From the NCBI RefSeq assembly GCF_009913235.1, contig NZ_CP047897.1, positions 1,631,501 through 1,695,500 of the forward strand: a stretch of DNA of 64,000 nt. The letters run 5' to 3'. This stretch comes from Nibribacter ruber. GTDB lineage: Bacteria > Bacteroidota > Bacteroidia > Cytophagales > Hymenobacteraceae. The notes beneath the pieces were generated by a model. It did not search any database. It was not told where the DNA came from and saw nothing but the letters and a program-made list of their open reading frames with translations. This document shows, in pieces, positions 1 through 64,000 of this stretch. The first letter of the stretch is position 1; each line of letters opens with the position of its first letter. A program made the translations under genes and the position numbers.

Positions 1-371
1 AACAGAAAACCGAAGGAAAGCAAGCCCCCGCGCGGCGTGTTCACAATGTCTTCAATGGTCTCGGCGGCAGCCAGGTAAATCTCCTGGGGCATCACGTCGC
101 CTAAAAACTGCAGAATGTCCTGGTCCAGGTGCCCTACCGGAATGTAGGGAATGAGCGTAAACAAAAAGATGATGGTAGGAAAGATGGCCAGCGTAAAGTT
201 GAACGCCATATATGATGCCCGCTTGGTGAGAGAGTCCAGCTTGAGCTCGTCTATCATCACCTTGATGACATGGTAGACGCTTACCCTGCCCTCCATAAAG
301 CGCAGTTGCTTTAAGAAGACGATGAACCTGCGGTAAGGTCTGGATCTGAGAACGGTCTGGGACAGGTTCAT
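1..371 (-). CDS. YihY/BrkB family membrane protein, N-terminal part (runs off the window)
   Basis: The first 123 residues are present; the rest lies before base 1. The reading frame opens at ATG (complement of 369-371) and stays open to the window edge. A basic start (MNLSQTVLRSRPYRR) is followed by KRASYMAFNFTLAIFPTII, which resembles the first membrane segment and the Ala-Phe-Pro signature of the YihY/BrkB family, once misnamed ribonuclease BN. These are multi-span inner-membrane proteins of uncertain transport role. The start lies 2 nt beyond the stop of the upstream thioesterase gene, so the two are probably co-transcribed. Family call is fairly safe; function is not known. Confidence 0.8.
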   Translation of the reverse strand, partial: MNLSQTVLRSRPYRRFIVFLKQLRFMEGRVSVYHVIKVMIDELKLDSLTKRASYMAFNFTLAIFPTIIFLFTLIPYIPVGHLDQDILQFLGDVMPQEIYLAAAETIEDIVNTPRGGLLSFGFL

Positions 372-373
372 GC

Positions 374-781
374 TTAAAAATGTCCGTCCAGTTTCGCGTG
401 AATCCCCTCTGGGATGGCCGTGGGCCTGCCGGTTTTCATGTCCACGAACACCATGGTGGTCTCCCCTATGTTCAGGAGCTCCTGCGCCTCATTGTAGACC
501 TCGTACTCAAACTTGATGCGCGTGCCCTTGGGCTTTTCCTTGACCAGCAGTTTGATGGTGAGCATGTCATCATAGCGTGCCGGACGTATGTACTTGCAAC
601 GCATCTCCAGCACGGGCATCATCACGCCGTCGGCCTCCATCTCTTTGTAATGGATGCCCAGCCGCCGGAACGTCTCGGTGCGGGCTACTTCATAATACGC
701 GCCGTAGTTGCCATAGTAGACGTAGCCCATCTGGTCGGTCTCGGCGTAGCGCACCCTTATCTGTACCTCTGATTCAAACAC
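374..781 (-). CDS. Acyl-CoA thioesterase, YbgC/4HBT hotdog family
   Basis: A 135-residue single hotdog-fold protein, the usual length for this family. The segment RYAETDQMGYVYYGNY (residues 10-25) holds the catalytic Asp of the 4-hydroxybenzoyl-CoA thioesterase family in the expected D-x-M-G context. Such enzymes hydrolyse acyl-CoA thioesters in the cytoplasm; short or medium chains are typical, but the substrate cannot be read from the sequence. The YihY gene follows 2 nt downstream on the same strand. In Proteobacteria a YbgC protein sits with the Tol-Pal genes; no such genes are seen here, so that link is not supported. Confidence 0.88.
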   Translation of the reverse strand: MFESEVQIRVRYAETDQMGYVYYGNYGAYYEVARTETFRRLGIHYKEMEADGVMMPVLEMRCKYIRPARYDDMLTIKLLVKEKPKGTRIKFEYEVYNEAQELLNIGETTMVFVDMKTGRPTAIPEGIHAKLDGHF

Positions 782-813
782 GTTCCTGTCTTCTTAAGCG
801 GTGAGTTACTGTC

Positions 814-851
814 CGTTTTTAGCATGTTTTGGGTAAAACTGCCCAAAAACG
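814..851. repeat. 38-bp palindromic repeat, copy 1
   Basis: Core CG...CG of 38 nt in the 118-nt gap between the thioesterase start and the DUF6624 stop. The left arm (GTTTTTAGCATG) is diverged and the right arm (GCCCAAAAACG) is consensus. Confidence 0.85.
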
Positions 852-899
852 GGGTTGGTGATTACAAGTATACTAGAAAGAATGGAAATGCGATATTGT

Positions 900-1547
900 T
901 TACTGGAACCTATGCGGGTTGGCGGGCAATTCTTCCTTTGGGTTATAGGCGGCCTTCAAGAGGCGGGCATATTCTTCTACCGTCTCTGAGAACCCGATGG
1001 TTTTGCGCCGCTCGTTCACTTTCTCTGGGTTTTCAATGGGCCAGATGGCCATAGTCCCGTCTTTAGTGACCATTGTGTTGGCCTGGGTGCCGTAGATTTG
1101 TTTTTTGCCCTGGAACATGAGCAACCGGTCTTCCATCATGGCAGCCAAGGTCTTGCTGGCCTCGCCTTCTTGCGCCAGTTTCTTCATCTGCGGAAGGTAG
1201 GTTTCAATCACCTTCAGGGGCGAATGCTGGATGACGAAGAAAATGCCTTCGGCGGCCTTCTGCCCTACCTTGCTCTGCGGCAGCCAACCGTACTGCTTTA
1301 AGATGGTGAGCACTTTGGCCTGGTTCACAGAATCTACTTTTTGCATTTTCTGAAAGAACGCATTTCTATCCTCTTCCTTCACCTCAGAAAATCCCTCACG
1401 CACGGCCTGGTCAGAATCTAGTATCTGCTCCAACTCCACCCGCAACACCTCATACGGAATCTGTTTTTCTGACTTGGTCTGGGCACACCCGGCGCTCACT
1501 AGCAACACGCCTACACAAAACAAAAACGCACGGTAAAGATGCTGCAT
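900..1547 (-). CDS. DUF6624-type lipoprotein
   Basis: 215 residues. The N-terminus has a hydrophobic signal ending in LLVSAGC, a lipobox, so the mature protein is probably lipid-anchored and exported. The body has the marks I associate with DUF6624: a GWLPQSKVGQKAAEG block, an internal QHSP, a DRLLMFQGKKQIYGTQ block and a C-terminal region with NERRKTIGF. The family has no established biochemical role. It stands alone between two 38-bp palindromes, with mltG downstream on the same strand 75 nt away. The family name is from memory of its conserved words, not a search. Confidence 0.75.
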   Translation of the reverse strand: MQHLYRAFLFCVGVLLVSAGCAQTKSEKQIPYEVLRVELEQILDSDQAVREGFSEVKEEDRNAFFQKMQKVDSVNQAKVLTILKQYGWLPQSKVGQKAAEGIFFVIQHSPLKVIETYLPQMKKLAQEGEASKTLAAMMEDRLLMFQGKKQIYGTQANTMVTKDGTMAIWPIENPEKVNERRKTIGFSETVEEYARLLKAAYNPKEELPANPHRFQ

Positions 1548-1576
1548 GCAAATGGGTTTGAAGGAAACAAAAAATC

Positions 1577-1613
1577 CGTTTTGGGCTGTTTTCCAGAAAA
1601 CAGCCCAAAAACG
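1577..1613. repeat. 38-bp palindromic repeat, copy 2 (37 nt)
   Basis: Near-perfect hairpin with centre TTTTCCAGAAAA and arms GGGCTG/CAGCCC. One T is missing from the left T-run, the only length variant among the full copies. It ends 9 nt from the mltG stop codon. Confidence 0.9.
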
Positions 1614-1622
1614 GGAAATACC

Positions 1623-2711
1623 TTATTTCATGATGTTGCGCTGGGTAAGGGCGGCCTGGTAGCGACGGGCGTTGCGCAAGTGCTCTTCCATGGTGGTGGC
1701 AAAAGCGTGGTAGCCAGAGAAATCCTCCTTCGCGCAGAAGTACAGATACTCTGTTTCTTCTGGGTTTAGAACGGCCTCTAAAGAAGAGATGGCCGGTAGG
1801 TTGATGGGGCCCGGCGGCAGGCCTTTGTACATGTACGTGTTGTACGGCGAGTCTTTTTTCAAATGCACGTTCAAGACGCGGCGTATGCTAAAATCGCCGT
1901 TGGCGTACACCACCGTTGGGTCTGCCTGCAAGGCTATGCCACGCTCCAGACGGTTCAAATACACACCGGCAATCTTAGGGCGCTCATCTGCGTGAATGCT
2001 TTGCTCGGCCTGCACGATGGAGGCTAGAATAGAGACTTCGGTTTTAGAAAGGCCTACGTCCTTGGCTTTGGCCTCACGCTCCTTGGTCCAGAAGTTGTCA
2101 TACTCCTTTTTCATGCGTTCCATCATCTGCTCTGCCGGCGTGGTCCAGTACATCTCATAGGTGTTGGGGATGAACATGGTGAGGATGGTGGTAGTGTCAA
2201 AACCCAGCTTCTTGGTAAACGACGGGCTGTTGAGCAATGAGTCAATCTCAGCGGGCGTGGCGTTGATGAAGCCGCTCAGCTTCTGGGCCAGGTCTTTCTT
2301 GAGGCGCACGTTGGTGTACGTCAGTTTAACGGGATCCTGGTTGCCAGACCGAAGCTTGACAATCAGATCATAGTTAGTCAAACCGTCTTTCAGCTCATAC
2401 CGGCCGGGCTTCACCAGTTCTGGGTAGTCCATCAGTTTGGCCATGAACCGCAAAGACAGCTTGTCTACAATCACTTTCTTGGAGTCAATGGAATCCATGA
2501 CCTGCTCATAGGTAGCCCCTTTGGGAATGAGCACATACACGGGCTCTCCCTTGTTCTCTACGTTGGGCGTGTACACAATCTGGTACGCGTAGTAGGAGAA
2601 GCACACAAACAGGAACATGAGAAGCACCAGCGCATATGTCCAATTGCTGGTTTTCTTGGGCGTACGGGACCTTCTTGGTCCGGGCGTAGCGGGCGTATTT
2701 AATTCTGACAT
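1623..2711 (-). CDS. mltG: Endolytic transglycosylase MltG
   Basis: MltG cuts nascent peptidoglycan glycan strands and helps set their length. The protein has an N-terminal cytoplasmic tail rich in Pro, Arg and Lys, one membrane segment (YALVLLMFLFVCFSYYAY) and a YceG domain. The family signature is clear: SILASIVQAEQ with the catalytic Glu, then DERPKIAGVYLNRL, then LQADPTVVYA. The start at 2711 (MSELNTPATPG) is preferred to an upstream ATG at 2795, because the extra 28 codons run through a GAGTGATT tandem array and are rich in Ser and His with no family resemblance. The gene is divergent from sua5. Confidence 0.93.
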   Translation of the reverse strand: MSELNTPATPGPRRSRTPKKTSNWTYALVLLMFLFVCFSYYAYQIVYTPNVENKGEPVYVLIPKGATYEQVMDSIDSKKVIVDKLSLRFMAKLMDYPELVKPGRYELKDGLTNYDLIVKLRSGNQDPVKLTYTNVRLKKDLAQKLSGFINATPAEIDSLLNSPSFTKKLGFDTTTILTMFIPNTYEMYWTTPAEQMMERMKKEYDNFWTKEREAKAKDVGLSKTEVSILASIVQAEQSIHADERPKIAGVYLNRLERGIALQADPTVVYANGDFSIRRVLNVHLKKDSPYNTYMYKGLPPGPINLPAISSLEAVLNPEETEYLYFCAKEDFSGYHAFATTMEEHLRNARRYQAALTQRNIMK

Positions 2712-2725
2712 AGACTGCAAAGGTA

Positions 2726-2733
2726 CAAATTTA
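2726..2733 (-). promoter_or_regulatory. Putative -7 element upstream of mltG
   Basis: The minus strand reads TAAATTTG, matching the Bacteroidota -7 consensus TAnnTTTG, 15 nt before the chosen ATG. Directly upstream, where a -33 box would be, lies the GAGTGATT tandem array. No clear -33 TTTG is seen. Confidence 0.45.
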
Positions 2734-2735
2734 AT

Positions 2736-2759
2736 GAGTGATTGAGTGATTGAGTGATT
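2736..2759. repeat. 8-bp tandem array GAGTGATT x3
   Basis: Three exact head-to-tail GAGTGATT units upstream of mltG. Read toward mltG they are AATCACTC units ending in ATTAAA. The same arrangement precedes sua5 on the other strand. Confidence 0.9.
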
Positions 2760-2802
2760 GGGAGAATGGGGAGTCACCAAGCGGAAGCTAACCAAGCTAG
2801 TC

Positions 2803-2840
2803 CGCTTTTAAGCTGTTTTCTGGAAACTAGGGTAAAAACG
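2803..2840. repeat. 38-bp palindromic repeat, copy 3 (degenerate)
   Basis: 38-nt core with centre GTTTTCTGGAAAC. Both arms carry substitutions (CGCTTTTAAGCTG and TAGGGTAAAAACG). It lies in the mltG/sua5 divergent region. Confidence 0.65.
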
Positions 2841-2909
2841 CAACATCACGTTTAGGCGTATGTTCAATCTAATTTGATTCTGCAATGGAGCAAACCAACT
2901 TAAACCGAA

Positions 2910-2917
2910 TAGCTTTG
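2910..2917 (+). promoter_or_regulatory. Putative -7 element upstream of sua5
   Basis: TAGCTTTG matches TAnnTTTG, 65 nt before the sua5 ATG. A convincing -33 box at normal spacing is not seen. The implied leader would include the AATCACTC array. Confidence 0.4.
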
Positions 2918-2943
2918 TGAAAGGCAGAGGTTGCCACAAACCC

Positions 2944-2975
2944 ATTCACTCAATCACTCATTCACTCAATCACTC
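2944..2975. repeat. 8-bp tandem array (A/T)ATCACTC-type x4
   Basis: Four alternating ATTCACTC/AATCACTC units end 6 nt before the sua5 ATG. They are the complement of the GAGTGATT array upstream of mltG, so both divergent genes see the array in the same sense. Confidence 0.9.
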
Positions 2976-2981
2976 ATTAAA

Positions 2982-3611
2982 ATGGCACAGGCTACCTTCC
3001 TGAAGATTCACCCAGACAACCCGCAACCCAAAGCCCTGGCCCAGGTAGTGGAGGTTTTGAAAAAAGGCGGATTGGTGATTTACCCCACAGACACTATTTA
3101 CGGCCTGGGCTGCGACCTGCACAACGTGCGCGCCGTGGAACGTCTCTGCCAGCTTAGGGGCTTGAACCCGGCCAAGGCGCAGCTTTCCTTTGTCTGCAAT
3201 GACCTGACCAACATCTCTGAATACGCCAAAATCTCCACCCAGACCTATAAGGTGATGAAAAAGGCGTTGCCCGGTCCTTTCACCTTTGTGTTGGAAGCCA
3301 GCAGCAAAGTGCCCAAGATTGGCGGCGTGAAACGCAAGACCGTGGGCATACGCGTGCCAGACAATAACATCTGCCTGACCCTGGTCACCGAACTGGGCAA
3401 CCCCATTGTGAGCACCTCCATTCATGACGAGGACGAAGTAGTGGAATACACCACCGACCCAGAACTGATCTATGAAAAATACCGCAATTTGGTAGACCTG
3501 GTCATTGACGGCGGCTACGGCAACAACATACCTTCTACCGTGATCAACTGCGAGAATGATGAGTTTGAAGTCCTTCGCGAGGGGGCCGGAGACATTGAGG
3601 ACTTTTTATAG
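2982..3611 (+). CDS. L-threonylcarbamoyladenylate synthase (Sua5/YciO/YrdC)
   Basis: This enzyme makes threonylcarbamoyl-AMP from threonine, bicarbonate and ATP, the first step of t6A modification of tRNAs decoding ANN codons. The YrdC fold signatures are present: LVIYPTDTIYGLGCDL near the N-terminus, KALPGPFTFVL and VGIRVPDN in the middle. The length (209 residues) fits the short TsaC/YrdC type without the Sua5 C-terminal domain. The start MAQATFLKIHPDN is chosen at 2982. An upstream in-frame ATG at 2931 would add residues coded only by the tandem array. A strong terminator follows the stop. Confidence 0.92.
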   Translation: MAQATFLKIHPDNPQPKALAQVVEVLKKGGLVIYPTDTIYGLGCDLHNVRAVERLCQLRGLNPAKAQLSFVCNDLTNISEYAKISTQTYKVMKKALPGPFTFVLEASSKVPKIGGVKRKTVGIRVPDNNICLTLVTELGNPIVSTSIHDEDEVVEYTTDPELIYEKYRNLVDLVIDGGYGNNIPSTVINCENDEFEVLREGAGDIEDFL

Positions 3612-3647
3612 TCTGGACTACCAATAGTCTAGTCCTGAGTCTTTTTT

Positions 3648-3691
3648 AACGGGAAGGCCCGCAGGTCAAACCTGCGGGCCTTCCCGTTTTT
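3648..3691 (+). terminator. Intrinsic terminator of sua5, fused to a 38-bp palindrome
   Basis: An 18-bp perfect stem (AACGGGAAGGCCCGCAGG against its complement) with a 5-nt loop is followed by TTTTT. The final CGTTTTT is shared with the left end of palindrome copy 4. Confidence 0.85.
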
Positions 3692-3722
3692 GGCTTGTTT
3701 TCTGGGAAACAAGCCAAAAACG
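3685..3722. repeat. 38-bp palindromic repeat, copy 4
   Basis: Core CGTTTTTGGCTTG, centre TTTTCTGGGAAA, right arm CAAGCCAAAAACG. It overlaps the sua5 terminator T-run and ends 7 nt from the response-regulator stop. Confidence 0.92.
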
Positions 3723-3729
3723 GATTGAA

Positions 3730-4134
3730 TTATTGGGGGACTGTTGTCAGGAATTCGGTTAGGTCTTCTATTCTGAAGGGTTTGGTGAAGTAGCCGTCGG
3801 CGTTGAGTTGGAACGCTTTCTCTACGTCATCTTTTTTCCTGGAAGAGGAGAGCATCACCACCCATGGTCTCTTTTTGAGGTGAAGCAGGTCTAGCTGCCG
3901 TAAGAACTCAAACCCGCCCATCACCGGCATGCTAATGTCAACCAATAATACAGAGGGGAGCAAGGGGTGGTAGTCTGGGGCGCCAAAATGGCTCTGAATA
4001 AAAGTAAGCGCCTGCTTTCCGTTACGGGCGGTGCAGAGGTTTTCAGCTAAGCTGCTGTTCTTTAAGACGCGGTGAGCGAGGAAGGTGGCCGTGGGGTCGT
4101 CCTCGATGAGCATGATCAAATCTAACTTTTTCAT
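3730..4134 (-). CDS. Single-domain response regulator
   Basis: About 134 residues forming one receiver domain and no output domain. Landmarks are the acidic pair in IMLIEDDPTA, the phosphoacceptor Asp in SVLLVDISMPVMGG, the conserved Ser of VVMLSSS and the Lys of YFTKPF. Such stand-alone receivers act by protein contact, often downstream of hybrid kinases. No kinase gene adjoins. The start at 4134 (MKKLDLIMLIEDD) is chosen over an ATG 11 codons upstream because it places the acidic pair at the usual distance from the N-terminus. Confidence 0.88.
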   Translation of the reverse strand: MKKLDLIMLIEDDPTATFLAHRVLKNSSLAENLCTARNGKQALTFIQSHFGAPDYHPLLPSVLLVDISMPVMGGFEFLRQLDLLHLKKRPWVVMLSSSRKKDDVEKAFQLNADGYFTKPFRIEDLTEFLTTVPQ

Positions 4135-4274
4135 TATTACTGCTACGGTAGGGAAGGCAGGAATCAAGCCGACTGATTTGGTCAGCTTCTTCTTACCTCT
4201 TCTTAACGGAGCGTTAACGTATGAAATGGGAAAACATCCATCCGTTTCAAAAAAAGATCCAGATTTTTTCTGTT

Positions 4275-5261
4275 TCAGGACTCAGGGCTATGAGCCTGCT
4301 CCGCAGGCTTCTTATGTTTCCAGCGTTTGTGGGACCAGAGGTAGTCAGATGGGTTGGCTTCAATCCATTGTTCCAGCTGGCGGGCGAAGGTGTGGGTGAC
4401 GGGGTGCTGCTTGCTTTCTATTTTTTCCTGCAGGGGCGGGAAAAGCTCTATAAACTCAATTTCAAAGTAGCCTCTGCGCTGGTGTTTCATGCCCACAAAA
4501 AACACCGGATACCCAAACGATTCGCGCAGCTTGTCTCCGCTTACATAAAAAGCGGTGTCTTGGTGCAGGAACGTGGTCCAGTACTGGATATGGCCGTACG
4601 GCGGTACCTGGTCGGCTAGCATGGTGAACAGCCTGGGCTGGTTTTTATGCCGAATCATGTGCCGGAGCGTGTCCTTCATGGGAATCAATTGGATGCCGAA
4701 GCGGCTGCGCAGAAACACCATGAACGCCTCAAAGAAAGAACTGCTCAGAGGCTTGTACACCCCGTCAATGGGAAAGTCAAACCGCAGATTCCCCGCCGCC
4801 GACATGATCTCCCAGTTGGCCAGGTGCGCGCCCATGGCAATAATCTGGTGGCCTTGCTGTAGATAGGCCTCGGCCTTTTCATTTCCTTTGAAGGTAACGC
4901 GCTTCTGTAGTTCCGCAGGTGAGATAGATACCATTTTAAGGGTCTCCACAATTACATCGCAGAGGTTCTGGTAGAACTGCTTTTCAATCTGCCGGTGCTC
5001 CTGCTGCGTTCTGGCGGGGAACGACCGCTCAATGTTCTGTCGCACCACTTTCTTCCGGTAGCCAATCAGCTTGTACAACACGCCATACAAGAACGTAGAA
5101 AAGCCATACAGCACCCAGAATGGAAGCAGGGAGATGCCCTTCAAAAGCCACCAGAGCGGCAGTTGACTGGGCTTGAGTTTAGGCCGGGTGCGAGTGAGAG
5201 CGGGTAAGGTTTTGATAAGATTCCGGAAAAAGAGGCCAAAAACGCACGGGCGCCCTGGCAT
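4275..5261 (-). CDS. Lysophospholipid/lipid A acyltransferase (LpxL/HtrB family)
   Basis: An inner-membrane acyltransferase of the late lipid A type. An N-terminal membrane region (LLKGISLLPFWVLYGFSTFL) is followed by YRKKVVRQNIERSFP and by the catalytic H in MGAHLANWEIM. Length (up to 328 residues) fits the family. The first ATG is at 5261, but residues 6-14 (CVFGLFFRN) are coded by a half copy of the 38-bp palindrome and do not resemble the family N-terminus. Translation may start later at a non-ATG codon near residue 37. The acyl donor and exact lipid acceptor cannot be told. The gene is monocistronic. Confidence 0.85.
   Translation of the reverse strand: MPGRPCVFGLFFRNLIKTLPALTRTRPKLKPSQLPLWWLLKGISLLPFWVLYGFSTFLYGVLYKLIGYRKKVVRQNIERSFPARTQQEHRQIEKQFYQNLCDVIVETLKMVSISPAELQKRVTFKGNEKAEAYLQQGHQIIAMGAHLANWEIMSAAGNLRFDFPIDGVYKPLSSSFFEAFMVFLRSRFGIQLIPMKDTLRHMIRHKNQPRLFTMLADQVPPYGHIQYWTTFLHQDTAFYVSGDKLRESFGYPVFFVGMKHQRRGYFEIEFIELFPPLQEKIESKQHPVTHTFARQLEQWIEANPSDYLWSHKRWKHKKPAEQAHSPES
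5221..5244. repeat. Half copy of the 38-bp palindromic repeat
   Basis: Plus strand reads TTCCGGAAAAAGAGGCC followed by AAAAACG, matching the centre and right arm with one extra A. The left arm is not recognisable. It overlaps the 5' end of the acyltransferase frame. Confidence 0.7.
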
Positions 5262-5385
5262 TCAGACAATAATTATCTTCGAAAGTAAGGATTACGCGCC
5301 TCAACCCCAAACAGATCCGCCGTTAAGTGAAGTGACAAACCTGCCTTTGTAGCGGAAGCCAAGCCGTTGAACGCCCGCCAAAACC

Positions 5386-5430
5386 ACAAAAACCAGAAGG
5401 CCGCCTGCTTTTAGAGCGGCGGCCTTCTGG
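5386..5430 (-). terminator. Intrinsic terminator of the LLM oxidoreductase gene
   Basis: Inverted repeat CCAGAAGGCCGC/GCGGCCTTCTGG. On the minus strand the stem is followed by TTTTTGTGGTTTT. It lies just downstream of the stop at 5448. Confidence 0.8.
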
Positions 5431-5447
5431 TGCGTTTGAAATCAAAC

Positions 5448-6458
5448 TTATACTTTCTTAAACATCCCAGACAGGATTTCATACGAGCGCAGCCTGTCTT
5501 TGGGCTCATAGATATTGGAGGCCACCATGATTTCGTCTACCTGAGTTTCATCTAAGAAGGTCTGCAATTCACTTTCTACAGTGGCCGGACTGCCTACAAA
5601 AGAATAGCGCAGCATTTGTTGCACGGCGTAGCGTTCAGAGGCATCCCACAATCCGTCCATGCTCTTGACGGGTGGCAGCATGCGTTTGCCAGTGCCGCGC
5701 ACTACGTTCAGGAAGGATTGGTACAGTGTAGTGGACTGAAACAAGGCTTCTTCATCGGTGTCTGCCGCAATCACGTTCACGCAGGCAATGGCGTACGGCT
5801 CTTTCAATTTGCCGATAGGCTGGAAGCTTTCACGGTACATGTGCAGGGCAGCCTTTAAATGCGAAGGCGCAAAATGGCTGGCAAACGCATACGGCATTCC
5901 CAGAATGCCGGCCAGCTGCGCACCAAACGTACTAGAACCCAGAATGTATATGGGCACGTGGGTACCCTCGCCGGGGACGGCGCGCACCTTGGCATTGGGG
6001 TCCACATCCCCCAGATAATCACGCAGTTCCACCACGTTGTTCGGAAATTCATCTACGGTGCCCCGCAAAACCCGGCGCAGAGCCATGGACGTGCCTTGGT
6101 CGGTACCGGGCGCTCGGCCCAAGCCTAAGTCAATTCTGCCAGGATACAGACTTTCCAGCGTCCCGAACTGCTCTGCCACCACCAAGGGCGCGTGATTAGG
6201 CAACATGACCCCACCGGAGCCTACGCGTATTTTGGAGGTAGCGCCGGCCACATGGCCAATCAAAACCGCAGTGGCTGAACTAGCGATGCCCACAAAATTA
6301 TGGTGCTCAGCCATCCAGTAGCGTTGGTAGCCCCATTTCTCTACATGCTGCGCCAGTTCTATGGTGTTTTTAAACGAGTCTGTGGGAGTTTGGCCTTCGC
6401 GCACGGGCACCAAATCCAGGACAGAAACCGGTATATCACTTAATTTTTTATTCGCCAT
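5448..6458 (-). CDS. LLM-class flavin-dependent oxidoreductase (MsnO8-like)
   Basis: A 336-residue TIM-barrel protein of the bacterial luciferase-like monooxygenase superfamily, using reduced flavin and oxygen. Family words are [11 protein letters not shown] at the start, [35 protein letters not shown], and [21 protein letters not shown]. These mark the YhbW/MsnO8-type subgroup. The substrate is not predictable. The gene is monocistronic with its own terminator, and a Bacteroidota-type -7 motif lies upstream of the start. Confidence 0.9.
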
Positions 6459-6510
6459 AACATCTATTCTTTCTGGTCACTCCTCTTTGTACGAGTGATA
6501 AGTTATAAGG

Positions 6511-6518
6511 CAAAAGTA
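6511..6518 (-). promoter_or_regulatory. Putative -7 element of the LLM oxidoreductase gene
   Basis: The minus strand reads TACTTTTG, matching TAnnTTTG, 53 nt upstream of the start codon. Confidence 0.45.
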
Positions 6519-6644
6519 CGGGGCTTTAGTTCTGAGAAAGCTAATATTGGCCGTTACTAAAAGGATACCACGTTAAGAGTCCTGAGTCGCGAGTTTTGAA
6601 TTTTGAGTCTGGGAATAGGTTGATTGTTGGTTTCCCAGCAATTA

Positions 6645-6998
6645 TTAACACCCCTCTTCGCTCCCCTCAAGGGGAGAATCTGCGTTTAGTAGAGGCTCCA
6701 GCTAGTGGCACCCAATCCAGTCTTTCCGGCGAGTCGCCTAAGCAGGTTGCCGGCTCAAAGAAGGACACCGGACGCGACGGAGAGATGGCTTAGCAACTCG
6801 CTAGGAAGGTGCTACGCAGAAGAGGCAAGCTGGTACAGCGCGAGGCGGGAAGACGGGGCCCCGCGGCCGTGAGCGCTTAGCGGTTAAGATGAAACAACCC
6901 AGCATAAGGGCACCGGAGCAAGCGGCATTGTTCAGGAACAGCCAACGGAAGCGCACGGCAGAAAGGTAGTCCGGGACGTTGGAGAAAACACCAATAAC
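6645..6998 (-). repeat. Large dispersed element, copy A
   Basis: Read on the minus strand it shares, in the same order, several blocks with 37741-38230: GTTATTGGTGTT (6998-6987), GTGCGCTTCCGTTGGCTGTT (6956-6937), TTGTTTCATCTT (6897-6886), a GC-rich block with CACGGCCGCGGGGCCCCGTC (6871-6852), and an end block containing GCAGAT plus CCCCTTGAGGGG. Spacing between the second, third and fourth blocks is nearly equal in the two copies (38 vs 39 nt and 7 vs 7 nt). No open frame is shared. Possible natures are a decayed mobile element or a structured RNA; unknown. Confidence 0.75.
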
Positions 6999-7057
6999 GG
7001 CTACGAAAAGGGCAAAAGGCAACCGGAGCAAGCGGCATTGCTTAAGAACAGCCAACG
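6911..7057. repeat. Imperfect direct repeat pair, 37 nt, 110 nt apart
   Basis: Units 6911-6947 and 7021-7057 both read (C/A)ACCGGAGCAAGCGGCATTG followed by a variable hexamer and GAACAGCCAACG. The inner unit overlaps a conserved block of the large dispersed element. Confidence 0.85.
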
Positions 7058-7087
7058 ACAATACAAAACGTGAAATAGAGAAAAATC

Positions 7088-7125
7088 TGCTTTTTGCCTA
7101 TTTCCTATAAAACAGACAAAAAACG
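7088..7125. repeat. 38-bp palindromic repeat, copy 5 (degenerate)
   Basis: 38 nt from TGCTTTTTGCCTA to CAGACAAAAAACG with centre TTTCCTATAAAA. It lies upstream of the WbqC-like gene. Confidence 0.65.
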
Positions 7126-7197
7126 GTTTCCTGCCCTAAGCAAACCAATACTTTCAATTATTTTCTTTACTTGCAGGCATTCCATTTCGCGTACCGC

Positions 7198-7803
7198 ATG
7201 CCCTTACTGACAGAACTACACTACCACCCCAGCATCGCCTGGTTCCAGAAAGCCGTCCTGGCAGAAGAGATTCTGCTGGAGAGCCAGGAGCATTACCAAA
7301 AGCAGAGTTACCGCAACCGGTGCCACATCCTCACGGCCCAGGGCGTGCTGGGCTTGACGGTGCCGGTCAAAAACGGAAACAAGAAAATAAAGATCACAGA
7401 ACTGGAGATAGAGTATGAGCAGCGCTGGGTAGACGTGCACTGGCGTACCATCAAGAGTGCGTACGGCAACGCGCCCTTTTTTGAGTTTTACGGGGACTAT
7501 ATTCAGGCGGTATATGAGAGGAAACCAACATATCTGTTTCAGCTCAATCTGGAGCTAATGAAGCTCTACTTCAAGTTCCTGAAACTGAAAACACCTATCA
7601 GACTCACAGAAACATATGAGGTAGACTACCCTGCGCCGGTGCTGGACCTGCGCAATGTCCTCCACCCCAAGCGGGAGCCTGACAATTTGGACATAAAGGA
7701 GTATGCGCAGGTATTTGGCAAACAATTTGCACCTAATCTGAGTATACTGGACTTGTTGTTCAACCTTGGGCCAGAGGCATCTCTTTACTTGCAGAACAGT
7801 TAG
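7198..7803 (+). CDS. WbqC-like family protein
   Basis: 201 residues from the ATG at 7198 (MPLLTELHYHPSIAWFQK). An in-frame TTG at 7171 is less likely because family members begin near the LTELHYHPS motif. Further family words are SYRNRCHILTAQGVLGLTVPV, split around a KNG loop, and IDDWR-like positions at WVDVHWRTIKSAYGNAPFF. WbqC proteins are named after an O-antigen locus gene, but most are of unknown function and this one has no glycan genes nearby. It precedes clpC by 107 nt on the same strand. Confidence 0.82.
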   Translation: MPLLTELHYHPSIAWFQKAVLAEEILLESQEHYQKQSYRNRCHILTAQGVLGLTVPVKNGNKKIKITELEIEYEQRWVDVHWRTIKSAYGNAPFFEFYGDYIQAVYERKPTYLFQLNLELMKLYFKFLKLKTPIRLTETYEVDYPAPVLDLRNVLHPKREPDNLDIKEYAQVFGKQFAPNLSILDLLFNLGPEASLYLQNS

Positions 7804-7910
7804 TTTTCTGTGAACATTTGCCCTCCGCTACTTGTTAAAACTCTAGCGTGGTCATTGCCACCAACAAGTGCAGTTAACGCACTACAACAATTTACTAGAC
7901 AAGAACTTAC

Positions 7911-10517
7911 ATGGAAGCCAAATTCTCTAATAGAGTGAAAGAGGTGATCTCTCTCAGTCGCGAGGAAGCAATCCGCTTAGGCCATGACTACATTGGCACA
8001 GAGCATTTGCTTCTGGGTATGATCCGCGAAGGAGAAGGCACCGCCATTGCTTTGCTTAAAAAACTAGGGGTACCCATGGAGGAGCTCAAATATTCATTGG
8101 AGCAGGCCACCAAAAACACCGCTAGTCCTAACACGAACATTACTGGAAGTATTCCGCTCACAAAGCAGACAGAAAAGGTTCTTAAGATCACTTACCTGGA
8201 GGCCAAAATCTTCAAGTCAGACATCATTGGAACTGAGCATTTGCTCTTGTCTATTTTGCGGGATGAGGATAATATCTCATCACAAACTCTAGCCAAATTC
8301 AACGTGAACTATGAAGCCATCCGGGATTCGTTAGACTATCATGCTAACAACCCACTCGCATCCTCAGATACAGACGACAACGACGACAACGATAAACTCT
8401 TTGGGTCTTCCTCTTCTAAAGGAGCCAGCAGTGCGGGCAAGAAAGCCGGCGCAGAGAAGTCTAGAACGCCGGTTCTAGACAACTTTGGCCGTGACTTGAC
8501 CAAGCTAGCCGAAGAAGACAAGTTGGACCCGATTGTGGGCCGCGAAAAAGAGATTGAGCGTGTAGCCCAGGTCTTGAGCCGTCGTAAGAAAAACAACCCA
8601 ATCTTGATTGGTGAGCCAGGTGTTGGTAAAACAGCGATTGCTGAAGGCCTTGCCCTGCGCATCATCCAGAAGAAGGTTTCTCGCGTTCTGTTCGGCAAAC
8701 GCGTGGTAACCTTAGACCTTGCCTCTTTGGTGGCAGGTACTAAATACCGCGGTCAGTTTGAGGAACGCATGAAAGCCGTGATGAACGAGCTGGAAAAATC
8801 TCCTGACGTGATTCTGTTCATTGATGAGTTGCACACCATTGTGGGTGCCGGCGGAGCTTCTGGCTCTCTGGATGCCTCCAACATGTTCAAACCAGCCTTG
8901 GCGCGCGGTGAGATTCAATGTATTGGTGCCACTACTTTAGATGAGTACCGTCAATACATTGAGAAAGATGGTGCGTTGGCCCGTAGATTCCAAGTGGTGA
9001 TGGTAGACCCTACCACCCCAGAGGAGACGATTGAGATCCTGCACAACATCAAAGATAAGTACCAGAACCACCACCACGTCAACTACACAGACAAAGCCAT
9101 TGAGGCTTGCGTGAAGTTAAGTGATCGCTACATGTCTGACCGTTTCTTGCCAGACAAGGCCATTGACATTCTGGATGAGGCTGGTGCGCGCGTGCACATC
9201 AACAACATCATCGTCCCAGAGGATATTCTTAAACTTGAAGAGTCTATTGAGAACATCAAGGAAGAGAAAAACCGCGTGGTGAAAAGCCAGAAGTATGAAG
9301 AGGCCGCTCAACTGCGCGACAAAGAGAAAAAACTGCTTGACCAGCTAGAAACGGCCAAGAAGAACTGGGAAGAGGAAACCAAGAAGAAGCGTTACACCGT
9401 GAAAGAGGAAAACGTGGCCGAGGTAATCGCCATGATGACCGGTATCCCTGTGAAGCGTATCGCCCAGAAAGAAAGCTTGAAACTGCTCAACATGGGCGAA
9501 GAGCTGAGCGGCAAGGTGATTGGCCAGGACAAAGCGATTAAGCAGTTGGTGAAAGCCATCCAGCGGACGCGCGTTGGTCTGAAAGATCCTAAAAAGCCAA
9601 TCGGTTCGTTTGTCTTCTTAGGTCCTACCGGGGTTGGTAAAACAGAGCTGGCCAAAGTGTTGGCTACCTACCTGTTTGACAAAGAAGATTCTCTGGTGCG
9701 TATTGACATGAGTGAGTACATGGAGAAATTCAGTGTATCTCGCTTGGTAGGAGCGCCTCCAGGCTATGTGGGGTATGAAGAAGGTGGTCAGCTGACAGAG
9801 AAAATCCGTCGCAAGCCATACTCAGTTGTCCTATTGGATGAGATTGAGAAAGCGCACCCAGACGTGTACAACCTGTTATTGCAAGTATTGGATGACGGTG
9901 TCTTGACAGATGGTCTGGGTCGCAAGGTTGACTTTAGAAACACCATCATTATCATGACGTCTAACATTGGCGCGCGTGATTTGCAGGACTTCGGGGCTGG
10001 GGTTGGTTTTGCCACCAAAACCCGTCAGGACAACGTGGATGAAATCATGAAAGGCACTATTGCCAGTGCTTTGAAGAAAACGTTCTCGCCTGAGTTCCTG
10101 AATCGTTTGGATGACGTGATTGTGTTCAACTCGCTGGCCAAAGAAGATATCCATAAAATCATTGATATCTCGCTTGCCAAGCTGTTGGGCCGTGTGAAAA
10201 CGTTGGGCTATACCATTGAGATCACTGACAAAGCCAAAGATTTTGTGGCTGAAAAAGGGTATGATTCTAAATATGGTGCCCGCCCGTTGAACCGTGCCAT
10301 CACCAAGTACATGGAAGATCCAATTGCAGAAGAGATTCTAAAAGCGGAACTAGCCCAAGGCGACGTGATTCTCATTGACTATAAGGAAGGCGAAGAGGAG
10401 CTTACCTTCAGCAACCGCAAAGGCGAGAAATCTGACAACATTCCAGATACCTCTGATGAGATTTCAGAAACTCCTTCAGAAGAGACAACGCCCACAGATG
10501 AGAAGTCCAAAGACTAA
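7911..10517 (+). CDS. clpC: ATP-dependent Clp protease ATP-binding subunit ClpC-like
   Basis: An 868-residue Hsp100 unfoldase that feeds substrates to ClpP. Order: double Clp-N repeat (residues 1-145), acidic Ser-rich linker, AAA+ module 1 with Walker A GEPGVGKT near residue 233, a short middle region with UVR-like coiled coil ([17 protein letters not shown]), AAA+ module 2 with GPTGVGKT near residue 570 and [20 protein letters not shown]. The UVR-type middle and short M-domain support ClpC over ClpB. The C-terminal tail is acidic and Thr/Ser-rich. The gene is followed by a terminator fused to a palindrome; no clpP is in the window. Confidence 0.95.
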
Positions 10518-10535
10518 TCATTTATAACCTTACAT

Positions 10536-10567
10536 AAAGGCTGACAGACAAACTGTCAGCCTTTTTT
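10536..10567 (+). terminator. Intrinsic terminator of clpC
   Basis: Stem AGGCTGACAG/CTGTCAGCCT followed by six T. The T-run leads directly into a 38-bp palindrome. Confidence 0.88.
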
Positions 10568-10604
10568 GTTTTTAGGCAATTTTCTAGAAAACAGGCCAAA
10601 AACG
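10567..10604. repeat. 38-bp palindromic repeat, copy 6
   Basis: Left arm TGTTTTTAGGCAA, centre TTTTCTAGAAAA, right arm CAGGCCAAAAACG. It abuts the clpC terminator. Confidence 0.88.
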
Positions 10605-10675
10605 GTAATACCAAAAACTCAAATAACTTCATAGTATTCTCAGCCCCTTAGAATGTCTGTGCCAATGGCCTGTGC

Positions 10676-10755
10676 CAAACGCAGATTCTCCCCTTGAGGA
10701 TTACCCAAACGAGTGTTTGAGACAGCGAGCGGAGCTTTGTAGAGGGGTGTTCACA
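10676..10755 (+). repeat. Fragment of the large dispersed element (end block)
   Basis: Contains AACGCAGATTCTCCCCTTGA and, after an insertion-like stretch, GAGGGGTGTT. These are the two halves of the end block seen at 6647-6685 (minus) and 38191-38226 (plus). The GC-rich block is absent here. Confidence 0.6.
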
Positions 10756-11002
10756 TGTACAGGTGATGAACTTAGCAGAAGAGGCAATGCGTGGGAGACA
10801 AGGCGGTACCGTTGTCTCTACAGAAATACGCAGTCGTCCCGCCCTTTCCCTCGGTCTGTCCCCTGACAGACCGACACGTATCCCCCTCTATTTGTTGTCC
10901 TGTCAGGGAACAGGCCAAGGAATAGAACCAGATAGAAAATCTCTCCCCGTTGGGGAGGGTTAGGGCTCCCTCAGGGAGAAGGGAGAAGGGACTTGGCTAT
11001 TC

Positions 11003-11040
11003 CGTTTTTGGCCTGTTTTCCAGAAAAGAGGCCAAAAACG
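11003..11040. repeat. 38-bp palindromic repeat, copy 7
   Basis: CGTTTTTGGCCTG, centre TTTTCCAGAAAA, right arm GAGGCCAAAAACG. It lies upstream of the carboxylase promoter. Confidence 0.92.
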
Positions 11041-11156
11041 AGTTGCTGTCAGCGGCTGGAACTGATTTTTTTGCACACTACTCCCCTATTGCCTAGGAAT
11101 CTAGCTAGTACCAGAAGAAAAGCAGGGTGAAAATTTCGCGGTGGCTTATACTTTCC

Positions 11157-11164
11157 TAAATTTG
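11157..11164 (+). promoter_or_regulatory. Putative -7 element of the acyl-CoA carboxylase gene
   Basis: TAAATTTG matches TAnnTTTG and lies 29 nt before the ATG at 11194. The -33 region (TTTCG near 11134) is weak. Confidence 0.5.
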
Positions 11165-11193
11165 ATTTCTTGTATCAACATCAAACTGCTTCA

Positions 11194-12756
11194 ATGTCAG
11201 ACCAGACTACATCAAAAGGTAAATTTGAGATTTTAGACCGCAAAAACGCAGAGGCCCTTTTAGGCGGAGGCCAGGCCCGCATTGATGCTCAACATAAAAA
11301 AGGCAAACTCACTGCCCGTGAACGCATAGACTTACTCCTGGACGAAGGCTCTTTTGAAGAGATTGGCAAGTTTGTCATGCACCGCTCTAAAGACTTCGGG
11401 CTAGACAAAGAATACTACCTGGGTGACGGCGTGGTGACCGGCTACGGTACTGTGAACGGACGTCTGGTGTATGTGTTCTCTCAAGACTTCACCGTATTTG
11501 GAGGTTCACTTTCTGAAACCCATGCCGAAAAGATTGTCAAGATTATGGACCTGGCCATGAAAAACGGCGCGCCCGTGATTGGTCTCAATGACTCTGGCGG
11601 AGCCCGTATTCAGGAAGGCGTGGTTTCTTTGGGCGGCTACGCCGATATCTTCTACAAAAACACTTTAGCTTCTGGCGTGGTACCTCAATTATCTGGTATC
11701 ATGGGACCATGCGCCGGCGGTGCGGTTTATTCTCCGGCCATCACTGATTTTATCTTGATGGTAGAAGACACGTCGTATATGTTTGTGACCGGCCCTAACG
11801 TGGTAAAAACGGTGACGCATGAGACGGTGACTTCTGAGGAATTAGGCGGTGCCAGCACGCACAGCACCAAAAGCGGCGTGACGCATTTCTCCTGCGCCAA
11901 TGAGGTGGTTTGCATCCAGAACATCAAACAGCTGTTAAGCTACATGCCACAGAACTGCGAGGAGCTTCCTCCTGCTTTGCCCTATGAAGCCAAGACAGAT
12001 GAAACCCGCGACATCCTCAATACCATCGTCCCAGAAAACCCCAACCAACCGTATGACATGCGCGAGGTGATTGAGGGTATCATTGACGCTGGCTCGTTCC
12101 TGGAAGTACACAAGAACTTCGGGGAGAACATAGTCGTTGGGTTTGCAAGATTGGCGGGCCGTAGCATTGGGATTGTAGGCAACCAACCGGCTGTTTTGGC
12201 AGGCGTTTTGGACATCAATGCTTCTACCAAGGCGGCTCGTTTCGTGCGTTTCTGCGACTCGTTCAATATTCCTTTGCTGGTCTTGGAAGATGTACCAGGC
12301 TTCTTGCCGGGCACCGACCAAGAGTGGAGAGGCATCATTACCAACGGCGCTAAGTTATTGTACGCCTTCTGTGAAGCCACTGTGCCACGCGTGACTGTGA
12401 TTACCCGTAAAGCTTACGGCGGAGCATATGACGTAATGAACTCAAAGCACATTGGCGCTGACTTGAACTACGCTTGGCCAACCGCTGAGATTGCCGTAAT
12501 GGGCGCTAAAGGTGCCGCGGAAATTATCTTCAAAAGAGAGATTGCCGCCGCAGAAGATCCAGAAGCCAAGCTAGCCGAGAAAGTAGCCGAGTACCAGTCT
12601 AAGTTTGCCACGCCATACAGAGCCGCGCACCGCGGGTTTGTGGATGAAGTAATCTACCCATCTGAGACCAGAGCCAAACTCATTAAGGCCTTTAAGATGC
12701 TGGAAAACAAAGTGGATCAGTTGCCTAAGAAAAAACACGGCAACATTCCTTTATAA
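11194..12756 (+). CDS. Acyl-CoA carboxylase beta subunit (carboxyltransferase)
   Basis: 520 residues. Biotin-dependent carboxyltransferase of the propionyl/acetyl-CoA carboxylase beta type: carboxyl is moved from biotin to an acyl-CoA. Two crotonase-like halves are visible, the N-terminal with [19 protein letters not shown] and [12 protein letters not shown], the C-terminal with [19 protein letters not shown] and [19 protein letters not shown]. The size and motifs fit PccB-like proteins. The start is ATG at 11194 ([11 protein letters not shown]) rather than an upstream TTG. No biotin carboxylase or carrier gene is adjacent, so the alpha partner is elsewhere. Propionyl-CoA is the likely substrate, by family only. 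Confidence 0.9.
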
Positions 12757-12771
12757 AAAGCATATACCAAT

Positions 12772-12808
12772 AGGGCTGAGCGCAGGAAACTGCCCTCGGC
12801 CCTTTCCC
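12772..12808 (+). terminator. Possible terminator after the carboxylase gene
   Basis: AGGGCTGAG pairs imperfectly with CTCGGCCCT, followed by the pyrimidine run TTCCCTTT. Weak. Confidence 0.4.
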
Positions 12809-12833
12809 TTTATACTAGATTGTAACCTAGACC

Positions 12834-13904
12834 ATGAGACAAGAATCATTTGATTTTCTAAACACCTACCTGAACAACGCGGCCCCTACCGGCTTTGAAG
12901 CTCCCGGCCAGAAGTTGTGGTTAGACTATATCAAACCATACATAGACGAATATTTTGTAGACACCTACGGCACAGTGGTGGGCGTTATCAACCCAGAGGC
13001 CAAATACAAAGTGGTCATTGAGGCCCACGCCGATGAAATCTCCTGGTTTGTGAACTACATTACCGCCGAAGGTTACATCTACGTGCGCCGCAACGGCGGG
13101 TCAGACGCGGTGATTGCGCCTTCTAAACGCGTAAACATCCATACTAAAAACGGCCCTGTAAAAGCGGTGTTTGGCTACCCCGCCATTCACGTGCGCAAGC
13201 CAGAGCAGGACAAAGCTCCCACCGTAGAAACTATTTTTCTAGACTGCGGTGCTACCAACAAGCAAGAAGTAGAAGAGCTGGGCATTCATGTGGGTTGTGT
13301 CATCACCTTTGACGATGAACTGTGGGTGATGAACGACAAATACTACGTAGGCCGTGCCCTCGACAACCGCATTGGTGGTTTCATGATTGCTGAAGTAGCC
13401 CGCCTGCTAAAGGAAAACAAAAAGAAACTACCGTTTGGTTTGTACATCGTAAATGCGGTGCAGGAAGAGATTGGCCTGCGCGGCGCCGAAATGATTGCCC
13501 ACCGCATCAAGCCAGACCTAGCCATCATCACCGACGTGACCCATGACACGCAGTCTCAAGGCTATGAGAAAAAAGCCCACGGCGATTTGCATTGCGGTAA
13601 AGGCCCTGTCTTGACGTATGGCCCGGCGGTGCAGAACAACGTGCTCAACATGCTGATTGAGGTAGCTGAGAAAAACGAGATTCCGTTCCAGCGCGCCGCT
13701 GCCACCCGCGCCACCGGCACTGACACTGATGCCTTTGCTTATTCTTCTGAAGGCGTGGCTTCAGCCTTAATCTCCTTGCCGCTTAAGTATATGCACACCA
13801 CCGTAGAGACCGTGCACAAAGACGACGTGGACAACATCATCAAACTGTATTATGAGTTCTTGCTTCAGCTAGAGGCAGACCATGACTTCCGATACCTGAA
13901 ATAA
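12834..13904 (+). CDS. M42 family metallopeptidase
   Basis: 356 residues, typical for M42 glutamyl/deblocking aminopeptidases, which are cytoplasmic dodecameric di-metal enzymes trimming N-terminal residues from peptides. Metal and catalytic positions are in expected order: His in VVIEAHADEISW, Asp in YYVGRALDNRIGGF, the Glu pair in NAVQEEIGLRGAEM, Asp in AIITDVTHDT and His in KYMHTTVETVHKDDV. Some family members are endoglucanases by misannotation. The stop is followed after one base by a 38-bp palindrome. The GNAT gene downstream is on the same strand. Confidence 0.9.
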   Translation: MRQESFDFLNTYLNNAAPTGFEAPGQKLWLDYIKPYIDEYFVDTYGTVVGVINPEAKYKVVIEAHADEISWFVNYITAEGYIYVRRNGGSDAVIAPSKRVNIHTKNGPVKAVFGYPAIHVRKPEQDKAPTVETIFLDCGATNKQEVEELGIHVGCVITFDDELWVMNDKYYVGRALDNRIGGFMIAEVARLLKENKKKLPFGLYIVNAVQEEIGLRGAEMIAHRIKPDLAIITDVTHDTQSQGYEKKAHGDLHCGKGPVLTYGPAVQNNVLNMLIEVAEKNEIPFQRAAATRATGTDTDAFAYSSEGVASALISLPLKYMHTTVETVHKDDVDNIIKLYYEFLLQLEADHDFRYLK

Positions 13905-13905
13905 G

Positions 13906-13943
13906 TGTTTTTGGCCTCTTTTCCAGAAAATAACCCAAAAACG
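13906..13943. repeat. 38-bp palindromic repeat, copy 8
   Basis: TGTTTTTGGCCTC, centre TTTTCCAGAAAA, right arm TAACCCAAAAACG. The arms are not complementary at GGCCTC/TAACCC. It begins 1 nt after the M42 stop codon. Confidence 0.88.
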
Positions 13944-14037
13944 ACGACTATCTTAGACCTGTGGAGCGCATCTCTTCACAGGTCTTTGTATGTAAAAGCC
14001 CTATTCCTTCTTACTTTCGTTGCCTTAACCCTTTCCC

Positions 14038-14604
14038 ATGCAATTACAAACGCCCCGGCTTTTACTAAGAGAATTCAAGGAAGATGACTGGCATTTCACT
14101 AACCTGTATGAGGCCAGCCAGGAGGTGATGCGCTACCAGACCCGTGACGTGCGCGATGCTCAGGAAAGCCAGCAGCATGTGTTGCAATGCATGCAGGAGT
14201 CACAGGAAGACCCGCGCACCATTTATGACCTGGCCATTGTCATCAAACAAACCGACATGCTCATTGGGCGCGTAGGCATGAAGGTCGACTATGACGCCGA
14301 GGATGCGGCACTGTGGTACTTGCTCAACCACAAGTATTGGAACAAGGGCTACGTGACGGAGGCGGCGCAGGCCATGATGAACTTCGGGTTTACAGAACTG
14401 CACCTGCACCGCATCTGGGCCGACTGCGACCCGCGCAACACCGGATCTTACCGCGTCATGGAAAAACTGGGAATGCGCAAAGAAGCCCACTTCATAGAAA
14501 ACATCTTCATCAAAGGCGAGTGGTGCGATTCTTTTGTCTATGCCCTCCTACACAGAGAATGGCAACTGGCCAACGCCTCATTGGCAGATAGAGATTTTGA
14601 GTAG
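14038..14604 (+). CDS. GNAT family N-acetyltransferase (RimJ/RimL type)
   Basis: 188 residues. The start MQLQTPRLLLREFKEDDW is the usual N-terminus of RimJ/RimL-type acetyltransferases (TxRLxLR). The acetyl-CoA loop is seen in NKGYVTEAAQAMMNFGF and the C-terminal block in NTGSYRVMEKLGMRKEAHF. The reaction is transfer of acetyl from acetyl-CoA to an amine. RimJ/L enzymes act on ribosomal protein N-termini, but many relatives have other targets, and the substrate is unknown. The stop is followed after 4 nt by a 38-bp palindrome. Confidence 0.9.
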   Translation: MQLQTPRLLLREFKEDDWHFTNLYEASQEVMRYQTRDVRDAQESQQHVLQCMQESQEDPRTIYDLAIVIKQTDMLIGRVGMKVDYDAEDAALWYLLNHKYWNKGYVTEAAQAMMNFGFTELHLHRIWADCDPRNTGSYRVMEKLGMRKEAHFIENIFIKGEWCDSFVYALLHREWQLANASLADRDFE

Positions 14605-14608
14605 AATC

Positions 14609-14646
14609 CGTTTTTGGCCTGTTTCCTAGGAAATAACCCAAAAACG
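14609..14646. repeat. 38-bp palindromic repeat, copy 9
   Basis: CGTTTTTGGCCTG, centre TTTCCTAGGAAA, right arm TAACCCAAAAACG. It begins 4 nt after the GNAT stop. Confidence 0.88.
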
Positions 14647-14747
14647 CCTTTTTCTTGCAAGGTAGAGCACGGTGATACAAATGGGAGCCATGACGCAAGC
14701 GTCCGCATGTGTCCGTATGGATTTTTAATCAACAATGCGCTTGGAAC

Positions 14748-14785
14748 CGTTTTTTGCCAGTTTCCTAGGAAAGTGGCCAAAAATG
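14748..14785. repeat. 38-bp palindromic repeat, copy 10
   Basis: CGTTTTTTGCCAG, centre TTTCCTAGGAAA, right arm GTGGCCAAAAATG. It is 101 nt from the previous copy. Confidence 0.82.
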
Positions 14786-14810
14786 AAATGCATGTTTAGC
14801 CACTGAAGGT

Positions 14811-14845
14811 CTAGTTGGCCCACAAGGTCCTTTCAGGATGACAAA
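14811..14845. repeat. Dispersed word ending TCCTTTCAGGATGACAAA
   Basis: TTGGCCCAC, a short gap, then AAGGTCCTTTCAGGATGACA and AA. It matches 55743-55785 (TTGGTCCAC, then AAGATCCTTTCAGGATGACA). The inner TCCTTTCAGGA is nearly palindromic. Confidence 0.7.
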
Positions 14846-14939
14846 TTAATGAGTGGTTGAATGATTGAGAGACTGAATGAGAGGTTGAAAAGCACTTACT
14901 GTCAATAGAGTTTAATTCTTAATTCTTAATTAAAAAAGG

Positions 14940-15725
14940 GTGTTTACAGATCAGATGGGGCGTCTGGTAGAGGTGCCAGCATATCCGCAGCGAATTGTTT
15001 CTTTGGTGCCTTCGCAGACGGAGCTATTGTTTGAGTTAGGCTTAGGTGACCGGGTGGTGGGCGTGACCAAGTTTTGCATTCACCCGAAGGAACTGGTGAA
15101 AGGCAAAATCAAAATTGGCGGGACTAAGAATTTCAAGCTGGACGTGATTGACCAACTCCAACCAGATTTAATCATCGGGAACAAGGAAGAAAATTACCAG
15201 GAGGGCATAGAGGCGCTGCAGCAAAAATACCCCGTCTGGATGAGCGATATTTACACGCTGGAAGATGCCTTGGACATGATGGACCAGATTGGGAAGATAA
15301 CGCAAACAGAAGGAAAAGTGCAGGTACTTATCTCCTCCATCAAAACACAATTTGAGGCATTACAACCTATTCAACCGCCAGTCACAGCGACTTACTTTAT
15401 CTGGAAGAACCCGTACATGGCCGTGGGCGGACACAACTTCATTGATGACGTGCTCACCCGCTGCGGCTTCGTGAACGCCTTGCACCACCTGCCCCGCTAC
15501 CCAGAAGTGACGCCAGAGAACCTGGCCGCACTTAACCCGCAGGTGATTCTGCTTTCCTCAGAGCCGTTTCCGTTTCAAGAAAAGCACGTGCAAGAATTCC
15601 AGGACATCTGCCCCAGCGCAAAAGTGTTGATTGTGGACGGTGAAATGTTCAGTTGGTACGGGAGCAGGTTGCAGCAAGCGGTCCCCTACTTGCAGAAGGT
15701 ATTGCAAGCTGTGCGCGCCCTGTAG
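14940..15725 (+). CDS. BtuF-like substrate-binding protein (helical-backbone metal receptor)
   Basis: 261 residues with the type III periplasmic-binding fold used for cobalamin and ferric siderophores. Family words are FTDQMGRLVEVPAYPQRIVS, LVPSQTELLFELGLGDRVVG and PDLIIGNKEEN, with the linker helix after residue 100. The start is GTG at 14940. No signal peptide is visible, so this may be a cytoplasmic member, a pattern I recall in Bacteroidota, and a role as an ABC importer component is uncertain. No permease or ATPase gene is adjacent. Degenerate octamer repeats lie upstream. Confidence 0.78.
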   Translation: MFTDQMGRLVEVPAYPQRIVSLVPSQTELLFELGLGDRVVGVTKFCIHPKELVKGKIKIGGTKNFKLDVIDQLQPDLIIGNKEENYQEGIEALQQKYPVWMSDIYTLEDALDMMDQIGKITQTEGKVQVLISSIKTQFEALQPIQPPVTATYFIWKNPYMAVGGHNFIDDVLTRCGFVNALHHLPRYPEVTPENLAALNPQVILLSSEPFPFQEKHVQEFQDICPSAKVLIVDGEMFSWYGSRLQQAVPYLQKVLQAVRAL

Positions 15726-15752
15726 ACTTGAGCCACAGCCACCCAAGGAAAT

Positions 15753-15790
15753 AAAAAAAGCCCTTCCGCCAAAGTGGCAGAAGGGCTTTT
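15753..15790. terminator. Bidirectional terminator between convergent genes
   Basis: AAAAGCCCTT with an inner GCC/GGC extension pairs with AAGGGCTTTT. A-run on one side and T-run on the other serve the BtuF-like gene and the DUF4142 gene. Confidence 0.85.
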
Positions 15791-15807
15791 CAATGTATAG
15801 GCTAAGC

Positions 15808-16359
15808 TTATTTAGGAGTGGCCATAGCCATTTTCAAATCCTGGGCTTCTTGTAAGTGCTCTTTTAAAACTGGTAACACCTGATCAATGAATGATTGGAT
15901 CTCAGCATCTTTCAGTTCCTTGTCGGCTTCTTCATACAGGGCTACTGCTTCTTTCTGAGCGGCAATCTGTACGTCAATGAACTCCTTGTCAAATTCAACG
16001 GAGTCTTTCTTCTCCAGGTTGGCTACCAAAGTCTTCTTTTCTTCGGGCAGCGTCTGTTTCACTTCTACGTATTTTCTCTTAGCCAAATCCTCTAACACCG
16101 GGCTGGTTTTGGCGTGTACGTTGGAAATGGTCATCCCGTAATCCCCTACGGCTTCGGCTTTACTTTTGTCTGTGGCCAAGATACCGGTCACAATCCCGAA
16201 ATTATCTGTCTCTACCGCTTTCTGCAGGAATTGAGCAACTTTCTTATTGTCCTCTTTCTGCGCAGCTGTTTGTTCTTGGGCACATGATACTAACGAAACA
16301 CTTCCAAATAAGAAGGCTGCATTCAGCATCCATACATTATATTTTTTCATAGCTTTCAT
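15808..16359 (-). CDS. DUF4142-type lipoprotein (ferritin-like helical domain)
   Basis: 183 residues. Signal with lipobox SLVSC near residue 26 predicts a lipid-anchored exported protein. The body is highly helical and charged, with VAQFLQKAVETDNFGIVTG, then NVHAKTSPVLEDLAKRK and VEFDKEFIDVQIAAQKEAVA, matching the DUF4142 layout where His positions often sit in a ferritin-like bundle. Some of those His are replaced here (QIAAQKEAV), so metal binding is doubtful. Function is unknown. Monocistronic. Confidence 0.75.
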   Translation of the reverse strand: MKAMKKYNVWMLNAAFLFGSVSLVSCAQEQTAAQKEDNKKVAQFLQKAVETDNFGIVTGILATDKSKAEAVGDYGMTISNVHAKTSPVLEDLAKRKYVEVKQTLPEEKKTLVANLEKKDSVEFDKEFIDVQIAAQKEAVALYEEADKELKDAEIQSFIDQVLPVLKEHLQEAQDLKMAMATPK

Positions 16360-16901
16360 ATTCAGGTTAGTTTTGTTGCTTATACGGTCAACATCATCCT
16401 ATGTTAGAAAAGTTCATTTACTAAGCGCGAAATATTGCCATATTTCAACTATCATATAATTTAAATTAAATTTGAACTAATCTATATAGTTCCCAACACA
16501 TCCTATTTTCTTTACATTTTCAACTCATTTACAGCCACTTATAAGCCCACCTGCCTCTACGCCCTATAAAGCCTTCGTTTTATACTTAGTGTAGTGATGT
16601 CTAGGATAAAATAATCAGTAAATGGAAATGAATGAGCGAGAGGAAAACCTATATAAAGAGCTTATAGAATGTAGAAAAAAGGCTCAATAATTTTCACAAA
16701 GGAAAGCCAGAAGGAAGAATTTGAACTGTTGAAATGAGCCCACGAAAAACCAGCCAGATGGCAGCAATATAATGTCCATAAAAACAGAGAAGCAGCGTTG
16801 CCGCTGCTTCTCTGTTCAATACTCGGGTAAATCACTGGATACCCTACCACCTGAAGAAAATATCTCCGAGGCGGGTGGCTTTCAACCCGTAAATGGAAAG
16901 C
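16360..16901. other. Gene-free region of 542 bp
   Basis: AT-rich. No gene recognised. It includes the promoter region of the DUF4142 gene on the left and the aroA-side terminator on the right. No 38-bp palindrome is present. Confidence 0.75.
16780..16816 (-). terminator. Terminator of the shikimate genes
   Basis: A perfect 15-bp stem (AACAGAGAAGCAGCG and its complement) with loop TTGC. On the minus strand it is followed by TTTTTATGG. It lies 85 nt after the aroA stop. Confidence 0.82.
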
Positions 16902-18143
16902 TTAAGAGATAGGCTCAATTTCAAATCCTACTGCTGCAAGTGCCTCCCAGAACCGCGGGTAGGACTTCTTCACGACGGACGGTTCTTCTATTTCTATCTG
17001 CTGGCGCAGGGCAAGCGGCGCAAAGGCCATGGCCATGCGGTGATCTTCATAGGTATGGATGCTTGGGTCGTTTTTAGCCTCTTTTCCAGAAAACACCGTA
17101 AAAACGCCCTCTTCAGTTTCTTGCAAAGTGGCTCCAACATTGGGAAGTTCCTGCTGTAAGGCTAATACGCGGTCGGTTTCTTTTATTCTAAGGCTTTCCA
17201 GTCCGGTCATCTCCACTTCTACCTGCAACCCGGCAGCCAGGGCGGCCACTGTCTGGGCCAGGTCTGGACAGGCCGAAAAATCAATTCGTTCTAAGGGTTC
17301 CTGGAGTTCTTGCTTGGTGAGCCGTACGCCCTCTGCCACAAACTGCGTGTGCACGCCAAAAGGCGCCATCAAACGGGGCAGCACGCTATCGCCTTGCAGG
17401 GAATCTGCACGCAAGGCGGGCAACAGGAGGTCTGCCTCTTTTGCCAAAGCCACCGCGCTGTACCAGTAACTGGCCGCCGACCAATCTGACTCTACCGTGT
17501 ACACTTTGGGTTCATACTGATGCGCGGGAACGGTAATGGTATTGCCTTCAAAGCTTGCCTGCACGCCAAAATGCGCCATCTGCGCCAGCGTCATCCTGAT
17601 GTAAGGCTCTGACCCAATCTTACCCTCCAAAGTCAATTTCAAGCCTACAGGCAACAAAGGCGCTATCATGAGCAACGCCGAAATGTACTGGCTGCTGATG
17701 TCAGCTCGAACGGTTAGTTGATTGGAACCCGCGTATTCAAACCCTTTTATTTGCAATGGTGGAAATCCCTCCTGCCCCAGATACTCAATCTGCGCACCTA
17801 ATTTTCTTAAGGCGTCCACCAACACGCCAATGGGCCGCTGGCACATGCGGGCAGTGCCGGTGAGTGTCACCTTCTGGTTCTTGATGGCATAATACGCGGT
17901 GAGAAAACGCATGACGGTACCGGCATCTTCGGCGCTCACCTCAGCCCCGGCGGGGGTAGAAAGCAGGCGGTTCAGCAACTGGGTGTCATTGGCGTCTGAC
18001 AGGTTATGGATGGGAAACTCCTGGCCAGACAGCGCCCTAAGGATGAGGGCACGGTTGGCTTCGCTTTTAGAGGCCGGCAGGGACACGGTGCCGGTCAATA
18101 CCTGAGTGGCATGAGACACGCGTACGGAAGAAGTAGTAATCAT
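16902..18143 (-). CDS. aroA: 3-phosphoshikimate 1-carboxyvinyltransferase (EPSP synthase)
   Basis: 413 residues. Joins shikimate-3-phosphate and phosphoenolpyruvate in chorismate synthesis. Signatures: LPASKSEANRALILRAL at the N-terminus (catalytic Lys and phosphate site), DAGTVMRFLTAYYA, and TYEDHRMAMAFAPLAL near the C-terminus. The start overlaps the aroB stop by 4 nt, so translation is coupled. Residues 347-358 (VFTVFSGKEAKN) are coded by a copy of the 38-bp palindrome just before the TYEDHR motif. The frame stays open and no length increase is obvious against what I recall of relatives. Activity is likely intact. Confidence 0.94.
   Translation of the reverse strand: MITTSSVRVSHATQVLTGTVSLPASKSEANRALILRALSGQEFPIHNLSDANDTQLLNRLLSTPAGAEVSAEDAGTVMRFLTAYYAIKNQKVTLTGTARMCQRPIGVLVDALRKLGAQIEYLGQEGFPPLQIKGFEYAGSNQLTVRADISSQYISALLMIAPLLPVGLKLTLEGKIGSEPYIRMTLAQMAHFGVQASFEGNTITVPAHQYEPKVYTVESDWSAASYWYSAVALAKEADLLLPALRADSLQGDSVLPRLMAPFGVHTQFVAEGVRLTKQELQEPLERIDFSACPDLAQTVAALAAGLQVEVEMTGLESLRIKETDRVLALQQELPNVGATLQETEEGVFTVFSGKEAKNDPSIHTYEDHRMAMAFAPLALRQQIEIEEPSVVKKSYPRFWEALAAVGFEIEPIS
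17069..17106. repeat. 38-bp palindromic repeat inside aroA, copy 11
   Basis: CGTTTTTAGCCTC, centre TTTTCCAGAAAA, right arm CACCGTAAAAACG: about 33 of 38 positions match the family. It lies wholly within the aroA reading frame, coding residues 347-358. Confidence 0.85.
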
Positions 18144-19180
18144 AAAAGTTGATAGTAGCGCAAGGCGCTTTGCACCTCTTGCAGGGTAATGGGTTGGTCA
18201 TACACGGCCATTCCTATCCTCTCTAATAAGGTACAGTTGATGGTAGCGCCGCTGTTCTTTTTGTCATGCAGGCATAGCTGACTGATAGCCGCCAGACCAC
18301 TTTCCTGCAGGGGTACTTTTTCATAAATGGAATGGAGGAACGTTTCTATCTGGTCCAGCTCTTCGGGGGATAAAAGGCCTTTCTGCACAGACAGCCACGC
18401 CTCGCAGAGCATGCCCACCGCAATGGCCTCGCCGTGCAACAGCATCTGACCCGGCTTTTCCAGAAAATAGCTTTCCACGGCATGCCCAATGGTGTGCCCG
18501 AAGTTGAGGACCTTGCGCAGGTCATTCTCCAGGGGGTCTGCCGTTACAATTCTGGACTTTATCTTGATGGAATGCTCAATCAGGGGAGTCCAGTCTTCGG
18601 TGAACAGGCCAATGTAGCGCTGGGCTTTGAACATTTCTGCGTCTGCAATGAGCCAGTGCTTGATGATTTCGGCGTAGCCTGACTTAATCTGACGAAGGTC
18701 CAGGGTATGAAGGAAGTCTGGGTTCACCAGCACTGCCACCGGTTCTCTGAACACGCCCAGATGGTTTTTGAAGCCCATGAAATCAATGCCCGTCTTGCCG
18801 CCCACGCTGGCGTCTACCTGGGCCAGCAAGGTGGTGGGCACGTTCACAAACCGTATGCCGCGCTTGTACAAACTGGCGCAGAAACCGCCCAGATCTGTCA
18901 GGACGCCGCCACCCAGATTCACCACTAGGGACCAGCGGTCCAGGTGCAGGTTGGTGAGCTCCCGCCAGACGTGTTCACAGGTAGCCAAGGTTTTGTTTTC
19001 TTCGCCGCTGGGAATCTGCACCACGTGGTGGCTCTCTGGCAAATGGGACTTCAATAAGGGATAACAATGGACAAATGTGTTCTCATCTACCAACACCACC
19101 ACCGTCTTATAGGCTTTGTTGGCCAGTAAGGACTGCGCCTGGGTCAGGGCATCTTTCCCTATGAATATTTCTTCTGTCAC
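18140..19180 (-). CDS. aroB: 3-dehydroquinate synthase
   Basis: 346 residues. Converts DAHP to 3-dehydroquinate, using NAD+ and a divalent metal. Seen: the nucleotide-binding stretch VNLGGGVLTDLGGFCASLY, AQVDASVGGKTGIDF, and the metal-site histidines in LNFGHTIGHAVES and LLHGEAIAVGM. The length is usual. It sits between the DAHP synthase gene (67 nt gap holding a 38-bp palindrome) and aroA (4-nt overlap), a compact shikimate operon. Confidence 0.95.
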   Translation of the reverse strand: MTEEIFIGKDALTQAQSLLANKAYKTVVVLVDENTFVHCYPLLKSHLPESHHVVQIPSGEENKTLATCEHVWRELTNLHLDRWSLVVNLGGGVLTDLGGFCASLYKRGIRFVNVPTTLLAQVDASVGGKTGIDFMGFKNHLGVFREPVAVLVNPDFLHTLDLRQIKSGYAEIIKHWLIADAEMFKAQRYIGLFTEDWTPLIEHSIKIKSRIVTADPLENDLRKVLNFGHTIGHAVESYFLEKPGQMLLHGEAIAVGMLCEAWLSVQKGLLSPEELDQIETFLHSIYEKVPLQESGLAAISQLCLHDKKNSGATINCTLLERIGMAVYDQPITLQEVQSALRYYQLL

Positions 19181-19197
19181 GGTAAATACGGTTAGGT

Positions 19198-19235
19198 CGT
19201 TTTTGGCCTGTTTTCCAGAAATCTGGCCAAAAACG
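19198..19235. repeat. 38-bp palindromic repeat, copy 12 (inside the shikimate operon)
   Basis: CGTTTTTGGCCTG, centre TTTTCCAGAAAT, right arm CTGGCCAAAAACG. It fills most of the 67-nt gap between the DAHP synthase gene and aroB. Confidence 0.9.
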
Positions 19236-19247
19236 ACACTCTCTAAC

Positions 19248-20342
19248 TTATGCGTCTTTCTTCACTACTTCGGTTTGAATTCTGATGGACTCCACGTGAA
19301 TGAGCTGGTAGAGTTCCTGAATGAATTCTGGGGTGAGGTTCATCTGGGCGGCCCATTGCGGGCGCGTCTGGAAGATCTCGTTCCATCGTTCCAGCTGTAG
19401 CACAGCCACGTTGTTTTCCTTTTTGTCTTTGCCTATCTCTTCCACCACGCGCATGCGTCGGGCCAGGGCCTCTATGATCTCACGGTCAGCGCGGTCAATT
19501 TTCTTACGCAATTCTTCTGCCCGGCTCACAAAGGCTTGGTCTGGCATGCTGCGCACCTGCAGCTTGGTCAATATCTCACCTAACACCGCTGGTGTGATCT
19601 GCTGGTCTGCGTCTGAGAGCGCCGCCTTGGGGTTGGGGTGCGTCTCTATCATGACACCGTCAAAGTCCAGATCCAGCGCTTTCTGTGACAGCGGATAAAT
19701 CAGTTCGGGCTTGCCCCCTATGTGGCTGGGGTCTACAATAATGGGTAGATTGGGGTACTGCGCCTTTAACTGCACCGGCAGCTGCCACAATGGAAGGTTG
19801 CGGTACTGGCTGGGCTCATAACTAGAGAAGCCCCGGTGAATGGCGGCCACGTCTGTTAGGCCCACGGCCCACAGGCGTTCTATGGCGCCGGCCCATAAGG
19901 CCAGGTCTGGGTTCACGGGGTTCTTGACCATGATTGGCACATTAGTGCCGCGTAAAACCTCGGCTAATTCTTGTACCGCAAACGGGTTCACGCTGGTGCG
20001 CGCGCCAATCCAGAGTACGTCTATGTGGTGCTTGAGCGCGAATTCTATGTGCTGGGGCTTGGCTACCTCTGTGGCTACGGGCAGGCCAAACTCATGCCTA
20101 ACCTCCTGCAGCCAGGCCATTCCCTCCAGGCCCACGCCTTCAAAGGTGCCGGGCTTGGAGCGGGGTTTCCAGACGCCCGCCCTGAATATGTCTACCTGTA
20201 ATTCCTTTAGTTGGCGGGCGGTGTCCAGCACCTGCTCGCGGCTCTCAGCACTGCAAGGCCCGGCAATGGCCAGCGGTTTGCGGCGCAGTTTGCCCAACTG
20301 GTGGAAATAATTGTCTTGCTTTCTACTCTCCATGTCTGCCAA
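19248..20342 (-). CDS. Bifunctional DAHP synthase / chorismate mutase
   Basis: 364 residues. The N-terminal two-thirds is a KDO8P-synthase-like DAHP synthase (AIAGPCSAESREQ, GVWKPRSKPGTFEG, IVDPSHIGGK). The C-terminal part, about residue 270 on (ELRKKIDRADREIIEALARR), is an AroQ-type chorismate mutase. The fusion condenses PEP with erythrose-4-phosphate and also turns chorismate into prephenate; in such fusions the mutase domain often mediates feedback inhibition. It is first in the operon with aroB and aroA, linking entry to the pathway with its middle steps. Confidence 0.93.
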   Translation of the reverse strand: MADMESRKQDNYFHQLGKLRRKPLAIAGPCSAESREQVLDTARQLKELQVDIFRAGVWKPRSKPGTFEGVGLEGMAWLQEVRHEFGLPVATEVAKPQHIEFALKHHIDVLWIGARTSVNPFAVQELAEVLRGTNVPIMVKNPVNPDLALWAGAIERLWAVGLTDVAAIHRGFSSYEPSQYRNLPLWQLPVQLKAQYPNLPIIVDPSHIGGKPELIYPLSQKALDLDFDGVMIETHPNPKAALSDADQQITPAVLGEILTKLQVRSMPDQAFVSRAEELRKKIDRADREIIEALARRMRVVEEIGKDKKENNVAVLQLERWNEIFQTRPQWAAQMNLTPEFIQELYQLIHVESIRIQTEVVKKDA

Positions 20343-20407
20343 TCGTTCATCTGGGGTACGTCTGTCTATTTACGTAAAACATTCCTGCCCAGAGAGCGGT
20401 TTTTGGT

Positions 20408-20415
20408 TATCTTTG
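20408..20415 (+). promoter_or_regulatory. Putative -7 element of the proline dehydrogenase gene
   Basis: TATCTTTG matches TAnnTTTG and lies 25 nt before the ATG at 20441. Confidence 0.5.
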
Positions 20416-20440
20416 CAGGGTCTAAATTAGCACTTATTAA

Positions 20441-21625
20441 ATGAATCCTGACCCTAAAGTTTCATTTGACAATACGGCCATCGCCTTCGCGGACCAATCT
20501 GACGCCCAGCTTTACAAGACCTACCTCTTGTTTGCGGCCATGAACAACAACCTATTGGTAAAAACAGGCGGTACCCTCATGCGCAAGGCCCTGGAATGGA
20601 AGCTGCCCGTGAAAACCCTGGTCAAGAAAACCATCTTTGAACAGTTCTGCGGCGGTGAAACCATTGAAGAATGCACACCCACCATTGAGCGCCTGGGCAG
20701 GTCTCACATCGGCACCATTCTGGACTATTCTGTGGAGGGCGAAGGCTCTGAGCAAAGCTTTGACCACACCGCGCAGGAAATCATTGCCACCATTGAGCGG
20801 GCACACAACTCTACCCACATTCCTTTCTCGGTTTTCAAGGTGACGGGCGTGGCAGACAGTGCGCTTTTGACCAAGGTGCAGGACAAGCAGGCGCTTACTG
20901 CCCAGGAGCAAACCGCCTATGACAAGGCCAGGGCCCGCGTACAAGCCATCTGCCAGCGGGCATTTGACCGCGGCGTGCGCATTTTCATTGACGCAGAGGA
21001 AAGCTGGTTCCAGGAGACCATTGACCAACTCACCTATGAGATGATGGCCCTCTACAACAAGGAGCGCGCCATTGTCTACAACACTTACCAACTCTACCGC
21101 CATGACCGCCTGGATGCCATCAAGCGGGATTATGAGAATGCCTTGCGTAACGGTTATTACCTGGGTGGCAAGTTGGTGCGCGGCGCCTACATGGAGAAAG
21201 AAGCCAGAACTGCTCAGCAAAAAGGCTACGCCAACCCCATCAACCCCAGCAAGCAGGCCACGGATGATTTGTACAACGCCGCTTTAACTTTCTGCGTGGA
21301 GCACGCTGACCGTATTGCCATCTGCGCCGGTACCCACAATGAAGACAGCTGCTACGTGCTTATGGACTTGATGGCCCAGCACGGCATTGAACCCAAAGAC
21401 GAGCGTTTCTTCTTTGCGCAGCTCCTGGGCATGAGCGACAACCTGTCCTACAACCTGGCGCACGCCGGCTACAACGTGGCCAAGTACGTGCCGTACGGTC
21501 CGGTAGAAGCCGTCATGCCCTACCTCTTGCGCCGCGCAGATGAGAACACTGCCATTGCCGGTCAAAGCAGCCGCGAGTTCAACCTGATTAGTAAGGAAAG
21601 AGCCCGCCGCAAGCAGCGGAGTTAA
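20441..21625 (+). CDS. Proline dehydrogenase
   Basis: 394 residues of a stand-alone PRODH flavoenzyme, oxidising proline to pyrroline-5-carboxylate and passing electrons to the quinone pool. Seen are IFIDAEESW, TYQLYRHDRLD, GGKLVRGAYMEKE and, near the C-terminus, PYLLRRADENT, which are the FAD- and proline-binding stretches of the barrel. There is no P5C dehydrogenase domain, so a separate enzyme must follow. Members in Bacteroidota carry an N-terminal helical extension like the first 90 residues here. Monocistronic. Confidence 0.92.
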   Translation: MNPDPKVSFDNTAIAFADQSDAQLYKTYLLFAAMNNNLLVKTGGTLMRKALEWKLPVKTLVKKTIFEQFCGGETIEECTPTIERLGRSHIGTILDYSVEGEGSEQSFDHTAQEIIATIERAHNSTHIPFSVFKVTGVADSALLTKVQDKQALTAQEQTAYDKARARVQAICQRAFDRGVRIFIDAEESWFQETIDQLTYEMMALYNKERAIVYNTYQLYRHDRLDAIKRDYENALRNGYYLGGKLVRGAYMEKEARTAQQKGYANPINPSKQATDDLYNAALTFCVEHADRIAICAGTHNEDSCYVLMDLMAQHGIEPKDERFFFAQLLGMSDNLSYNLAHAGYNVAKYVPYGPVEAVMPYLLRRADENTAIAGQSSREFNLISKERARRKQRS

Positions 21626-21639
21626 ATACAGCAACGCCT

Positions 21640-21677
21640 CGTTTTTGGCCAGTTTTCTGGAAAACAGCCCAAAAACG
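21640..21677. repeat. 38-bp palindromic repeat, copy 13 (symmetry extended to 52 nt)
   Basis: CGTTTTTGGCCAG, centre TTTTCTGGAAAA, right arm CAGCCCAAAAACG. The flanks AACGCCT/AGGCGTT continue the symmetry over 21633-21684 and a TTTT run follows, so it may itself terminate the gene. It starts 15 nt after the stop. Confidence 0.92.
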
Positions 21678-21713
21678 AGGCGTTCTTTTGCCCAAACATT
21701 TTGACACAGGCAC

Positions 21714-21755
21714 AAAAAAAAACGTCTCCCATGCCAGGCACAGGAGACGTTTTTT
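21714..21755. terminator. Bidirectional terminator
   Basis: AAAAAACGTCTCC pairs with GGAGACGTTTTTT around a 13-nt loop, between convergent proline dehydrogenase and the small lipoprotein gene. Confidence 0.88.
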
Positions 21756-21782
21756 AACTGCGTACCAGAGGCACGCGGTTAA

Positions 21783-22010
21783 TTACTGAGCAGTAGTACC
21801 AGTAGTAGTGGTAGTAGCAGTAGTGTCAGTAGTAGTTGTAGTTACTGTAGTGTCAGCAGTAGCGTCAGTTGCAGCAGCATCAGTTGCAGTTGCATCAGTA
21901 GCTTCAGTTGTAGTCTCAGTAGTGGTTTCAGTAGTTTCAGCAGTTTTAGTTTCGCAAGAAGCGAATACGAACATACCAGCAACTAGAGCAAGAGAAAATA
22001 CCTTTTTCAT
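21783..22010 (-). CDS. Small Thr/Ala-rich lipoprotein
   Basis: 75 residues. The signal MKKVFSLALVAGMFVFASC ends in a lipobox Cys. The remainder is almost only Thr, Ala, Asp and Glu (TETTTETTTEATDATATDAA type) with no folded domain expected. The DNA is correspondingly repetitive (GTAGTA/CAGTAG words), so the length may vary between strains. Acidic and Thr-rich surface lipoproteins of this kind are common in Bacteroidota; the role is unknown. Its own terminator lies downstream. Confidence 0.8.
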   Translation of the reverse strand: MKKVFSLALVAGMFVFASCETKTAETTETTTETTTEATDATATDAAATDATADTTVTTTTTDTTATTTTTGTTAQ

Positions 22011-22152
22011 TTTAATGTGTTTTAAGGGTTTTAGCTTTAATTTTCACCCTTCATACCACTACCCCCCGGGAGGTAACCCACCGTTTGAGAAAATTTTTTA
22101 TTTTTTTTCTGATGGGTTACTAATTCCCTGAACCTGTATTAATTGACATAGC

Positions 22153-22731
22153 ATGAGTAGCAAGGCGCTAGTGGCCGATGCCGACATTATAGAAGGAATC
22201 AGGAGAGAAGACGAATCGGCTCTTTCACAACTGTACAAGATGCACTTCCCCATGGTGCTGCATTTTGTATACAACAACAACGGTTCTGAAGATGACGCCA
22301 AGGATATTTACCAGGAAGCCGTCATTGTCTTCTATGAGAAAATCAAAAGCGGCCAACTGGAACTTAACTGCCAGATTAAGACGTACTTGTATTCCATATG
22401 CAGGCGTTTATGGTTGAAGCGTCTCTCCAGAAGCAGCAGGTTTAGCAATGGTCTTATTGAAGACACAGAGGCGGAACTGGCCCAGGTAGACGAAGACGCC
22501 GGCCAGGCAGAAGAGAACGAACTCAAGTTTGCCGCCATGGCCACCGCTCTGGAGCAACTGGGAGAACCTTGCAAAACGCTGCTGGAAGATTTTTACATAC
22601 AGGGCATGGGCATGCCGGAGATCACGGAGAAGTTTGGGTACACCAACGCAGACTCTGCCAAGAACCAGAAATACAAATGCCTCATGCGCCTGAAGAAACT
22701 CTTCTTCACAGATTACCAGATGCCTATGTGA
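22153..22731 (+). CDS. ECF-type RNA polymerase sigma factor
   Basis: 192 residues. Sigma region 2 is seen at DAKDIYQEAVIVFYEKIKSG, with core-binding Asp/Glu positions, followed by KTYLYSICRRLWLKRL. Region 4 lies near the C-terminus (LGEPCKTLLEDFYIQGMGMP then ITEKFGYTNADSAKNQKYKC), with a helix-turn-helix. A Bacteroidota group similar to this replaces the typical ECF linker by an acidic segment (EDTEAELAQVDEDAGQAEEN). The membrane-anchored protease fusion starts 49 nt downstream on the same strand and is the probable regulator. No target promoter can be read from this window. Confidence 0.9.
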   Translation: MSSKALVADADIIEGIRREDESALSQLYKMHFPMVLHFVYNNNGSEDDAKDIYQEAVIVFYEKIKSGQLELNCQIKTYLYSICRRLWLKRLSRSSRFSNGLIEDTEAELAQVDEDAGQAEENELKFAAMATALEQLGEPCKTLLEDFYIQGMGMPEITEKFGYTNADSAKNQKYKCLMRLKKLFFTDYQMPM

Positions 22732-22780
22732 CCTCTGGCCAAGATCAGACAACAGGCACCCGCACTAAGGGTGAAGCAAT

Positions 22781-23902
22781 ATGAGTGAACGCGATTTATA
22801 CGAATTGATTGAACGGTACCACCAACACCAAGTCACCTCTGCCGAGCGGGCCCAGTTGGAGGAACGCATTGCCTCTGATCCGGCCTTCGCGAAGCGGGTG
22901 CAGGATTTTAAACTATTGACGGCCTCGTTGCAGTCACATGGCAAGCAGCGGGTGCTGCGCCAGCGCTTAAACGGGCTGCACCAGGAGTGGAAGGCAGAAA
23001 ATCCTGGCCAAACCAAGCCAGCGGCTGCCACTACGGCCCCTGTTCGCAAAACCCCAGCCATCCGTCTTTTCTTAAAACAATATTCGGCCACCATGATGGT
23101 GGCGGCCACGGTGGCCATCGTCACGGTATTTAGTAGCCTGATGGGCATGGAGCTGTGGCGCTCTGCCAACCAACAGCAAACCGCGCGCTACGTAGAGTTA
23201 CGCCGTGAGGTAGACGCTCTTAAACGCAAGCAGAACGCCTTGTTGCAGGATGCCACCACCACGCCAAGAGCCTCTGTCAACCCGGGCCAGTTCACTGGTT
23301 CAGGTTTCGCCTTGACGGCAGACGGGTATTTTGTCACCAGCTACCATGTCATAGAAGGCGCAGACTCGCTCATGATTGAAAACAAAGCCGGCGACCGTTA
23401 TAAAGTAGCAGAAGTGTATTCAGACCAGGTGCGCGACCTGGCCCTGTTGCAGGTTACAGACACGGCATTCCATGGCTTCGGGAAGTTGCCTTATTCGTTT
23501 AAGTCTAAAGAAAGCGACTTAGGCGAGCGCGTGTTTACCTTAGGTTATCCAAGAGAAGACCTGGTGTTTGGGGACGGTACGCTTAGCTCTAAATCTGGCG
23601 TATACGGTGATACTTCTTCTTATCAGATTTCCATTCCTTTAAACCCTGGCAACAGCGGCGGCCCATTGTTGGATGACAAAGGAAACATGATTGGCGTGAT
23701 TTCTGGCAAAATGCTGGGCGTAGACGGGGCGGCCTTCGCCGTGAAGTCTGCCTACTTGTTAACCTTGCTGGACCAGTTGCCGGCCAGCAGATTGCCACAG
23801 CCCGTGAACCTGCCTAAGACCAATAGCCTTTCCGGCACCTCCAGACCTCAGCAGTTGAAAAAATTGCAGGACTTTGTGTACATGGTCAAAGTTTACAATT
23901 AA
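22781..23902 (+). CDS. Membrane-anchored trypsin-like serine protease with N-terminal anti-sigma-like domain
   Basis: 373 residues. Residues 1-70 (LYELIERYHQHQVTSAERAQ, then LEERIASDPAFAKRV) resemble the helical N-terminus of anti-sigma factors, without a zinc-binding HxxxCxxC. A membrane span follows at about 98-120 (MMVAATVAIVTVFSSLMG), then a short coiled coil and an S1C/DegP-like protease domain with the triad His in SYHVIEG, Asp in VRDLALLQV and Ser in NPGNSGGPL. No PDZ domain is visible. Topology would place the anti-sigma part in the cytoplasm and the protease outside. It directly follows a sigma factor gene, so a role in releasing that sigma is inferred. Confidence 0.85.
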   Translation: MSERDLYELIERYHQHQVTSAERAQLEERIASDPAFAKRVQDFKLLTASLQSHGKQRVLRQRLNGLHQEWKAENPGQTKPAAATTAPVRKTPAIRLFLKQYSATMMVAATVAIVTVFSSLMGMELWRSANQQQTARYVELRREVDALKRKQNALLQDATTTPRASVNPGQFTGSGFALTADGYFVTSYHVIEGADSLMIENKAGDRYKVAEVYSDQVRDLALLQVTDTAFHGFGKLPYSFKSKESDLGERVFTLGYPREDLVFGDGTLSSKSGVYGDTSSYQISIPLNPGNSGGPLLDDKGNMIGVISGKMLGVDGAAFAVKSAYLLTLLDQLPASRLPQPVNLPKTNSLSGTSRPQQLKKLQDFVYMVKVYN

Positions 23903-23917
23903 ACCCTTTGTTCTATC

Positions 23918-23955
23918 CGTTTTTCGGGAGTTTTCCCGGAAACTCTGTTAAAACG
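23918..23955. repeat. 38-bp palindromic repeat, copy 14 (diverged)
   Basis: CGTTTTTCGGGAG, centre TTTTCCCGGAAA, right arm CTCTGTTAAAACG. Its last bases (AAAACG) form the start of the next terminator stem. It begins 15 nt after the protease stop. Confidence 0.8.
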
Positions 23956-23982
23956 CCTGCGGCCCTCCCGCAGGCGTTTTTT
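23950..23982 (+). terminator. Terminator of the sigma/protease operon, fused to a palindrome
   Basis: AAAACGCCTGCGG pairs with CCGCAGGCGTTTT, then further T. Its left arm overlaps the right end of palindrome copy 14. Confidence 0.85.
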
Positions 23983-24126
23983 CATTTTAGCCAGAATTGT
24001 TGCTCCCCGTTAGTGTAACTTATACTGATAGCCTGCGTTTATCAACTCACTAGAAACAATTGGCCGGTCAACGGCCGGCTAATTTTAATTACCATGTTAC
24101 ACTTACTAAATATAAAACAACGAGCT

Positions 24127-24669
24127 ATGGAAAATCACACTGGAAACACCAGCAGCAACCGTATGATGACGGGTATGTTCAGAGACAGAGAGAGTGCAGA
24201 GCGTGCGTACAATGCCTTACACAGCCGCGGTTACTCTAAAGACGATGTAAACGTAATTATGAGCGATGACGCCCGCAAGCGTCACTTCTCAGATAGCCAT
24301 AACAATGACACAGACCTAGGCGACAAAGCGCTTGAAGGCGCTGGCGCTGGTTCTGCCATTGGTGGTACTTTAGGAGCCATTGTGGGCGCTATTGCCGCCA
24401 TTGGTACTTCTGTAGCCCTGCCAGGTTTAGGTCTGGTAATTGCTGGTCCGTTGGCCGCTGGTTTAGCGGGTGCTGGTGCCGGTGGGTTGACAGGTGGTTT
24501 GCTGGGAGCCTTAGTGGGTTCTGGTATTCCTGAAGACCGCGCCAAAGTATATGAGTCTGGCGTAAAAGAAGGCAACATTGTGATGGGGGTAACTCCACGC
24601 TCTGCCGAAGACGCTGACTACTTTGAGAACGAGTGGCGCACCAACCGTGGTGAGCACATCTACAGATAG
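24127..24669 (+). CDS. Stress-type protein with N-terminal YflT-like domain and Gly-rich membrane-like core
   Basis: 180 residues from the ATG at 24127. Another ATG 11 codons upstream is possible. The N-terminus (GMFRDRESAERAYNALHSRG, then YSKDDVNVIM) resembles the general stress protein 17M/YflT domain. The middle (residues about 75-140) is a very Gly/Ala-rich hydrophobic stretch, and the C-terminal part has VYESGVKEGNIVMGVTPRS, as in proteins called signal transduction-like or DUF1269-like. The family is linked to stress in other bacteria; no direct function is known. It is monocistronic and ends in a strong bidirectional terminator. Confidence 0.7.
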   Translation: MENHTGNTSSNRMMTGMFRDRESAERAYNALHSRGYSKDDVNVIMSDDARKRHFSDSHNNDTDLGDKALEGAGAGSAIGGTLGAIVGAIAAIGTSVALPGLGLVIAGPLAAGLAGAGAGGLTGGLLGALVGSGIPEDRAKVYESGVKEGNIVMGVTPRSAEDADYFENEWRTNRGEHIYR

Positions 24670-24689
24670 TAGACGTCCTCCCTTCTATT

Positions 24690-24735
24690 AAAAAGAAATC
24701 CCCGGCACCTCTTTTGGTGCCGGGGATTTCTTTTT
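24690..24735. terminator. Strong bidirectional terminator
   Basis: AAAGAAATCCCCGGCACC pairs with GGTGCCGGGGATTTCTTT over 18 bp with a CTCTTTT loop, between convergent genes. Confidence 0.92.
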
Positions 24736-24754
24736 AAAGATGATTTACTAAGTC

Positions 24755-25588
24755 CTATTGGACTTCAAGCCTAATGGGCATGGTAAACCGCACCGGCACG
24801 GCGTTCCCGTTTTGGTAGCCAGGTTTCCAGCGAGGCATTTTCTTCACCACTCGCATCACTTCTTCCTCAGTGCCGTAGCCAAGGCCTTTGAGGATGGCAA
24901 GATCGGTGATGTCGCCGGTAGGGCTTACCACAAAGCTAATCACCACAGTGCCTTCTATGCCACTTCTTTGGGCAGCTGGTGGGTAACGCAGGTTTTTACT
25001 CACAAACTTCATTAGGGCCGGCATGCCGCCTTCAAACTCAGGCATTTTCTCTACAGACAGAAAGATTTCTGGCTTCTCTGCGGCAGGGACGTCTGGTGTG
25101 GTTCCCAATCCTCCTTCTACCCCACCTTCCACGGGCAGTTCATTTGCAACAGCCTCCCCGTTTCCTTCACTGGTGGCCAGGGAAGCAGTGGCCTGTTTCA
25201 AATCTTCCTGGGTAGGAATGTCTTCCTGGGATTGATTGGTTTGTTCCACTACTTTATAGGTGGTGTGTTGGACAGTGGGCCCGGCGGGCGGCGGCGGCGC
25301 TACGGCTGGCTCTTGGGGCAACTTCAGCTCAGCAAGCTTTACATCTGTGATTTTTATTGTCCCTAGGTTTGGTTTTACAATAGGAATAGGCAATTCTGCT
25401 TTGCCGGTTACTTTACTCACCAAGGCCGGAAAGGTGAATAGAAACACAAACAAGCCAACGGCATAAAAACTGGCCAGGGTTAAATGCTTGGGATACATTT
25501 TGCGCAGCGCGTACGCACCATAGGCTTTGTTTCTTCCTTCAAAGACCATGTCGTTTAAGGTTTCTGGGGTGTTGTGGTTGGTTTCCAT
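24755..25588 (-). CDS. TonB family energy transducer
   Basis: 277 residues from METNHNTPETLNDMVFEGRN. The N-terminal GRNKAYGAYALRKMYPKH motif and a single membrane span (FYAVGLFVFLFTFPAL) are typical of Bacteroidota TonB-like proteins. A Pro-rich periplasmic linker follows, then the TonB C-terminal domain (NLRYPPAAQRSGIEGTVVIS, then FVVSPTGDITDLAILKG). It couples inner-membrane energy from ExbB/ExbD to TonB-dependent outer-membrane transport. No exbBD or receptor genes are near. An ATG 13 codons upstream is less likely, as family members begin close to this Met. Confidence 0.9.
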   Translation of the reverse strand: METNHNTPETLNDMVFEGRNKAYGAYALRKMYPKHLTLASFYAVGLFVFLFTFPALVSKVTGKAELPIPIVKPNLGTIKITDVKLAELKLPQEPAVAPPPPAGPTVQHTTYKVVEQTNQSQEDIPTQEDLKQATASLATSEGNGEAVANELPVEGGVEGGLGTTPDVPAAEKPEIFLSVEKMPEFEGGMPALMKFVSKNLRYPPAAQRSGIEGTVVISFVVSPTGDITDLAILKGLGYGTEEEVMRVVKKMPRWKPGYQNGNAVPVRFTMPIRLEVQ

Positions 25589-25911
25589 GGCAGTTTGTGT
25601 GTTTGGTATATCCCTTAGATGCAGCAAACCCTATATTTCCATACGCGGCTGTAATAAATTTTCCAAAGAACCTACTTATCAGACAAAGGGTCAGGGATTT
25701 GACGAGCGTGGCAGATTTTAGAACAATCTTGAGCGAACCGTTGTTAAAATAGAGAAACCGGCAAAAGCGTTGAACCAGGCGGCCCTGAGGGTGGGCAAAT
25801 AAGCCCTTACGCACACACCTTTTCCTGGTGAGTATCCGTTAAAGAGAAATATGGCCGCCCCTAGAAACAGGCACTACTTTTGCATATATTTACTGACTTT
25901 ATCACTGTAAT
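25589..25911. other. Gene-free region of 323 bp between divergent genes
   Basis: Carries the promoters of the TonB gene (minus) and the tail-specific protease gene (plus). No repeat element or other feature was recognised apart from the -7 motif. Confidence 0.7.
25875..25882 (+). promoter_or_regulatory. Putative -7 element of the tail-specific protease gene
   Basis: TACTTTTG matches TAnnTTTG, 29 nt upstream of the ATG at 25912. Confidence 0.5.
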
Positions 25912-28020
25912 ATGCTTTCATTGAAAACAAAACTGGTTGCTTACGGTACCGCTGCCTCAGTGGTATTCGGGATTGCCTCCTATAAACTTCTGGAGAAGGA
26001 AGGCCCTACCGCCAGTCAGAAGAACGAGGTGCTGGCCAAGGTACTGATGCAGGGGCTTTCTTCTGCCCACTACTCGCCGGAGCGCCTGGACGACGACCTT
26101 TCCAAAAAAGCCTTCGCGCTCTACCTGGAGCGACTGGACTATAATAAAAAGTTCTTGCTTAAATCTGACGTGGACCAACTGGCCAAGTACCAGACCCAGC
26201 TGGATGATGAGATCAAGAACGGCTCCTTCAAATTCTTTGACCTTTCCATGGCACTCCTGAACAAGCGCCTGAAAGAAGCCGAGGGCTATTATAAAGAGAT
26301 CTTGGACAAGCCCTTTGACTTTACCAAGGACGAGTCTATTGAAGTGAAGCCAGACAAGATCAAGTTTGCCACCTCACAGGCGGCTCTCAAGGAAGAATGG
26401 CGCAAGTACCTCAAGTACCAGGCCCTCATTAGAGTAGCCGATGCCATAGACAGCCAGCAGAAGGCAGACACGGTAGGAAACCAGGAAGCGAAGAAAACTC
26501 CGGCCGAGATGGAAGCCGAAGCCCGCAAGAAGATCAAGGAAAGCTATGATGACCTCTTCAAGCGCATGAGCCAGCTGGAGAACGAAGACTGGCGTTCTAC
26601 TTACTTCAATGCGTTCGCCAACGTTTTTGACCCACACACAGAATACTTCGCTCCTAAGGAGAAAGAAGACTTTGACATTGAGTTTTCTGGCACCCTGGAA
26701 GGCATTGGCGCCGTGTTAACCGAAAAAGACGGCTACATACGCGTCTCTGAAATAACTCCTGGCAGCCCGTCTTACATGCAAGGTGAGCTGAAAGCCGGTG
26801 ACATGATTTTGAAGGTAGCCCAAGGCAGCAAAGAGCCAGTAGACGTGCAGGGCATGCGCCTGGACAAAGCCGTGACCTTGATACGGGGTAAGAAAGGCAC
26901 TGAGGTGCGGCTTACCGTTAAAAAAGTAGACGGCACCTTGAAAAACATTTCTATCATTAGAGACGTGGTGGTGCGCGAAGAAGGCTTTGCCAAGTCATTG
27001 CTCATCAACGGCCCTAAGCCCATCGGGTATATTCAACTGCCTGCCTTCTACGCTGACTTTAACGGCACAGGTGGCCGCAACAGCGGTGACGACGTAGCCA
27101 CAGAGATTGAGAAACTGAAGGAAGAAAACGCCCAGGGAATCATTCTTGATTTGCGCAACAACGGCGGTGGTTCACTGCAAGACGTAGTAGACATGGTAGG
27201 CTTGTTCATCAAGTCGGGGCCGGTGGTGCAGGTGAAATCTGCCACGGGAGCGCCCGCCGTACTGGAAGACCGTGACCCGCAGCTTCAGTTCACCGGACCT
27301 CTGGTGGTATTGGTAAATGAGAACAGTGCCTCTGCCTCTGAGATCATGGCTGCGGCCATTCAGGATTACAAGCGCGGAGTGATTGTGGGGAGTTCTACCT
27401 ATGGCAAAGGAACCGTTCAGCAGTTCTTCAACCTGGACCAGGTGCTACCTGCCACTTTTAACGCCGTAAAACCGTTGGGCCACGTGAAACTCACTACCCA
27501 GAAATATTACCGGGTTAGCGGAGGCACCACCCAAATGCGCGGGGTCACGCCAGACATCATCTTACCAGATACCTACACGTACTTGAAATACGGTGAGAAA
27601 GAGCAAGAGCACGCGTTGCCGTTTGATGAGATTCCGGCAGCCAAATTCTCTGCCTGGCAGAGTCCTTCCCTGCCCATGGACAAGCTGAAAAACGCGTCCA
27701 AGGCCAGAGTTTCCAACAGTGCCACGTTCTCTTTGATCAATCAAAGCGCCCTGCGCCTGAAAGAAAGATCTGAGTCTACCCTGCGTTCGCTTAAATTGAC
27801 CACCTACATGGCAGAAGAAAAGAAAAACCAGGCCGAGGCCAAGAAACTGGAAGAAGCCCGCAAGAGCATTCCTCAGCTGGACGTAGCCACCTTGAAAGCC
27901 GATGTGAAGAAACTGGCCGCTGACACTTCTGCCTCTGCCCGTTTCAGTGCGTTCACGCGCAACGCCAAGAAAGACCTGTACATTCAGGAAGCAGTAGCCA
28001 TCTTAAAAGATGAGTTATAA
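25912..28020 (+). CDS. Carboxy-terminal processing (tail-specific) protease, S41
   Basis: 702 residues, the long Prc/Tsp type. A short membrane anchor (VAYGTAASVVFGIASYKLL) is followed by an N-terminal helical domain (to about 240), a PDZ domain (IRVSEITPGSPSYMQGELKA, then GDMILKV) and the S41 catalytic core with Ser in NENSASASEIMAA and Lys in STYGKGTVQQF. A C-terminal DUF3340-like helical part completes it. It degrades or trims periplasmic proteins from their C-termini. Monocistronic, with terminator fused to a palindrome. Confidence 0.94.
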   Translation: MLSLKTKLVAYGTAASVVFGIASYKLLEKEGPTASQKNEVLAKVLMQGLSSAHYSPERLDDDLSKKAFALYLERLDYNKKFLLKSDVDQLAKYQTQLDDEIKNGSFKFFDLSMALLNKRLKEAEGYYKEILDKPFDFTKDESIEVKPDKIKFATSQAALKEEWRKYLKYQALIRVADAIDSQQKADTVGNQEAKKTPAEMEAEARKKIKESYDDLFKRMSQLENEDWRSTYFNAFANVFDPHTEYFAPKEKEDFDIEFSGTLEGIGAVLTEKDGYIRVSEITPGSPSYMQGELKAGDMILKVAQGSKEPVDVQGMRLDKAVTLIRGKKGTEVRLTVKKVDGTLKNISIIRDVVVREEGFAKSLLINGPKPIGYIQLPAFYADFNGTGGRNSGDDVATEIEKLKEENAQGIILDLRNNGGGSLQDVVDMVGLFIKSGPVVQVKSATGAPAVLEDRDPQLQFTGPLVVLVNENSASASEIMAAAIQDYKRGVIVGSSTYGKGTVQQFFNLDQVLPATFNAVKPLGHVKLTTQKYYRVSGGTTQMRGVTPDIILPDTYTYLKYGEKEQEHALPFDEIPAAKFSAWQSPSLPMDKLKNASKARVSNSATFSLINQSALRLKERSESTLRSLKLTTYMAEEKKNQAEAKKLEEARKSIPQLDVATLKADVKKLAADTSASARFSAFTRNAKKDLYIQEAVAILKDEL

Positions 28021-28048
28021 GCAGTAGAACCTGAGTCAGCCTCTCACC

Positions 28049-28085
28049 AAAACGCCACCTCTGCCAGACAGAGGTGGCGTTTTTT
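28049..28085 (+). terminator. Terminator of the tail-specific protease gene, fused to a palindrome
   Basis: ACGCCACCTCTG pairs with CAGAGGTGGCGT followed by TTTTT. The CGTTTTTT end is at the same time the left end of palindrome copy 15. Confidence 0.88.
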
Positions 28086-28115
28086 GCTTATTTCCGGCAA
28101 AACAAGCTAAAAACG
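28078..28115. repeat. 38-bp palindromic repeat, copy 15
   Basis: CGTTTTTTGCTTA, centre TTTCCGGCAAAA, right arm CAAGCTAAAAACG. It shares its left end with a terminator and its right end is 1 nt from the stop of the next gene. Confidence 0.82.
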
Positions 28116-28116
28116 G

Positions 28117-29286
28117 CTAGGCTTTCATTTTGTCAAACGCCTGCGCCAGGTCCTTGATCAGGTAGTCTGCCTCTTCCAGACCAATGTAGAACCTGATGAG
28201 GTTGTGCGGCAGGTTAGACCGATAATTGCCTTCTCTATAAGAGGCCACCGTAGGATAAATAAGGGATTCATGCCCACCCCAGGACGCCGCCATCAAAAAG
28301 TGCTGCAAGCTGTCACAGAAGCGTTCAATCTCCGGCACATCCTCTGAGGTTAGTTGAATGGTGAACTGCCCGGTATTGTTGCGCATTTGTTTTTTAGCCA
28401 GTTCATACTGCGGATGGCTGGGCAGGAACGGCCAGTAGATTTTGGCAACCTCGGGGCGCTGCTCCAGAAAGGCTATCACCTGCCGCGTGGTTTGGGCAAT
28501 GCGCTCCATGCGCACCGGTAAGGTTCTGAGGCCCCTAATCAGCAACCAGGCATCATGTGGCGAAAGTACAGCACCCAAGGTCATGTATTCGCGCTCAAAG
28601 ATGTGGTTGATTTTCTCACTAGACCCGCAGATGACACCGCCCATGGTATCACTGTGACCGCTTATGTATTTGGTAGCCGCATGTACTACCAGGTCCACGC
28701 CCAAGGTAGCCGGGTTCTGGTAAAGCGGACTAGAGAAGCTATTGTCAATGATGGTACAAATGTTCTTTTCTTTGGCAATGGCGGTGATGGCGGCTATGTC
28801 CTGTAGCTCAAAAGTGAAGGAATTGGGACTCTCCAGGTAGTACAGAACGGTGTTCTCTTTGGTGGCTAGCCGGTAATTCTCCGCCACCGTTCCATCTATC
28901 ATAGTCACCTCCACCCCAAACCGAGGCAGAAACTTATTCATGAGTGCATTGGCCCAGGTGTATGGCTTGTTCACGCACACGATATGGTCACCGGCCTTCA
29001 CTTGGGACAGCACGGCGGCAGACACCGCTGCAATGCCGCTGCCAAGCGCAATGGCGTGCTCCGTGCCCTCCAGGGCGGCCATCTTCTTTTCCAGAATGTC
29101 TACGGTGGGGTTGTTGCCTCTGGAGTAAAAGTCTACCTCTGCTTCATGCTGCAAGGCATACCTGAAATCTTCTACCGTGGGGCAGGCAAAATTACTGGAC
29201 TGAATGATGGGAGGTGCCACCGCGTTAAAGTACGCCGCGCGGTCTTCGCCCAGCTCATTCAATATATAAGAGAGGTCCATGGCCAA
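28117..29286 (-). CDS. Trans-sulfuration PLP enzyme (cystathionine gamma-lyase/synthase family)
   Basis: 389 residues, fold type I PLP enzyme of the Cys/Met metabolism family. The PLP Lys is in VHAATKYISGHSD; the cofactor-binding DNSFSSPLYQNP and the YSRGNNPTVDILEKKMAALEG start are also clear. Family members carry out gamma-elimination or gamma-replacement on homoserine- or cysteine-derived substrates; subfamily and thus reaction cannot be fixed by eye. No methionine or cysteine genes adjoin. The stop codon lies next to a 38-bp palindrome. Confidence 0.88.
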   Translation of the reverse strand: MAMDLSYILNELGEDRAAYFNAVAPPIIQSSNFACPTVEDFRYALQHEAEVDFYSRGNNPTVDILEKKMAALEGTEHAIALGSGIAAVSAAVLSQVKAGDHIVCVNKPYTWANALMNKFLPRFGVEVTMIDGTVAENYRLATKENTVLYYLESPNSFTFELQDIAAITAIAKEKNICTIIDNSFSSPLYQNPATLGVDLVVHAATKYISGHSDTMGGVICGSSEKINHIFEREYMTLGAVLSPHDAWLLIRGLRTLPVRMERIAQTTRQVIAFLEQRPEVAKIYWPFLPSHPQYELAKKQMRNNTGQFTIQLTSEDVPEIERFCDSLQHFLMAASWGGHESLIYPTVASYREGNYRSNLPHNLIRFYIGLEEADYLIKDLAQAFDKMKA

Positions 29287-29335
29287 AGAATTTGGTTCTG
29301 CTCTTTTTACTCAAGCGCCTCCTGTAAGGTTCATA

Positions 29336-29376
29336 AAACACAAAAGGCCTGCCGAATAGGCAAGCCTTTTGTGTTT
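29336..29376 (-). terminator. Terminator after the PorP-like gene
   Basis: AAACACAAAAGGC with TGCC/GGCA extension pairs with GCCTTTTGTGTTT. Read on the minus strand it follows the stop at 29393. Confidence 0.75.
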
Positions 29377-29392
29377 ACTCAAAGAGGTATGA

Positions 29393-30310
29393 CTAGAATT
29401 TCATTCTCAGGCTGGCTTCTACCTGCGGGTCTGGCTCATAGCCGTTTTTCTCCTGGGTCAGGTCATAGGAAGTTAACAGGGAGAACCGGTCTGCTAGTTT
29501 TACCCCTGCATTCAAGCTCCAGGGCGCCTGCTCAAATTCATATCTGCTTCCGTTGCGGTAGGTGGCGCCTACAGAAATCATCTTCACGTTGGCCAGTACA
29601 TTGTATTGCTGGGCCAGCTTTCCGCCGTTCAAGGGCTTGTCCAGAAAAAGCGAGGGAGTGATGTTTACGTCCTGGGTTAAGGTGAATTTATAACCCGCCG
29701 TCAGGTACAGTTCGCGTTCATCATGCACCTCAGAGGCACCGGTCAGGTTGAAGGTGGGTTCCAGCAGATTGGCAAAGGTGGCCCCGGCGAAGAAATCCTG
29801 CACGTTCAGCCAAAGGCCCATGTTTACGTCTGGCCTTAAGTCATTGTCATGGCCCACCATGGGTTTAACGGCGTAGATTCTGGAGAATTCAGCCAAGTCT
29901 ACATTCAGGTACTTGCCAGACAGCTCTGCGCCAATGCCCAGTCCGCTCTCTGGTCCTAGTTTAAATCGTTTGGTATAGCTTAATCCCAATTTGCCCAGCC
30001 AGTAGGGACCAAACTGATCATACAAGGCTACCACGCCTACTCCGTTGCGGGTGGTGTCTCCTACGGCACCATGATAATAGGCCAAAACAGACAAGGGTGC
30101 CGTGGACGATTCGCCGCCCAGGGAGTTCAGGTGCGTGGTGATGCCCACTTCTTTTTTGCCCTCAGCCCCCGCGAAGGCAGGGTTCAGGAAAAAATAGTTT
30201 TGATGGTACAACCTGGGAATGAAGCTCTGGTGTCTTTGCGAGGAACTTTGCCCGTAAGCGGCTCCGGTCAATAGCAATAGGGAGAAGGCCAGTAATTGTT
30301 TCAGTTTCAT
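29393..30310 (-). CDS. PorP/SprF family type IX secretion membrane protein
   Basis: 305 residues. Signal peptide MKLKQLLAFSLLLLTGAAYG, then FIPRLYHQNYFFLNPAFAGA, the hallmark start of PorP/SprF proteins (NPAxAG). The rest alternates as an outer-membrane beta-barrel and ends in an aromatic residue (LRMKF). Such proteins are linked to type IX secretion and gliding, often paired with a secreted partner. A gene for a large protein with a C-terminal sorting domain lies nearby (32286-35678), with a gamma-glutamyltransferase gene in between. Pairing with it is inference. No other porK-N genes are in the window. Confidence 0.9.
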   Translation of the reverse strand: MKLKQLLAFSLLLLTGAAYGQSSSQRHQSFIPRLYHQNYFFLNPAFAGAEGKKEVGITTHLNSLGGESSTAPLSVLAYYHGAVGDTTRNGVGVVALYDQFGPYWLGKLGLSYTKRFKLGPESGLGIGAELSGKYLNVDLAEFSRIYAVKPMVGHDNDLRPDVNMGLWLNVQDFFAGATFANLLEPTFNLTGASEVHDERELYLTAGYKFTLTQDVNITPSLFLDKPLNGGKLAQQYNVLANVKMISVGATYRNGSRYEFEQAPWSLNAGVKLADRFSLLTSYDLTQEKNGYEPDPQVEASLRMKF

Positions 30311-30428
30311 GGATAGGGGAAGAGAGTTACGTTCTTAAAATTTGATATAAGATTAATTTACCCTCCAACCATATTAAAAGTTTTAAAGTTCAGACATGCT
30401 TCCTATTGCGTGAGTGCCGCTTTAACTA

Positions 30429-32135
30429 TCAATATCCCAAGGCGGTGTCATCTCCCCTGGGGTCGGCGCCTCCTTGCAGTTTACCGTTGGGCAGACGCAG
30501 AATGGCTTCCACAGCGCCATATGCTCCTCTTTCCTGTAGTTGGTGCCCACGAGCTTTCAGGTTTTCTCTGACCTCTTGTGACAATGCCTTTGGCTCATGC
30601 TCAATTTTATCAGGGAGCCATTGATGGTGGAACCTGGGCGCGGCTACCGCTTCCTGCATGCTCATGCCGTGTTCTATTACATTGAGTACCGCCTGAAAAA
30701 CCGAAGTGATGATGGTGGAACCGCCGGGCGTGCCCACTACCATGAACAACTGGCCGTTCTTCTCCAGAATGGTGGGCGTCATGGAGCTGAGCATGCGCTT
30801 GCCAGGTGCAATGGCGTTGGCCTCGCCGCCCACTAAGCCAAACATGTTGGGCACACCGGGCTTGGCACTGAAATCATCCATCTCATTGTTGAGCAAGAAG
30901 CCCGCGCCCTGCACTACTACTTTGGAACCGTAATTGCCGTTGAGCGTGGTAGTCACCGAAGCCGCGTTGCCCCACTGGTCTACAATAGAATAGTGCGTGG
31001 TCTGGTCGCTCTCCTTTGCCGGGGCACCTGCTTGAATCTGCGCCGAGGGGGTGGCTCTCTCTAAGGAAAAGGAAGCCATGCGCTGTCGCAGATAATCCTT
31101 ATCCAGGAGACCTTTTACCGGCACTTTGTAGAAATCTGGATCACCCAAGTGGGTGGCGCGGTCTGCGTACACCCGGCGCTCTGCCTCAGCCATTACGTGC
31201 ACCGTATTAGGTGCCTGCCAGCCCCACCCATTCAAATCATAAGGTTCTACCAGTTGCAGCAGCTGTACCAAGGCAATACCTCCGCTGGACGGGGGTGGCA
31301 TGGAGAGAATGGTGTAGTCTTTGTACTTACCTTTTACCGGCGTGCGCCAGACAGAATGGTAGTCTTGCAAGTCTTGCTTAGAGATAAGCCCCTTCCCTTT
31401 TTGCATTTCCTGCACAATGAGCTCAGCCGTTTCGCCTTCGTAAAACCCGGCGCGCCCTCTGTCTCTGATGCGGGTTAGCGTACTGGCCAATTCTTTCAAC
31501 GGCAGGGTGTCTCCTTTCTGCCATACGGTACTTTTTATCAGATGCGGCCGATAGTGATTGGATTTCTCCAGCAAAGACTTCGCGGAATTGAGGCCGTCGG
31601 CTTCCCGCTGTGACAATACCACGCCGCGGGTGGCCAGGTCAATGGCGGGTTGCACCACTTCGGCCCAGGATAGCTTGCCCAGTTTCTGATGCAGCGTAAC
31701 CATGCCGTCTACCGTGCCCGGAACGCCCACAGCCAAGTGCCCCAACGTGCTGAGGTCTGATTGCATGTTGCCGGCGGCATCTAAGTACATGTCTCGTGAG
31801 GCGGCTTTGGGCGCTTTTTCCCTGTAGTCGAGAGCGCCTGCTTCGCCGTCGCTTTTGCGGTAAACCAGAAATCCGCCGCCGCCAATATTACCAGCCCTAG
31901 GGTAGGCCACGGCCAGCGCGAACTCCGTGGCGACGGCCGCGTCATAAGCGTTTCCGCCTTTCTGCAGAATGGACAAGCCTATTTTGGAGGCTTCGGGGTG
32001 GGCGCTTACCACCATTCCCCGGCTGGCTATAACTCCTGTAGAAGTCTGCGTACCTGTTTCCTGTTCTGCAGATCTACATCCCGTCCAGAGGCAAGTAGTG
32101 AACAAAAGAACAAATGCGGTTGTATATTTTTTCAT
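30429..32135 (-). CDS. ggt: Gamma-glutamyltransferase (glutathione hydrolase)
   Basis: 568 residues. Exported Ntn-hydrolase that cleaves gamma-glutamyl bonds, self-processing at a Thr. The signal carries a lipobox-like TTCLWTGC. Landmarks: GNAYDAAVATEFALAVAYPR, GGGFLVYRK, the processing-site Thr in SDQTTHYSIVDQWGNAAS and the substrate loop PGKRMLSSMTPTI. The length is standard. It is likely a periplasmic or outer-membrane lipoprotein. No glutathione genes are near, and the window encodes bacillithiol synthesis, so gamma-glutamyl peptides in general are as likely a substrate as glutathione. Confidence 0.93.
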   Translation of the reverse strand: MKKYTTAFVLLFTTCLWTGCRSAEQETGTQTSTGVIASRGMVVSAHPEASKIGLSILQKGGNAYDAAVATEFALAVAYPRAGNIGGGGFLVYRKSDGEAGALDYREKAPKAASRDMYLDAAGNMQSDLSTLGHLAVGVPGTVDGMVTLHQKLGKLSWAEVVQPAIDLATRGVVLSQREADGLNSAKSLLEKSNHYRPHLIKSTVWQKGDTLPLKELASTLTRIRDRGRAGFYEGETAELIVQEMQKGKGLISKQDLQDYHSVWRTPVKGKYKDYTILSMPPPSSGGIALVQLLQLVEPYDLNGWGWQAPNTVHVMAEAERRVYADRATHLGDPDFYKVPVKGLLDKDYLRQRMASFSLERATPSAQIQAGAPAKESDQTTHYSIVDQWGNAASVTTTLNGNYGSKVVVQGAGFLLNNEMDDFSAKPGVPNMFGLVGGEANAIAPGKRMLSSMTPTILEKNGQLFMVVGTPGGSTIITSVFQAVLNVIEHGMSMQEAVAAPRFHHQWLPDKIEHEPKALSQEVRENLKARGHQLQERGAYGAVEAILRLPNGKLQGGADPRGDDTALGY

Positions 32136-32140
32136 AGATC

Positions 32141-32178
32141 CGTTTTTAGGCTATTTCCTTGAAAACAGGCTAAAAACG
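32141..32178. repeat. 38-bp palindromic repeat, copy 16 (upstream of ggt)
   Basis: CGTTTTTAGGCTA, centre TTTCCTTGAAAA, right arm CAGGCTAAAAACG. It lies only 5 nt upstream of the ggt start codon, so it is in the 5' leader of ggt. Confidence 0.85.
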
Positions 32179-32231
32179 CCTGCTCCTTTGCTCTACACTT
32201 GAGGTACGTAAATAACAGAATATACCTGCAT

Positions 32232-32266
32232 AAAAAAAGCCTGCCAGAAAGGTCTGGCAGGCTTTT
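32232..32266 (-). terminator. Terminator of the secreted nuclease-like gene
   Basis: AAAAGCCTGCCAGA pairs with TCTGGCAGGCTTTT. On the minus strand a seven-T run follows. Confidence 0.87.
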
Positions 32267-32285
32267 GCTTTACTGTGTGTAAGAA

Positions 32286-35200
32286 TTAGTTCTTGATCAC
32301 GCGGGCCTGATACGTCTCAGAACCAGCTTGGATCTTGATCAGGTACAGACCGGCGGCAGATTTTTGCAACACGCGGCTCAACTCCTGGTTCAAGGCCTGC
32401 TCAGTGCCTGCCGTCTGCAATAATACCTCCCCGCGGGTGGTGTACAGAGTCAGGTTAACTTTAGACTGCTTGCTTACTTTAGCTGGCAACTGCAACGTGA
32501 TCTTACCTACCGTTGGGTTAGGATAGACGCCAAACGTACCAGCAATGGCATCTCTGATACCCAGGGCACCGCTCAAAGCGAAACGGGCAGTAACCGGAAG
32601 GTGGTCAGAAGTTGTGGTGAGGTATCCAGAGATATAGTTTCTAGGATCTTCAATCACGATGGAGCTCTCAATGTATTCGTCTACCAACTCGTTAGAGATT
32701 ACAATATGGTCTAAGAAGTTACCTCCAGAGACCGTTGGGTGAGAAGTGGCTCCTGCCTGGCTCAACTCATAGGTAAGAGTCTTGTAGTTGGCTACGTCGG
32801 TCACAATCGGGTTGAAGGTGCTTACGTAGTTGGCGCCTCTGGTTGACTTGGAAACGTCATCGTTGAAGTCACCTAGCAAAATCAGGTTCACGTTGCCGTA
32901 GTGGGCTTTCAAGGAATCTGACAATACCTGTACGTCTTTCAGTCTGTCTGTGTAGTCCCCAGACTCAGAACCTGCCTTAGTATGGACGTTCACAACGTAT
33001 ACGCGCTGGGTTTTACCATCTACGGTTACGTTGAAGATGCCCATGTACGGCAGACGACCCGAAGACCAGAAACCAGCGTCAATGCCTGTGTTGGTGGCAC
33101 CGTCTACTGTTCTCTTGTACAGGTCTTCAAACATTACTCTAAAGCCAACTGGCGTCACAGTGGCGGTGTTGTACACAAAACCTACTTTCTGGGCCGGGAA
33201 TGGCGTGGTGTTGTTGGATTGTCTTACAGAGAAGGAATACGCAGGAGAAATTCTCTTGGCATAGCCTGGCATGGCGGCCACTACTTTGTCCAACTCTGGC
33301 TCATCTACTACTTCCTGTACCGCAAAAATATCTGACTTAATAGTCTGCATTACTTTGGTAGCGTTCTCTACCTGTAAAGCGTCATTGGTTGGGCCGTACT
33401 CAAAGTTTGTGTCGCTCTTCATGTCTGTTGCGAAGAACTCCATGTTGAAGGTGGTCACCTCAAAAGTCTCAGACTTAAAGTAAGAACTACCTTCTACCAT
33501 GATGGTTTTCACATCTAAGCCAGTGCCTGTGATGGCAATTGCGCCTTTCTGCAATACAACTTTGGTGGTGGGTGCATACACTATTGAGATTATCTGACCA
33601 GCGGCAGCGGCGGTTTCAGTAACTACTACGCTTTGCTCATACGTAGAACCAGAAGCTTTCACTTTGAAGCCAGCAGGAGCAGTCACGGTCACGTTTCCAG
33701 AACCAGCTGCTTTTAAGGTGAAGGTCTGTGGATCTGACATGGCACCTGGAGCAACCTCACCAAAGGACAGAAGCGAAGTAGGGATTTGGTAGAAAGAAGC
33801 TTTGTCTTCTACTTTAAAGTTGTCTACCGTCCATCTAGACGCAGCTTCAGCGGTAGAGGTGTACACAAACGCAACATATACGTTGGCATTCTTAGGCAGT
33901 TCAATTCCTTCGGCCACGGTCCAAACGCTGCTGTTAGAGGCCGGGAATACGTTAGGGATCTCGGTCCAGGTGGCGGCAGTTGGGTTGCCAGTGCCTGTAT
34001 AATCCGTAGAGTACATCAGTTTCAGCTGGTTGCCGGCAAAGGCAGAGATAGAGGCAAACTGCAGCACTGGGTAGTTGGTGAAGCTGGCCAAGTCCATGGA
34101 CGGCGAAATCAACCAGTCTTCGTTTACATTGTTACCGTTGGAATAACCGTTGATTTGAGCGGCTTTGTCCGGGGTTTCGTTGGTGCAACCAGACAAACAA
34201 GTCTGACCGAAGTTAGTGCTGGCCCAAACCTGAGCACCGCTAACGCTAAACTGGCTCCAGCCGCTGTTGGTCAGGAACGCAGCATCATTGAAGTTCTGTA
34301 CATATGGATTAAAAGCCGAACCAGTCAAGGCTACGGTTACTTCCTGGCCACCGGTTGTATTGTGAGTGATGGACCCAGTGGCGGCACCAGCAGCAGAAGG
34401 TGCAAAACGCACATATACTTTTTCACCGGCCGTAATCTCTGCCTGGGTGAAGGTTAACGCGGTAGTGCCAAAGTTTCCTAGTTCAGCCGCCGCTCTCTTG
34501 GCAATCTGGAAAGGACCTGTTACGGCCACGGTCACATCACCTGTCAAGTTAGATGCAGAGAACTCATACGACTGCACGGCAGAAGTCTTGCCCTGAGACG
34601 TAGTGCCAAACGTAAGGCTAGAAACAGCCGTGGTAATCACCGGCGAAGCAGTAGAAGCCGTAGTGAAATTCCAGGTGGTGTTGTCTGTGATACCGGCAAA
34701 TGCATTGCCTGCTATATCAGTAACAGCGTTGGCCGCAACCTGAATGGCGTAGTTCTTACCTGGCTGCAAAGCGGTAGCGCTGGTCAAGGTTACCGTAGAA
34801 CCTTCTACGGCTGCCGTCAACGCTGAATTAGTGTTGTCTGAAAGATTGTACAAGGTAAAGGCACCCGCACCCAGTTTCACCGCTTCATTAAAAGTAATGG
34901 TCAAGTTGGTGGTGGTAGCAATTCCTGTAGCGTTGTCTGCCGGCATAAACGGCGTAGCGCCTAAAGAAGGGGCGGTTACGTCTGTGGCACCAGCTATAAA
35001 ACTTACAGAAAAGTCATCAATGGCGTAGATACCATCATTTCCACCATCATTTGTATCTTTCCATCTTAGGTAAATAATCGCATCTGGAGCTAAAGTCTCT
35101 GTGATGGTTCCTGTAATGGCCGTTCTGTTAGCAGCCAAATTACCATTCACCGCGGCATTATCAACAGCGTCCGTTAGCTTTTCAACTAAATTAAGGCTTG

Positions 35201-35678
35201 CTAAAGTTTTCCAGATCCCGGTGGACAAGCTTGTTGCGTCCAGGCTGTATTCAAAAATTACCTCCTCATTTACAGTTGCAAGAGAGCCTGTTTTCCATTG
35301 CTCCATCATAGCCTCAATGGTAAGCCCAGATTTAGTGGCACCCGAAGTATTTTTAAAAGCAATTCCAAAAGCTGGCACAGTGGAACCAGAAGCTAGAACG
35401 CCTAAGGCTCTGTCTGCGGCACTAGCAGCCCCAACACTATAGATTGCCCCTGAATTACCACTGCCATCATTCACTACTGGAGAAAGCGATTGGTTGATAG
35501 TTCCAGAACCAGCAAGACGTAATGCCTCCCACCCCGCAGGAAGCGTAGTACCCATTCCTTCAAAGTTCTGGGTATAGCTCGCAGAAGATAAGTTTACTTG
35601 CGCCTGTGCATCATTACCGCTCCCGAGCCAAAGGCCAGCCACTAGAAGCAGACTAAGTTTGTGTAAAGGTTTCACCAT
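32286..35678 (-). CDS. Type IX-secreted endonuclease/exonuclease/phosphatase-domain protein
   Basis: 1130 residues. Order: signal peptide (to AQA, about residue 26), a jelly-roll or choice-of-anchor-like domain, an SbsA-type Ig-like domain (about 240-340, DVTAPSLGATPF, then NLTITFNEAVKLG), further Ig/adhesin-like repeats with a four-Cys-poor cleaved-adhesin-like domain around 470-640, then an EEP domain (about 760-1030) with IFAVQEVVD, VVNVHTKAG, LLGDFNDD and TSDHLPVTARF. The last 80 residues (FGVYPNPTVGKITLQLPAKV) form a type A sorting domain. It is probably secreted and surface-attached; DNA, RNA or phosphoesters are possible targets. The minus-strand leader is AT-rich. Confidence 0.88.
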   Translation of the reverse strand: MVKPLHKLSLLLVAGLWLGSGNDAQAQVNLSSASYTQNFEGMGTTLPAGWEALRLAGSGTINQSLSPVVNDGSGNSGAIYSVGAASAADRALGVLASGSTVPAFGIAFKNTSGATKSGLTIEAMMEQWKTGSLATVNEEVIFEYSLDATSLSTGIWKTLASLNLVEKLTDAVDNAAVNGNLAANRTAITGTITETLAPDAIIYLRWKDTNDGGNDGIYAIDDFSVSFIAGATDVTAPSLGATPFMPADNATGIATTTNLTITFNEAVKLGAGAFTLYNLSDNTNSALTAAVEGSTVTLTSATALQPGKNYAIQVAANAVTDIAGNAFAGITDNTTWNFTTASTASPVITTAVSSLTFGTTSQGKTSAVQSYEFSASNLTGDVTVAVTGPFQIAKRAAAELGNFGTTALTFTQAEITAGEKVYVRFAPSAAGAATGSITHNTTGGQEVTVALTGSAFNPYVQNFNDAAFLTNSGWSQFSVSGAQVWASTNFGQTCLSGCTNETPDKAAQINGYSNGNNVNEDWLISPSMDLASFTNYPVLQFASISAFAGNQLKLMYSTDYTGTGNPTAATWTEIPNVFPASNSSVWTVAEGIELPKNANVYVAFVYTSTAEAASRWTVDNFKVEDKASFYQIPTSLLSFGEVAPGAMSDPQTFTLKAAGSGNVTVTAPAGFKVKASGSTYEQSVVVTETAAAAGQIISIVYAPTTKVVLQKGAIAITGTGLDVKTIMVEGSSYFKSETFEVTTFNMEFFATDMKSDTNFEYGPTNDALQVENATKVMQTIKSDIFAVQEVVDEPELDKVVAAMPGYAKRISPAYSFSVRQSNNTTPFPAQKVGFVYNTATVTPVGFRVMFEDLYKRTVDGATNTGIDAGFWSSGRLPYMGIFNVTVDGKTQRVYVVNVHTKAGSESGDYTDRLKDVQVLSDSLKAHYGNVNLILLGDFNDDVSKSTRGANYVSTFNPIVTDVANYKTLTYELSQAGATSHPTVSGGNFLDHIVISNELVDEYIESSIVIEDPRNYISGYLTTTSDHLPVTARFALSGALGIRDAIAGTFGVYPNPTVGKITLQLPAKVSKQSKVNLTLYTTRGEVLLQTAGTEQALNQELSRVLQKSAAGLYLIKIQAGSETYQARVIKN

Positions 35679-36037
35679 AGAAATTAAGTTTTGAAAAGGA
35701 GTTTAGTTAGTAGGAAGTAAGGCCCTCAATCGCCTTATATACAGCAGAATGAGGATTTGCTCATGTTAAACAAAAGTAGCCATTTGGATTGGACTGCATG
35801 TTATGATTGAGTTATTTTTTTCTTCTGTACCAAGGGCTCATCAATTCCTTTCTTCTCCTTCCATTTCTCGCCACCAAACGCAAAAAATGGACCTCCTACC
35901 TAAGACGCTTTCATGCATATTCTACCGCCTGAAATAAATTCTAAATTATTTTGTAAAACATTGTAATTCAACAACTTAAACACGCCACATAAGCTACTTA
36001 AATGCAACTCACGCAAGGTGTTTTTTGTTGATAAAAC
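35679..36037. other. Gene-free region of 359 bp between divergent genes
   Basis: AT-rich. It must hold promoters for the flanking genes, but no convincing -7/-33 pair, repeat or hairpin was recognised. Confidence 0.65.
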
Positions 36038-37072
36038 ATGAAGAAGGTAGTAGACGAGAACGTGATTCCGCTCTTCCAGGAAGAGCAAAAGCAAGACGAG
36101 GGAGCCTGGCGGAAATCCATTCCGGCGCAGGTCTTTCTCAACTATTTTTTTGCCATTAATTACCATATCCACCATAGTTCAGAAGAGGCAGGCGTCAAGC
36201 ACCTGGCGTTTTTCAGGGCCCATACCGCAGACTTGACAGAAACCGACCAGCAGGCGCTTACCAAGATTCTGCACAACTGCTGGAGCACGGAGTATGCCTT
36301 GCGCGCCACCGCCGAATTAGGCGATGAGACCTATTTGCGCAATGCCCTGCACTGGACGTTTCCGCAGGCGTATTATTCTGTCTTTGCCGGGCTGCAGGCG
36401 TTTCTGTACACGCTGGGTGTTAAGACCAACCATGACGCGGTTTTGAGAAGGGAAGCAGGCCGGCTGGTGGTGAAGAATGCCTATCCCAGGGCTGTCGGGT
36501 TTTATGCCGCGGGGGCGTACAATGACTTTAGCGTGCATAGGCTTCCGCTGGCGGGCTATAAACCAGGTCTGCAGATTGCGGGCAAGGAGATTGAGGCCCA
36601 GGCCCAGATTGGTCAGTTCCTGCGCACTACGCGCAAGTTGGTGGCCACGGGCATCCGGTCGCAGATTCAAGGCAATCCTGCTACGGCCATTAGAAGTGCC
36701 AAGACCGGCTTGGTCTTAGACAAGTGGAGTGCCCAACACTGGCAGCAGATTACCTGGCGCATGGGCTACACCACGTTGTTTGATTTGTTGAGCCGCCTGC
36801 GCATTTCTTCCAGCCAGAAGGAGATTGATCGCTTTGTGGAAGCCGCCATTGACTTTAAGCTCTTCCATGAGTCTCTGCTGTCTATTGTGAGCTACCTCAA
36901 CGGCGTACATGAAAGCTACGTGGCCAAGGCATTGGGTTTGGAGGCGTACCAGAAACTGGTGGCTGATCTGCCGGAGCATTTGCGCAACAGCTTTGTAGAA
37001 AACCGGTTCAAAACGCAAGTACAACCGCTGTTTACAGAAGATACGTCTACCCCTATGGCGGTTGCGGCGTAA
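36038..37072 (+). CDS. Protein of unknown function, HEPN-like helical segment
   Basis: 344 residues, soluble, mostly helical, no signal or membrane span. I do not recognise the family. The stretch FPQAYYSVFAGLQAFLYTLG followed by KTNHDAVLRREAG recalls the AYYSxF...H pattern of HEPN-type domains, which include nucleotide- and RNA-acting proteins, but the RxxxxH catalytic motif of HEPN ribonucleases is not evident. The gene has a plain ATG start and stands alone, convergent with another unknown gene across a 52-bp perfect palindrome. Base composition is similar to its neighbours. Confidence 0.7.
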   Translation: MKKVVDENVIPLFQEEQKQDEGAWRKSIPAQVFLNYFFAINYHIHHSSEEAGVKHLAFFRAHTADLTETDQQALTKILHNCWSTEYALRATAELGDETYLRNALHWTFPQAYYSVFAGLQAFLYTLGVKTNHDAVLRREAGRLVVKNAYPRAVGFYAAGAYNDFSVHRLPLAGYKPGLQIAGKEIEAQAQIGQFLRTTRKLVATGIRSQIQGNPATAIRSAKTGLVLDKWSAQHWQQITWRMGYTTLFDLLSRLRISSSQKEIDRFVEAAIDFKLFHESLLSIVSYLNGVHESYVAKALGLEAYQKLVADLPEHLRNSFVENRFKTQVQPLFTEDTSTPMAVAA

Positions 37073-37115
37073 GCTTCTTTCTTTTAAAGGTTGAGATAAT
37101 ATTCTGTTCATATGC

Positions 37116-37153
37116 CGTTTTTGGGCTGTTTTCTAGAAAACAGCCCAAAAACG
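37116..37153. repeat. 38-bp palindromic repeat, copy 17 (perfect, extended to 52 nt)
   Basis: The core CGTTTTTGGGCTG, centre TTTTCTAGAAAA, right arm CAGCCCAAAAACG is flanked by CATATGC and GCATATG, giving a perfect 52-bp palindrome over 37109-37160 between convergent genes. Confidence 0.95.
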
Positions 37154-37176
37154 GCATATGTCTTTTACTAGCGTCT

Positions 37177-37644
37177 TTACTGAGAAGCTAGGCTGCCTAT
37201 TTGTATCTGACTGGCGCCAGCTTCCTCCAGGGCTTTGATCATGCAGTCTTTTATTTGGCTCAAGCGTTCTTCATGGCCTTCAAACAGGGTGAGCACTTCT
37301 TGAGACACCGAGTTGGGATCTGCCTCTCGCTGCATGTTTCCTGCCTGCTCAATGGTGAAGCACATGGCCTTGATTTTTTCGCCCTTCATTTTCACCTGGT
37401 CGGTCTTGAACTTGATTAGGTCCTGAAGCAGGTAATCTTTCACAAATGCCTGTTCCTCCATGTCGGTGTCTGCCAGTCTAAGCACTTCTTTGTAACTCCG
37501 CTCGTGCAGAAATTCCTGAAGCGTGGGCTGTAGGGCTGCGCGTACTTCGGGGTCGCTTATCTGGTGCGCATAGATTAAAATATTGAAAAGCCACCGTAGG
37601 GTGCCGTCGTTTTCCTCAAAGATCAAGGTCAGTTCGCATTTCAT
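37177..37644 (-). CDS. Protein of unknown function (helical, 155 residues)
   Basis: 155 residues, soluble and helical. Not recognised. Features: MKCELTLIFEENDGTLRWLF at the start, then many charged helices with Gln and Glu, and a coiled-coil-like C-terminal half (IKAMCFTIEQAGNMQREADP). Length and coding character support a real gene: it keeps good codon use and ends next to the perfect palindrome. No neighbour suggests a role. Confidence 0.65.
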   Translation of the reverse strand: MKCELTLIFEENDGTLRWLFNILIYAHQISDPEVRAALQPTLQEFLHERSYKEVLRLADTDMEEQAFVKDYLLQDLIKFKTDQVKMKGEKIKAMCFTIEQAGNMQREADPNSVSQEVLTLFEGHEERLSQIKDCMIKALEEAGASQIQIGSLASQ

Positions 37645-37740
37645 AGGTTGGGTAGGAATGTGTACAGGCTATAACGTGATTTGGCTTTGAAGGATTGGTT
37701 TATGCTGGAAAGTAAGGGTTTCGTTTCAAGGTTCATGGTT

Positions 37741-38230
37741 GTTATTGGTGTTCTCTTTTCTATAGCCAGGATATTACTTCCGTGACTTGCAGTTACACCT
37801 TAGTGCACTTCCGTTGGCTATTCCCTTGGTAATGCCTTCTGATGTGGTGCGAATGACCAACCTTGTTTCATCTTCTCTGGTAAGCGGTCACGGCCGCGGG
37901 GCCCCGTCCTTTCCCTTCGCGCTGCTGTTGTTTGTGGGACTTTGTCCCTGCCGCCGCTGGCCGCGGCGCACAAACACCAGAGGCGCTCAGGACCAGGACT
38001 GGCTTGGGTTCCAGTCCTGCTTTCGTTGGATGGTTGGTTGGCTTGTTGCTGGTAATTGCGGTTCCTGTCGATGCAGAGTCATGCGTGCTGCGCACGGTTA
38101 CCTTATCTGTTATCTTTTGCTTGGATTGATTGGTCCAGCATCCGATGATTTGATACAGGGCTAGATATTACTCCGCATGCCTTAATTAATTGCAGATCCC
38201 CCTTGAGGGGGGCGAAGGGGGGTGTTTACG
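37741..38230 (+). repeat. Large dispersed element, copy B
   Basis: Colinear with 6998-6645 read on the minus strand. Shared blocks: GTTATTGGTGTT (37741), GTGCACTTCCGTTGGCTATT (37803-37822), TTGTTTCATCTT (37863-37874), CACGGCCGCGGGGCCCCGTC (37889-37908) and the end block with GCAGATCCCCCTTGAGGGGG (38192-38211) and GGGGTGTT. The stretch between the GC-rich block and the end block differs and is longer here. No coding capacity is shared. Confidence 0.75.
37925..38019. other. Predicted branched stem structure inside dispersed element B
   Basis: CTGTTGTTTGTG (37925-37936) pairs, one mismatch, with CACAAACACCAG (37969-37980), enclosing two hairpins, GGGAC/GTCCC and GCCGC/GCGGC. A further 9-bp hairpin CAGGACTGG/CCAGTCCTG (37994-38019) follows. 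Seen by eye; folding not computed. Confidence 0.5.
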
Positions 38231-38355
38231 TCTGTAGACGATAAGGATCCCTCCTGATTTGAGTGGGTCTGGGGGTTGGAAAATAATGCGTTCTAGAGCT
38301 AATCAAGGTCTGATCCTATCTCACCAGCCGAATCCATCCCTTCGACTTGAACTCT

Positions 38356-38393
38356 CGTTTTTGACCAATTTTCTGGAAAACAGGCCAAAAACG
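38356..38393. repeat. 38-bp palindromic repeat, copy 18
   Basis: CGTTTTTGACCAA, centre TTTTCTGGAAAA, right arm CAGGCCAAAAACG. It lies upstream of lysS. Confidence 0.88.
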
Positions 38394-38529
38394 AGCATGC
38401 CTTTAGGATGCCATGCTACAGATTGTCTTCTCCTAGCTGGGGTATTTCTGATGGGATTCTGCCCGGGTCTGCAAATAATTTCCGAAATTCGCGGGTTGAA
38501 TTATAGAATCCACTGAATTAGACGTTTCC

Positions 38530-40053
38530 ATGCAATTAAGCGAACAGGAACTACGCCGGCGCCATGAGCGCGAAGAGCTCCAGAAGATGGGCATAAACCC
38601 CTACCCTTCCGAACTTTTTGAAGTAAATGCCACGGCCAAGGATATAAAAGAGAAGTACAATCCAGAAGAAAACAACTTCCAGGAAGTAACGCTGGCCGGT
38701 CGCCTCATGAGCCGCCGCGTGATGGGCAAGGCGTCTTTCGCCGAACTCATGGACAGCTCGGGCCGCATCCAGATCTATGTATCCAGAGATGACATCGCGC
38801 CCGGCGAGAACAAGGACCTGTACAACACGGTGTTCAAGAAGATGCTGGACATTGGCGACTTCATTGGCATCAAAGGCTATGTATTCAAGACCCAAGTTGG
38901 TGAAACGTCTGTGCACGTAACTGAACTGACTTTACTTGCCAAGTCCTTGAAACCACTTCCTATTGTGAAGCGTGAGGTAGACGAAAACGGCGTAGAGCAT
39001 GTATACGATGCCTTCTCTGATCCAGAATTACGCTACCGTCAGCGCTACGTGGACTTGGTAGTAAACCCGCACGTGAAAGAGGCCTTCATCAAGCGCACCA
39101 AGCTGGTGAACACCATGCGCGAGTATTTGAACGAGCGTGGGTATCTGGAAGTGGAAACCCCTATCCTGCAGCCTTTGTACGGTGGTGCCGCGGCCCGTCC
39201 GTTCAAGACGCACCACAACACCTTGGACATGACCTTGTATCTGCGTATTGCCAATGAGCTGTACCTGAAGCGTCTGATTGTGGGTGGCTTTGACGGCGTG
39301 TATGAGTTCTCTAAGGACTTCAGAAACGAAGGCATGTCCCGTTTCCATAATCCCGAGTTCACGCAGGTGGAGTTGTACGTAGCCTACAAAGACTACTACT
39401 GGATGATGGACCTGGTAGAAGAGATGGTAGAGAAAGTAGCCTTGGCGCTGCACGGCACCACTGAGGTGCAGGTAGGTGAGAACATCATCAACTTCGCGCG
39501 TCCTTGGAAACGCTTCACCATGTTTGAAGCCATTGAGCACTTCACCAAGATTGACATTTCTGAAATGGATGAGCCGCAATTACGTGAGACTGCAGCCAGC
39601 CTAGGCATCAAACTAGACCCGAACATCGGGAAAGGAAAGATCATTGACGAGATCTTCGGGGAGAAATGTGAGGCGCAGCTGATTCAGCCAACCTTCATCA
39701 CCGACTACCCTGTAGAGATGAGCCCATTGGCCAAGAAGCACCGCAGCAAAGAAGGTTTGGTAGAACGTTTTGAAGCCATTTGCAACGGCAAAGAAATCTG
39801 CAACGCCTTCTCTGAGCTCAACGACCCGATTGACCAGCGCGCCCGCTTTGAGGAGCAGCTGGAACTAGGCAAGCGTGGTGACACAGAGGCCATGGTCTTG
39901 GACGAAGACTTCTTGCGTGCCCTGGAGTACGGCATGCCGCCAACCGCCGGTTTGGGTATTGGCATTGACCGCCTGAGCATGATCATGACCAACTCGCATT
40001 CTATCCAGGACGTGTTGTTCTTCCCGCAAATGAAGCCAGAGAACAATTCTTAA
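38530..40053 (+). CDS. lysS: Lysine--tRNA ligase, class II
   Basis: 507 residues. Charges tRNA-Lys. An N-terminal OB-fold anticodon domain (with [20 protein letters not shown]) precedes the class II core: motif 1 region RMREYL-like with [11 protein letters not shown], motif 2 with [20 protein letters not shown] and motif 3 [13 protein letters not shown] near the C-terminus. Length and order are standard for bacterial LysS. Monocistronic; the downstream stutter and a terminator fused to a palindrome end the transcript. Confidence 0.97.
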
Positions 40054-40101
40054 TGTGCTAATTTTTTAATGTGCTGATGTGCTAATGTTTATCAGTTTAT
40101 A

Positions 40102-40147
40102 TAAAACAGAAAGGCCGCTCTTCAACAAGAGCGGCCTTTCTGTTTTT
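40102..40147 (+). terminator. lysS terminator, fused to a palindrome
   Basis: AACAGAAAGGCCGCTCTT pairs with AAGAGCGGCCTTTCTGTT over 18 bp, followed by a T-run that is also the left end of palindrome copy 19. The same stem sequence recurs at 42182-42226. Confidence 0.9.
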
Positions 40148-40178
40148 GGCGTATTTCTCAGGAAACAGCCCAAAAACG
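40141..40178. repeat. 38-bp palindromic repeat, copy 19
   Basis: TGTTTTTGGCGTA, centre TTTCTCAGGAAA, right arm CAGCCCAAAAACG, starting in the T-run of the lysS terminator. Confidence 0.85.
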
Positions 40179-40197
40179 GAAAGTCTATAAAAGCGAA

Positions 40198-40226
40198 AAG
40201 CCTTCCCCGTTTGGGAAGGCTTTTCA
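40198..40226. terminator. Short bidirectional terminator
   Basis: AAAAGCCTTCCC pairs with GGGAAGGCTTTT around CGTTT. It is the only hairpin found at the 3' side of the YtxH genes on the minus strand, 235 nt away. Confidence 0.75.
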
Positions 40227-40461
40227 TATTGGTTAAATATCGTAAGGTTACTTTTGGATGTGACTTTCGTCTTGTTCCCTAAGCGCTTCTTGTATCCCTT
40301 AAAAACAATTCCTAAATCGGACTCTACTTCTAAGTTTCAACAAAAAGTGACTTGCTCAGTTCTACTTCATCGCTTTCACTTTATCTATTTAACCAATCAT
40401 ATCTACCTTCTTTAACGGCCTTAGCACCCCTTAGGTTACAGAACCGCCAAAGAATTTGAGA

Positions 40462-40869
40462 TTAGGAAGCGGTATTGGCTCCTCCACCGGTGGTTTTGGC
40501 TCCTTTAGAAGGGGCTTTGGCACCAGAAGGGGTAGCTTCGCCGGCTGCCTCAATGTTGCCGCCGGTTGGGTTGTTGGCCAAATGCGACGTAGCATTGGTG
40601 TTGGAACCAGTGTTGGTCACGTCTGCATCGCCAGAGCCGCCTTTCACTTTGTTCAACAAAGAACCAGCGCCAGCGCTCATAGACTGCAGTTGTTCCATAC
40701 CCGCCTGTAGCTTAGACTCCAGGTCTTTGCCCAACTTAGAGGCTGATTTTTTCAGGTTACCGCGAGTGGCTTCACCTGTTTCAGGGGCCATTAAGATACC
40801 AGCAATGACACCGGCACTAGCGCCTGCCAACATAGCCAGAAGGATTTTTCCGTTATTGTCTTTTTTCAT
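40462..40869 (-). CDS. YtxH domain-containing protein
   Basis: 135 residues. The N-terminus is a YtxH-type domain: a basic start, a Gly/Ala-rich membrane stretch (LLAMLAGASAGVIAGILMAP), then ETGEATRGNLKKSASKLGKD. The remainder is low complexity with Thr, Asn, Gly and Lys (ANNPTGGNIEAAGEATPSGA) and a Lys-rich tail. YtxH proteins are stress-related small membrane proteins of unknown activity. It is adjacent to a second YtxH gene on the same strand (117-nt gap), suggesting a tandem duplication. Confidence 0.88.
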   Translation of the reverse strand: MKKDNNGKILLAMLAGASAGVIAGILMAPETGEATRGNLKKSASKLGKDLESKLQAGMEQLQSMSAGAGSLLNKVKGGSGDADVTNTGSNTNATSHLANNPTGGNIEAAGEATPSGAKAPSKGAKTTGGGANTAS

Positions 40870-40986
40870 GGTTTTACGTTTAAGTACTTGTTATTCTGAT
40901 AAAAGGCCCTGCCCTTAGACACTGCCTTTCAGACTTAACGGGAATACGCGCTTTTGGTTATATAGGCTATTCCCATTGTTTGTGGC

Positions 40987-41262
40987 TTAGGCTTGGTCAG
41001 AGGTTCTTCCGGTGTTGGCGTCTGCTCCCACAGACATGGCATTGTCTTGGTTGGCGTTGTTAAGCATGCTGGCCAGGCCAGAGAATTTCTCCATGTACAC
41101 GGCTACCTGGCCATTGAAGCTTTCCGCCACCTGACCGGCCATTTTCATGAGTCCGTCTCTTGAGTCTTTACCAGTGCCTGGTGCCATTAACAAACCGGCT
41201 ACTACGCCAGCCGCTGCCCCTGCCGCAGCGGCAATTAAAATTTTTGTGCTATCGTTTTTCAT
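40987..41262 (-). CDS. YtxH domain-containing protein (paralogue)
   Basis: 91 residues, with MKNDSTKILIAAAAGAAAGV and GLLMAPGTGKDSRDGLMKMA matching the domain order of the 40462-40869 protein. The tail is short and Asn/Asp-rich. A single N-terminal membrane segment followed by a soluble helix is expected. It is upstream of its paralogue on the same strand, so both may share a promoter or the second may have its own in the 117-nt gap. The function is unknown. Confidence 0.86.
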   Translation of the reverse strand: MKNDSTKILIAAAAGAAAGVVAGLLMAPGTGKDSRDGLMKMAGQVAESFNGQVAVYMEKFSGLASMLNNANQDNAMSVGADANTGRTSDQA

Positions 41263-41414
41263 AATCGTATGGAAAGAAGTATTGTGACATGTATTTTTCA
41301 GCCGAGGCTTCTTTACGCCAAAACGCTGAAGTGGTTTGCAATCATATGGAAAGTCGTAAATATATTACAACTTATATATTTAGTTTTTTACGTATTTATA
41401 CGAGAACAGGTTAG

Positions 41415-41452
41415 CGTTTTTGGTCTGTTTTCTGAAAATTAGCCCAAAAACG
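41415..41452. repeat. 38-bp palindromic repeat, copy 20
   Basis: CGTTTTTGGTCTG, centre TTTTCTGAAAAT, right arm TAGCCCAAAAACG. It lies upstream of the Kazal gene. Confidence 0.87.
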
Positions 41453-41517
41453 GTTATCTAGCCGTAACAAGTACGCATGCCTATTAAAGGCGTGCACCAC
41501 CACCAACTCCTTACCCT

Positions 41518-41763
41518 ATGAAAAAGAGCATTTTGAATCTACTCCCAATGGCGGCAATCTTCATTGCGGCAGGCTGCCAGCAGACGCCAGACAGCACCTG
41601 CATTGACCCCGCCAAAATAAGAACAGACATGGCCTGTACCATGCAGTATGACCCTGTGTGCGGCTGCGACGGCAAAACCTACGGAAACGCCTGCACCGCT
41701 ACTAACGCCGGCGTTACCTCATTTACCAAAGGCGAATGTGCCACCAAGGAAAACGCCCAATAA
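41518..41763 (+). CDS. Kazal-type protease inhibitor lipoprotein
   Basis: 81 residues. Signal with lipobox FIAAGC near residue 19, then a compact Kazal domain (about residues 39-75) with six Cys positions: [20 protein letters not shown] and the final TKGEC. Kazal domains are canonical serine-protease inhibitors; the reactive loop lies between the first two domain cysteines. The mature protein should be a lipid-anchored extracytoplasmic inhibitor. The cupin gene starts 6 nt after its stop, so the two form an operon. What protease it targets is unknown. Confidence 0.88.
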
Positions 41764-41769
41764 GCGATT

Positions 41770-42141
41770 ATGGAAAACAAGAAATACGTATTACAGACCG
41801 CCCCTTTCAGAGTACCCACCACAGACGGCAAACTGATTGAAGAGCATTTTGGATTGGCCAGCACCCAGACCAGCGCCTTTAGCGTGGCCCACATGATAGC
41901 CCCACCTCACTGGAGCGAACCACACCAAACCCCGGCCTTTGACGAAGTCACCATTGTCCTGAGGGGCAAAAAACAGATTGAGATAGACGGCGAGGTGATA
42001 GAACTCAGCGCTGGCCAAACGCTGCTTATCAAAGCCGGTGCCCGCATCCGCTACGCCAATCCATATGACCAGGAATGCGAATACTGGTCTGTCTGCGTTC
42101 CCGCGTTTAACATGGACACCGTGCATCGGGAGGAAGAATAG
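41770..42141 (+). CDS. Cupin domain protein
   Basis: 123 residues, a single small beta-barrel cupin. Seen are HWSEPHQTPAFDEVTIVLRG, the first cupin motif with two His and a Glu-like position, and LSAGQTLLIKAGARIRYANP, the second. Metal binding is possible but the substrate cannot be told; small cupins of this kind range from ethanolamine-related proteins to sugar isomerases. It is the second gene of an operon with the Kazal lipoprotein gene. The stop is followed by a palindrome and terminator. Confidence 0.87.
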   Translation: MENKKYVLQTAPFRVPTTDGKLIEEHFGLASTQTSAFSVAHMIAPPHWSEPHQTPAFDEVTIVLRGKKQIEIDGEVIELSAGQTLLIKAGARIRYANPYDQECEYWSVCVPAFNMDTVHREEE

Positions 42142-42151
42142 ATTTGGTGAT

Positions 42152-42189
42152 GCTTTTTGGCTTGTTTTCCAGAAAATAGCCAAAAAACA
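42152..42189. repeat. 38-bp palindromic repeat, copy 21
   Basis: GCTTTTTGGCTTG, centre TTTTCCAGAAAA, right arm TAGCCAAAAAACA. It begins 10 nt after the cupin stop and shares its right A-run with a terminator. Confidence 0.82.
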
Positions 42190-42226
42190 GAAAGGCCGCT
42201 CTATCAAGGGCGGCCTTTCTGTTTTT
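42182..42226. terminator. Terminator fused to a palindrome, near-identical to the lysS terminator
   Basis: AACAGAAAGGCCGCTCT pairs with AGGGCGGCCTTTCTGTT with flanking A- and T-runs. The left arm is the same 17 nt as in the lysS terminator. It serves the cupin operon and possibly fabI from the other side. Confidence 0.88.
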
Positions 42227-42290
42227 ATCATGAACAGGAGGAAAAGATATTTTCACATCACTCTCCCTCCACATTTTCAAATCTAAAAAA

Positions 42291-43118
42291 CTAGTTCTTA
42301 GGAGCGTTGGCTTCCAGTACTTCTACTACGTCTTCAGAGATGCCCATGCTGGAGAAACCACCGTCGTGCATGAGGTTTTGCATGGTTACTTGTCTGGTGA
42401 AGTCAGAGAACAGAGTCACGCAGTAATTGGCGCAGTCCTCGGCAGAGGCGTTGCCCAGCGGCGACATCTTGTCTGCGTAGTCAAAGAAAGCGTCAAACCC
42501 GCCAACGCCGGTACCAGCCGTGGTTTTGGTAGGCGATTGCGAGATGGTGTTCACGCGCACTTTTTTGAGCTTACCAAAGCGGTGGCCGTAGCTGCGGGCA
42601 ATAGACTCCAGCATGGCTTTGGCTTGGGCCATGTCTGTGTAGTCTGGGAATACGCGCTGGGCAGCAATGTAGCTCAGAGCCAAAATAGAACCGTACTCGT
42701 TCATGGCGTCCAATTTCTCGGCTACGTGCATCACCTTATGGAAAGACAAGGCAGACACGTCAATGCTCTTCATGAACCAGTCATAGTTAAGGTCGCCGTA
42801 AGGCTTGTTCTTTCTGATGTTGGGGCTCATGCCAATGGAGTGCAGCACAAAGTCAATCTTGCCACCCAAAATCTCCTGCGCCTGCGTGAACAGGTTGGTC
42901 AAATCTTCTACTGAGGTAGCGTCTGCCGGTACAATCTGAGAACCAGTGGCCTCGGCTAGTTTATTGATCTCACCCATGCGCATGGCCAGCGGCGCGTTGG
43001 ATAAAACAAACGTTGCCCCTTCTGCATGCGCCACTTGGGCCACTTTCCAAGCGATTGATTTCTCATCCAGCGCCCCGAAAATGATTCCGCGCTTTCCTTT
43101 CAGTAAGTTGTATGCCAT
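42291..43118 (-). CDS. fabI: Enoyl-[acyl-carrier-protein] reductase FabI
   Basis: 275 residues. NAD(P)H-dependent reductase of the last step of fatty-acid elongation. SDR fold with the FabI-type start (LLKGKRGIIFGALDEKSIAW), VLHSIGMSPN and the Tyr-(X)6-Lys pair in YTDMAQAKAMLES. C-terminal GGFSSMGIS is as in FabI proteins. Start ATG at 43118. recN lies upstream on the same strand but a hairpin with a long T-run separates them, so fabI probably has its own promoter. Confidence 0.94.
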   Translation of the reverse strand: MAYNLLKGKRGIIFGALDEKSIAWKVAQVAHAEGATFVLSNAPLAMRMGEINKLAEATGSQIVPADATSVEDLTNLFTQAQEILGGKIDFVLHSIGMSPNIRKNKPYGDLNYDWFMKSIDVSALSFHKVMHVAEKLDAMNEYGSILALSYIAAQRVFPDYTDMAQAKAMLESIARSYGHRFGKLKKVRVNTISQSPTKTTAGTGVGGFDAFFDYADKMSPLGNASAEDCANYCVTLFSDFTRQVTMQNLMHDGGFSSMGISEDVVEVLEANAPKN

Positions 43119-43171
43119 ACTTGTAATTTTTTCTTTGTGGTTGGGTCCTTTTGAAAGACCGTGGCAAATAT

Positions 43172-43203
43172 GAAAAAAAAACCGGCAGGTTCCGCACCGG
43201 TTC
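43172..43203 (-). terminator. Terminator after recN
   Basis: On the minus strand AACCGG, an 11-nt loop, CCGGTT and a run of T. Short stem but long T-tract. Confidence 0.65.
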
Positions 43204-43232
43204 CCTTTTTTCTGGCTTATCTGCGGCTAAGA

Positions 43233-44897
43233 TTAACTAGTGGCGCTGATGGCCAACAGTTCTTTTGCACTTTGGAAAGCATTTTCTGACGGATTGGCCC
43301 CCGAAATCATCTGGGCAATCTCCTTCACGCGCTCCTCGTGGCTCAACTGCCTGATGCGGCTGATGGTACGGTCGGCGCGGTCTTCTTTGTAGACAAAGTA
43401 ATGCGTGTCTCCCTGCGCGGCCATCTGTGGCAAGTGCGAGATACAGATCAACTGGTGCTTATGCGACATCTGCTGCATCATGCGTCCCACTTTCACAGCA
43501 ATCTCCCCAGAGATACCCGTGTCAATCTCATCAAAGATAATGGTAGGCAAGGCGGTTTTATCAGCCAGCAGGTACTTCACGCAGAGCATTAGGCGAGAGA
43601 ACTCACCCCCAGAGGCGGCTTTGCTCAAGGTTTGCGGGGCGGCGCCTTTGTTCGCGCTGAACAAGATATTCACTACGTCAATCCCGGTCGGGCTTGGCGC
43701 CGAAGTCTTATGCTCCACTACTACCCTAGCATTCGGCATGCCTAGTTCAAACAACAGCGTGTGCAGTTCGTTCTGGAAAGTTTCAAACACGCTGGTTCTG
43801 CTTTGTGATAAGGCTTGGGCGCGCGCTTCTACTTCGGCTAAGGCTTCTTCTAAAGCTTTTCTGGTTTTGGAGATGGCGGCATCCAGGTTATGGACGCTTC
43901 CTACTTTGGTTTCCAGCTCAGCCTGAATGGCCAGGAGTTCTTCAATGGTTTTGACCTGGTGCTTACGCTGCAGGGTGTAAATTAAATCCAGACGCTCCTG
44001 CAATTGCTCGGCGCGCTGTGGATCTGCCTCGGTTTTGCGCTCGGCATCCTCTAACTCCCCAGAGATATCTACCAATTCAATCAAGCAACTGTCCAAACGC
44101 TCTTTCAAGGTCTGGAAGTTTTCGCCGTACTCGGTTACTTGCCCTAACAGATGGCTGGCATCTTTTAAGGCAATAGAGGCGTTGAATTCAGACTCAGAGA
44201 GGTATTGCAGGGCCTGGGTCAGCTTGAGTTTAATCTCCTCGGCATGCTCCAGTTGCTTGAGTTCTACCTCATGGCTTTCCTGCTCATCGGCTACCAGGTT
44301 CGCTTCTGCCAGTTCATTGAGCAGGTAGGTGTTGTAGTCCAGTTCTTTCTCTGACTGCGCCAGTTGGGCTTCCAGGTCTTTGAACTCGCGCTCTAGTTTG
44401 CGGTAGTTTCTATAGGCAGAACCATACTCCAGACGCAGGTCTTCGTTCTGGGCGTACAAGTCCAGGATGTTCAACTGGTAGGCTGGATCTCCTAGCAGGA
44501 GCGTGTCATGCTGGGAATGGATATCCATGAGTTGCTCCCCAATCTTACGAATGGTTTCCAGAGTCACGGGCGTGTCATTCACAAACGCGCGGGACTTGCC
44601 AGACGGGCTAATCTCACGGCGCAGGATGCTTACCGGTTCAAAATCCAGGTCTTCTTCTTCAAAAAACGGTTCCAGCTTGTATTCAGAGATGTTGAAGGAG
44701 CCTTCAATCACACACTTTTCATCCTGGTTGAACAGCAGCTTGGAGTCTGCCCTATTTCCCAGCAACAAGCCAATGGCTCCTAACATGATGGATTTACCGG
44801 CCCCGGTCTCCCCTGTGATGATGTTTAGCAGCGGCGAGGGTTGCAGTTCCAGCTTTTCAATAAGGGCGTAATTCTTTATCTTAAGATCTACCAGCAT
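43233..44897 (-). CDS. recN: DNA repair protein RecN
   Basis: 554 residues. SMC-like ATPase that acts early in double-strand break repair. N-terminal Walker A IITGETGAGKSIMLGA with ALIEKLELQPSPL before it, a long coiled coil (about 160-370, with many Glu, Leu and Gln), then the ABC signature SGGEFSRLMLCVKYLLA and Walker B IIFDEIDTGISGEIA. The length is standard. It ends the bamD-omega-coaC-coaB-DUF4835 gene block typical of Bacteroidota. Confidence 0.95.
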   Translation of the reverse strand: MLVDLKIKNYALIEKLELQPSPLLNIITGETGAGKSIMLGAIGLLLGNRADSKLLFNQDEKCVIEGSFNISEYKLEPFFEEEDLDFEPVSILRREISPSGKSRAFVNDTPVTLETIRKIGEQLMDIHSQHDTLLLGDPAYQLNILDLYAQNEDLRLEYGSAYRNYRKLEREFKDLEAQLAQSEKELDYNTYLLNELAEANLVADEQESHEVELKQLEHAEEIKLKLTQALQYLSESEFNASIALKDASHLLGQVTEYGENFQTLKERLDSCLIELVDISGELEDAERKTEADPQRAEQLQERLDLIYTLQRKHQVKTIEELLAIQAELETKVGSVHNLDAAISKTRKALEEALAEVEARAQALSQSRTSVFETFQNELHTLLFELGMPNARVVVEHKTSAPSPTGIDVVNILFSANKGAAPQTLSKAASGGEFSRLMLCVKYLLADKTALPTIIFDEIDTGISGEIAVKVGRMMQQMSHKHQLICISHLPQMAAQGDTHYFVYKEDRADRTISRIRQLSHEERVKEIAQMISGANPSENAFQSAKELLAISATS

Positions 44898-44996
44898 AAG
44901 GAAGATGTACCGTGGTCAAGAGTAAATGATGAATGGAGTTGTGCGCTTTCCAGACTGCTAATTTAGCTAGCATTTTGCTAAACTAAAAGGGAATTT

Positions 44997-45224
44997 CTAG
45001 TAATCAGACGCTAGGTCCAGCACTATTTCCTCTACGTCTAACAAAGGCAAAGGGTGAACGTGTCGGCGCCCATCTTTCACAAAAAGCACCCCGTCCTGCA
45101 CAGCCTGCAAAGTGCCTGTTACCATGTATCCCTGCCGGTGCACCAGTTGAATGGTATGCCCCAGGAGCTGATGTACTTCTTGTTCAATCTGAGGTTGGAA
45201 GAACCTGCGCTGCCGTTTGCCCAT
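44997..45224 (-). CDS. Small protein of unknown function, Sm-like appearance
   Basis: 75 residues. Not recognised as a named family. The core LLGHTIQLVHRQGYMVTGTL followed by QAVQDGVLFVKDGRRHVHPL and the ending LLDVEEIVLD resembles the five-strand pattern of Sm/Hfq-like folds (G-x-x-V-x-L then G-x-L then final strand), but the conserved Sm RNA-binding residues are not certain. The N-terminus is basic (MGKRQRRF). It sits between the DUF4835 gene (44-nt gap filled by a palindrome) and recN. A small RNA-binding protein is a guess. Confidence 0.6.
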   Translation of the reverse strand: MGKRQRRFFQPQIEQEVHQLLGHTIQLVHRQGYMVTGTLQAVQDGVLFVKDGRRHVHPLPLLDVEEIVLDLASDY

Positions 45225-45227
45225 GTC

Positions 45228-45265
45228 CGTTTTTGGGGTGTTTTCTCAAAAATAGCCCAAAAACG
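45228..45265. repeat. 38-bp palindromic repeat, copy 22 (inside the recN gene block)
   Basis: CGTTTTTGGGGTG, centre TTTTCTCAAAAA, right arm TAGCCCAAAAACG. It fills the 44-nt gap between the DUF4835 gene and the Sm-like gene. Confidence 0.87.
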
Positions 45266-45268
45266 GAA

Positions 45269-46177
45269 TTATCGCTTCAACAGCCCTTCATATTTAGGCC
45301 GATTGGTGGGGTCAATCTGGGTGAGCAGCTCGTAGGCCTGCTGTTTTTGGGCTGGCGTGGCTGTATTGAAGGCATTTGCCATTTCCGTGGATTTTGCCTC
45401 AAAGAATGACCGGATGGCTGCCGCCCCGGGCCGTAACTGCACCACGCGCTGAATGCCCCGCAAGGCTTCCAGAATGTTTTGTCTGGCTTTCTCCGGATCC
45501 TGGGCCATCAAGTCCAGGCCCTGACGGTGGTAAATGTATAAGGCAGACCGGAAGGGTTCAAACTGCGGGTCCTGCAAATTGTTCAGGAGCCAATACCGGT
45601 TGCGGGTGTCATCTGATGAACTCCAGCCGCCCACGCCTGCCCCCGCCGAGTTGACCTGGTTCAGGATGCTGTTGGCCTCTGTCAAAGCGCCGGCCCCGCC
45701 CAAACGCCCAAACGTGTCATTGTCCATCCCTATGATGGTGTAGGCATAAAAGGACAGCAACGCCGTTAAAGGAGAGGTATAAGTATTGGGGGAATATTGC
45801 AGGGGTTGGGCCTGGTTGTATTCAAAGATGAACTTGGTGTCTACAAAGGAGAGTACGGTGGTTTCATAGCCGGTGCCGTAGGTGGGCCTGCTGGAGATAA
45901 TCTGGGCATTGGCTTCAAACGCCCCAATACGCGGCATGGCGCGCAGGGTAATGAACAGCTTGCAACGTATGCGCTCCTCATTCTGGTAGGTGTCATTGGT
46001 CCAGCGGGTATTATTCATGACCTCAGAAATGGCATTCTGCATTTCCTGGAACACCTGCCGGTCGGTGGCTTGTATCTGGTCACTGTTCACCACCACCTCG
46101 CATCGCAGTTCCTGCGCCCTACCAGCTAAGGGGAACAACAGACAAAGAACTCCTATCCAAAATGTAGTTATACGCAT
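45269..46177 (-). CDS. DUF4835 family protein (PorD-like)
   Basis: 302 residues. Signal peptide (ITTFWIGVLCLLFPLAGRAQ), then ELRCEVVVNSDQIQATDRQV. DUF4835 is the family of PorD, a type IX secretion-linked periplasmic protein in Porphyromonas. Conserved words are FVDTKFIFEYNQAQPLQYSP and LTALLSFYAYTIIGMDNDTF. Its start overlaps the coaB stop by 10 nt, so it belongs to the same transcription unit. With the PorP-like gene at 29.4 kb and the sorting-domain protein at 32.3 kb it points to a functional type IX system elsewhere in the genome. Confidence 0.92.
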   Translation of the reverse strand: MRITTFWIGVLCLLFPLAGRAQELRCEVVVNSDQIQATDRQVFQEMQNAISEVMNNTRWTNDTYQNEERIRCKLFITLRAMPRIGAFEANAQIISSRPTYGTGYETTVLSFVDTKFIFEYNQAQPLQYSPNTYTSPLTALLSFYAYTIIGMDNDTFGRLGGAGALTEANSILNQVNSAGAGVGGWSSSDDTRNRYWLLNNLQDPQFEPFRSALYIYHRQGLDLMAQDPEKARQNILEALRGIQRVVQLRPGAAAIRSFFEAKSTEMANAFNTATPAQKQQAYELLTQIDPTNRPKYEGLLKR

Positions 46178-46827
46178 GCCATTTCCGCTTTTATTGATGC
46201 AATGATGTCTTGGGCTACCTGCTCCTTGCTTTTAAGCTCATAGGTTTCTACGGCCTCTGGCTTGACAATGGTGATCTTGTTGGTGTCATGCTTAAAGCCG
46301 GCGCCCGGGTCGTTCAAGGAATTGAGTACCACCATGTTCAGGTTCTTCTTAAGCAGCTTGGCACGGGCGTTCTCCATCTCGTTGTTGGTTTCTAAGGCAA
46401 AACCCACGGTGAACTGGTCCGGGCGTTTCTGCTTGCCCAGGGTAGCCGCTATATCAACGTTCTTTACCAGCTCAATGGTAAACGTATCCTCATTTTTTTT
46501 GATTTTGGTACCCGCCACTTCCTTAGGACGATAATCTGCCACCGCCGCCGAGAACACCCAGATATCTGTCTCCTGCGCGTGCTGCTGGCAGGCTGCAAAC
46601 ATCTGGTCTGCAGTCATGACGTTGGTTACCTGTACTAAAGGATGGTTTAACGTCAAAGAAGTAGGGCCGGAAATCAACTGCACTTCGGCACCTTCCTCGG
46701 CAAAGCATTGGGCCAGGGCAAATCCCATCTTACCCGTAGAATGGTTGCCAATGAAGCGCACCGGGTCAATGGGCTCATACGTAGGACCCGCGGTAATCAT
46801 TACTTTCTTGCCGCTAAACAAATGCAC
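46168..46827 (-). CDS. coaB: Phosphopantothenate--cysteine ligase domain (CoaB half of CoaBC)
   Basis: 219 residues, matching the C-terminal ligase half of CoaBC: SGKKVMITAGPTYEPIDPVR, then FIGNHSTGKMGFALAQCF, and AAVADYRPKEVAGTKIKK. It joins 4'-phosphopantothenate and cysteine in coenzyme A synthesis. It starts at GTG, 14 nt inside the end of coaC in another frame. In most bacteria the two halves are one protein. A one-base change would merge the frames at HFTPRA/LFSGKKV. Either a genuine split gene with coupled translation or a frameshift. Confidence 0.9.
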   Translation of the reverse strand: MHLFSGKKVMITAGPTYEPIDPVRFIGNHSTGKMGFALAQCFAEEGAEVQLISGPTSLTLNHPLVQVTNVMTADQMFAACQQHAQETDIWVFSAAVADYRPKEVAGTKIKKNEDTFTIELVKNVDIAATLGKQKRPDQFTVGFALETNNEMENARAKLLKKNLNMVVLNSLNDPGAGFKHDTNKITIVKPEAVETYELKSKEQVAQDIIASIKAEMACV

Positions 46828-47374
46828 GAGGCGTAAAGTGTTGGGTTAAAACATCCAGGATTTCTTCTGGCTCAGCCAATCTCCCCTGCCCTACCAAACC
46901 GCTGGCCAACTCGCCGTAGCCAGCCTCAATTAGGTGGTTGCCGTAAGAGCGTAACAGCCTGAAGTTCTCCTGCGTGGCCGGATGCTGGTACATGTCCAGG
47001 TCCATGGCCGGGGCCACAAACACCGGGCAGCGTGCAGACAGGTAGGTGGCTGTTAACAGGTTGTCACACAGTCCTCTTGCAAACTTGGACACTGAGTTGG
47101 CACTGGCGGGCGCCACCACAAAGGCATCGGCCCAGAGGCCCAGTTCCACGTGGTTGTGCCACAGCCCAGAATTGTCTGCCCGAACAAACTCAGACAGCAC
47201 TGGTCGTTTAGAGAGCGTGGCTAGCGTGACAGGGGTTATAAAAGCAGAAGCAGAAGTAGTCAGGATGACCTGTACTTCTGCTTCTGCTTTTACAAGAAGG
47301 CGTATAAGGGAAGCCGCTTTGTATGCCGCTATGCTCCCGCATACTCCCAGTAGAATTTTCTTATGCCGAAGCAT
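46814..47374 (-). CDS. coaC: Phosphopantothenoylcysteine decarboxylase domain (CoaC half of CoaBC)
   Basis: 186 residues. FMN-dependent decarboxylase making 4'-phosphopantetheine. Seen are ILLGVCGSIAAYKAASLIR, the active-site His context SGLWHNHVELGLWAD, APASANSVSKFARGLCDNLL and the Met-bearing PAMDLDMYQHPATQEN. It ends EILDVLTQHFTPRAFV, exactly where the ligase domain begins in fused CoaBC. It starts 13 nt after the omega-like gene. See the coaB entry for the frame change at the junction. Confidence 0.92.
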   Translation of the reverse strand: MLRHKKILLGVCGSIAAYKAASLIRLLVKAEAEVQVILTTSASAFITPVTLATLSKRPVLSEFVRADNSGLWHNHVELGLWADAFVVAPASANSVSKFARGLCDNLLTATYLSARCPVFVAPAMDLDMYQHPATQENFRLLRSYGNHLIEAGYGELASGLVGQGRLAEPEEILDVLTQHFTPRAFV

Positions 47375-47387
47375 CTAGAGCCGCCTC

Positions 47388-47717
47388 TTAAAGCGCTGAA
47401 GACGTTTCTGCCTCCTCCTCCGCTACGCGGAAGTATACTTTGCCTTCAATGAATTCTTCAATGGCCATGTTGGTTGGCTTAGGCATGCGCTCGTAGTACT
47501 TGGAGATCTCAATCTGCTCACGGTTCTCAAACACCTCTTCCAGGTTGTCTACAGTAGTGGCAAACTCGGCTAATTTAGAGTTCAACTCCTCTTTTACCTT
47601 TACCGCAATCTGGTTGGCGCGCTTAGAGATGATAGAGATAGACTGATACACGTTGCCGGTTTCATTGGCCAGATCAGAAATATTACGCGTTACAATGGAT
47701 GCTGGAACTTGTGCCAT
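47388..47717 (-). CDS. RNA polymerase omega-like subunit
   Basis: 109 residues. The Bacteroidota-type omega/Rpb6-like protein: SIVTRNISDLANETGNVYQS and ISIISKRANQIAVKVKEELN carry the conserved N-terminal helices of omega, which helps assemble beta-prime. The usual tail (EEFIEGKVYFRVA) is present. It is 27 nt after bamD and 13 nt before coaC, in the classic gene order. The start MAQVPASIVTRN is well placed. Confidence 0.9.
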   Translation of the reverse strand: MAQVPASIVTRNISDLANETGNVYQSISIISKRANQIAVKVKEELNSKLAEFATTVDNLEEVFENREQIEISKYYERMPKPTNMAIEEFIEGKVYFRVAEEEAETSSAL

Positions 47718-47744
47718 ATATCTAAAAATATAAGTGGTTACTGA

Positions 47745-48605
47745 TTATTGATTTGAGGTGGTAGCCGCGGCGGTGGCAGCTTCTGCGGCATTGAGTCTTT
47801 CCAACTCTTTGCGCGCATCGTCATAAAATCCTTCTGCCGTACGTAAAAACTTACTGTTAGGGTAAGTGTCTACAAAGTTTTGATAGAACGCCACTACCTC
47901 CTGGTAACGTTCCTTTTGTTTGCTTTCAATGCTTTCTTTGGCGTAGCTGTGCTGCGCATCTATTCTTAGGGCGGCGGCCTCCTCACTGTACTTAGAAGAA
48001 GGATAGTCTCTTCTGAAGTTAGCCAACGCAATCACCGCTGCCTTATAATACTCTGGGTTGTACTTGGTGAGTTTGTAATACAGCTTGGCATTGTCATAGG
48101 CTTTCAACTCAACCTTGGTAGACAAGTCTGCATACAGCTTGTTGGCCTCTTCTTTGAACTGGCTGTTGGGGTAGCGGCGCAAAAAGTCCTGAATGGCCAC
48201 CAAGGCCTTGCTCGTATTGGACTGGTCCAGGTCTTCGTTAGGCGACTCATTGGCCAGAGAACGCACGTTCATGAACGCCGCCTCTTCTACATACTGGCTT
48301 CTGGGAAAAGTATTGGAGAACTGAATGAAATGGAAAGAGCTCTCCAGGTACAGGTGCTGGTAGTATTTGGTGTAGGCAAACAGAAAGTTGGCTTTCTCAT
48401 ACTCGCTGCGGCCTTTTAAAAGCGGCAGCAACTCACCCAGCAGGACGCCCGCCTTCTCATATTCACCCTCTTCATAATATTTGAGAGCGCCCGCGTAACG
48501 CTTGTCCACGTCATCGCTCTTCAACAATTTCTGAAAATTACTACAAGAGCTCAACAGCACCGCTGCCAGCAAAATGGTCAAAAAAGGGAAAAGGCGTTTG
48601 GTCAT
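47745..48605 (-). CDS. bamD: Outer membrane assembly lipoprotein BamD
   Basis: 286 residues. Lipoprotein signal with lipobox AVLLSSC, then TPR-like helical repeats typical of BamD (YAGALKYYEEGEYEKAGVLL; FRRDYPSSKYSEEAAALRID). BamD works with BamA to insert outer-membrane barrels. The tail (AAEAATAAATTSNQ) is Ala/Thr-rich and probably flexible. First gene of the block running to recN, 73 nt after the OstA-like gene on the same strand. Confidence 0.92.
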   Translation of the reverse strand: MTKRLFPFLTILLAAVLLSSCSNFQKLLKSDDVDKRYAGALKYYEEGEYEKAGVLLGELLPLLKGRSEYEKANFLFAYTKYYQHLYLESSFHFIQFSNTFPRSQYVEEAAFMNVRSLANESPNEDLDQSNTSKALVAIQDFLRRYPNSQFKEEANKLYADLSTKVELKAYDNAKLYYKLTKYNPEYYKAAVIALANFRRDYPSSKYSEEAAALRIDAQHSYAKESIESKQKERYQEVVAFYQNFVDTYPNSKFLRTAEGFYDDARKELERLNAAEAATAAATTSNQ

Positions 48606-48678
48606 AAGCGCGCAAAAATAACTAAAATCTTTTATATCTAATAGAACGTCTTTCCGGGGGCTTTCAGTATTTGGGCAA

Positions 48679-50283
48679 TTAGCCTATTATGCGGCCGGCT
48701 GGTGCCTTTTTCTTTTTGGGCGCCGGGGCCTTCTTTTTAGGTTTGGCAACCGGTCTTGGCTTGGCCGGTGCGCGTTTGGCCAGTACCTTGGCCCGGGTTG
48801 GCTTTTCTTTCTCCAGCCAGACAAAACCCGTCAGGCGCTTGTCAGGCTCCGCTAATTCATGCGGCGGAATGAGCTTGGCCTCTGGGTCTGTGATGAAGGT
48901 GATGGATTCCACCTGTCCATTCTGGAAGAGCAGGCGCATGTCACTGCACACGGCCCGGTTCATGCCCATCATCAAGGTATCTCCCTGCAAGGCAAAGTAA
49001 ATACTTTCGCCGTTGCCGTTCACGTCAATGCGGCGCAGCTTGCCGTCCAGAAAGTGACCCAGCATCTTACGCCCTTTCACTTGATTGAAATTGTCCAGCG
49101 TGTCTTGTGAGATGGCAAACGCATTCCCGAAGAGCCTCATCTGGTGCAGCGTATTATTGGCCAGCTGCAATTCTACGCTGTCTGCCGTCAACTGACTCTT
49201 GTTCGCCCAAATCTTAGGATTCCGGCTCATGTAAATGGTAGAATCGTTGAGGTTGTAGGTGAGAGAATCACACAGGCCCTGCAAGTCTGATTTATAGATG
49301 CGCACGCCATAGTAGGCGTACAGAATGCCTTTCTTGGTCTTGTCCGTCACGCTCTCCACAGAGTACAGCGTGTCCGCAGACAGGTACATGGTGTCCTGCT
49401 TCATGATGTTGCGCATCACGGGACTGCCGTACACCTTTGATTTACCTTGGGCCCGCCAGTATTTGGCCACTTCGCCGGTAATGACGGTATTGTTCTTGAA
49501 CGAGGTCATGGACACTTTCTGGGTGGCCGTGAAGTACTCGCGCTGTTTGTCGTAAGTCAATATTTCGCCTTTGATTAGATACTCAGGCGTCTTGATGCTG
49601 GCCCCACCCCTAAAGTTTGACTCCCGGGTCACAGTATTATAGGTACCGCGGGTGGCGTACAAAGTCCCGTCCGGAGATTTGACCGTGGTTGGCCCGAAGA
49701 ACTCCACAATCTTAGACATGGTGTTGTAGCTCATGGTATCACTCTGCACCTCAGAGCCCTTGGTCACCAATACAATGTTGCGTTTAAAAGAAAGCGTCTT
49801 AGATTCGGTTTGGTAAGCACCAATGGCACTTTTGATGGTGTAATCTGCCCCTACAATGTTGCCGGTCTCTGTATAATAAGCACGCTTGGCGTCCAGGTTA
49901 TAGTCCAGCGATGGCGTGGTGAGGGTCATTTCCTGGTCCTGTAAGACCACGCCGCCGCGCATGTTGGCAATACGCTTGGTACCGTCATAGCTGGCGGTGG
50001 CGCTGGTAGCCGTCATGTTCTCCTGCACAATGCGCACGTTGCTGAACACCTCCAGGCGGTTGGCGTCGTCCTCGTACTGGTAAGCAGAGTCAGCGGTGAG
50101 GGTGGTAGTGCCCTGTTTCATGATGACGTTGCCCAGCAGGCGGCGCACGTCCTGCCCGTTATACTTGCCCTTCTGGAGCGTATTAGCCGACACTTGCACG
50201 GGCTGTCCGCCCTGCGCGAAGGCACCCACCACAGTTATCAGGGAAATTAGCGAAGCAAAAACTACCTTTGTGAACGTCATCAA
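48679..50283 (-). CDS. OstA-like (LptA/LptD-related) protein
   Basis: 534 residues. Signal peptide VFASLISLITVVGAFAQGG. The rest consists of repeated beta strands with the OstA-type pattern (LTADSAYQYEDDANRLEVFS; LLGNVIMKQGTTTLTADSAY), as in proteins that bridge LPS across the periplasm. The C-terminus is a Lys/Pro/Ala-rich basic tail (KPKKKAPAPKKKKAP), unusual for LptA. The gene precedes bamD and is divergent from tilS, an arrangement I recall for Bacteroidota. A role in LPS export is likely but not shown. Confidence 0.85.
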   Translation of the reverse strand: MMTFTKVVFASLISLITVVGAFAQGGQPVQVSANTLQKGKYNGQDVRRLLGNVIMKQGTTTLTADSAYQYEDDANRLEVFSNVRIVQENMTATSATASYDGTKRIANMRGGVVLQDQEMTLTTPSLDYNLDAKRAYYTETGNIVGADYTIKSAIGAYQTESKTLSFKRNIVLVTKGSEVQSDTMSYNTMSKIVEFFGPTTVKSPDGTLYATRGTYNTVTRESNFRGGASIKTPEYLIKGEILTYDKQREYFTATQKVSMTSFKNNTVITGEVAKYWRAQGKSKVYGSPVMRNIMKQDTMYLSADTLYSVESVTDKTKKGILYAYYGVRIYKSDLQGLCDSLTYNLNDSTIYMSRNPKIWANKSQLTADSVELQLANNTLHQMRLFGNAFAISQDTLDNFNQVKGRKMLGHFLDGKLRRIDVNGNGESIYFALQGDTLMMGMNRAVCSDMRLLFQNGQVESITFITDPEAKLIPPHELAEPDKRLTGFVWLEKEKPTRAKVLAKRAPAKPRPVAKPKKKAPAPKKKKAPAGRIIG

Positions 50284-50454
50284 TGAATTCTAATTCAAGC
50301 AAAATTACTAAGAACGGGCGTATAAATCGTTTTTGTGATAGAAAAAGGTACAGAACCCTTACCAGCTTAGCTTTTTGAAAGCTTAAACCGGAGAATCTCG
50401 CCTGCTTCTACCACTTTTTACGCGCTAGCCCTCACCACCTATTCTCTATTACGA

Positions 50455-51786
50455 ATGCTTCCAAAAGTTATACAATACATCCAGGACCACCAGCTGGCCA
50501 CCGAAGACACCAAGATACTAGTAGCTGTAAGTGGCGGGCTGGACTCTGTGGTGCTGGCAGATTTACTGCACCGCGCCAAATACAAAATCGCTATTCTGCA
50601 CTGCAACTTCGGGCTACGGGGTGAGGAGTCTGACGCCGATGAGCTCTTTGTGCGCAAACTGGCCAAATCCTATGAGGCGCCTTTCTACAGTGAGCAGTTC
50701 CAGACCGAGGCCTTCGCCGAACAGGAAGGCATTTCCATCCAGATGGCCGCCCGCACCCTGCGCTACACCTGGTTTGAGCAGATGCGCCAACAACTGGGCT
50801 ATGACGTCATCGCCACCGCCCATCATCAGTCAGATGCCTTGGAGACTGTGTTGATGAACCTAGTGCGCGGTACTGGCTTAGCCGGCTTGCACGGCATCCT
50901 GCCTAAAAACGGCCACATCATCCGGCCCTTACTAGGTTTCCCCAAAGATGATTTGTACGACTGGCTGGTGGCCAAGCGCCTGGCTTGGCGCGAAGACTCC
51001 AGCAATGAAAGCCTCAAATACTCCCGCAACCTGCTGCGCCATGAGGTGATTCCGGTGCTCAAGCAACTGAATCCCAACCTAGACGAGACTTTTACACAAA
51101 CCCTAGAACGCCTGCAAGGCGCCGAGAAAGTGTTTTTGGCCTCTTTTCTGGAAATCAAGCAAAAAACGCAACGAGAGGAGAACGGCGCCACCTACCTGCG
51201 TATTGCCCCCTTTCAGGAAAGCCCCGCCCCGGCTGTGCTCCTGCATGAATTCCTGAAGCCCTTCCACTTCTCTTATGCCCAGACGCAGGAGATTGTCACT
51301 ACCTTTGACGCGCAGGCTGGCAAGACCTTCACTTCACCCTCGCACACACTGGTAAAAGACCGCGAGGACCTGGTCATCACCGCCAAAAACCTGTCTAGTT
51401 ACGGAAGCATCACCATCCCGGAGGAGACCACTAAAATCAGCTTCGGGCCGTACACCGCCCATTTCACCCGCAAGCCTAAACCCGAGGATTACCGCATCCC
51501 CAAAGGCAAAGACCACACGGCCCTGGACGCGTCCTTGGTCAAATTCCCACTTAAACTGCGCGTCTGGAAACAAGGCGACTGGTTTATCCCGCTGGGCATG
51601 AACGGCAAGAAGAAAGTAAGCGACCTGCTCATTGACAAGAAAGTACCCGCCAACCTGAAGCAAGACGTGTGGGTGCTGGTCTCAGATGCCTCGCTCACTT
51701 GGGTCATCGGTCAACAGTTGGATAATCGCTTTAAGGTCACCGCAGATACAGAAGAGGTGCTTGAGGTTAAGATTACCCGGAGTTGA
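50455..51786 (+). CDS. tilS: tRNA(Ile)-lysidine synthase
   Basis: 443 residues. Puts lysine on C34 of tRNA-Ile, changing its decoding to AUA. The PP-loop ATP site LVAVSGGLDSVVLADLLHRA is at residues 22-41, followed by LHCNFGLRGEESDADE and the conserved RPLLGFPKDDL. C-terminal TilS-specific domains are present (FIPLGMNGKKKVSDLLIDKK). Residues 226-238 (VFLASFLEIKQKT) are coded by a near-consensus 38-bp palindrome, with the frame kept open. Length is standard, so it is likely functional. Confidence 0.93.
   Translation: MLPKVIQYIQDHQLATEDTKILVAVSGGLDSVVLADLLHRAKYKIAILHCNFGLRGEESDADELFVRKLAKSYEAPFYSEQFQTEAFAEQEGISIQMAARTLRYTWFEQMRQQLGYDVIATAHHQSDALETVLMNLVRGTGLAGLHGILPKNGHIIRPLLGFPKDDLYDWLVAKRLAWREDSSNESLKYSRNLLRHEVIPVLKQLNPNLDETFTQTLERLQGAEKVFLASFLEIKQKTQREENGATYLRIAPFQESPAPAVLLHEFLKPFHFSYAQTQEIVTTFDAQAGKTFTSPSHTLVKDREDLVITAKNLSSYGSITIPEETTKISFGPYTAHFTRKPKPEDYRIPKGKDHTALDASLVKFPLKLRVWKQGDWFIPLGMNGKKKVSDLLIDKKVPANLKQDVWVLVSDASLTWVIGQQLDNRFKVTADTEEVLEVKITRS
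51131..51168. repeat. 38-bp palindromic repeat inside tilS, copy 23
   Basis: TGTTTTTGGCCTC, centre TTTTCTGGAAAT, right arm CAAGCAAAAAACG: about 34 of 38 positions match the family. It codes residues 226-238 of TilS. Confidence 0.8.
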
Positions 51787-51810
51787 TTGTGAGTCACAAT
51801 AAAAAGAGGA

Positions 51811-52464
51811 ATGTCTGAAGAGGAAATTATCCTTCTAATTACGCGAGAACTCCAGAACCCAACATTGGGTGTGACTGAGTCTTATTTAGAAGCACATCAA
51901 CCCGCCATTAGTGATGGTAAGATTAAAATAGACAGGATAGACACAGAAGGTACGCCCAACTCGGCTATTGTGTATGTCCCAGTTGATGGCGAATATTTTC
52001 ATTTAGCTGTTTATGTAGATTTAGAGGAAAAATGTGTGACCGGCGTAGGAACGGAATCATTTAACCGTCTCTGTTTTAGGGCAACCTCAGAACAATACAC
52101 CTTAGAGGAATTAAAAGGCTTCACAACGTTGCAGGCTACTCAAGGCTGGAGGAAAGGCGACTTAAGAAAGGGAACAAATGTGCCCTATAACTTCAGTTCT
52201 ATTGAGTTCATGCCAAACCCAGAGCCGGACGAATTTGAAGATAAGCTCAGAAAGCTTCTTGACTTTTTAGAGCAGGACAAAGAAGGTGTCCGTCACCTCG
52301 TTGAAAAAGCCAATGGCTGGTTAGTAGCTTCAATGGATTTTCACAACGGGAATGGCATGCTAGGCGGTATGCGCATTGATAACACCAGCATTAAGAGAAT
52401 GGAAAAGTTAAATCTCTCTATAGAATTTGACTTGTATGCTAGTGGAAATGCCTTTCAGGAATAA
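51811..52464 (+). CDS. Unknown protein with DUF4279-like C-terminal half
   Basis: 217 residues, cytoplasmic. The C-terminal part (FEDKLRKLLDFLEQDKEGVR, then ASMDFHNGNGMLGGMRID, then LNLSIEFDLYASG) resembles DUF4279, an uncharacterised domain whose members are sometimes encoded as immunity-like proteins near toxins. The N-terminal half is not recognised. The gene is visibly more AT-rich than tilS and mdh around it, which may point to recent gain. No toxin gene is adjacent, so an immunity role is not supported. Confidence 0.7.
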   Translation: MSEEEIILLITRELQNPTLGVTESYLEAHQPAISDGKIKIDRIDTEGTPNSAIVYVPVDGEYFHLAVYVDLEEKCVTGVGTESFNRLCFRATSEQYTLEELKGFTTLQATQGWRKGDLRKGTNVPYNFSSIEFMPNPEPDEFEDKLRKLLDFLEQDKEGVRHLVEKANGWLVASMDFHNGNGMLGGMRIDNTSIKRMEKLNLSIEFDLYASGNAFQE

Positions 52465-52501
52465 ATTATCATTTTCTGCCTATTTCCCGAACCATTGAAA
52501 A

Positions 52502-52598
52502 GCGGATTTGTAATCCGCCTGCGGGTGCCTTGCTCAAGTAGCCGTAGCACGGGGATTACAAATCCCCATTTCGGTACTTTCGGATTACAAATCCGAAA
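52502..52598. repeat. Cluster of three palindromes around GGATTTGTAATCC
   Basis: GCGGATTTGTAATCCGC (52502-52518), GGGGATTACAAATCCCC (52551-52567) and TTTCGGATTACAAATCCGAA (52578-52597) share the same inner word in alternating orientation but have different outer arms, each self-complementary. Confidence 0.9.
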
Positions 52599-52625
52599 AA
52601 GCGTAAATCAGTTCTAGCAAAGGAG

Positions 52626-52663
52626 CCTTTTCCGCCTATTTCCCAGAAAACAGCCCAAAAACG
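52626..52663. repeat. 38-bp palindromic repeat, copy 24 (left arm diverged)
   Basis: CCTTTTCCGCCTA, centre TTTCCCAGAAAA, right arm CAGCCCAAAAACG. Confidence 0.8.
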
Positions 52664-52775
52664 ATAACCAGCAATTAGCAATCAACAATTAACAACCAAT
52701 TCCTTTTCTACCTAACGGACATTTGTCTAATTTTACCCACATCATAGTATAACCGTCTAACCAAACATAAATAGA

Positions 52776-53714
52776 ATGAAAGTAACCGTTGTTGGAGCTG
52801 GTAACGTGGGCGCTACGTGCGCAGACGTATTGGCTTACCGCGAAATCGCCAATGAAGTAGTGTTAGTGGATATCAAAGAAGGTTTTGCCGAAGGCAAGGC
52901 GCTGGATATCTGGCAGAAGTCCCCTATCAACCTGTATGACACCCGCACCGTGGGCGTTACCAATGATTATAGCCGCACAGCTAATTCAGACGTGGTGGTG
53001 ATTACTTCTGGTTTGCCACGCAAGCCCGGCATGACCCGTGACGACTTGATTAGCACCAACGCGGGCATTGTACGTTCTGTCACCGAAAACATCATCAAGC
53101 ACTCGCCAGAGGCTATCATCATTGTGGTTTCTAACCCACTGGACGTGATGACCTACGCGGCGCACTTGACTTCTAAATTACCTCGCACCAAAGTGATGGG
53201 TATGGCCGGCATCTTGGATACCGCTCGTTACCGCGCTTTCTTAGCCGAAGAACTGAACGTGTCTCCAAAAGACATCCAAGCAGTATTGATGGGTGGCCAC
53301 GGCGACACCATGGTTCCACTTCCAAGATACACTACTGTTGGTGGTATTCCGGTAACTGAACTGATTGACCCAGCTAAATTAGACGCCATTGTTGACCGCA
53401 CCAAGAACGGTGGCGGCGAGTTGGTGAAACTAATGGGTACTTCTGCCTGGTATGCGCCAGGTTCAGCGGCTGCCCAGATGGTAGAAGCCATTGTACGTGA
53501 CCAAAAGCGTGTATTCCCGGTTTGTATTAAACTGGAAGGCGAATACGGCATCACGGGCACGTATTTAGGTGTACCAGTTATCCTTGGTAAAAACGGCGTT
53601 GAGAAGGTAATTGAACTTCAGTTGAACGAAGAAGAGATGGCCTTGTTGAAAGCCTCTGAGAAAGCCGTTCGTGAAGTAATGGACGTTCTGGACAACATGC
53701 CAGCCAACGCCTAA
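52776..53714 (+). CDS. mdh: Malate dehydrogenase
   Basis: 312 residues. NAD-dependent oxidation of malate in the TCA cycle, LDH-like type. Rossmann motif VVGAGNVGATCADVL at the start, Arg positions in GLPRKPGMTRDDL, the active-site His in MGGHGDTMVPLPRYT and RVFPVCIKLEGEYGITG. The sequence context supports malate rather than lactate dehydrogenase. Monocistronic, with its own terminator followed after 8 nt by a palindrome. Confidence 0.95.
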   Translation: MKVTVVGAGNVGATCADVLAYREIANEVVLVDIKEGFAEGKALDIWQKSPINLYDTRTVGVTNDYSRTANSDVVVITSGLPRKPGMTRDDLISTNAGIVRSVTENIIKHSPEAIIIVVSNPLDVMTYAAHLTSKLPRTKVMGMAGILDTARYRAFLAEELNVSPKDIQAVLMGGHGDTMVPLPRYTTVGGIPVTELIDPAKLDAIVDRTKNGGGELVKLMGTSAWYAPGSAAAQMVEAIVRDQKRVFPVCIKLEGEYGITGTYLGVPVILGKNGVEKVIELQLNEEEMALLKASEKAVREVMDVLDNMPANA

Positions 53715-53738
53715 GCATCTGCTACTTTTATAATATTG

Positions 53739-53769
53739 AAAAGCCCGGCCCGCAAAGCCGGGCTTTTTT
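53739..53769 (+). terminator. mdh terminator
   Basis: AAAAGCCCGGC pairs with GCCGGGCTTTT followed by more T. Confidence 0.9.
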
Positions 53770-53777
53770 ATTTGGGT

Positions 53778-53815
53778 CGTTTTTGGCCTCTTTTCCAGAA
53801 AAGAGGCCAAAAACG
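53778..53815. repeat. 38-bp palindromic repeat, copy 25 (perfect)
   Basis: CGTTTTTGGCCTC, centre TTTTCCAGAAAA, right arm GAGGCCAAAAACG. Apart from the two central bases every position is paired. Confidence 0.94.
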
Positions 53816-54036
53816 GTCACGTAGAGGAGAATCGCATTTACCCGAACCGGTTATCTCCCTAGTAGGCCTGCCCTTAAATAAATTCCCTTACCGCCACATT
53901 CATTTCGGTTACCCAAGCGTCGGTTCAGGCATTGGCCGTGTGGCTTCCGCTCCTACGTTGTCAATACGTGCAACCCTACCATCCTCTTTGAAAAGCACCT
54001 ACCTTTTTGTATATTACTGACATAAACTTGAAGACA

Positions 54037-54507
54037 ATGGATATTTCTCTTTGGTGGTTGTGGTTTGTGGCCGGCGTTCTGCTCATAGTAGGTGAAATGT
54101 TCACGGTCAGCTTTTACCTGCTTTGGCTGGGAATTGCGGCCATGGTGGCAGCCGTGCTGGCGTATTTCTTTCCCGAAGAATATTGGCTGCCTCCGTTGGC
54201 GGCCAGTATCACAGGCGTCCTTCTGATAGTCTTCACCAAGCCGCTTACCGCCAGGGCGCGCCAAGCCAAAGGCTACCATGATCCGGCTTTTTCCATGGCC
54301 AACCGCCAGGGCGAAGTAGTGGAACCTGTCACGCCCACGCGGCTGGGCATTGTGAAAGTGGGCAATGAGATGTGGTCTGCCAGCGCACAGGAAACGCTGC
54401 AACCCGGGCAGCTGGTGATAGTCATCAGCCAGAGCAGCACGGTCTTGCAGGTACAGCCGCTGGTAGAAAATACCCAAGACCGCCCTCAGCAGGAATCTGT
54501 CTGGTAG
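54037..54507 (+). CDS. NfeD family membrane protein
   Basis: 156 residues from ATG 54037 (MDISLWWLWFVAG). Two or three membrane segments at the N-terminus (LLIVGEMFTVSFYLLWLGIA; LPPLAASITGVLLIVFTKPL) are followed by a C-terminal OB-fold-like domain (GEVVEPVTPTRLGIVKVGNE). This is the short NfeD form without the N-terminal ClpP-like protease. NfeD proteins commonly work with stomatins in the membrane; the stomatin gene follows 64 nt downstream. Confidence 0.88.
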   Translation: MDISLWWLWFVAGVLLIVGEMFTVSFYLLWLGIAAMVAAVLAYFFPEEYWLPPLAASITGVLLIVFTKPLTARARQAKGYHDPAFSMANRQGEVVEPVTPTRLGIVKVGNEMWSASAQETLQPGQLVIVISQSSTVLQVQPLVENTQDRPQQESVW

Positions 54508-54571
54508 GATGGCGGCCTTGCGCCTTGCCCTTCACGTTCATTTGCACCTTTACTAGATACCTTTTAGAACT

Positions 54572-55477
54572 ATGACCACATCTCTTATCATTCTGGCCGC
54601 CGTCATCATCTTAATGGCCATGTCCATCAGAATCATCCAGCAGCAGCGCGTGGCGGTGGTGGAGCGGCTGGGTAAGTTTCAGCGCATAATGCACCCAGGC
54701 TTGAACCTGTTCATCCCTATTGTGGACCGCGTGCGGGTGTACCATGACCTGCGCATACAACAAACCAACGTACCCCCTCAAAGCGTGATTACCCGTGACA
54801 ACGTGCAGGTGCTCATTGACACCATCGTGTTTTACCAGGTGGTAGGCCCAGAGCAGGCCACGTACGGTATTTTTGACTACGTACTGGGCGTGCGCAACAT
54901 CACCACCGCCACCATGCGCCAGATCATTGGCAACCTGGAGCTCGATGAAACCCTTTCTGGCCGCGAGCGAATCTCCTCTGAAATTAGAACAGCCCTGGAC
55001 GAGGCCACCGAGAAATGGGGTGTTCGCATTGAGCGCGTGGAGGTGATTGACATCAAGCCGCCGCTGGACATTCAGGAAGCCATGGACAAGCAGATGAAAG
55101 CCGAGCGGAACCGCCGCGCCATCATCCTGGAAGCCGAGGCCGCTAAACAAGACATGATTCTTCGGGCAGAGGGAGATAAAACGAGTAAAGTGCTTCGGGC
55201 GGAAGGAGACCGGGCTTCTGTAGAACTACAAGCCTTGGGGGAGGCCCGCGCCATTGCAGACGTGGCCGAAGCGGAGAAGAGACGCATTCAGCTCTTGATT
55301 GAAGGCGGCCTGAACGACCAGGTCCTCACCTACAAATCCTTCGAGGCGCTGGAAAAGATAGCCATGGGTCCCGCCAACAAAATCTTCATCCCTACCACGG
55401 CCGTTGAATCTCTTGGCAGCATAGGCGCCATTGGCGAAATGCTGAAAGCAACCTCTGGCAACTCCAACAAAGCATAA
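54572..55477 (+). CDS. SPFH/stomatin-like membrane protein (QmcA-type)
   Basis: 301 residues. One N-terminal membrane segment (SLIILAAVIILMAMSIRII), then an SPFH domain (QQQRVAVVERLGKFQRIMHP; GLNLFIPIVDRVRVYHDLRI) and an Ala/Glu-rich coiled coil (QMKAERNRRAIILEAEAAKQ). Such proteins oligomerise into membrane microdomain scaffolds and can modulate membrane proteases. It forms an operon with nfeD. The stop is followed after 2 nt by a palindrome. Confidence 0.92.
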   Translation: MTTSLIILAAVIILMAMSIRIIQQQRVAVVERLGKFQRIMHPGLNLFIPIVDRVRVYHDLRIQQTNVPPQSVITRDNVQVLIDTIVFYQVVGPEQATYGIFDYVLGVRNITTATMRQIIGNLELDETLSGRERISSEIRTALDEATEKWGVRIERVEVIDIKPPLDIQEAMDKQMKAERNRRAIILEAEAAKQDMILRAEGDKTSKVLRAEGDRASVELQALGEARAIADVAEAEKRRIQLLIEGGLNDQVLTYKSFEALEKIAMGPANKIFIPTTAVESLGSIGAIGEMLKATSGNSNKA

Positions 55478-55479
55478 TC

Positions 55480-55517
55480 CGTTTTTGGGCTGTTTACTGG
55501 AAAACAGCCCAAAAACG
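55480..55517. repeat. 38-bp palindromic repeat, copy 26 (symmetry extended to 50 nt)
   Basis: CGTTTTTGGGCTG, centre TTTACTGGAAAA, right arm CAGCCCAAAAACG. The flanks ATAATC/GATTAT extend the symmetry by 6 bp on each side. It begins 2 nt after the stomatin-like stop. Confidence 0.92.
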
Positions 55518-55527
55518 GATTATATTC

Positions 55528-55564
55528 AAAAGGGCATTAGGTGGATTTCGCCTAATGCCCTTTT
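55528..55564. terminator. Terminator of the nfeD/stomatin operon
   Basis: AAAAGGGCATTAGG pairs with CCTAATGCCCTTTT. It directly follows a palindrome. Confidence 0.88.
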
Positions 55565-55742
55565 AATTGATTCATACTATCGAGGTAGATCTTTCAGTCT
55601 TAATTTTCCAACCCAATCCGTTCCTCTACTTTTTATCATCATGATAGGATCTTGTGAGCCAACTATAAAGACAGATGCTCTGAGAAGGCTTACATTTACC
55701 AAATTCTACAAAGAAGAGACAATAAGGAAACGTTTCATTGAA

Positions 55743-55785
55743 TTGGTCCACTTAGCTTGCCCGCAAGATCCTTTCAGGATGACAA
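55743..55785. repeat. Dispersed word ending TCCTTTCAGGATGACAAA, second copy
   Basis: TTGGTCCAC, an insertion with GCTTGCCCGC, then AAGATCCTTTCAGGATGACA and AA; compare 14811-14845. Confidence 0.7.
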
Positions 55786-55838
55786 AAGGTGAGTAGTACT
55801 TGTAATGAAGTAAAATCAACTTTATAGAACAATAATTT

Positions 55839-55876
55839 CGTTTTTGGCCTATTTTCTGGAAAACAGGCCAAAAACG
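55839..55876. repeat. 38-bp palindromic repeat, copy 27
   Basis: CGTTTTTGGCCTA, centre TTTTCTGGAAAA, right arm CAGGCCAAAAACG. Confidence 0.92.
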
Positions 55877-55892
55877 AAGTGTTTATAAATGA

Positions 55893-55929
55893 AGAAGCCC
55901 CGCAGATGATAATCAGCGGGGCTTCTGTT
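55893..55929. terminator. Terminator of the mutL/rhomboid operon
   Basis: AGAAGCCCCGC pairs with GCGGGGCTTCT around a 12-nt loop, 40 nt from the rhomboid stop. Palindrome copy 27 lies just beyond it. Confidence 0.8.
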
Positions 55930-55969
55930 TGTAGTGACCTCGAATAACGAGCAACCAGTAACGAATTTC

Positions 55970-56896
55970 TTACTTCTGGCTGGCCCTAAAAAGTTTCTGC
56001 TTTTCTTCCTTGGTCAGGCTCTCATAGCCTGAGTTGGAGATCTTGTCCAGAATAAGGTCAATCTCGTCATCGCTGGGAGTTAGGTTATTGGAAACCGCGC
56101 CAAAAGTAGAGGCTGTGCTGGTAGAAGAATAAGAAGCAAACGGCCGGTTGGGATTCTTGTAGGCTACTTTTAGAGGGCTTCGGCGCTGGAAAAGTCTCCT
56201 GAAAAAATCTAGCACTGCTTGTACCGGTCTGCCCAGGTCTGTGCCCCGCTGTAGTTGCTTGATGTACAGAAAGCCCAGCAGAGCGCCGCCCAAGTGGGCA
56301 ATGTTGCCGCCCGCGTTTCCGCCGGTGGCCCCAGAGATGGAAAGCAACACCATGACGGCGGCAATATACTTAATGCGTATGGGCCCGAACAGCAGCAGAT
56401 TGAACGTGTAGTTGGGCAAGAGCGTGGCGGCCCCTACCATAATGGCAATGACGCTGCCAGAGGCGCCCATCATAAAAGAATTATCGGCCCGTACCTGCAG
56501 GTAAGGAATGGTATTGTAGGTGAGCAGATAAAACAGGCCGCCTACCAATCCACCCAGCACATAGAGGTTCACCAGACGCTTGTCGCCCAGGTATTCCCGC
56601 ACCAGCATGCCAAACCAGTACAGGTTGAGCATGTTAAAGATGATATGCAGAAACTGCTCATGGGTGAAGAAATACGTCACCAGCGTCCAAGGCCTAAACA
56701 CAAAGATGTCCAGATTGGAAGAGACGCTGAGAAAAGTCATCAGGTAGTTGTACAGCCCCCCAGACCCGCTCATGGTCATGATCATGCGCAGGATCACCAG
56801 CACGGCAAACACCACCACGTTGATGGCAATGAGCTGGTGCAGCGCATTGTTCCCCCTACTGAACGAGGAACGGATATCGTCAAAAATACTGGTCAT
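55970..56896 (-). CDS. Rhomboid family intramembrane serine protease
   Basis: 308 residues. Six-span rhomboid core with the catalytic Ser in FMMGASGSVIAIMVGAA and the His in NIAHLGGALLGFLYI, giving the Ser-His dyad; HEQFLHIIFNMLNLYWFG is the HxxxN segment. A cytoplasmic C-terminal extension of about 90 residues (NLTPSDDEIDLILDKISNSG) is present. The start is 3 nt from the stop of the second rhomboid gene, so the two are co-expressed behind mutL. Substrates are unknown. Confidence 0.93.
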   Translation of the reverse strand: MTSIFDDIRSSFSRGNNALHQLIAINVVVFAVLVILRMIMTMSGSGGLYNYLMTFLSVSSNLDIFVFRPWTLVTYFFTHEQFLHIIFNMLNLYWFGMLVREYLGDKRLVNLYVLGGLVGGLFYLLTYNTIPYLQVRADNSFMMGASGSVIAIMVGAATLLPNYTFNLLLFGPIRIKYIAAVMVLLSISGATGGNAGGNIAHLGGALLGFLYIKQLQRGTDLGRPVQAVLDFFRRLFQRRSPLKVAYKNPNRPFASYSSTSTASTFGAVSNNLTPSDDEIDLILDKISNSGYESLTKEEKQKLFRASQK

Positions 56897-56899
56897 AGT

Positions 56900-57682
56900 T
56901 TAATAGAAGTCGGTACGGTTGCGCTGCCAGAGCTTGAGCATAATAAACGCGAAGAGCATTCCGCCCAGGTGTGCAAAGTGTGCTACGTTGTCGCCGGGCG
57001 CACGTTGCACACCAGCGTATAACTCATAGGCCCCATACAGGAATACGAAATATTTTGCCTTGATGGGGACCGGAAAAAACAAGAGCATGAGCTCTGTGTT
57101 GGGAAACAGCATACCAAAGGCCATCAAGATCCCAAACACCGCCCCAGAAGCGCCCAGCATTGGGCCATTCAACATGCGTTCAAACTGTAACTGCACCGTT
57201 TCTTTTGCATCTGCGATAATGGCCGCATTGTCTGGGTTGTTTTTCAGCTGCAAGACATAATTGACGTCATAGGTATTCCCCAAAAGGTTGTCTAAAATCT
57301 TGCGCAAATCCACCGGGTCTGGGTTCTGCATAAAGGCCACCACCATTTCCTGTATCTGGCCAATCTCTACATAGCGCACCACAGAGTAAAGCAAGCTGGC
57401 ACCAATACCGGTCACCAGATAGAAAATGGTAAAACGCTTGCCGCCCCAGTAGTGCTCCAACATGGGCCCGAAGAAGAACAAACTCAACATGTTACTGAAC
57501 AAGTGCATGAAACTGCCGTGCAGAAACATGTGCGTCAGGATCTGGTGCGCCTGAAAAAATTCTGAGCGAATGTCATGCAGCGCAAAGTTCTGAAACACAT
57601 AGGCTTCAGCGGCTCTGCTCCCAAAGAAGATAAGCACATTCAAGATGAGCAGATTACGCACCACCGGAGTGATAGGAGGCAT
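56900..57682 (-). CDS. Rhomboid family intramembrane serine protease
   Basis: 260 residues. Catalytic Ser in MLGASGAVFGILMAFGML and His in AHFAHLGGMLFAFIML. HMFLHGSFMHLFSNMLSLFF carries the HxxxN segment. A soluble insertion of about 65 residues (VDLRKILDNLLGNTYDVNYV) sits between two membrane segments, which is unusual in minimal rhomboids. Followed 3 nt later by a second rhomboid gene and preceded 23 nt upstream by mutL. Confidence 0.92.
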   Translation of the reverse strand: MPPITPVVRNLLILNVLIFFGSRAAEAYVFQNFALHDIRSEFFQAHQILTHMFLHGSFMHLFSNMLSLFFFGPMLEHYWGGKRFTIFYLVTGIGASLLYSVVRYVEIGQIQEMVVAFMQNPDPVDLRKILDNLLGNTYDVNYVLQLKNNPDNAAIIADAKETVQLQFERMLNGPMLGASGAVFGILMAFGMLFPNTELMLLFFPVPIKAKYFVFLYGAYELYAGVQRAPGDNVAHFAHLGGMLFAFIMLKLWQRNRTDFY

Positions 57683-57705
57683 ATAACTAGGTTTTAGGTC
57701 AACAC

Positions 57706-59547
57706 TTATTTAAGGAACAGGTCTTGCAGATGCTCCATTTGTAGGATCACCAGCGTCTTCTGGCCACTGGGAGTGTAGTTGGGCACCTGGCAGGCAAACA
57801 ACTGGTCCACCAAGGCATTCATTTCCTGGTCAGACAGGCGGCCGGTGAGGCGGGAGGACACGCGTTTGGCCATGGCCCGCGCCAGGTTCTCCTGCCGGTC
57901 TACCTTTAACGAGGAAAGGTTGTTCTTATATTGTTCCAACAGGCCTTCAATCAGCTCCCGCTCGTCACGCAAGGGCACCTCGGCGGGGATTCCGTTCACT
58001 ACAATGGTATTCTGCCCAAACTCACTAAAGACAAAGCCCAGCGCACTGAACTCCTCTGCCAACTCCATGATCAATGAGAAATCTGCCGGCGACAGGTGCA
58101 CCGTCTGCGGGAACAGCAACTGCTGCGAAGCCCCGCTCCGCTTGCCCAGCGCCTGGTTGTACTTCTCAAATAGAATGCGCTCCTGCGCCGCCTGTTGGTC
58201 TACCATGAGCAAGCCAGACTTCACCTGCACCATCAAATACTTCTGATGCAGCTGCAAAGTTTTAGAGCCGCCCGTCACGCTCACGGCCACCGCTGTAGAT
58301 TCCTCTTCTGTAAACAGCCGGTTCTCTTGTTGGTTTTCGGTTCTTGGGATTTCCCTGAGTGCGGCTGGCCTGAAAAAACTCTCGTCCCTTTCTCCCAGCG
58401 TAGCTTTGCTAGCATAGGTAGTAGGCCTGGGCGCTGGCGCCGAAGAAGCACTGGGTGCTTTGGCCGGTGAGGTGTCAAAATCCATGGAAGCCGGAAACTT
58501 CATGGGCTGCAGGGGAATGTAGTTCACATCAGCTCCAAAATCCAGTGACGGCGCGATGTTGTGCAGTCCCAGGCTTTGTTTGACGGCGGCGCGCACAATG
58601 GCATAGACTGTTTTCTCATCCTCAAACTTGATTTCAGTTTTGGTGGGATGCACGTTGATGTCTATCGTTTCTGGCGCTATTTCCAGAAATAAGACGTAAA
58701 ACGGAAAGCTGTCTTTGGGCAACAAGCCTTCAAAAGCCGTCAAAACCGCGTGGTTCAGGTACTGGCTTTTGATGTAGCGGTTATTCACAAAGAAGAACTG
58801 CTCGCCGCGGCTTTTCTTGGCATACTCGGGCTTGCCAATGTAGCCGCGCACGGTCAAAAACGGCGTAGTCTCCTCACAAGAGGCCATCTGCTCTTTGTAC
58901 TCCCGTCCAAAAATGCTCACAATGCGCTGGCTCAGTTTGCCGGCGGGTAGGTTCATCACCTCTACCTCGTTCTGATACAGCGCGAAGGCAATCTCGGGGT
59001 TGGCCAGGGCCACGCGTTGGAATTCGTCCAGGATGTGGCGCATCTCCACCGGGTTGCTCTTCAGGAAGTTGCGGCGGGCGGGTACGTTGAAGAACAGGTT
59101 CTTCACACTGATGATGGTGCCCTCAGGCATGGCCACGGGTTCCTGTTTAATGACCTCGTTAGCCTCCACAGAAAGACAAGTGCCCAGCTCGGTGCCGCGG
59201 GCGCGGGTCTTCATCTCTACCTGGGCCACGGCGGCAATGGACGCCATGGCCTCTCCCCTAAAGCCCATCGTCCTTATTCTGAACAAGTCCTCAGTGGTCT
59301 TGATCTTGGAGGTGGCGTGGCGCTCAAAGCACATGCGGGCATCGGTCTCGGTCATACCCAGTCCGTCGTCCACTACTTGTATCAACTGTTTGCCTGCGTC
59401 CTTGATGATCAACTGCACAGAAGTAGCCTGCGCGTCTACGCTATTCTCCAACAACTCCTTCACCACCGAGGCCGGCCGTTGCACCACCTCACCGGCGGCA
59501 ATCTGGTTGGCTAAATGCTCGGGTAATAAACGAATGATATCTGCCAT
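57706..59547 (-). CDS. mutL: DNA mismatch repair protein MutL
   Basis: 613 residues. N-terminal GHKL ATPase: IAAGEVVQRPASVVKELLEN, DDGLGMTETD, FRGEAMASIAAVAQ. A Pro/Ser-rich linker (about 350-420) leads to the C-terminal dimerisation domain (about 430-613). I do not see the DQHAxxE(x)4E endonuclease motif in clean form (VDQQAAQERILFEKY is close, with Q for H), so nicking activity is uncertain. The conserved VLFLEIAPETIDINVHPTK stretch coincides with a diverged match to the 38-bp palindrome. Confidence 0.93.
   Translation of the reverse strand: MADIIRLLPEHLANQIAAGEVVQRPASVVKELLENSVDAQATSVQLIIKDAGKQLIQVVDDGLGMTETDARMCFERHATSKIKTTEDLFRIRTMGFRGEAMASIAAVAQVEMKTRARGTELGTCLSVEANEVIKQEPVAMPEGTIISVKNLFFNVPARRNFLKSNPVEMRHILDEFQRVALANPEIAFALYQNEVEVMNLPAGKLSQRIVSIFGREYKEQMASCEETTPFLTVRGYIGKPEYAKKSRGEQFFFVNNRYIKSQYLNHAVLTAFEGLLPKDSFPFYVLFLEIAPETIDINVHPTKTEIKFEDEKTVYAIVRAAVKQSLGLHNIAPSLDFGADVNYIPLQPMKFPASMDFDTSPAKAPSASSAPAPRPTTYASKATLGERDESFFRPAALREIPRTENQQENRLFTEEESTAVAVSVTGGSKTLQLHQKYLMVQVKSGLLMVDQQAAQERILFEKYNQALGKRSGASQQLLFPQTVHLSPADFSLIMELAEEFSALGFVFSEFGQNTIVVNGIPAEVPLRDERELIEGLLEQYKNNLSSLKVDRQENLARAMAKRVSSRLTGRLSDQEMNALVDQLFACQVPNYTPSGQKTLVILQMEHLQDLFLK
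58666..58703. repeat. Diverged 38-bp palindrome match inside mutL
   Basis: 38 nt with CG at both ends, centre TTTCCAGAAA and 28 of 38 positions matching the family. It overlaps codons for a conserved MutL motif, so convergence cannot be excluded. Confidence 0.4.
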
Positions 59548-59926
59548 ACAAAATCCCTGCGTAGTTATATTGACTCGCCTAAACGTGCCGTAATGAGCAC
59601 TTTAGCCAAGCATTTTTAAAGATAATGCCGCGCCAAAGCGATTTTTTGAGTAATATTACAAGCTCAACACCCGCGATACCGGCCCCGTGCCTTTTTACTC
59701 GCTTCGCTCTTCTGCATGTAACGTGCGTGTGGCTCTGGCAGCCTCCCGTTATCCTGGCAAGAAGGGCGTTGTCATTAGAAGGGCGGCCCAACAAAAGCGT
59801 TTTTGGCCTGTTTTCTGGAAAACAGCCTAAAAACCCTTCATGTTAGGTACGGTGCGCTGGCTTTTTTTCCTCTGCGAAATTAGGCCTATGTTGGAGTTAA
59901 TCAAAGTTTAAATTACGCGTTGTGAA
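59548..59926. other. Gene-free region of 379 bp between divergent genes
   Basis: Holds palindrome copy 28 and the promoters of mutL and the GH3 fusion gene. Nothing else was recognised. Confidence 0.7.
59798..59835. repeat. 38-bp palindromic repeat, copy 28
   Basis: CGTTTTTGGCCTG, centre TTTTCTGGAAAA, right arm CAGCCTAAAAACC. Confidence 0.88.
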
Positions 59927-62878
59927 ATGCTAAAAAGATATAGCCTTGCGCTACTGGCGGTGATGATGTGCGCCTGGTGGGCTTTGTCTGGTTTTGGACC
60001 GGCAGGCCGTGGCAGCATCACACAGCAGGAGCAGCGCTGGGTAGACAGTGTGTACCAGTCCCTTACCCCTCAGCAGAAGCTGGGGCAGTTGTTCATGGTG
60101 GCCGCCTATTCCAACAGCGGCCAGTACCACGTGCGTGAAATTGAACAATTGGTGAGCCAATATGGGATTGGCGGCGTCATGTTCATGCAGGGAGGACCGG
60201 TGCGCCAGGCCAAACTCACCAACCGCTACCAATCTTTAGCCAAAGTACCGTTGCTGGTGGCCATGGACGCCGAATGGGGCCTGGACATGCGCCTGGACAG
60301 TAGTATGCATTTTGCGCGACAGATGACGCTGGGCGCCTTACCAGATGACCGCTACGTGTACATGATGGGCCGCGAGATTGCCCTCAAGCTCAAGCGCCTG
60401 GGCATCCATGTCAACTTTTCCCCGGTCATTGACGTCAACAGCAACCCTAAGAATCCCGTGATTGGCAACCGTTCCTTCGGCGAAAGCAAGGAGCAGGTAA
60501 CCCAGCGCGGCATTGCCTACATCAAAGGTCTGCAGGATCATGGCATCATTGCGGTGGCCAAACACTTTCCCGGCCACGGAGACACAGACGCCGACTCGCA
60601 CTTCTCTTTACCCGTCCTTACCCATGACATGGCCCGACTCACCGAAGTGGAGCTCTACCCGTTTAAACGTTCTTTTGACGCGGGCGTGATGGGCGTAATG
60701 GTGGCGCATTTATACATTCCCAAGCTGGATTCCATTGCCAACCGAGCCGCTACGCTGTCGCCGTATCTGGTGCGTGACCTGCTAAAAGGCAAGATGCAGT
60801 ATGACGGTCTGGTGTTTACAGACGCATTGAACATGAAAGGCGTGACCCGCTACCATAAGCCCGGCGAGGTAGATGCGCTGGCATTCATGGCGGGCAATGA
60901 CGTGTTGTTGTTCTCTGAGGATGTGCCCAAAGCCATTTCCGTGATTCAGCAGGCCGTCACCGATGGCCAAATCACCGAGCAAGAAATAGAAGTGCGGGTG
61001 CGCAAGATACTGCATGCCAAATATTGGGCCGGCCTGAACCAGTACAAACCCATTGAGCTGGAGAACCTTTCCAAAGATTTGCACGGCCCTAGCAGCCTGG
61101 TACTGCAGCAGCAGCTCTATGAACAGGCGGTGACGGTGGTAGCCAACAAAGACAACCTTCTGCCCTTCAAGGTACTGGACACCATTCAGTTTGCGTCTGT
61201 GTCTATTGGCGAAGGGTACAACAACCAGTTCACGCGCACGCTGGAGAAGTATTCACCGTTCAAGAAATTCTCCATCAGCAGCCGGTTTGCGCCAGACAGC
61301 GTGTACAAGGCCGTACAGAAGAACCTGGACAGTGCAGACGTGGTCATTGTTACGCTGCATGACCTCACCAACGTTCCCAACCGCAACTACGGGCTGGGCA
61401 CCAATGCACTCAATTTTGTAAAGGCCCTGCAGCGCGATTCTACCAAGAAAGTAATAGTGGTGGTGATGGGCAACGCCTACAGCCTCAAGAGTTTTGAGGA
61501 TAGCGACTGGCTGGTATGCGGCTATGAAGACAATGCAGTGGTGCAGCGAGTAGTGCCCCAGATTTTGTTTGGCGCCCTTCCCGCCGAGGGAAGACTCCCG
61601 GTCACCGCCTCGCCTAAACTAAAAGCTGGCACCGGTGTCTCCACGCCTGCCCTCAGCCGGCTCAAATATTCCTTGCCAGAAAGCGTGGGCATGAGTTCCA
61701 CCGTACTTAAACAGATTGACAACATTGCCCTGGAAGCCATTGCCTACGCCGCCACGCCAGGCTGCCAGGTATTGGTGGTGAAAGACGGCACAGTGGTGTT
61801 TGACAAGGCCTACGGTCATTACACATATGATAGGGCCCAGCCGGTAACCGAAAAAACCATTTATGACCTGGCCTCCATCACCAAGGTAGCCGCTACGTTG
61901 CAGGCGGTGATGTTCCTGAAAGACCAGGGCCAGCTCAAGCTGGATGATAAACTGGTCACCTACCTACCAGAACTCAAAGGCTCCAACAAGGCCAACCTTA
62001 CCATAAGGAACGTGCTGTTGCACCAATCTGGGCTGCAGGCCTATATTCCTTTCTGGAAGAAGACCTTGCTAAAGGGGCTGCCCAATCCCATCTATTATGA
62101 TTCTGTCCAATCAGAAGCGTACCCCAATGCCGTGGCCAATGGTTTGTTTGCCAGCAGAAGGCTGGAAGACTCGGTTTGGACCTGGATTGTGAAGTCTGAG
62201 TTGACGGGTTTAAGAACGGGTAACGGCGCCTATGAATACCGTTATTCAGACTTGGGGCTGCATTTAATGAAGCGAGTGGCCGAGCGCCTGCTCAACCAAA
62301 CCATGCCCGACTTTCTGGAGCAGAACTTTTATGCCCCGCTGGGCGCGCGCAGCCTTACCTTTAACCCGCTGCAGAAATTCCTGAAAGAGCAGATTGCCCC
62401 TACCGCTCAGGACAGCACCTTCAGGAAAACGGTGCTGCAGGGCACGGTGCATGATGACGGCGCGGCTATTCTAGGCGGCGTGGCGGGCCATGCCGGCTTG
62501 TTCTCCAACGCCAATGACCTGGCCATTCTCTTGCAGATGGATTTGCAGAACGGTAACTACGGCGGGCATCAATACTTCAAGACGCCGGTGGTAACGGAGT
62601 TTGCCCAGGAAGGCAGCAGCAACAGCCGCCGCGGCCTGGGTTGGGACAAAACCGATCCAGACGGCAACGGCCCAACGTCAGACTTGTCACCTACCACCAC
62701 CTTTGGCCACACCGGTTTTACGGGTACCGGCGCCTGGATAGACCCAGAGAACAACATCATCTATATTTTCCTCTCCAACCGCATTCACCCAGACGCAGAG
62801 AACACCAAGCTCCTCAAATACAACATCCGGACGCGTATTCATGACGTGGTGTACCAATCGTTAGAACCGAAACCATAA
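59927..62878 (+). CDS. GH3 beta-N-acetylglucosaminidase-like / serine hydrolase fusion
   Basis: 983 residues. Signal peptide (LALLAVMMCAWWALSGFG), then a GH3 N domain (about 35-370) with AVAKHFPGHGDTDADSHFSL, the NagZ-type loop, and catalytic Asp in VFTDALNMKG. A GH3 C-like domain follows, then from about residue 585 a beta-lactamase-type domain with nucleophile Ser and Lys in ASITKVAAT (SxxK), YRYSDLGLHL (YxN-like, here YSD) and HTGFTG (KTG-like). It probably acts on peptidoglycan outside the cytoplasm, removing GlcNAc and hydrolysing an amide or ester. The fusion occurs in other Bacteroidota. Confidence 0.9.
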   Translation: MLKRYSLALLAVMMCAWWALSGFGPAGRGSITQQEQRWVDSVYQSLTPQQKLGQLFMVAAYSNSGQYHVREIEQLVSQYGIGGVMFMQGGPVRQAKLTNRYQSLAKVPLLVAMDAEWGLDMRLDSSMHFARQMTLGALPDDRYVYMMGREIALKLKRLGIHVNFSPVIDVNSNPKNPVIGNRSFGESKEQVTQRGIAYIKGLQDHGIIAVAKHFPGHGDTDADSHFSLPVLTHDMARLTEVELYPFKRSFDAGVMGVMVAHLYIPKLDSIANRAATLSPYLVRDLLKGKMQYDGLVFTDALNMKGVTRYHKPGEVDALAFMAGNDVLLFSEDVPKAISVIQQAVTDGQITEQEIEVRVRKILHAKYWAGLNQYKPIELENLSKDLHGPSSLVLQQQLYEQAVTVVANKDNLLPFKVLDTIQFASVSIGEGYNNQFTRTLEKYSPFKKFSISSRFAPDSVYKAVQKNLDSADVVIVTLHDLTNVPNRNYGLGTNALNFVKALQRDSTKKVIVVVMGNAYSLKSFEDSDWLVCGYEDNAVVQRVVPQILFGALPAEGRLPVTASPKLKAGTGVSTPALSRLKYSLPESVGMSSTVLKQIDNIALEAIAYAATPGCQVLVVKDGTVVFDKAYGHYTYDRAQPVTEKTIYDLASITKVAATLQAVMFLKDQGQLKLDDKLVTYLPELKGSNKANLTIRNVLLHQSGLQAYIPFWKKTLLKGLPNPIYYDSVQSEAYPNAVANGLFASRRLEDSVWTWIVKSELTGLRTGNGAYEYRYSDLGLHLMKRVAERLLNQTMPDFLEQNFYAPLGARSLTFNPLQKFLKEQIAPTAQDSTFRKTVLQGTVHDDGAAILGGVAGHAGLFSNANDLAILLQMDLQNGNYGGHQYFKTPVVTEFAQEGSSNSRRGLGWDKTDPDGNGPTSDLSPTTTFGHTGFTGTGAWIDPENNIIYIFLSNRIHPDAENTKLLKYNIRTRIHDVVYQSLEPKP

Positions 62879-63431
62879 CCAACTGCTACTGAACTGGATA
62901 AGTCAAATTACTGAGAAGCTTTCCTGAAGTCTGGAGAGAAATTTTTTATCAAAAAGGGAGAACCTGAGCAGGCTCTCCCTTTTTGATTCGGCTCAAACCT
63001 AGAAAATGAATAAGATGTGGCTTACATCCAAAGTAATAGGGAATCTCCCTTGATGCCGGTCAAGATGTAACAATAGCCTTCTATTTCTGTTTGTCTAGAG
63101 CAAAGCATAGGGATGCAGGCAAAGGCTCAAGATTCAGAGAATGAAAAGGACGTGAACATCAGCGCTCTTCTTCTGGCCCCTTTCACTGAGGAAACCAGCA
63201 GATTTTAGCAATTACATAGCAGCATACCCCCACATTCCCTTACTTTTGCTTCAAAGGTGACGCTCGGCTGGTCTCTCTGGCCTGCACCCCGTATACTGGC
63301 GGTAGTACCTTATTTTTGAAATAGTTTGACATGACGTGTTTTGACTGTTCGTTGACTGGTGGCCTTGGTCCAAAAGACCACCATGACAGCACACAAATCA
63401 GCACTTTCATGCAGCCATATAGCAGCAACAG
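62879..63431. other. Gene-free region of 553 bp
   Basis: Contains the terminator of the GH3 fusion gene and the promoter region of bshA. No repeat family or gene recognised. Confidence 0.7.
62951..62984 (+). terminator. Terminator of the GH3 fusion gene
   Basis: AAAAAGGGAG pairs with CTCCCTTTTT around a 14-nt loop. Confidence 0.85.
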
Positions 63432-64000
63432 ATGAAGATAGGAATAGTGTGCTACCCTACGTTTGGCGGTAGCGGCGTAGTGGCCACCGAACTTGGGAAA
63501 GCCCTGGCCCAAAAAGGCCACAAGATACATTTCATCACCTACAGCCAGCCTGCGCGGTTAGAGTTCTTCAATGAGAACCTGTTCTACCACGAGGTCAACA
63601 TTCCTGCGTACCCGCTGTTCCAGTATCCGCCGTATGAACTGGCCCTGGCCAGCAAGATGGTGGACATTGTGCAGTATGAGAAGCTGGATGTGCTGCACGT
63701 GCATTATGCCATTCCGCATGCCTCGGCGGCGTACATGGCCAAACAAATCCTGCTCACCAAAGGCATTCAGATTCCGGTCATCACTACGCTCCACGGCACA
63801 GACATTACGCTGGTGGGCAAAGACGCTTCCTATGAACCGGTGGTCACGTTCAGCATTAACCAGTCAGACGCAGTCACCTCGGTTTCTGAAGACCTCAAGA
63901 CCGAGACGTACAAGCACTTCCCCATCACCAAGGACATCAAGGTGATTCCCAACTTTGTGAACATTGAGCGGTTCCAGAAGCAGCGCAAAGATCATTTCAA
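63432..64000 (+). CDS. bshA: N-acetyl-alpha-D-glucosaminyl L-malate synthase BshA, N-terminal part
   Basis: The first 189 residues; the rest lies beyond the window. MKIGIVCYPTFGGSGVVATE, LGKALAQKGHKIHFITYSQP and VLHVHYAIPHASAAYMAKQI, then TTLHGTDITLVGKD, are near-diagnostic of BshA, the GT4 glycosyltransferase that joins UDP-GlcNAc and L-malate in the first step of bacillithiol synthesis. The ATG at 63432 starts the family N-terminus exactly. Bacillithiol is a low-molecular-weight thiol used instead of glutathione by Firmicutes and many Bacteroidota. Confidence 0.95.
   Translation, partial: MKIGIVCYPTFGGSGVVATELGKALAQKGHKIHFITYSQPARLEFFNENLFYHEVNIPAYPLFQYPPYELALASKMVDIVQYEKLDVLHVHYAIPHASAAYMAKQILLTKGIQIPVITTLHGTDITLVGKDASYEPVVTFSINQSDAVTSVSEDLKTETYKHFPITKDIKVIPNFVNIERFQKQRKDHF

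Follow-up and report, generated by a model that had tools for sequence, protein, structure and literature searches.

Dyad sites that are read by chromosome-organising dimers, such as matS and the Noc-binding sites, are 13–14 bp long and occur in tens of copies. Closest in size and placement to the palindromes considered here is the class of REPs, which are palindromes of 20–40 bp present in hundreds to thousands of copies, mostly in intergenic DNA near the 3′ ends of genes, with some found inside genes (PMC3733652). In cyanobacteria, HIP1 and the alternate HIPs are highly iterated palindromes whose abundance depends on the species, with a variant replacing the main motif in some of them (PMC4390886). 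Palindromic DNA is also read in frame within metabolic genes, as seen for the Rickettsia palindromic elements (RPEs; PMC10969869).

The locus described here is a 38-bp dyad within the aroA gene of a Rufibacter genome, found in a 64,000-nucleotide stretch of DNA (hereafter the window). The best explanation, with a probability of roughly two in three, is that the word in aroA is an ancestral copy, embedded in codons, from a genus-wide family of recognition sites in double-stranded DNA, presumably read by a protein, and that it is under dual constraint.

The dyad within aroA

The aroA gene occupies positions 16902–18143 on the minus strand and encodes an ordinary EPSP synthase, with an intact reading frame of 413 amino acids that passes the NCBIfam aroA cut-off (TIGR01356). 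The dyad lies within it at 17069–17106, also on the minus strand, where the sense-strand word is CGTTTTTACGGTGTTTTCTGGAAAAGAGGCTAAAAACG and the encoded residues are VFTVFSGKEAKN. An initial annotation gave a match of about 33 of 38 bases at this place; the copy is present, and the count is 32 of 38 against the family consensus used, with 14 of the 19 dyad pairs kept. The copy had also been placed immediately before the conserved TYEDHRMAMAF, from which it is actually separated by five residues (DPSIH).

Scored with a matrix whose 178 source copies are all intergenic, the aroA copy reaches 50.7 bits, compared with a mean of −97.7 (SD 18.2) for 348,759 coding windows. Scores over 30 bits occur in only six coding windows, all of them copies of the dyad family, and a scan of reversed sequence with the matrix gave nothing above 10 bits. 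The aroA copy is real, and chance is excluded. The initial view of an in-frame copy of a dispersed palindrome, tolerated as protein sequence, holds; “tolerated” is an understatement, as the codons used at the site fit the motif more closely than the protein requires.

A dispersed dyad family in Rufibacter

The window belongs to a 4.35-Mb single-contig genome (denoted G000). Genome-wide counts beyond the 464 kb and 20 samples described below rest on a strict pattern allowing up to 3 mismatches, which finds 1,227 copies in G000, 800 in a relative (G007), and 4–718 in the other 14 members of the genus. Given this range of 4 to 1,227 strict copies among species, the site is not strictly essential in that form. 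Outside the genus, one match turns up in 33 genomes from other genera of the family, the genomes sampled at order and class level contain none, and the reversed pattern is absent from Rufibacter. Judged from these sequence counts, the 38-bp dyad family is genus-restricted. The viral contigs hold just two stray half-site matches, and a search for an analogous family in other genera (G017, G018, and G019) gave nothing beyond common palindromes of terminator type, unrelated in sequence. Titles and abstracts of papers naming Rufibacter and palindromes give no sign of the element.

A position weight matrix applied to 464 kb of G000 detects 196 copies, and 400 kb of G007 yields 161; the scores are bimodal, and the reversed-sequence control is zero. 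Twenty further 20-kb samples of G000 hold a mean of 7.7 copies (variance 5.3) with no ori–ter trend round the chromosome, and extrapolate to ~1,700 copies in the genome. Within the 464 kb, 184 of the 196 copies (94%) are intergenic and 9 lie inside genes, counts that are approximate because the gene calls were home-made.

The intergenic copies nearest to aroA are at 14748–14785 on one side and, on the aroB side, at 19198–19235, 12 bp past the stop codon of a DAHP synthase/chorismate mutase gene. Another, at 14609–14646, lies 4 bp past a stop codon and is a member of the closest pair in the window. A near-consensus copy at 37116–37153 has flanks that lengthen its palindrome to 51 bp, and the top-scoring intergenic copy of the window, at 55839–55876, reaches 65 bits. 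Two other repeats are present in the window: at 2723–2988, a 48-bp inverted repeat of short GAGTGATT-like units with 170 bp between its arms, unrelated to the dyads; and at 6902–7057, a 46-bp unit in two direct copies that are 87% alike and 110 bp apart.

The copies avoid clustering, with 14 neighbours less than 300 bp apart where 63 ± 6 are expected. Genes beside the close pairs are unrelated, and no candidate regulator is linked to clustered copies. Positions are held between species that are ~80% identical: for 154 of 170 mapped G000 copies, a G007 counterpart lies no more than 50 bp away, compared with 21% of random intergenic points. Within orthologous G000/G007 copies, identity is 97–100% at the T tracts and ~50% in the flanks. 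In two more distant species the motif occurs at the same place in 73% (G006) and 88% (G009) of testable sites, against nulls of 31% and 37%, respectively (threshold 15). The G006 consensus is itself shifted, to GTTTTAGGCCTGTTTTC. G009 is a species with only five strict copies, yet in 200 kb of it a degenerate, weak T-tract skeleton stands at orthologous places; the motif therefore seems to decay or shift without disappearing.

Origin of the aroA word and selection on its codons

An alignment of AroA from the 15 other Rufibacter and 14 outgroup genomes of the same family has no gap at the word. The initial annotation had left insertion, replacement, and conversion as alternatives; the first fails, because AroA has the same length in all of these relatives. 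It had further proposed that the same word in every Bacteroidota aroA would mark it as ancestral codon sequence. That holds within the genus but not across Bacteroidota: aroA carries the word, recognisable and always in one frame (for example, GTTTTCAAGGTNTTTTTAGNAAANCAGCCCNAAAACGA), in all 16 Rufibacter species and in none of the 14 outgroups. In a tree of AroA and TilS, G000 and G007 are the first branches within Rufibacter, so the site was already in the genus ancestor. These comparisons show that the aroA word is ancestral and arose without length change in a variable segment of AroA.

Codon choice within the word was examined by randomising its 14 codons synonymously with G000 codon usage and scoring the recodings against the motif. 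The real codons beat all but ≤0.4% of recodings (p ≤ 0.004) in 14 of 16 Rufibacter species, p-values that are phylogenetically non-independent. The exceptions, G005 (p = 0.02) and G009 (p = 0.05), are both low-copy genomes. No outgroup aroA reaches that level (0 of 14; the lowest p is 0.017, at a motif score below zero). Circularity is avoided for 15 of the aroA genes, which entered the test without regard to the word. Over the 13 codons of the word, third-base identity within Rufibacter is 0.64; non-overlapping AroA windows that are just as variable reach 0.46 at most. In a plain synonymous-identity scan of AroA, the word comes only 54th among 401 windows; the signal is therefore in which synonym is used and not in extreme conservation. 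Recoding shows codons evidently chosen to fit the motif, and the comparisons suggest that the DNA word itself, not the protein alone, is selected in aroA.

The pattern has an independent repeat in tilS (50455–51786, plus strand), which encodes tRNA lysidine(34) synthetase. Here the second strong codon-embedded dyad, at 51131–51168 on the plus strand, behaves across the genus as the aroA copy does, the word being present in 16 of 16 Rufibacter and absent in the outgroups, with no length change in TilS. A weak copy in mutL (58666–58703, minus strand; 14.6 bits) may reflect only conserved MutL residues. The other coding copies of G000 are found in G007 at the same codon position. Outside the window, two adjoining long genes (G000:C1:1525226–1532376) each carry a strong coding copy and are followed by an 18-kb copy-free stretch, the largest within the 464 kb analysed. 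The tendency of coding copies to fill long gaps has p = 0.11 and is suggestive only.

Alternative explanations

Of the rival explanations, the one that survives best, though still unlikely, holds that the dyad is a mobile, REP-like palindrome which a RAYT transposase has spread, and that the aroA copy was transposed. In size, abundance, and bias towards convergent and tandem gaps and gene 3′ ends, the dyad matches REPs (PMC3733652), and G000 encodes three divergent RAYT-like (PF01797-like) ORFs, at positions 1739310, 1861595, and 4297876 of G000:C1, for two of which the nearest dyads are 176 and 753 bp away. The GTAG and CGTC tags, however, occur in just 6 and 3 of 372 flanks, where random expectation is 2.9% and 2.2%. 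The stability of positions between species and the unchanged lengths of aroA and tilS also speak against transposition, as do the species-specific copies, none of which shows a clean empty site, though those alignments are poor. A link to RAYT is doubtful, as dyad copy number does not track the presence of PF01797, for which G007, with its 800 strict copies, has no match.

A second rival, rather improbable, is that the dyad is an RNA hairpin or transcription terminator at the ends of genes, with the aroA copy as a by-product. Placement gives this idea its appeal: convergent gaps are enriched for copies, and 26% of the copies in tandem gaps start within 10 bp after a stop codon, compared with 3.4% expected. 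Yet 26 of 186 strong copies lie in divergent gaps, and the sense-strand mismatches in tandem gaps show no overall excess of G.U over A.C (72 against 86 in G000, 76 against 90 in G007, and 54 against 59 in a third set), for which reason the RNA hairpin was rejected. The exception is the near-stop copies of G006, with 44 G.U and 26 A.C. A DNA cruciform is also symmetric in this test and hence compatible with its result. The 3′ arm on the sense strand ends in AAAAACG with no U tract after it, the downstream T content being only ~0.3–0.5; an intrinsic terminator, with a GC-rich stem and U tract, was rejected on account of this wrong tail. A terminator scan did not report the dyad copies between 13500 and 23000, and Rfam had no match in the window.

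The degenerate positions in the two arms vary largely independently, as they would in a dyad read by a protein, and thus favour a reading as double-stranded DNA. Just outside the core, at positions −4 to −2, there is excess complementarity (z reaching 5.9 for G000 and 4.6 for G007), and in G006 some pairs are compensated more often than independence predicts; a hairpin or cruciform therefore carries some weight. At 37109–37159 and 55473–55523 of the window, the flanks are palindromic well beyond the 38-bp core, with a different flank sequence at each place. Such flanks look as if they were shaped by template switching or cruciform formation.

A third rival concerns only the origin of the word and is improbable: gene conversion or template switching would have put another copy over the aroA codons in the genus ancestor, with maintenance thereafter as in the preferred explanation. 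Several neighbouring residues over the word do differ between Rufibacter and the outgroups, and the flanks that are palindromic beyond the core are what template switching would leave. A search for a donor, however, found that the best genome-wide matches stop at the 38-bp dyad, with none reaching into the aroA flanks. The AroA segment is in any case fast-evolving, so substitutions suffice. Given where those matches end and a site older than the radiation of the genus, the conversion offered by the initial annotation is without support.

A chance resemblance of ordinary codons is highly improbable. Part of the left arm is indeed made of ancestral codons, as the Val–Phe pair (GTT TTC/T) is common to aroA of Rufibacter and the outgroups, and this is all that the outgroups share; the aroA score is nevertheless 8 SD above the coding windows, the reversed-sequence control is zero, the recoding test is positive in relatives not chosen for the word, and tilS shows the same pattern. 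An in-frame insertion like the Rickettsia palindromic elements is barely credible, for while the element is palindromic, dispersed, and found in open reading frames, no residues are added in AroA or TilS relative to related species, 94% of copies are intergenic, and the coding copies use all three frames.

A proposed role for the dyads

On the preferred explanation, that of an ancestral recognition site, the 38-bp word would have formed by substitution within the aroA codons, with no change in length, and the aroA copy would be a site that lies within a gene and is constrained as coding sequence and as DNA alike. The dyad would be read as double-stranded DNA by a putative homodimeric or tetrameric DNA-binding protein. 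The matrices contain four A/T tracts spaced ~9–10 bp apart, which would therefore face one side of the helix, and it is these four tracts, about one helical turn apart, that the putative protein would contact. The ~1,700 candidate sites would be spread evenly round the chromosome and would probably help to organise the chromosome or nucleoid, or insulate transcription units from one another. The consensus of the recognition site would drift between species.

More tentatively, Rufibacter may possess an undescribed genome-wide addressing system, in which ~1,700 evenly spread 38-bp dyads with a drifting consensus are addressed by a putative lineage-specific architectural protein and are important enough to be kept in the codons of housekeeping genes, among them aroA and tilS. 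If the dyad is a protein-binding address, a culturable genus would offer ~1,700 natural sites per genome, and related species would form a ladder of strong, shifted, and eroded versions of the site. The codon-embedded copies would then let selection on DNA be separated from selection on protein, and the reason why dispersed palindromes are retained by the thousand in some bacteria would become testable. The aroA copy also warns against assuming that any repeat lying in frame within a gene was inserted there.

Comparison with known systems

Like REPs, the Rufibacter dyads are high-copy palindromes of REP size that are mainly intergenic, near 3′ ends, and in convergent or tandem gaps. They sit in REP-like places and may do a similar job. 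Unlike the GTAG-/CGTC-tagged REPs and REPINs, they have no tag, no RAYT in a relative with 800 copies, and no overall G.U bias; they differ further in holding their positions from species to species, in coding copies that leave gene length unchanged, and in under-clustered neighbours. The dyad is not filed as an REP because it lacks the tag and the overall RNA-pairing bias, and because the transposase link is not established.

With HIP1 the dyads share high iteration, species-variable abundance, and a variant motif in some species; HIP1 is 8 bp long and tied to methyltransferases, whereas the dyad is a degenerate 38 bp and avoids genes. The Rickettsia elements are insertions of ~150 bp that add residues, whereas the Rufibacter dyad adds none and uses native codons. 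In being dispersed, spaced, position-conserved, and double-stranded, the dyads match what is expected of nucleoid- or chromosome-organising sites. Set against matS and the Noc-binding sites as these are generally described, the Rufibacter dyad is longer, at 38 bp, and far more numerous, at ~1,700 copies, with no ori–ter bias in the sample.
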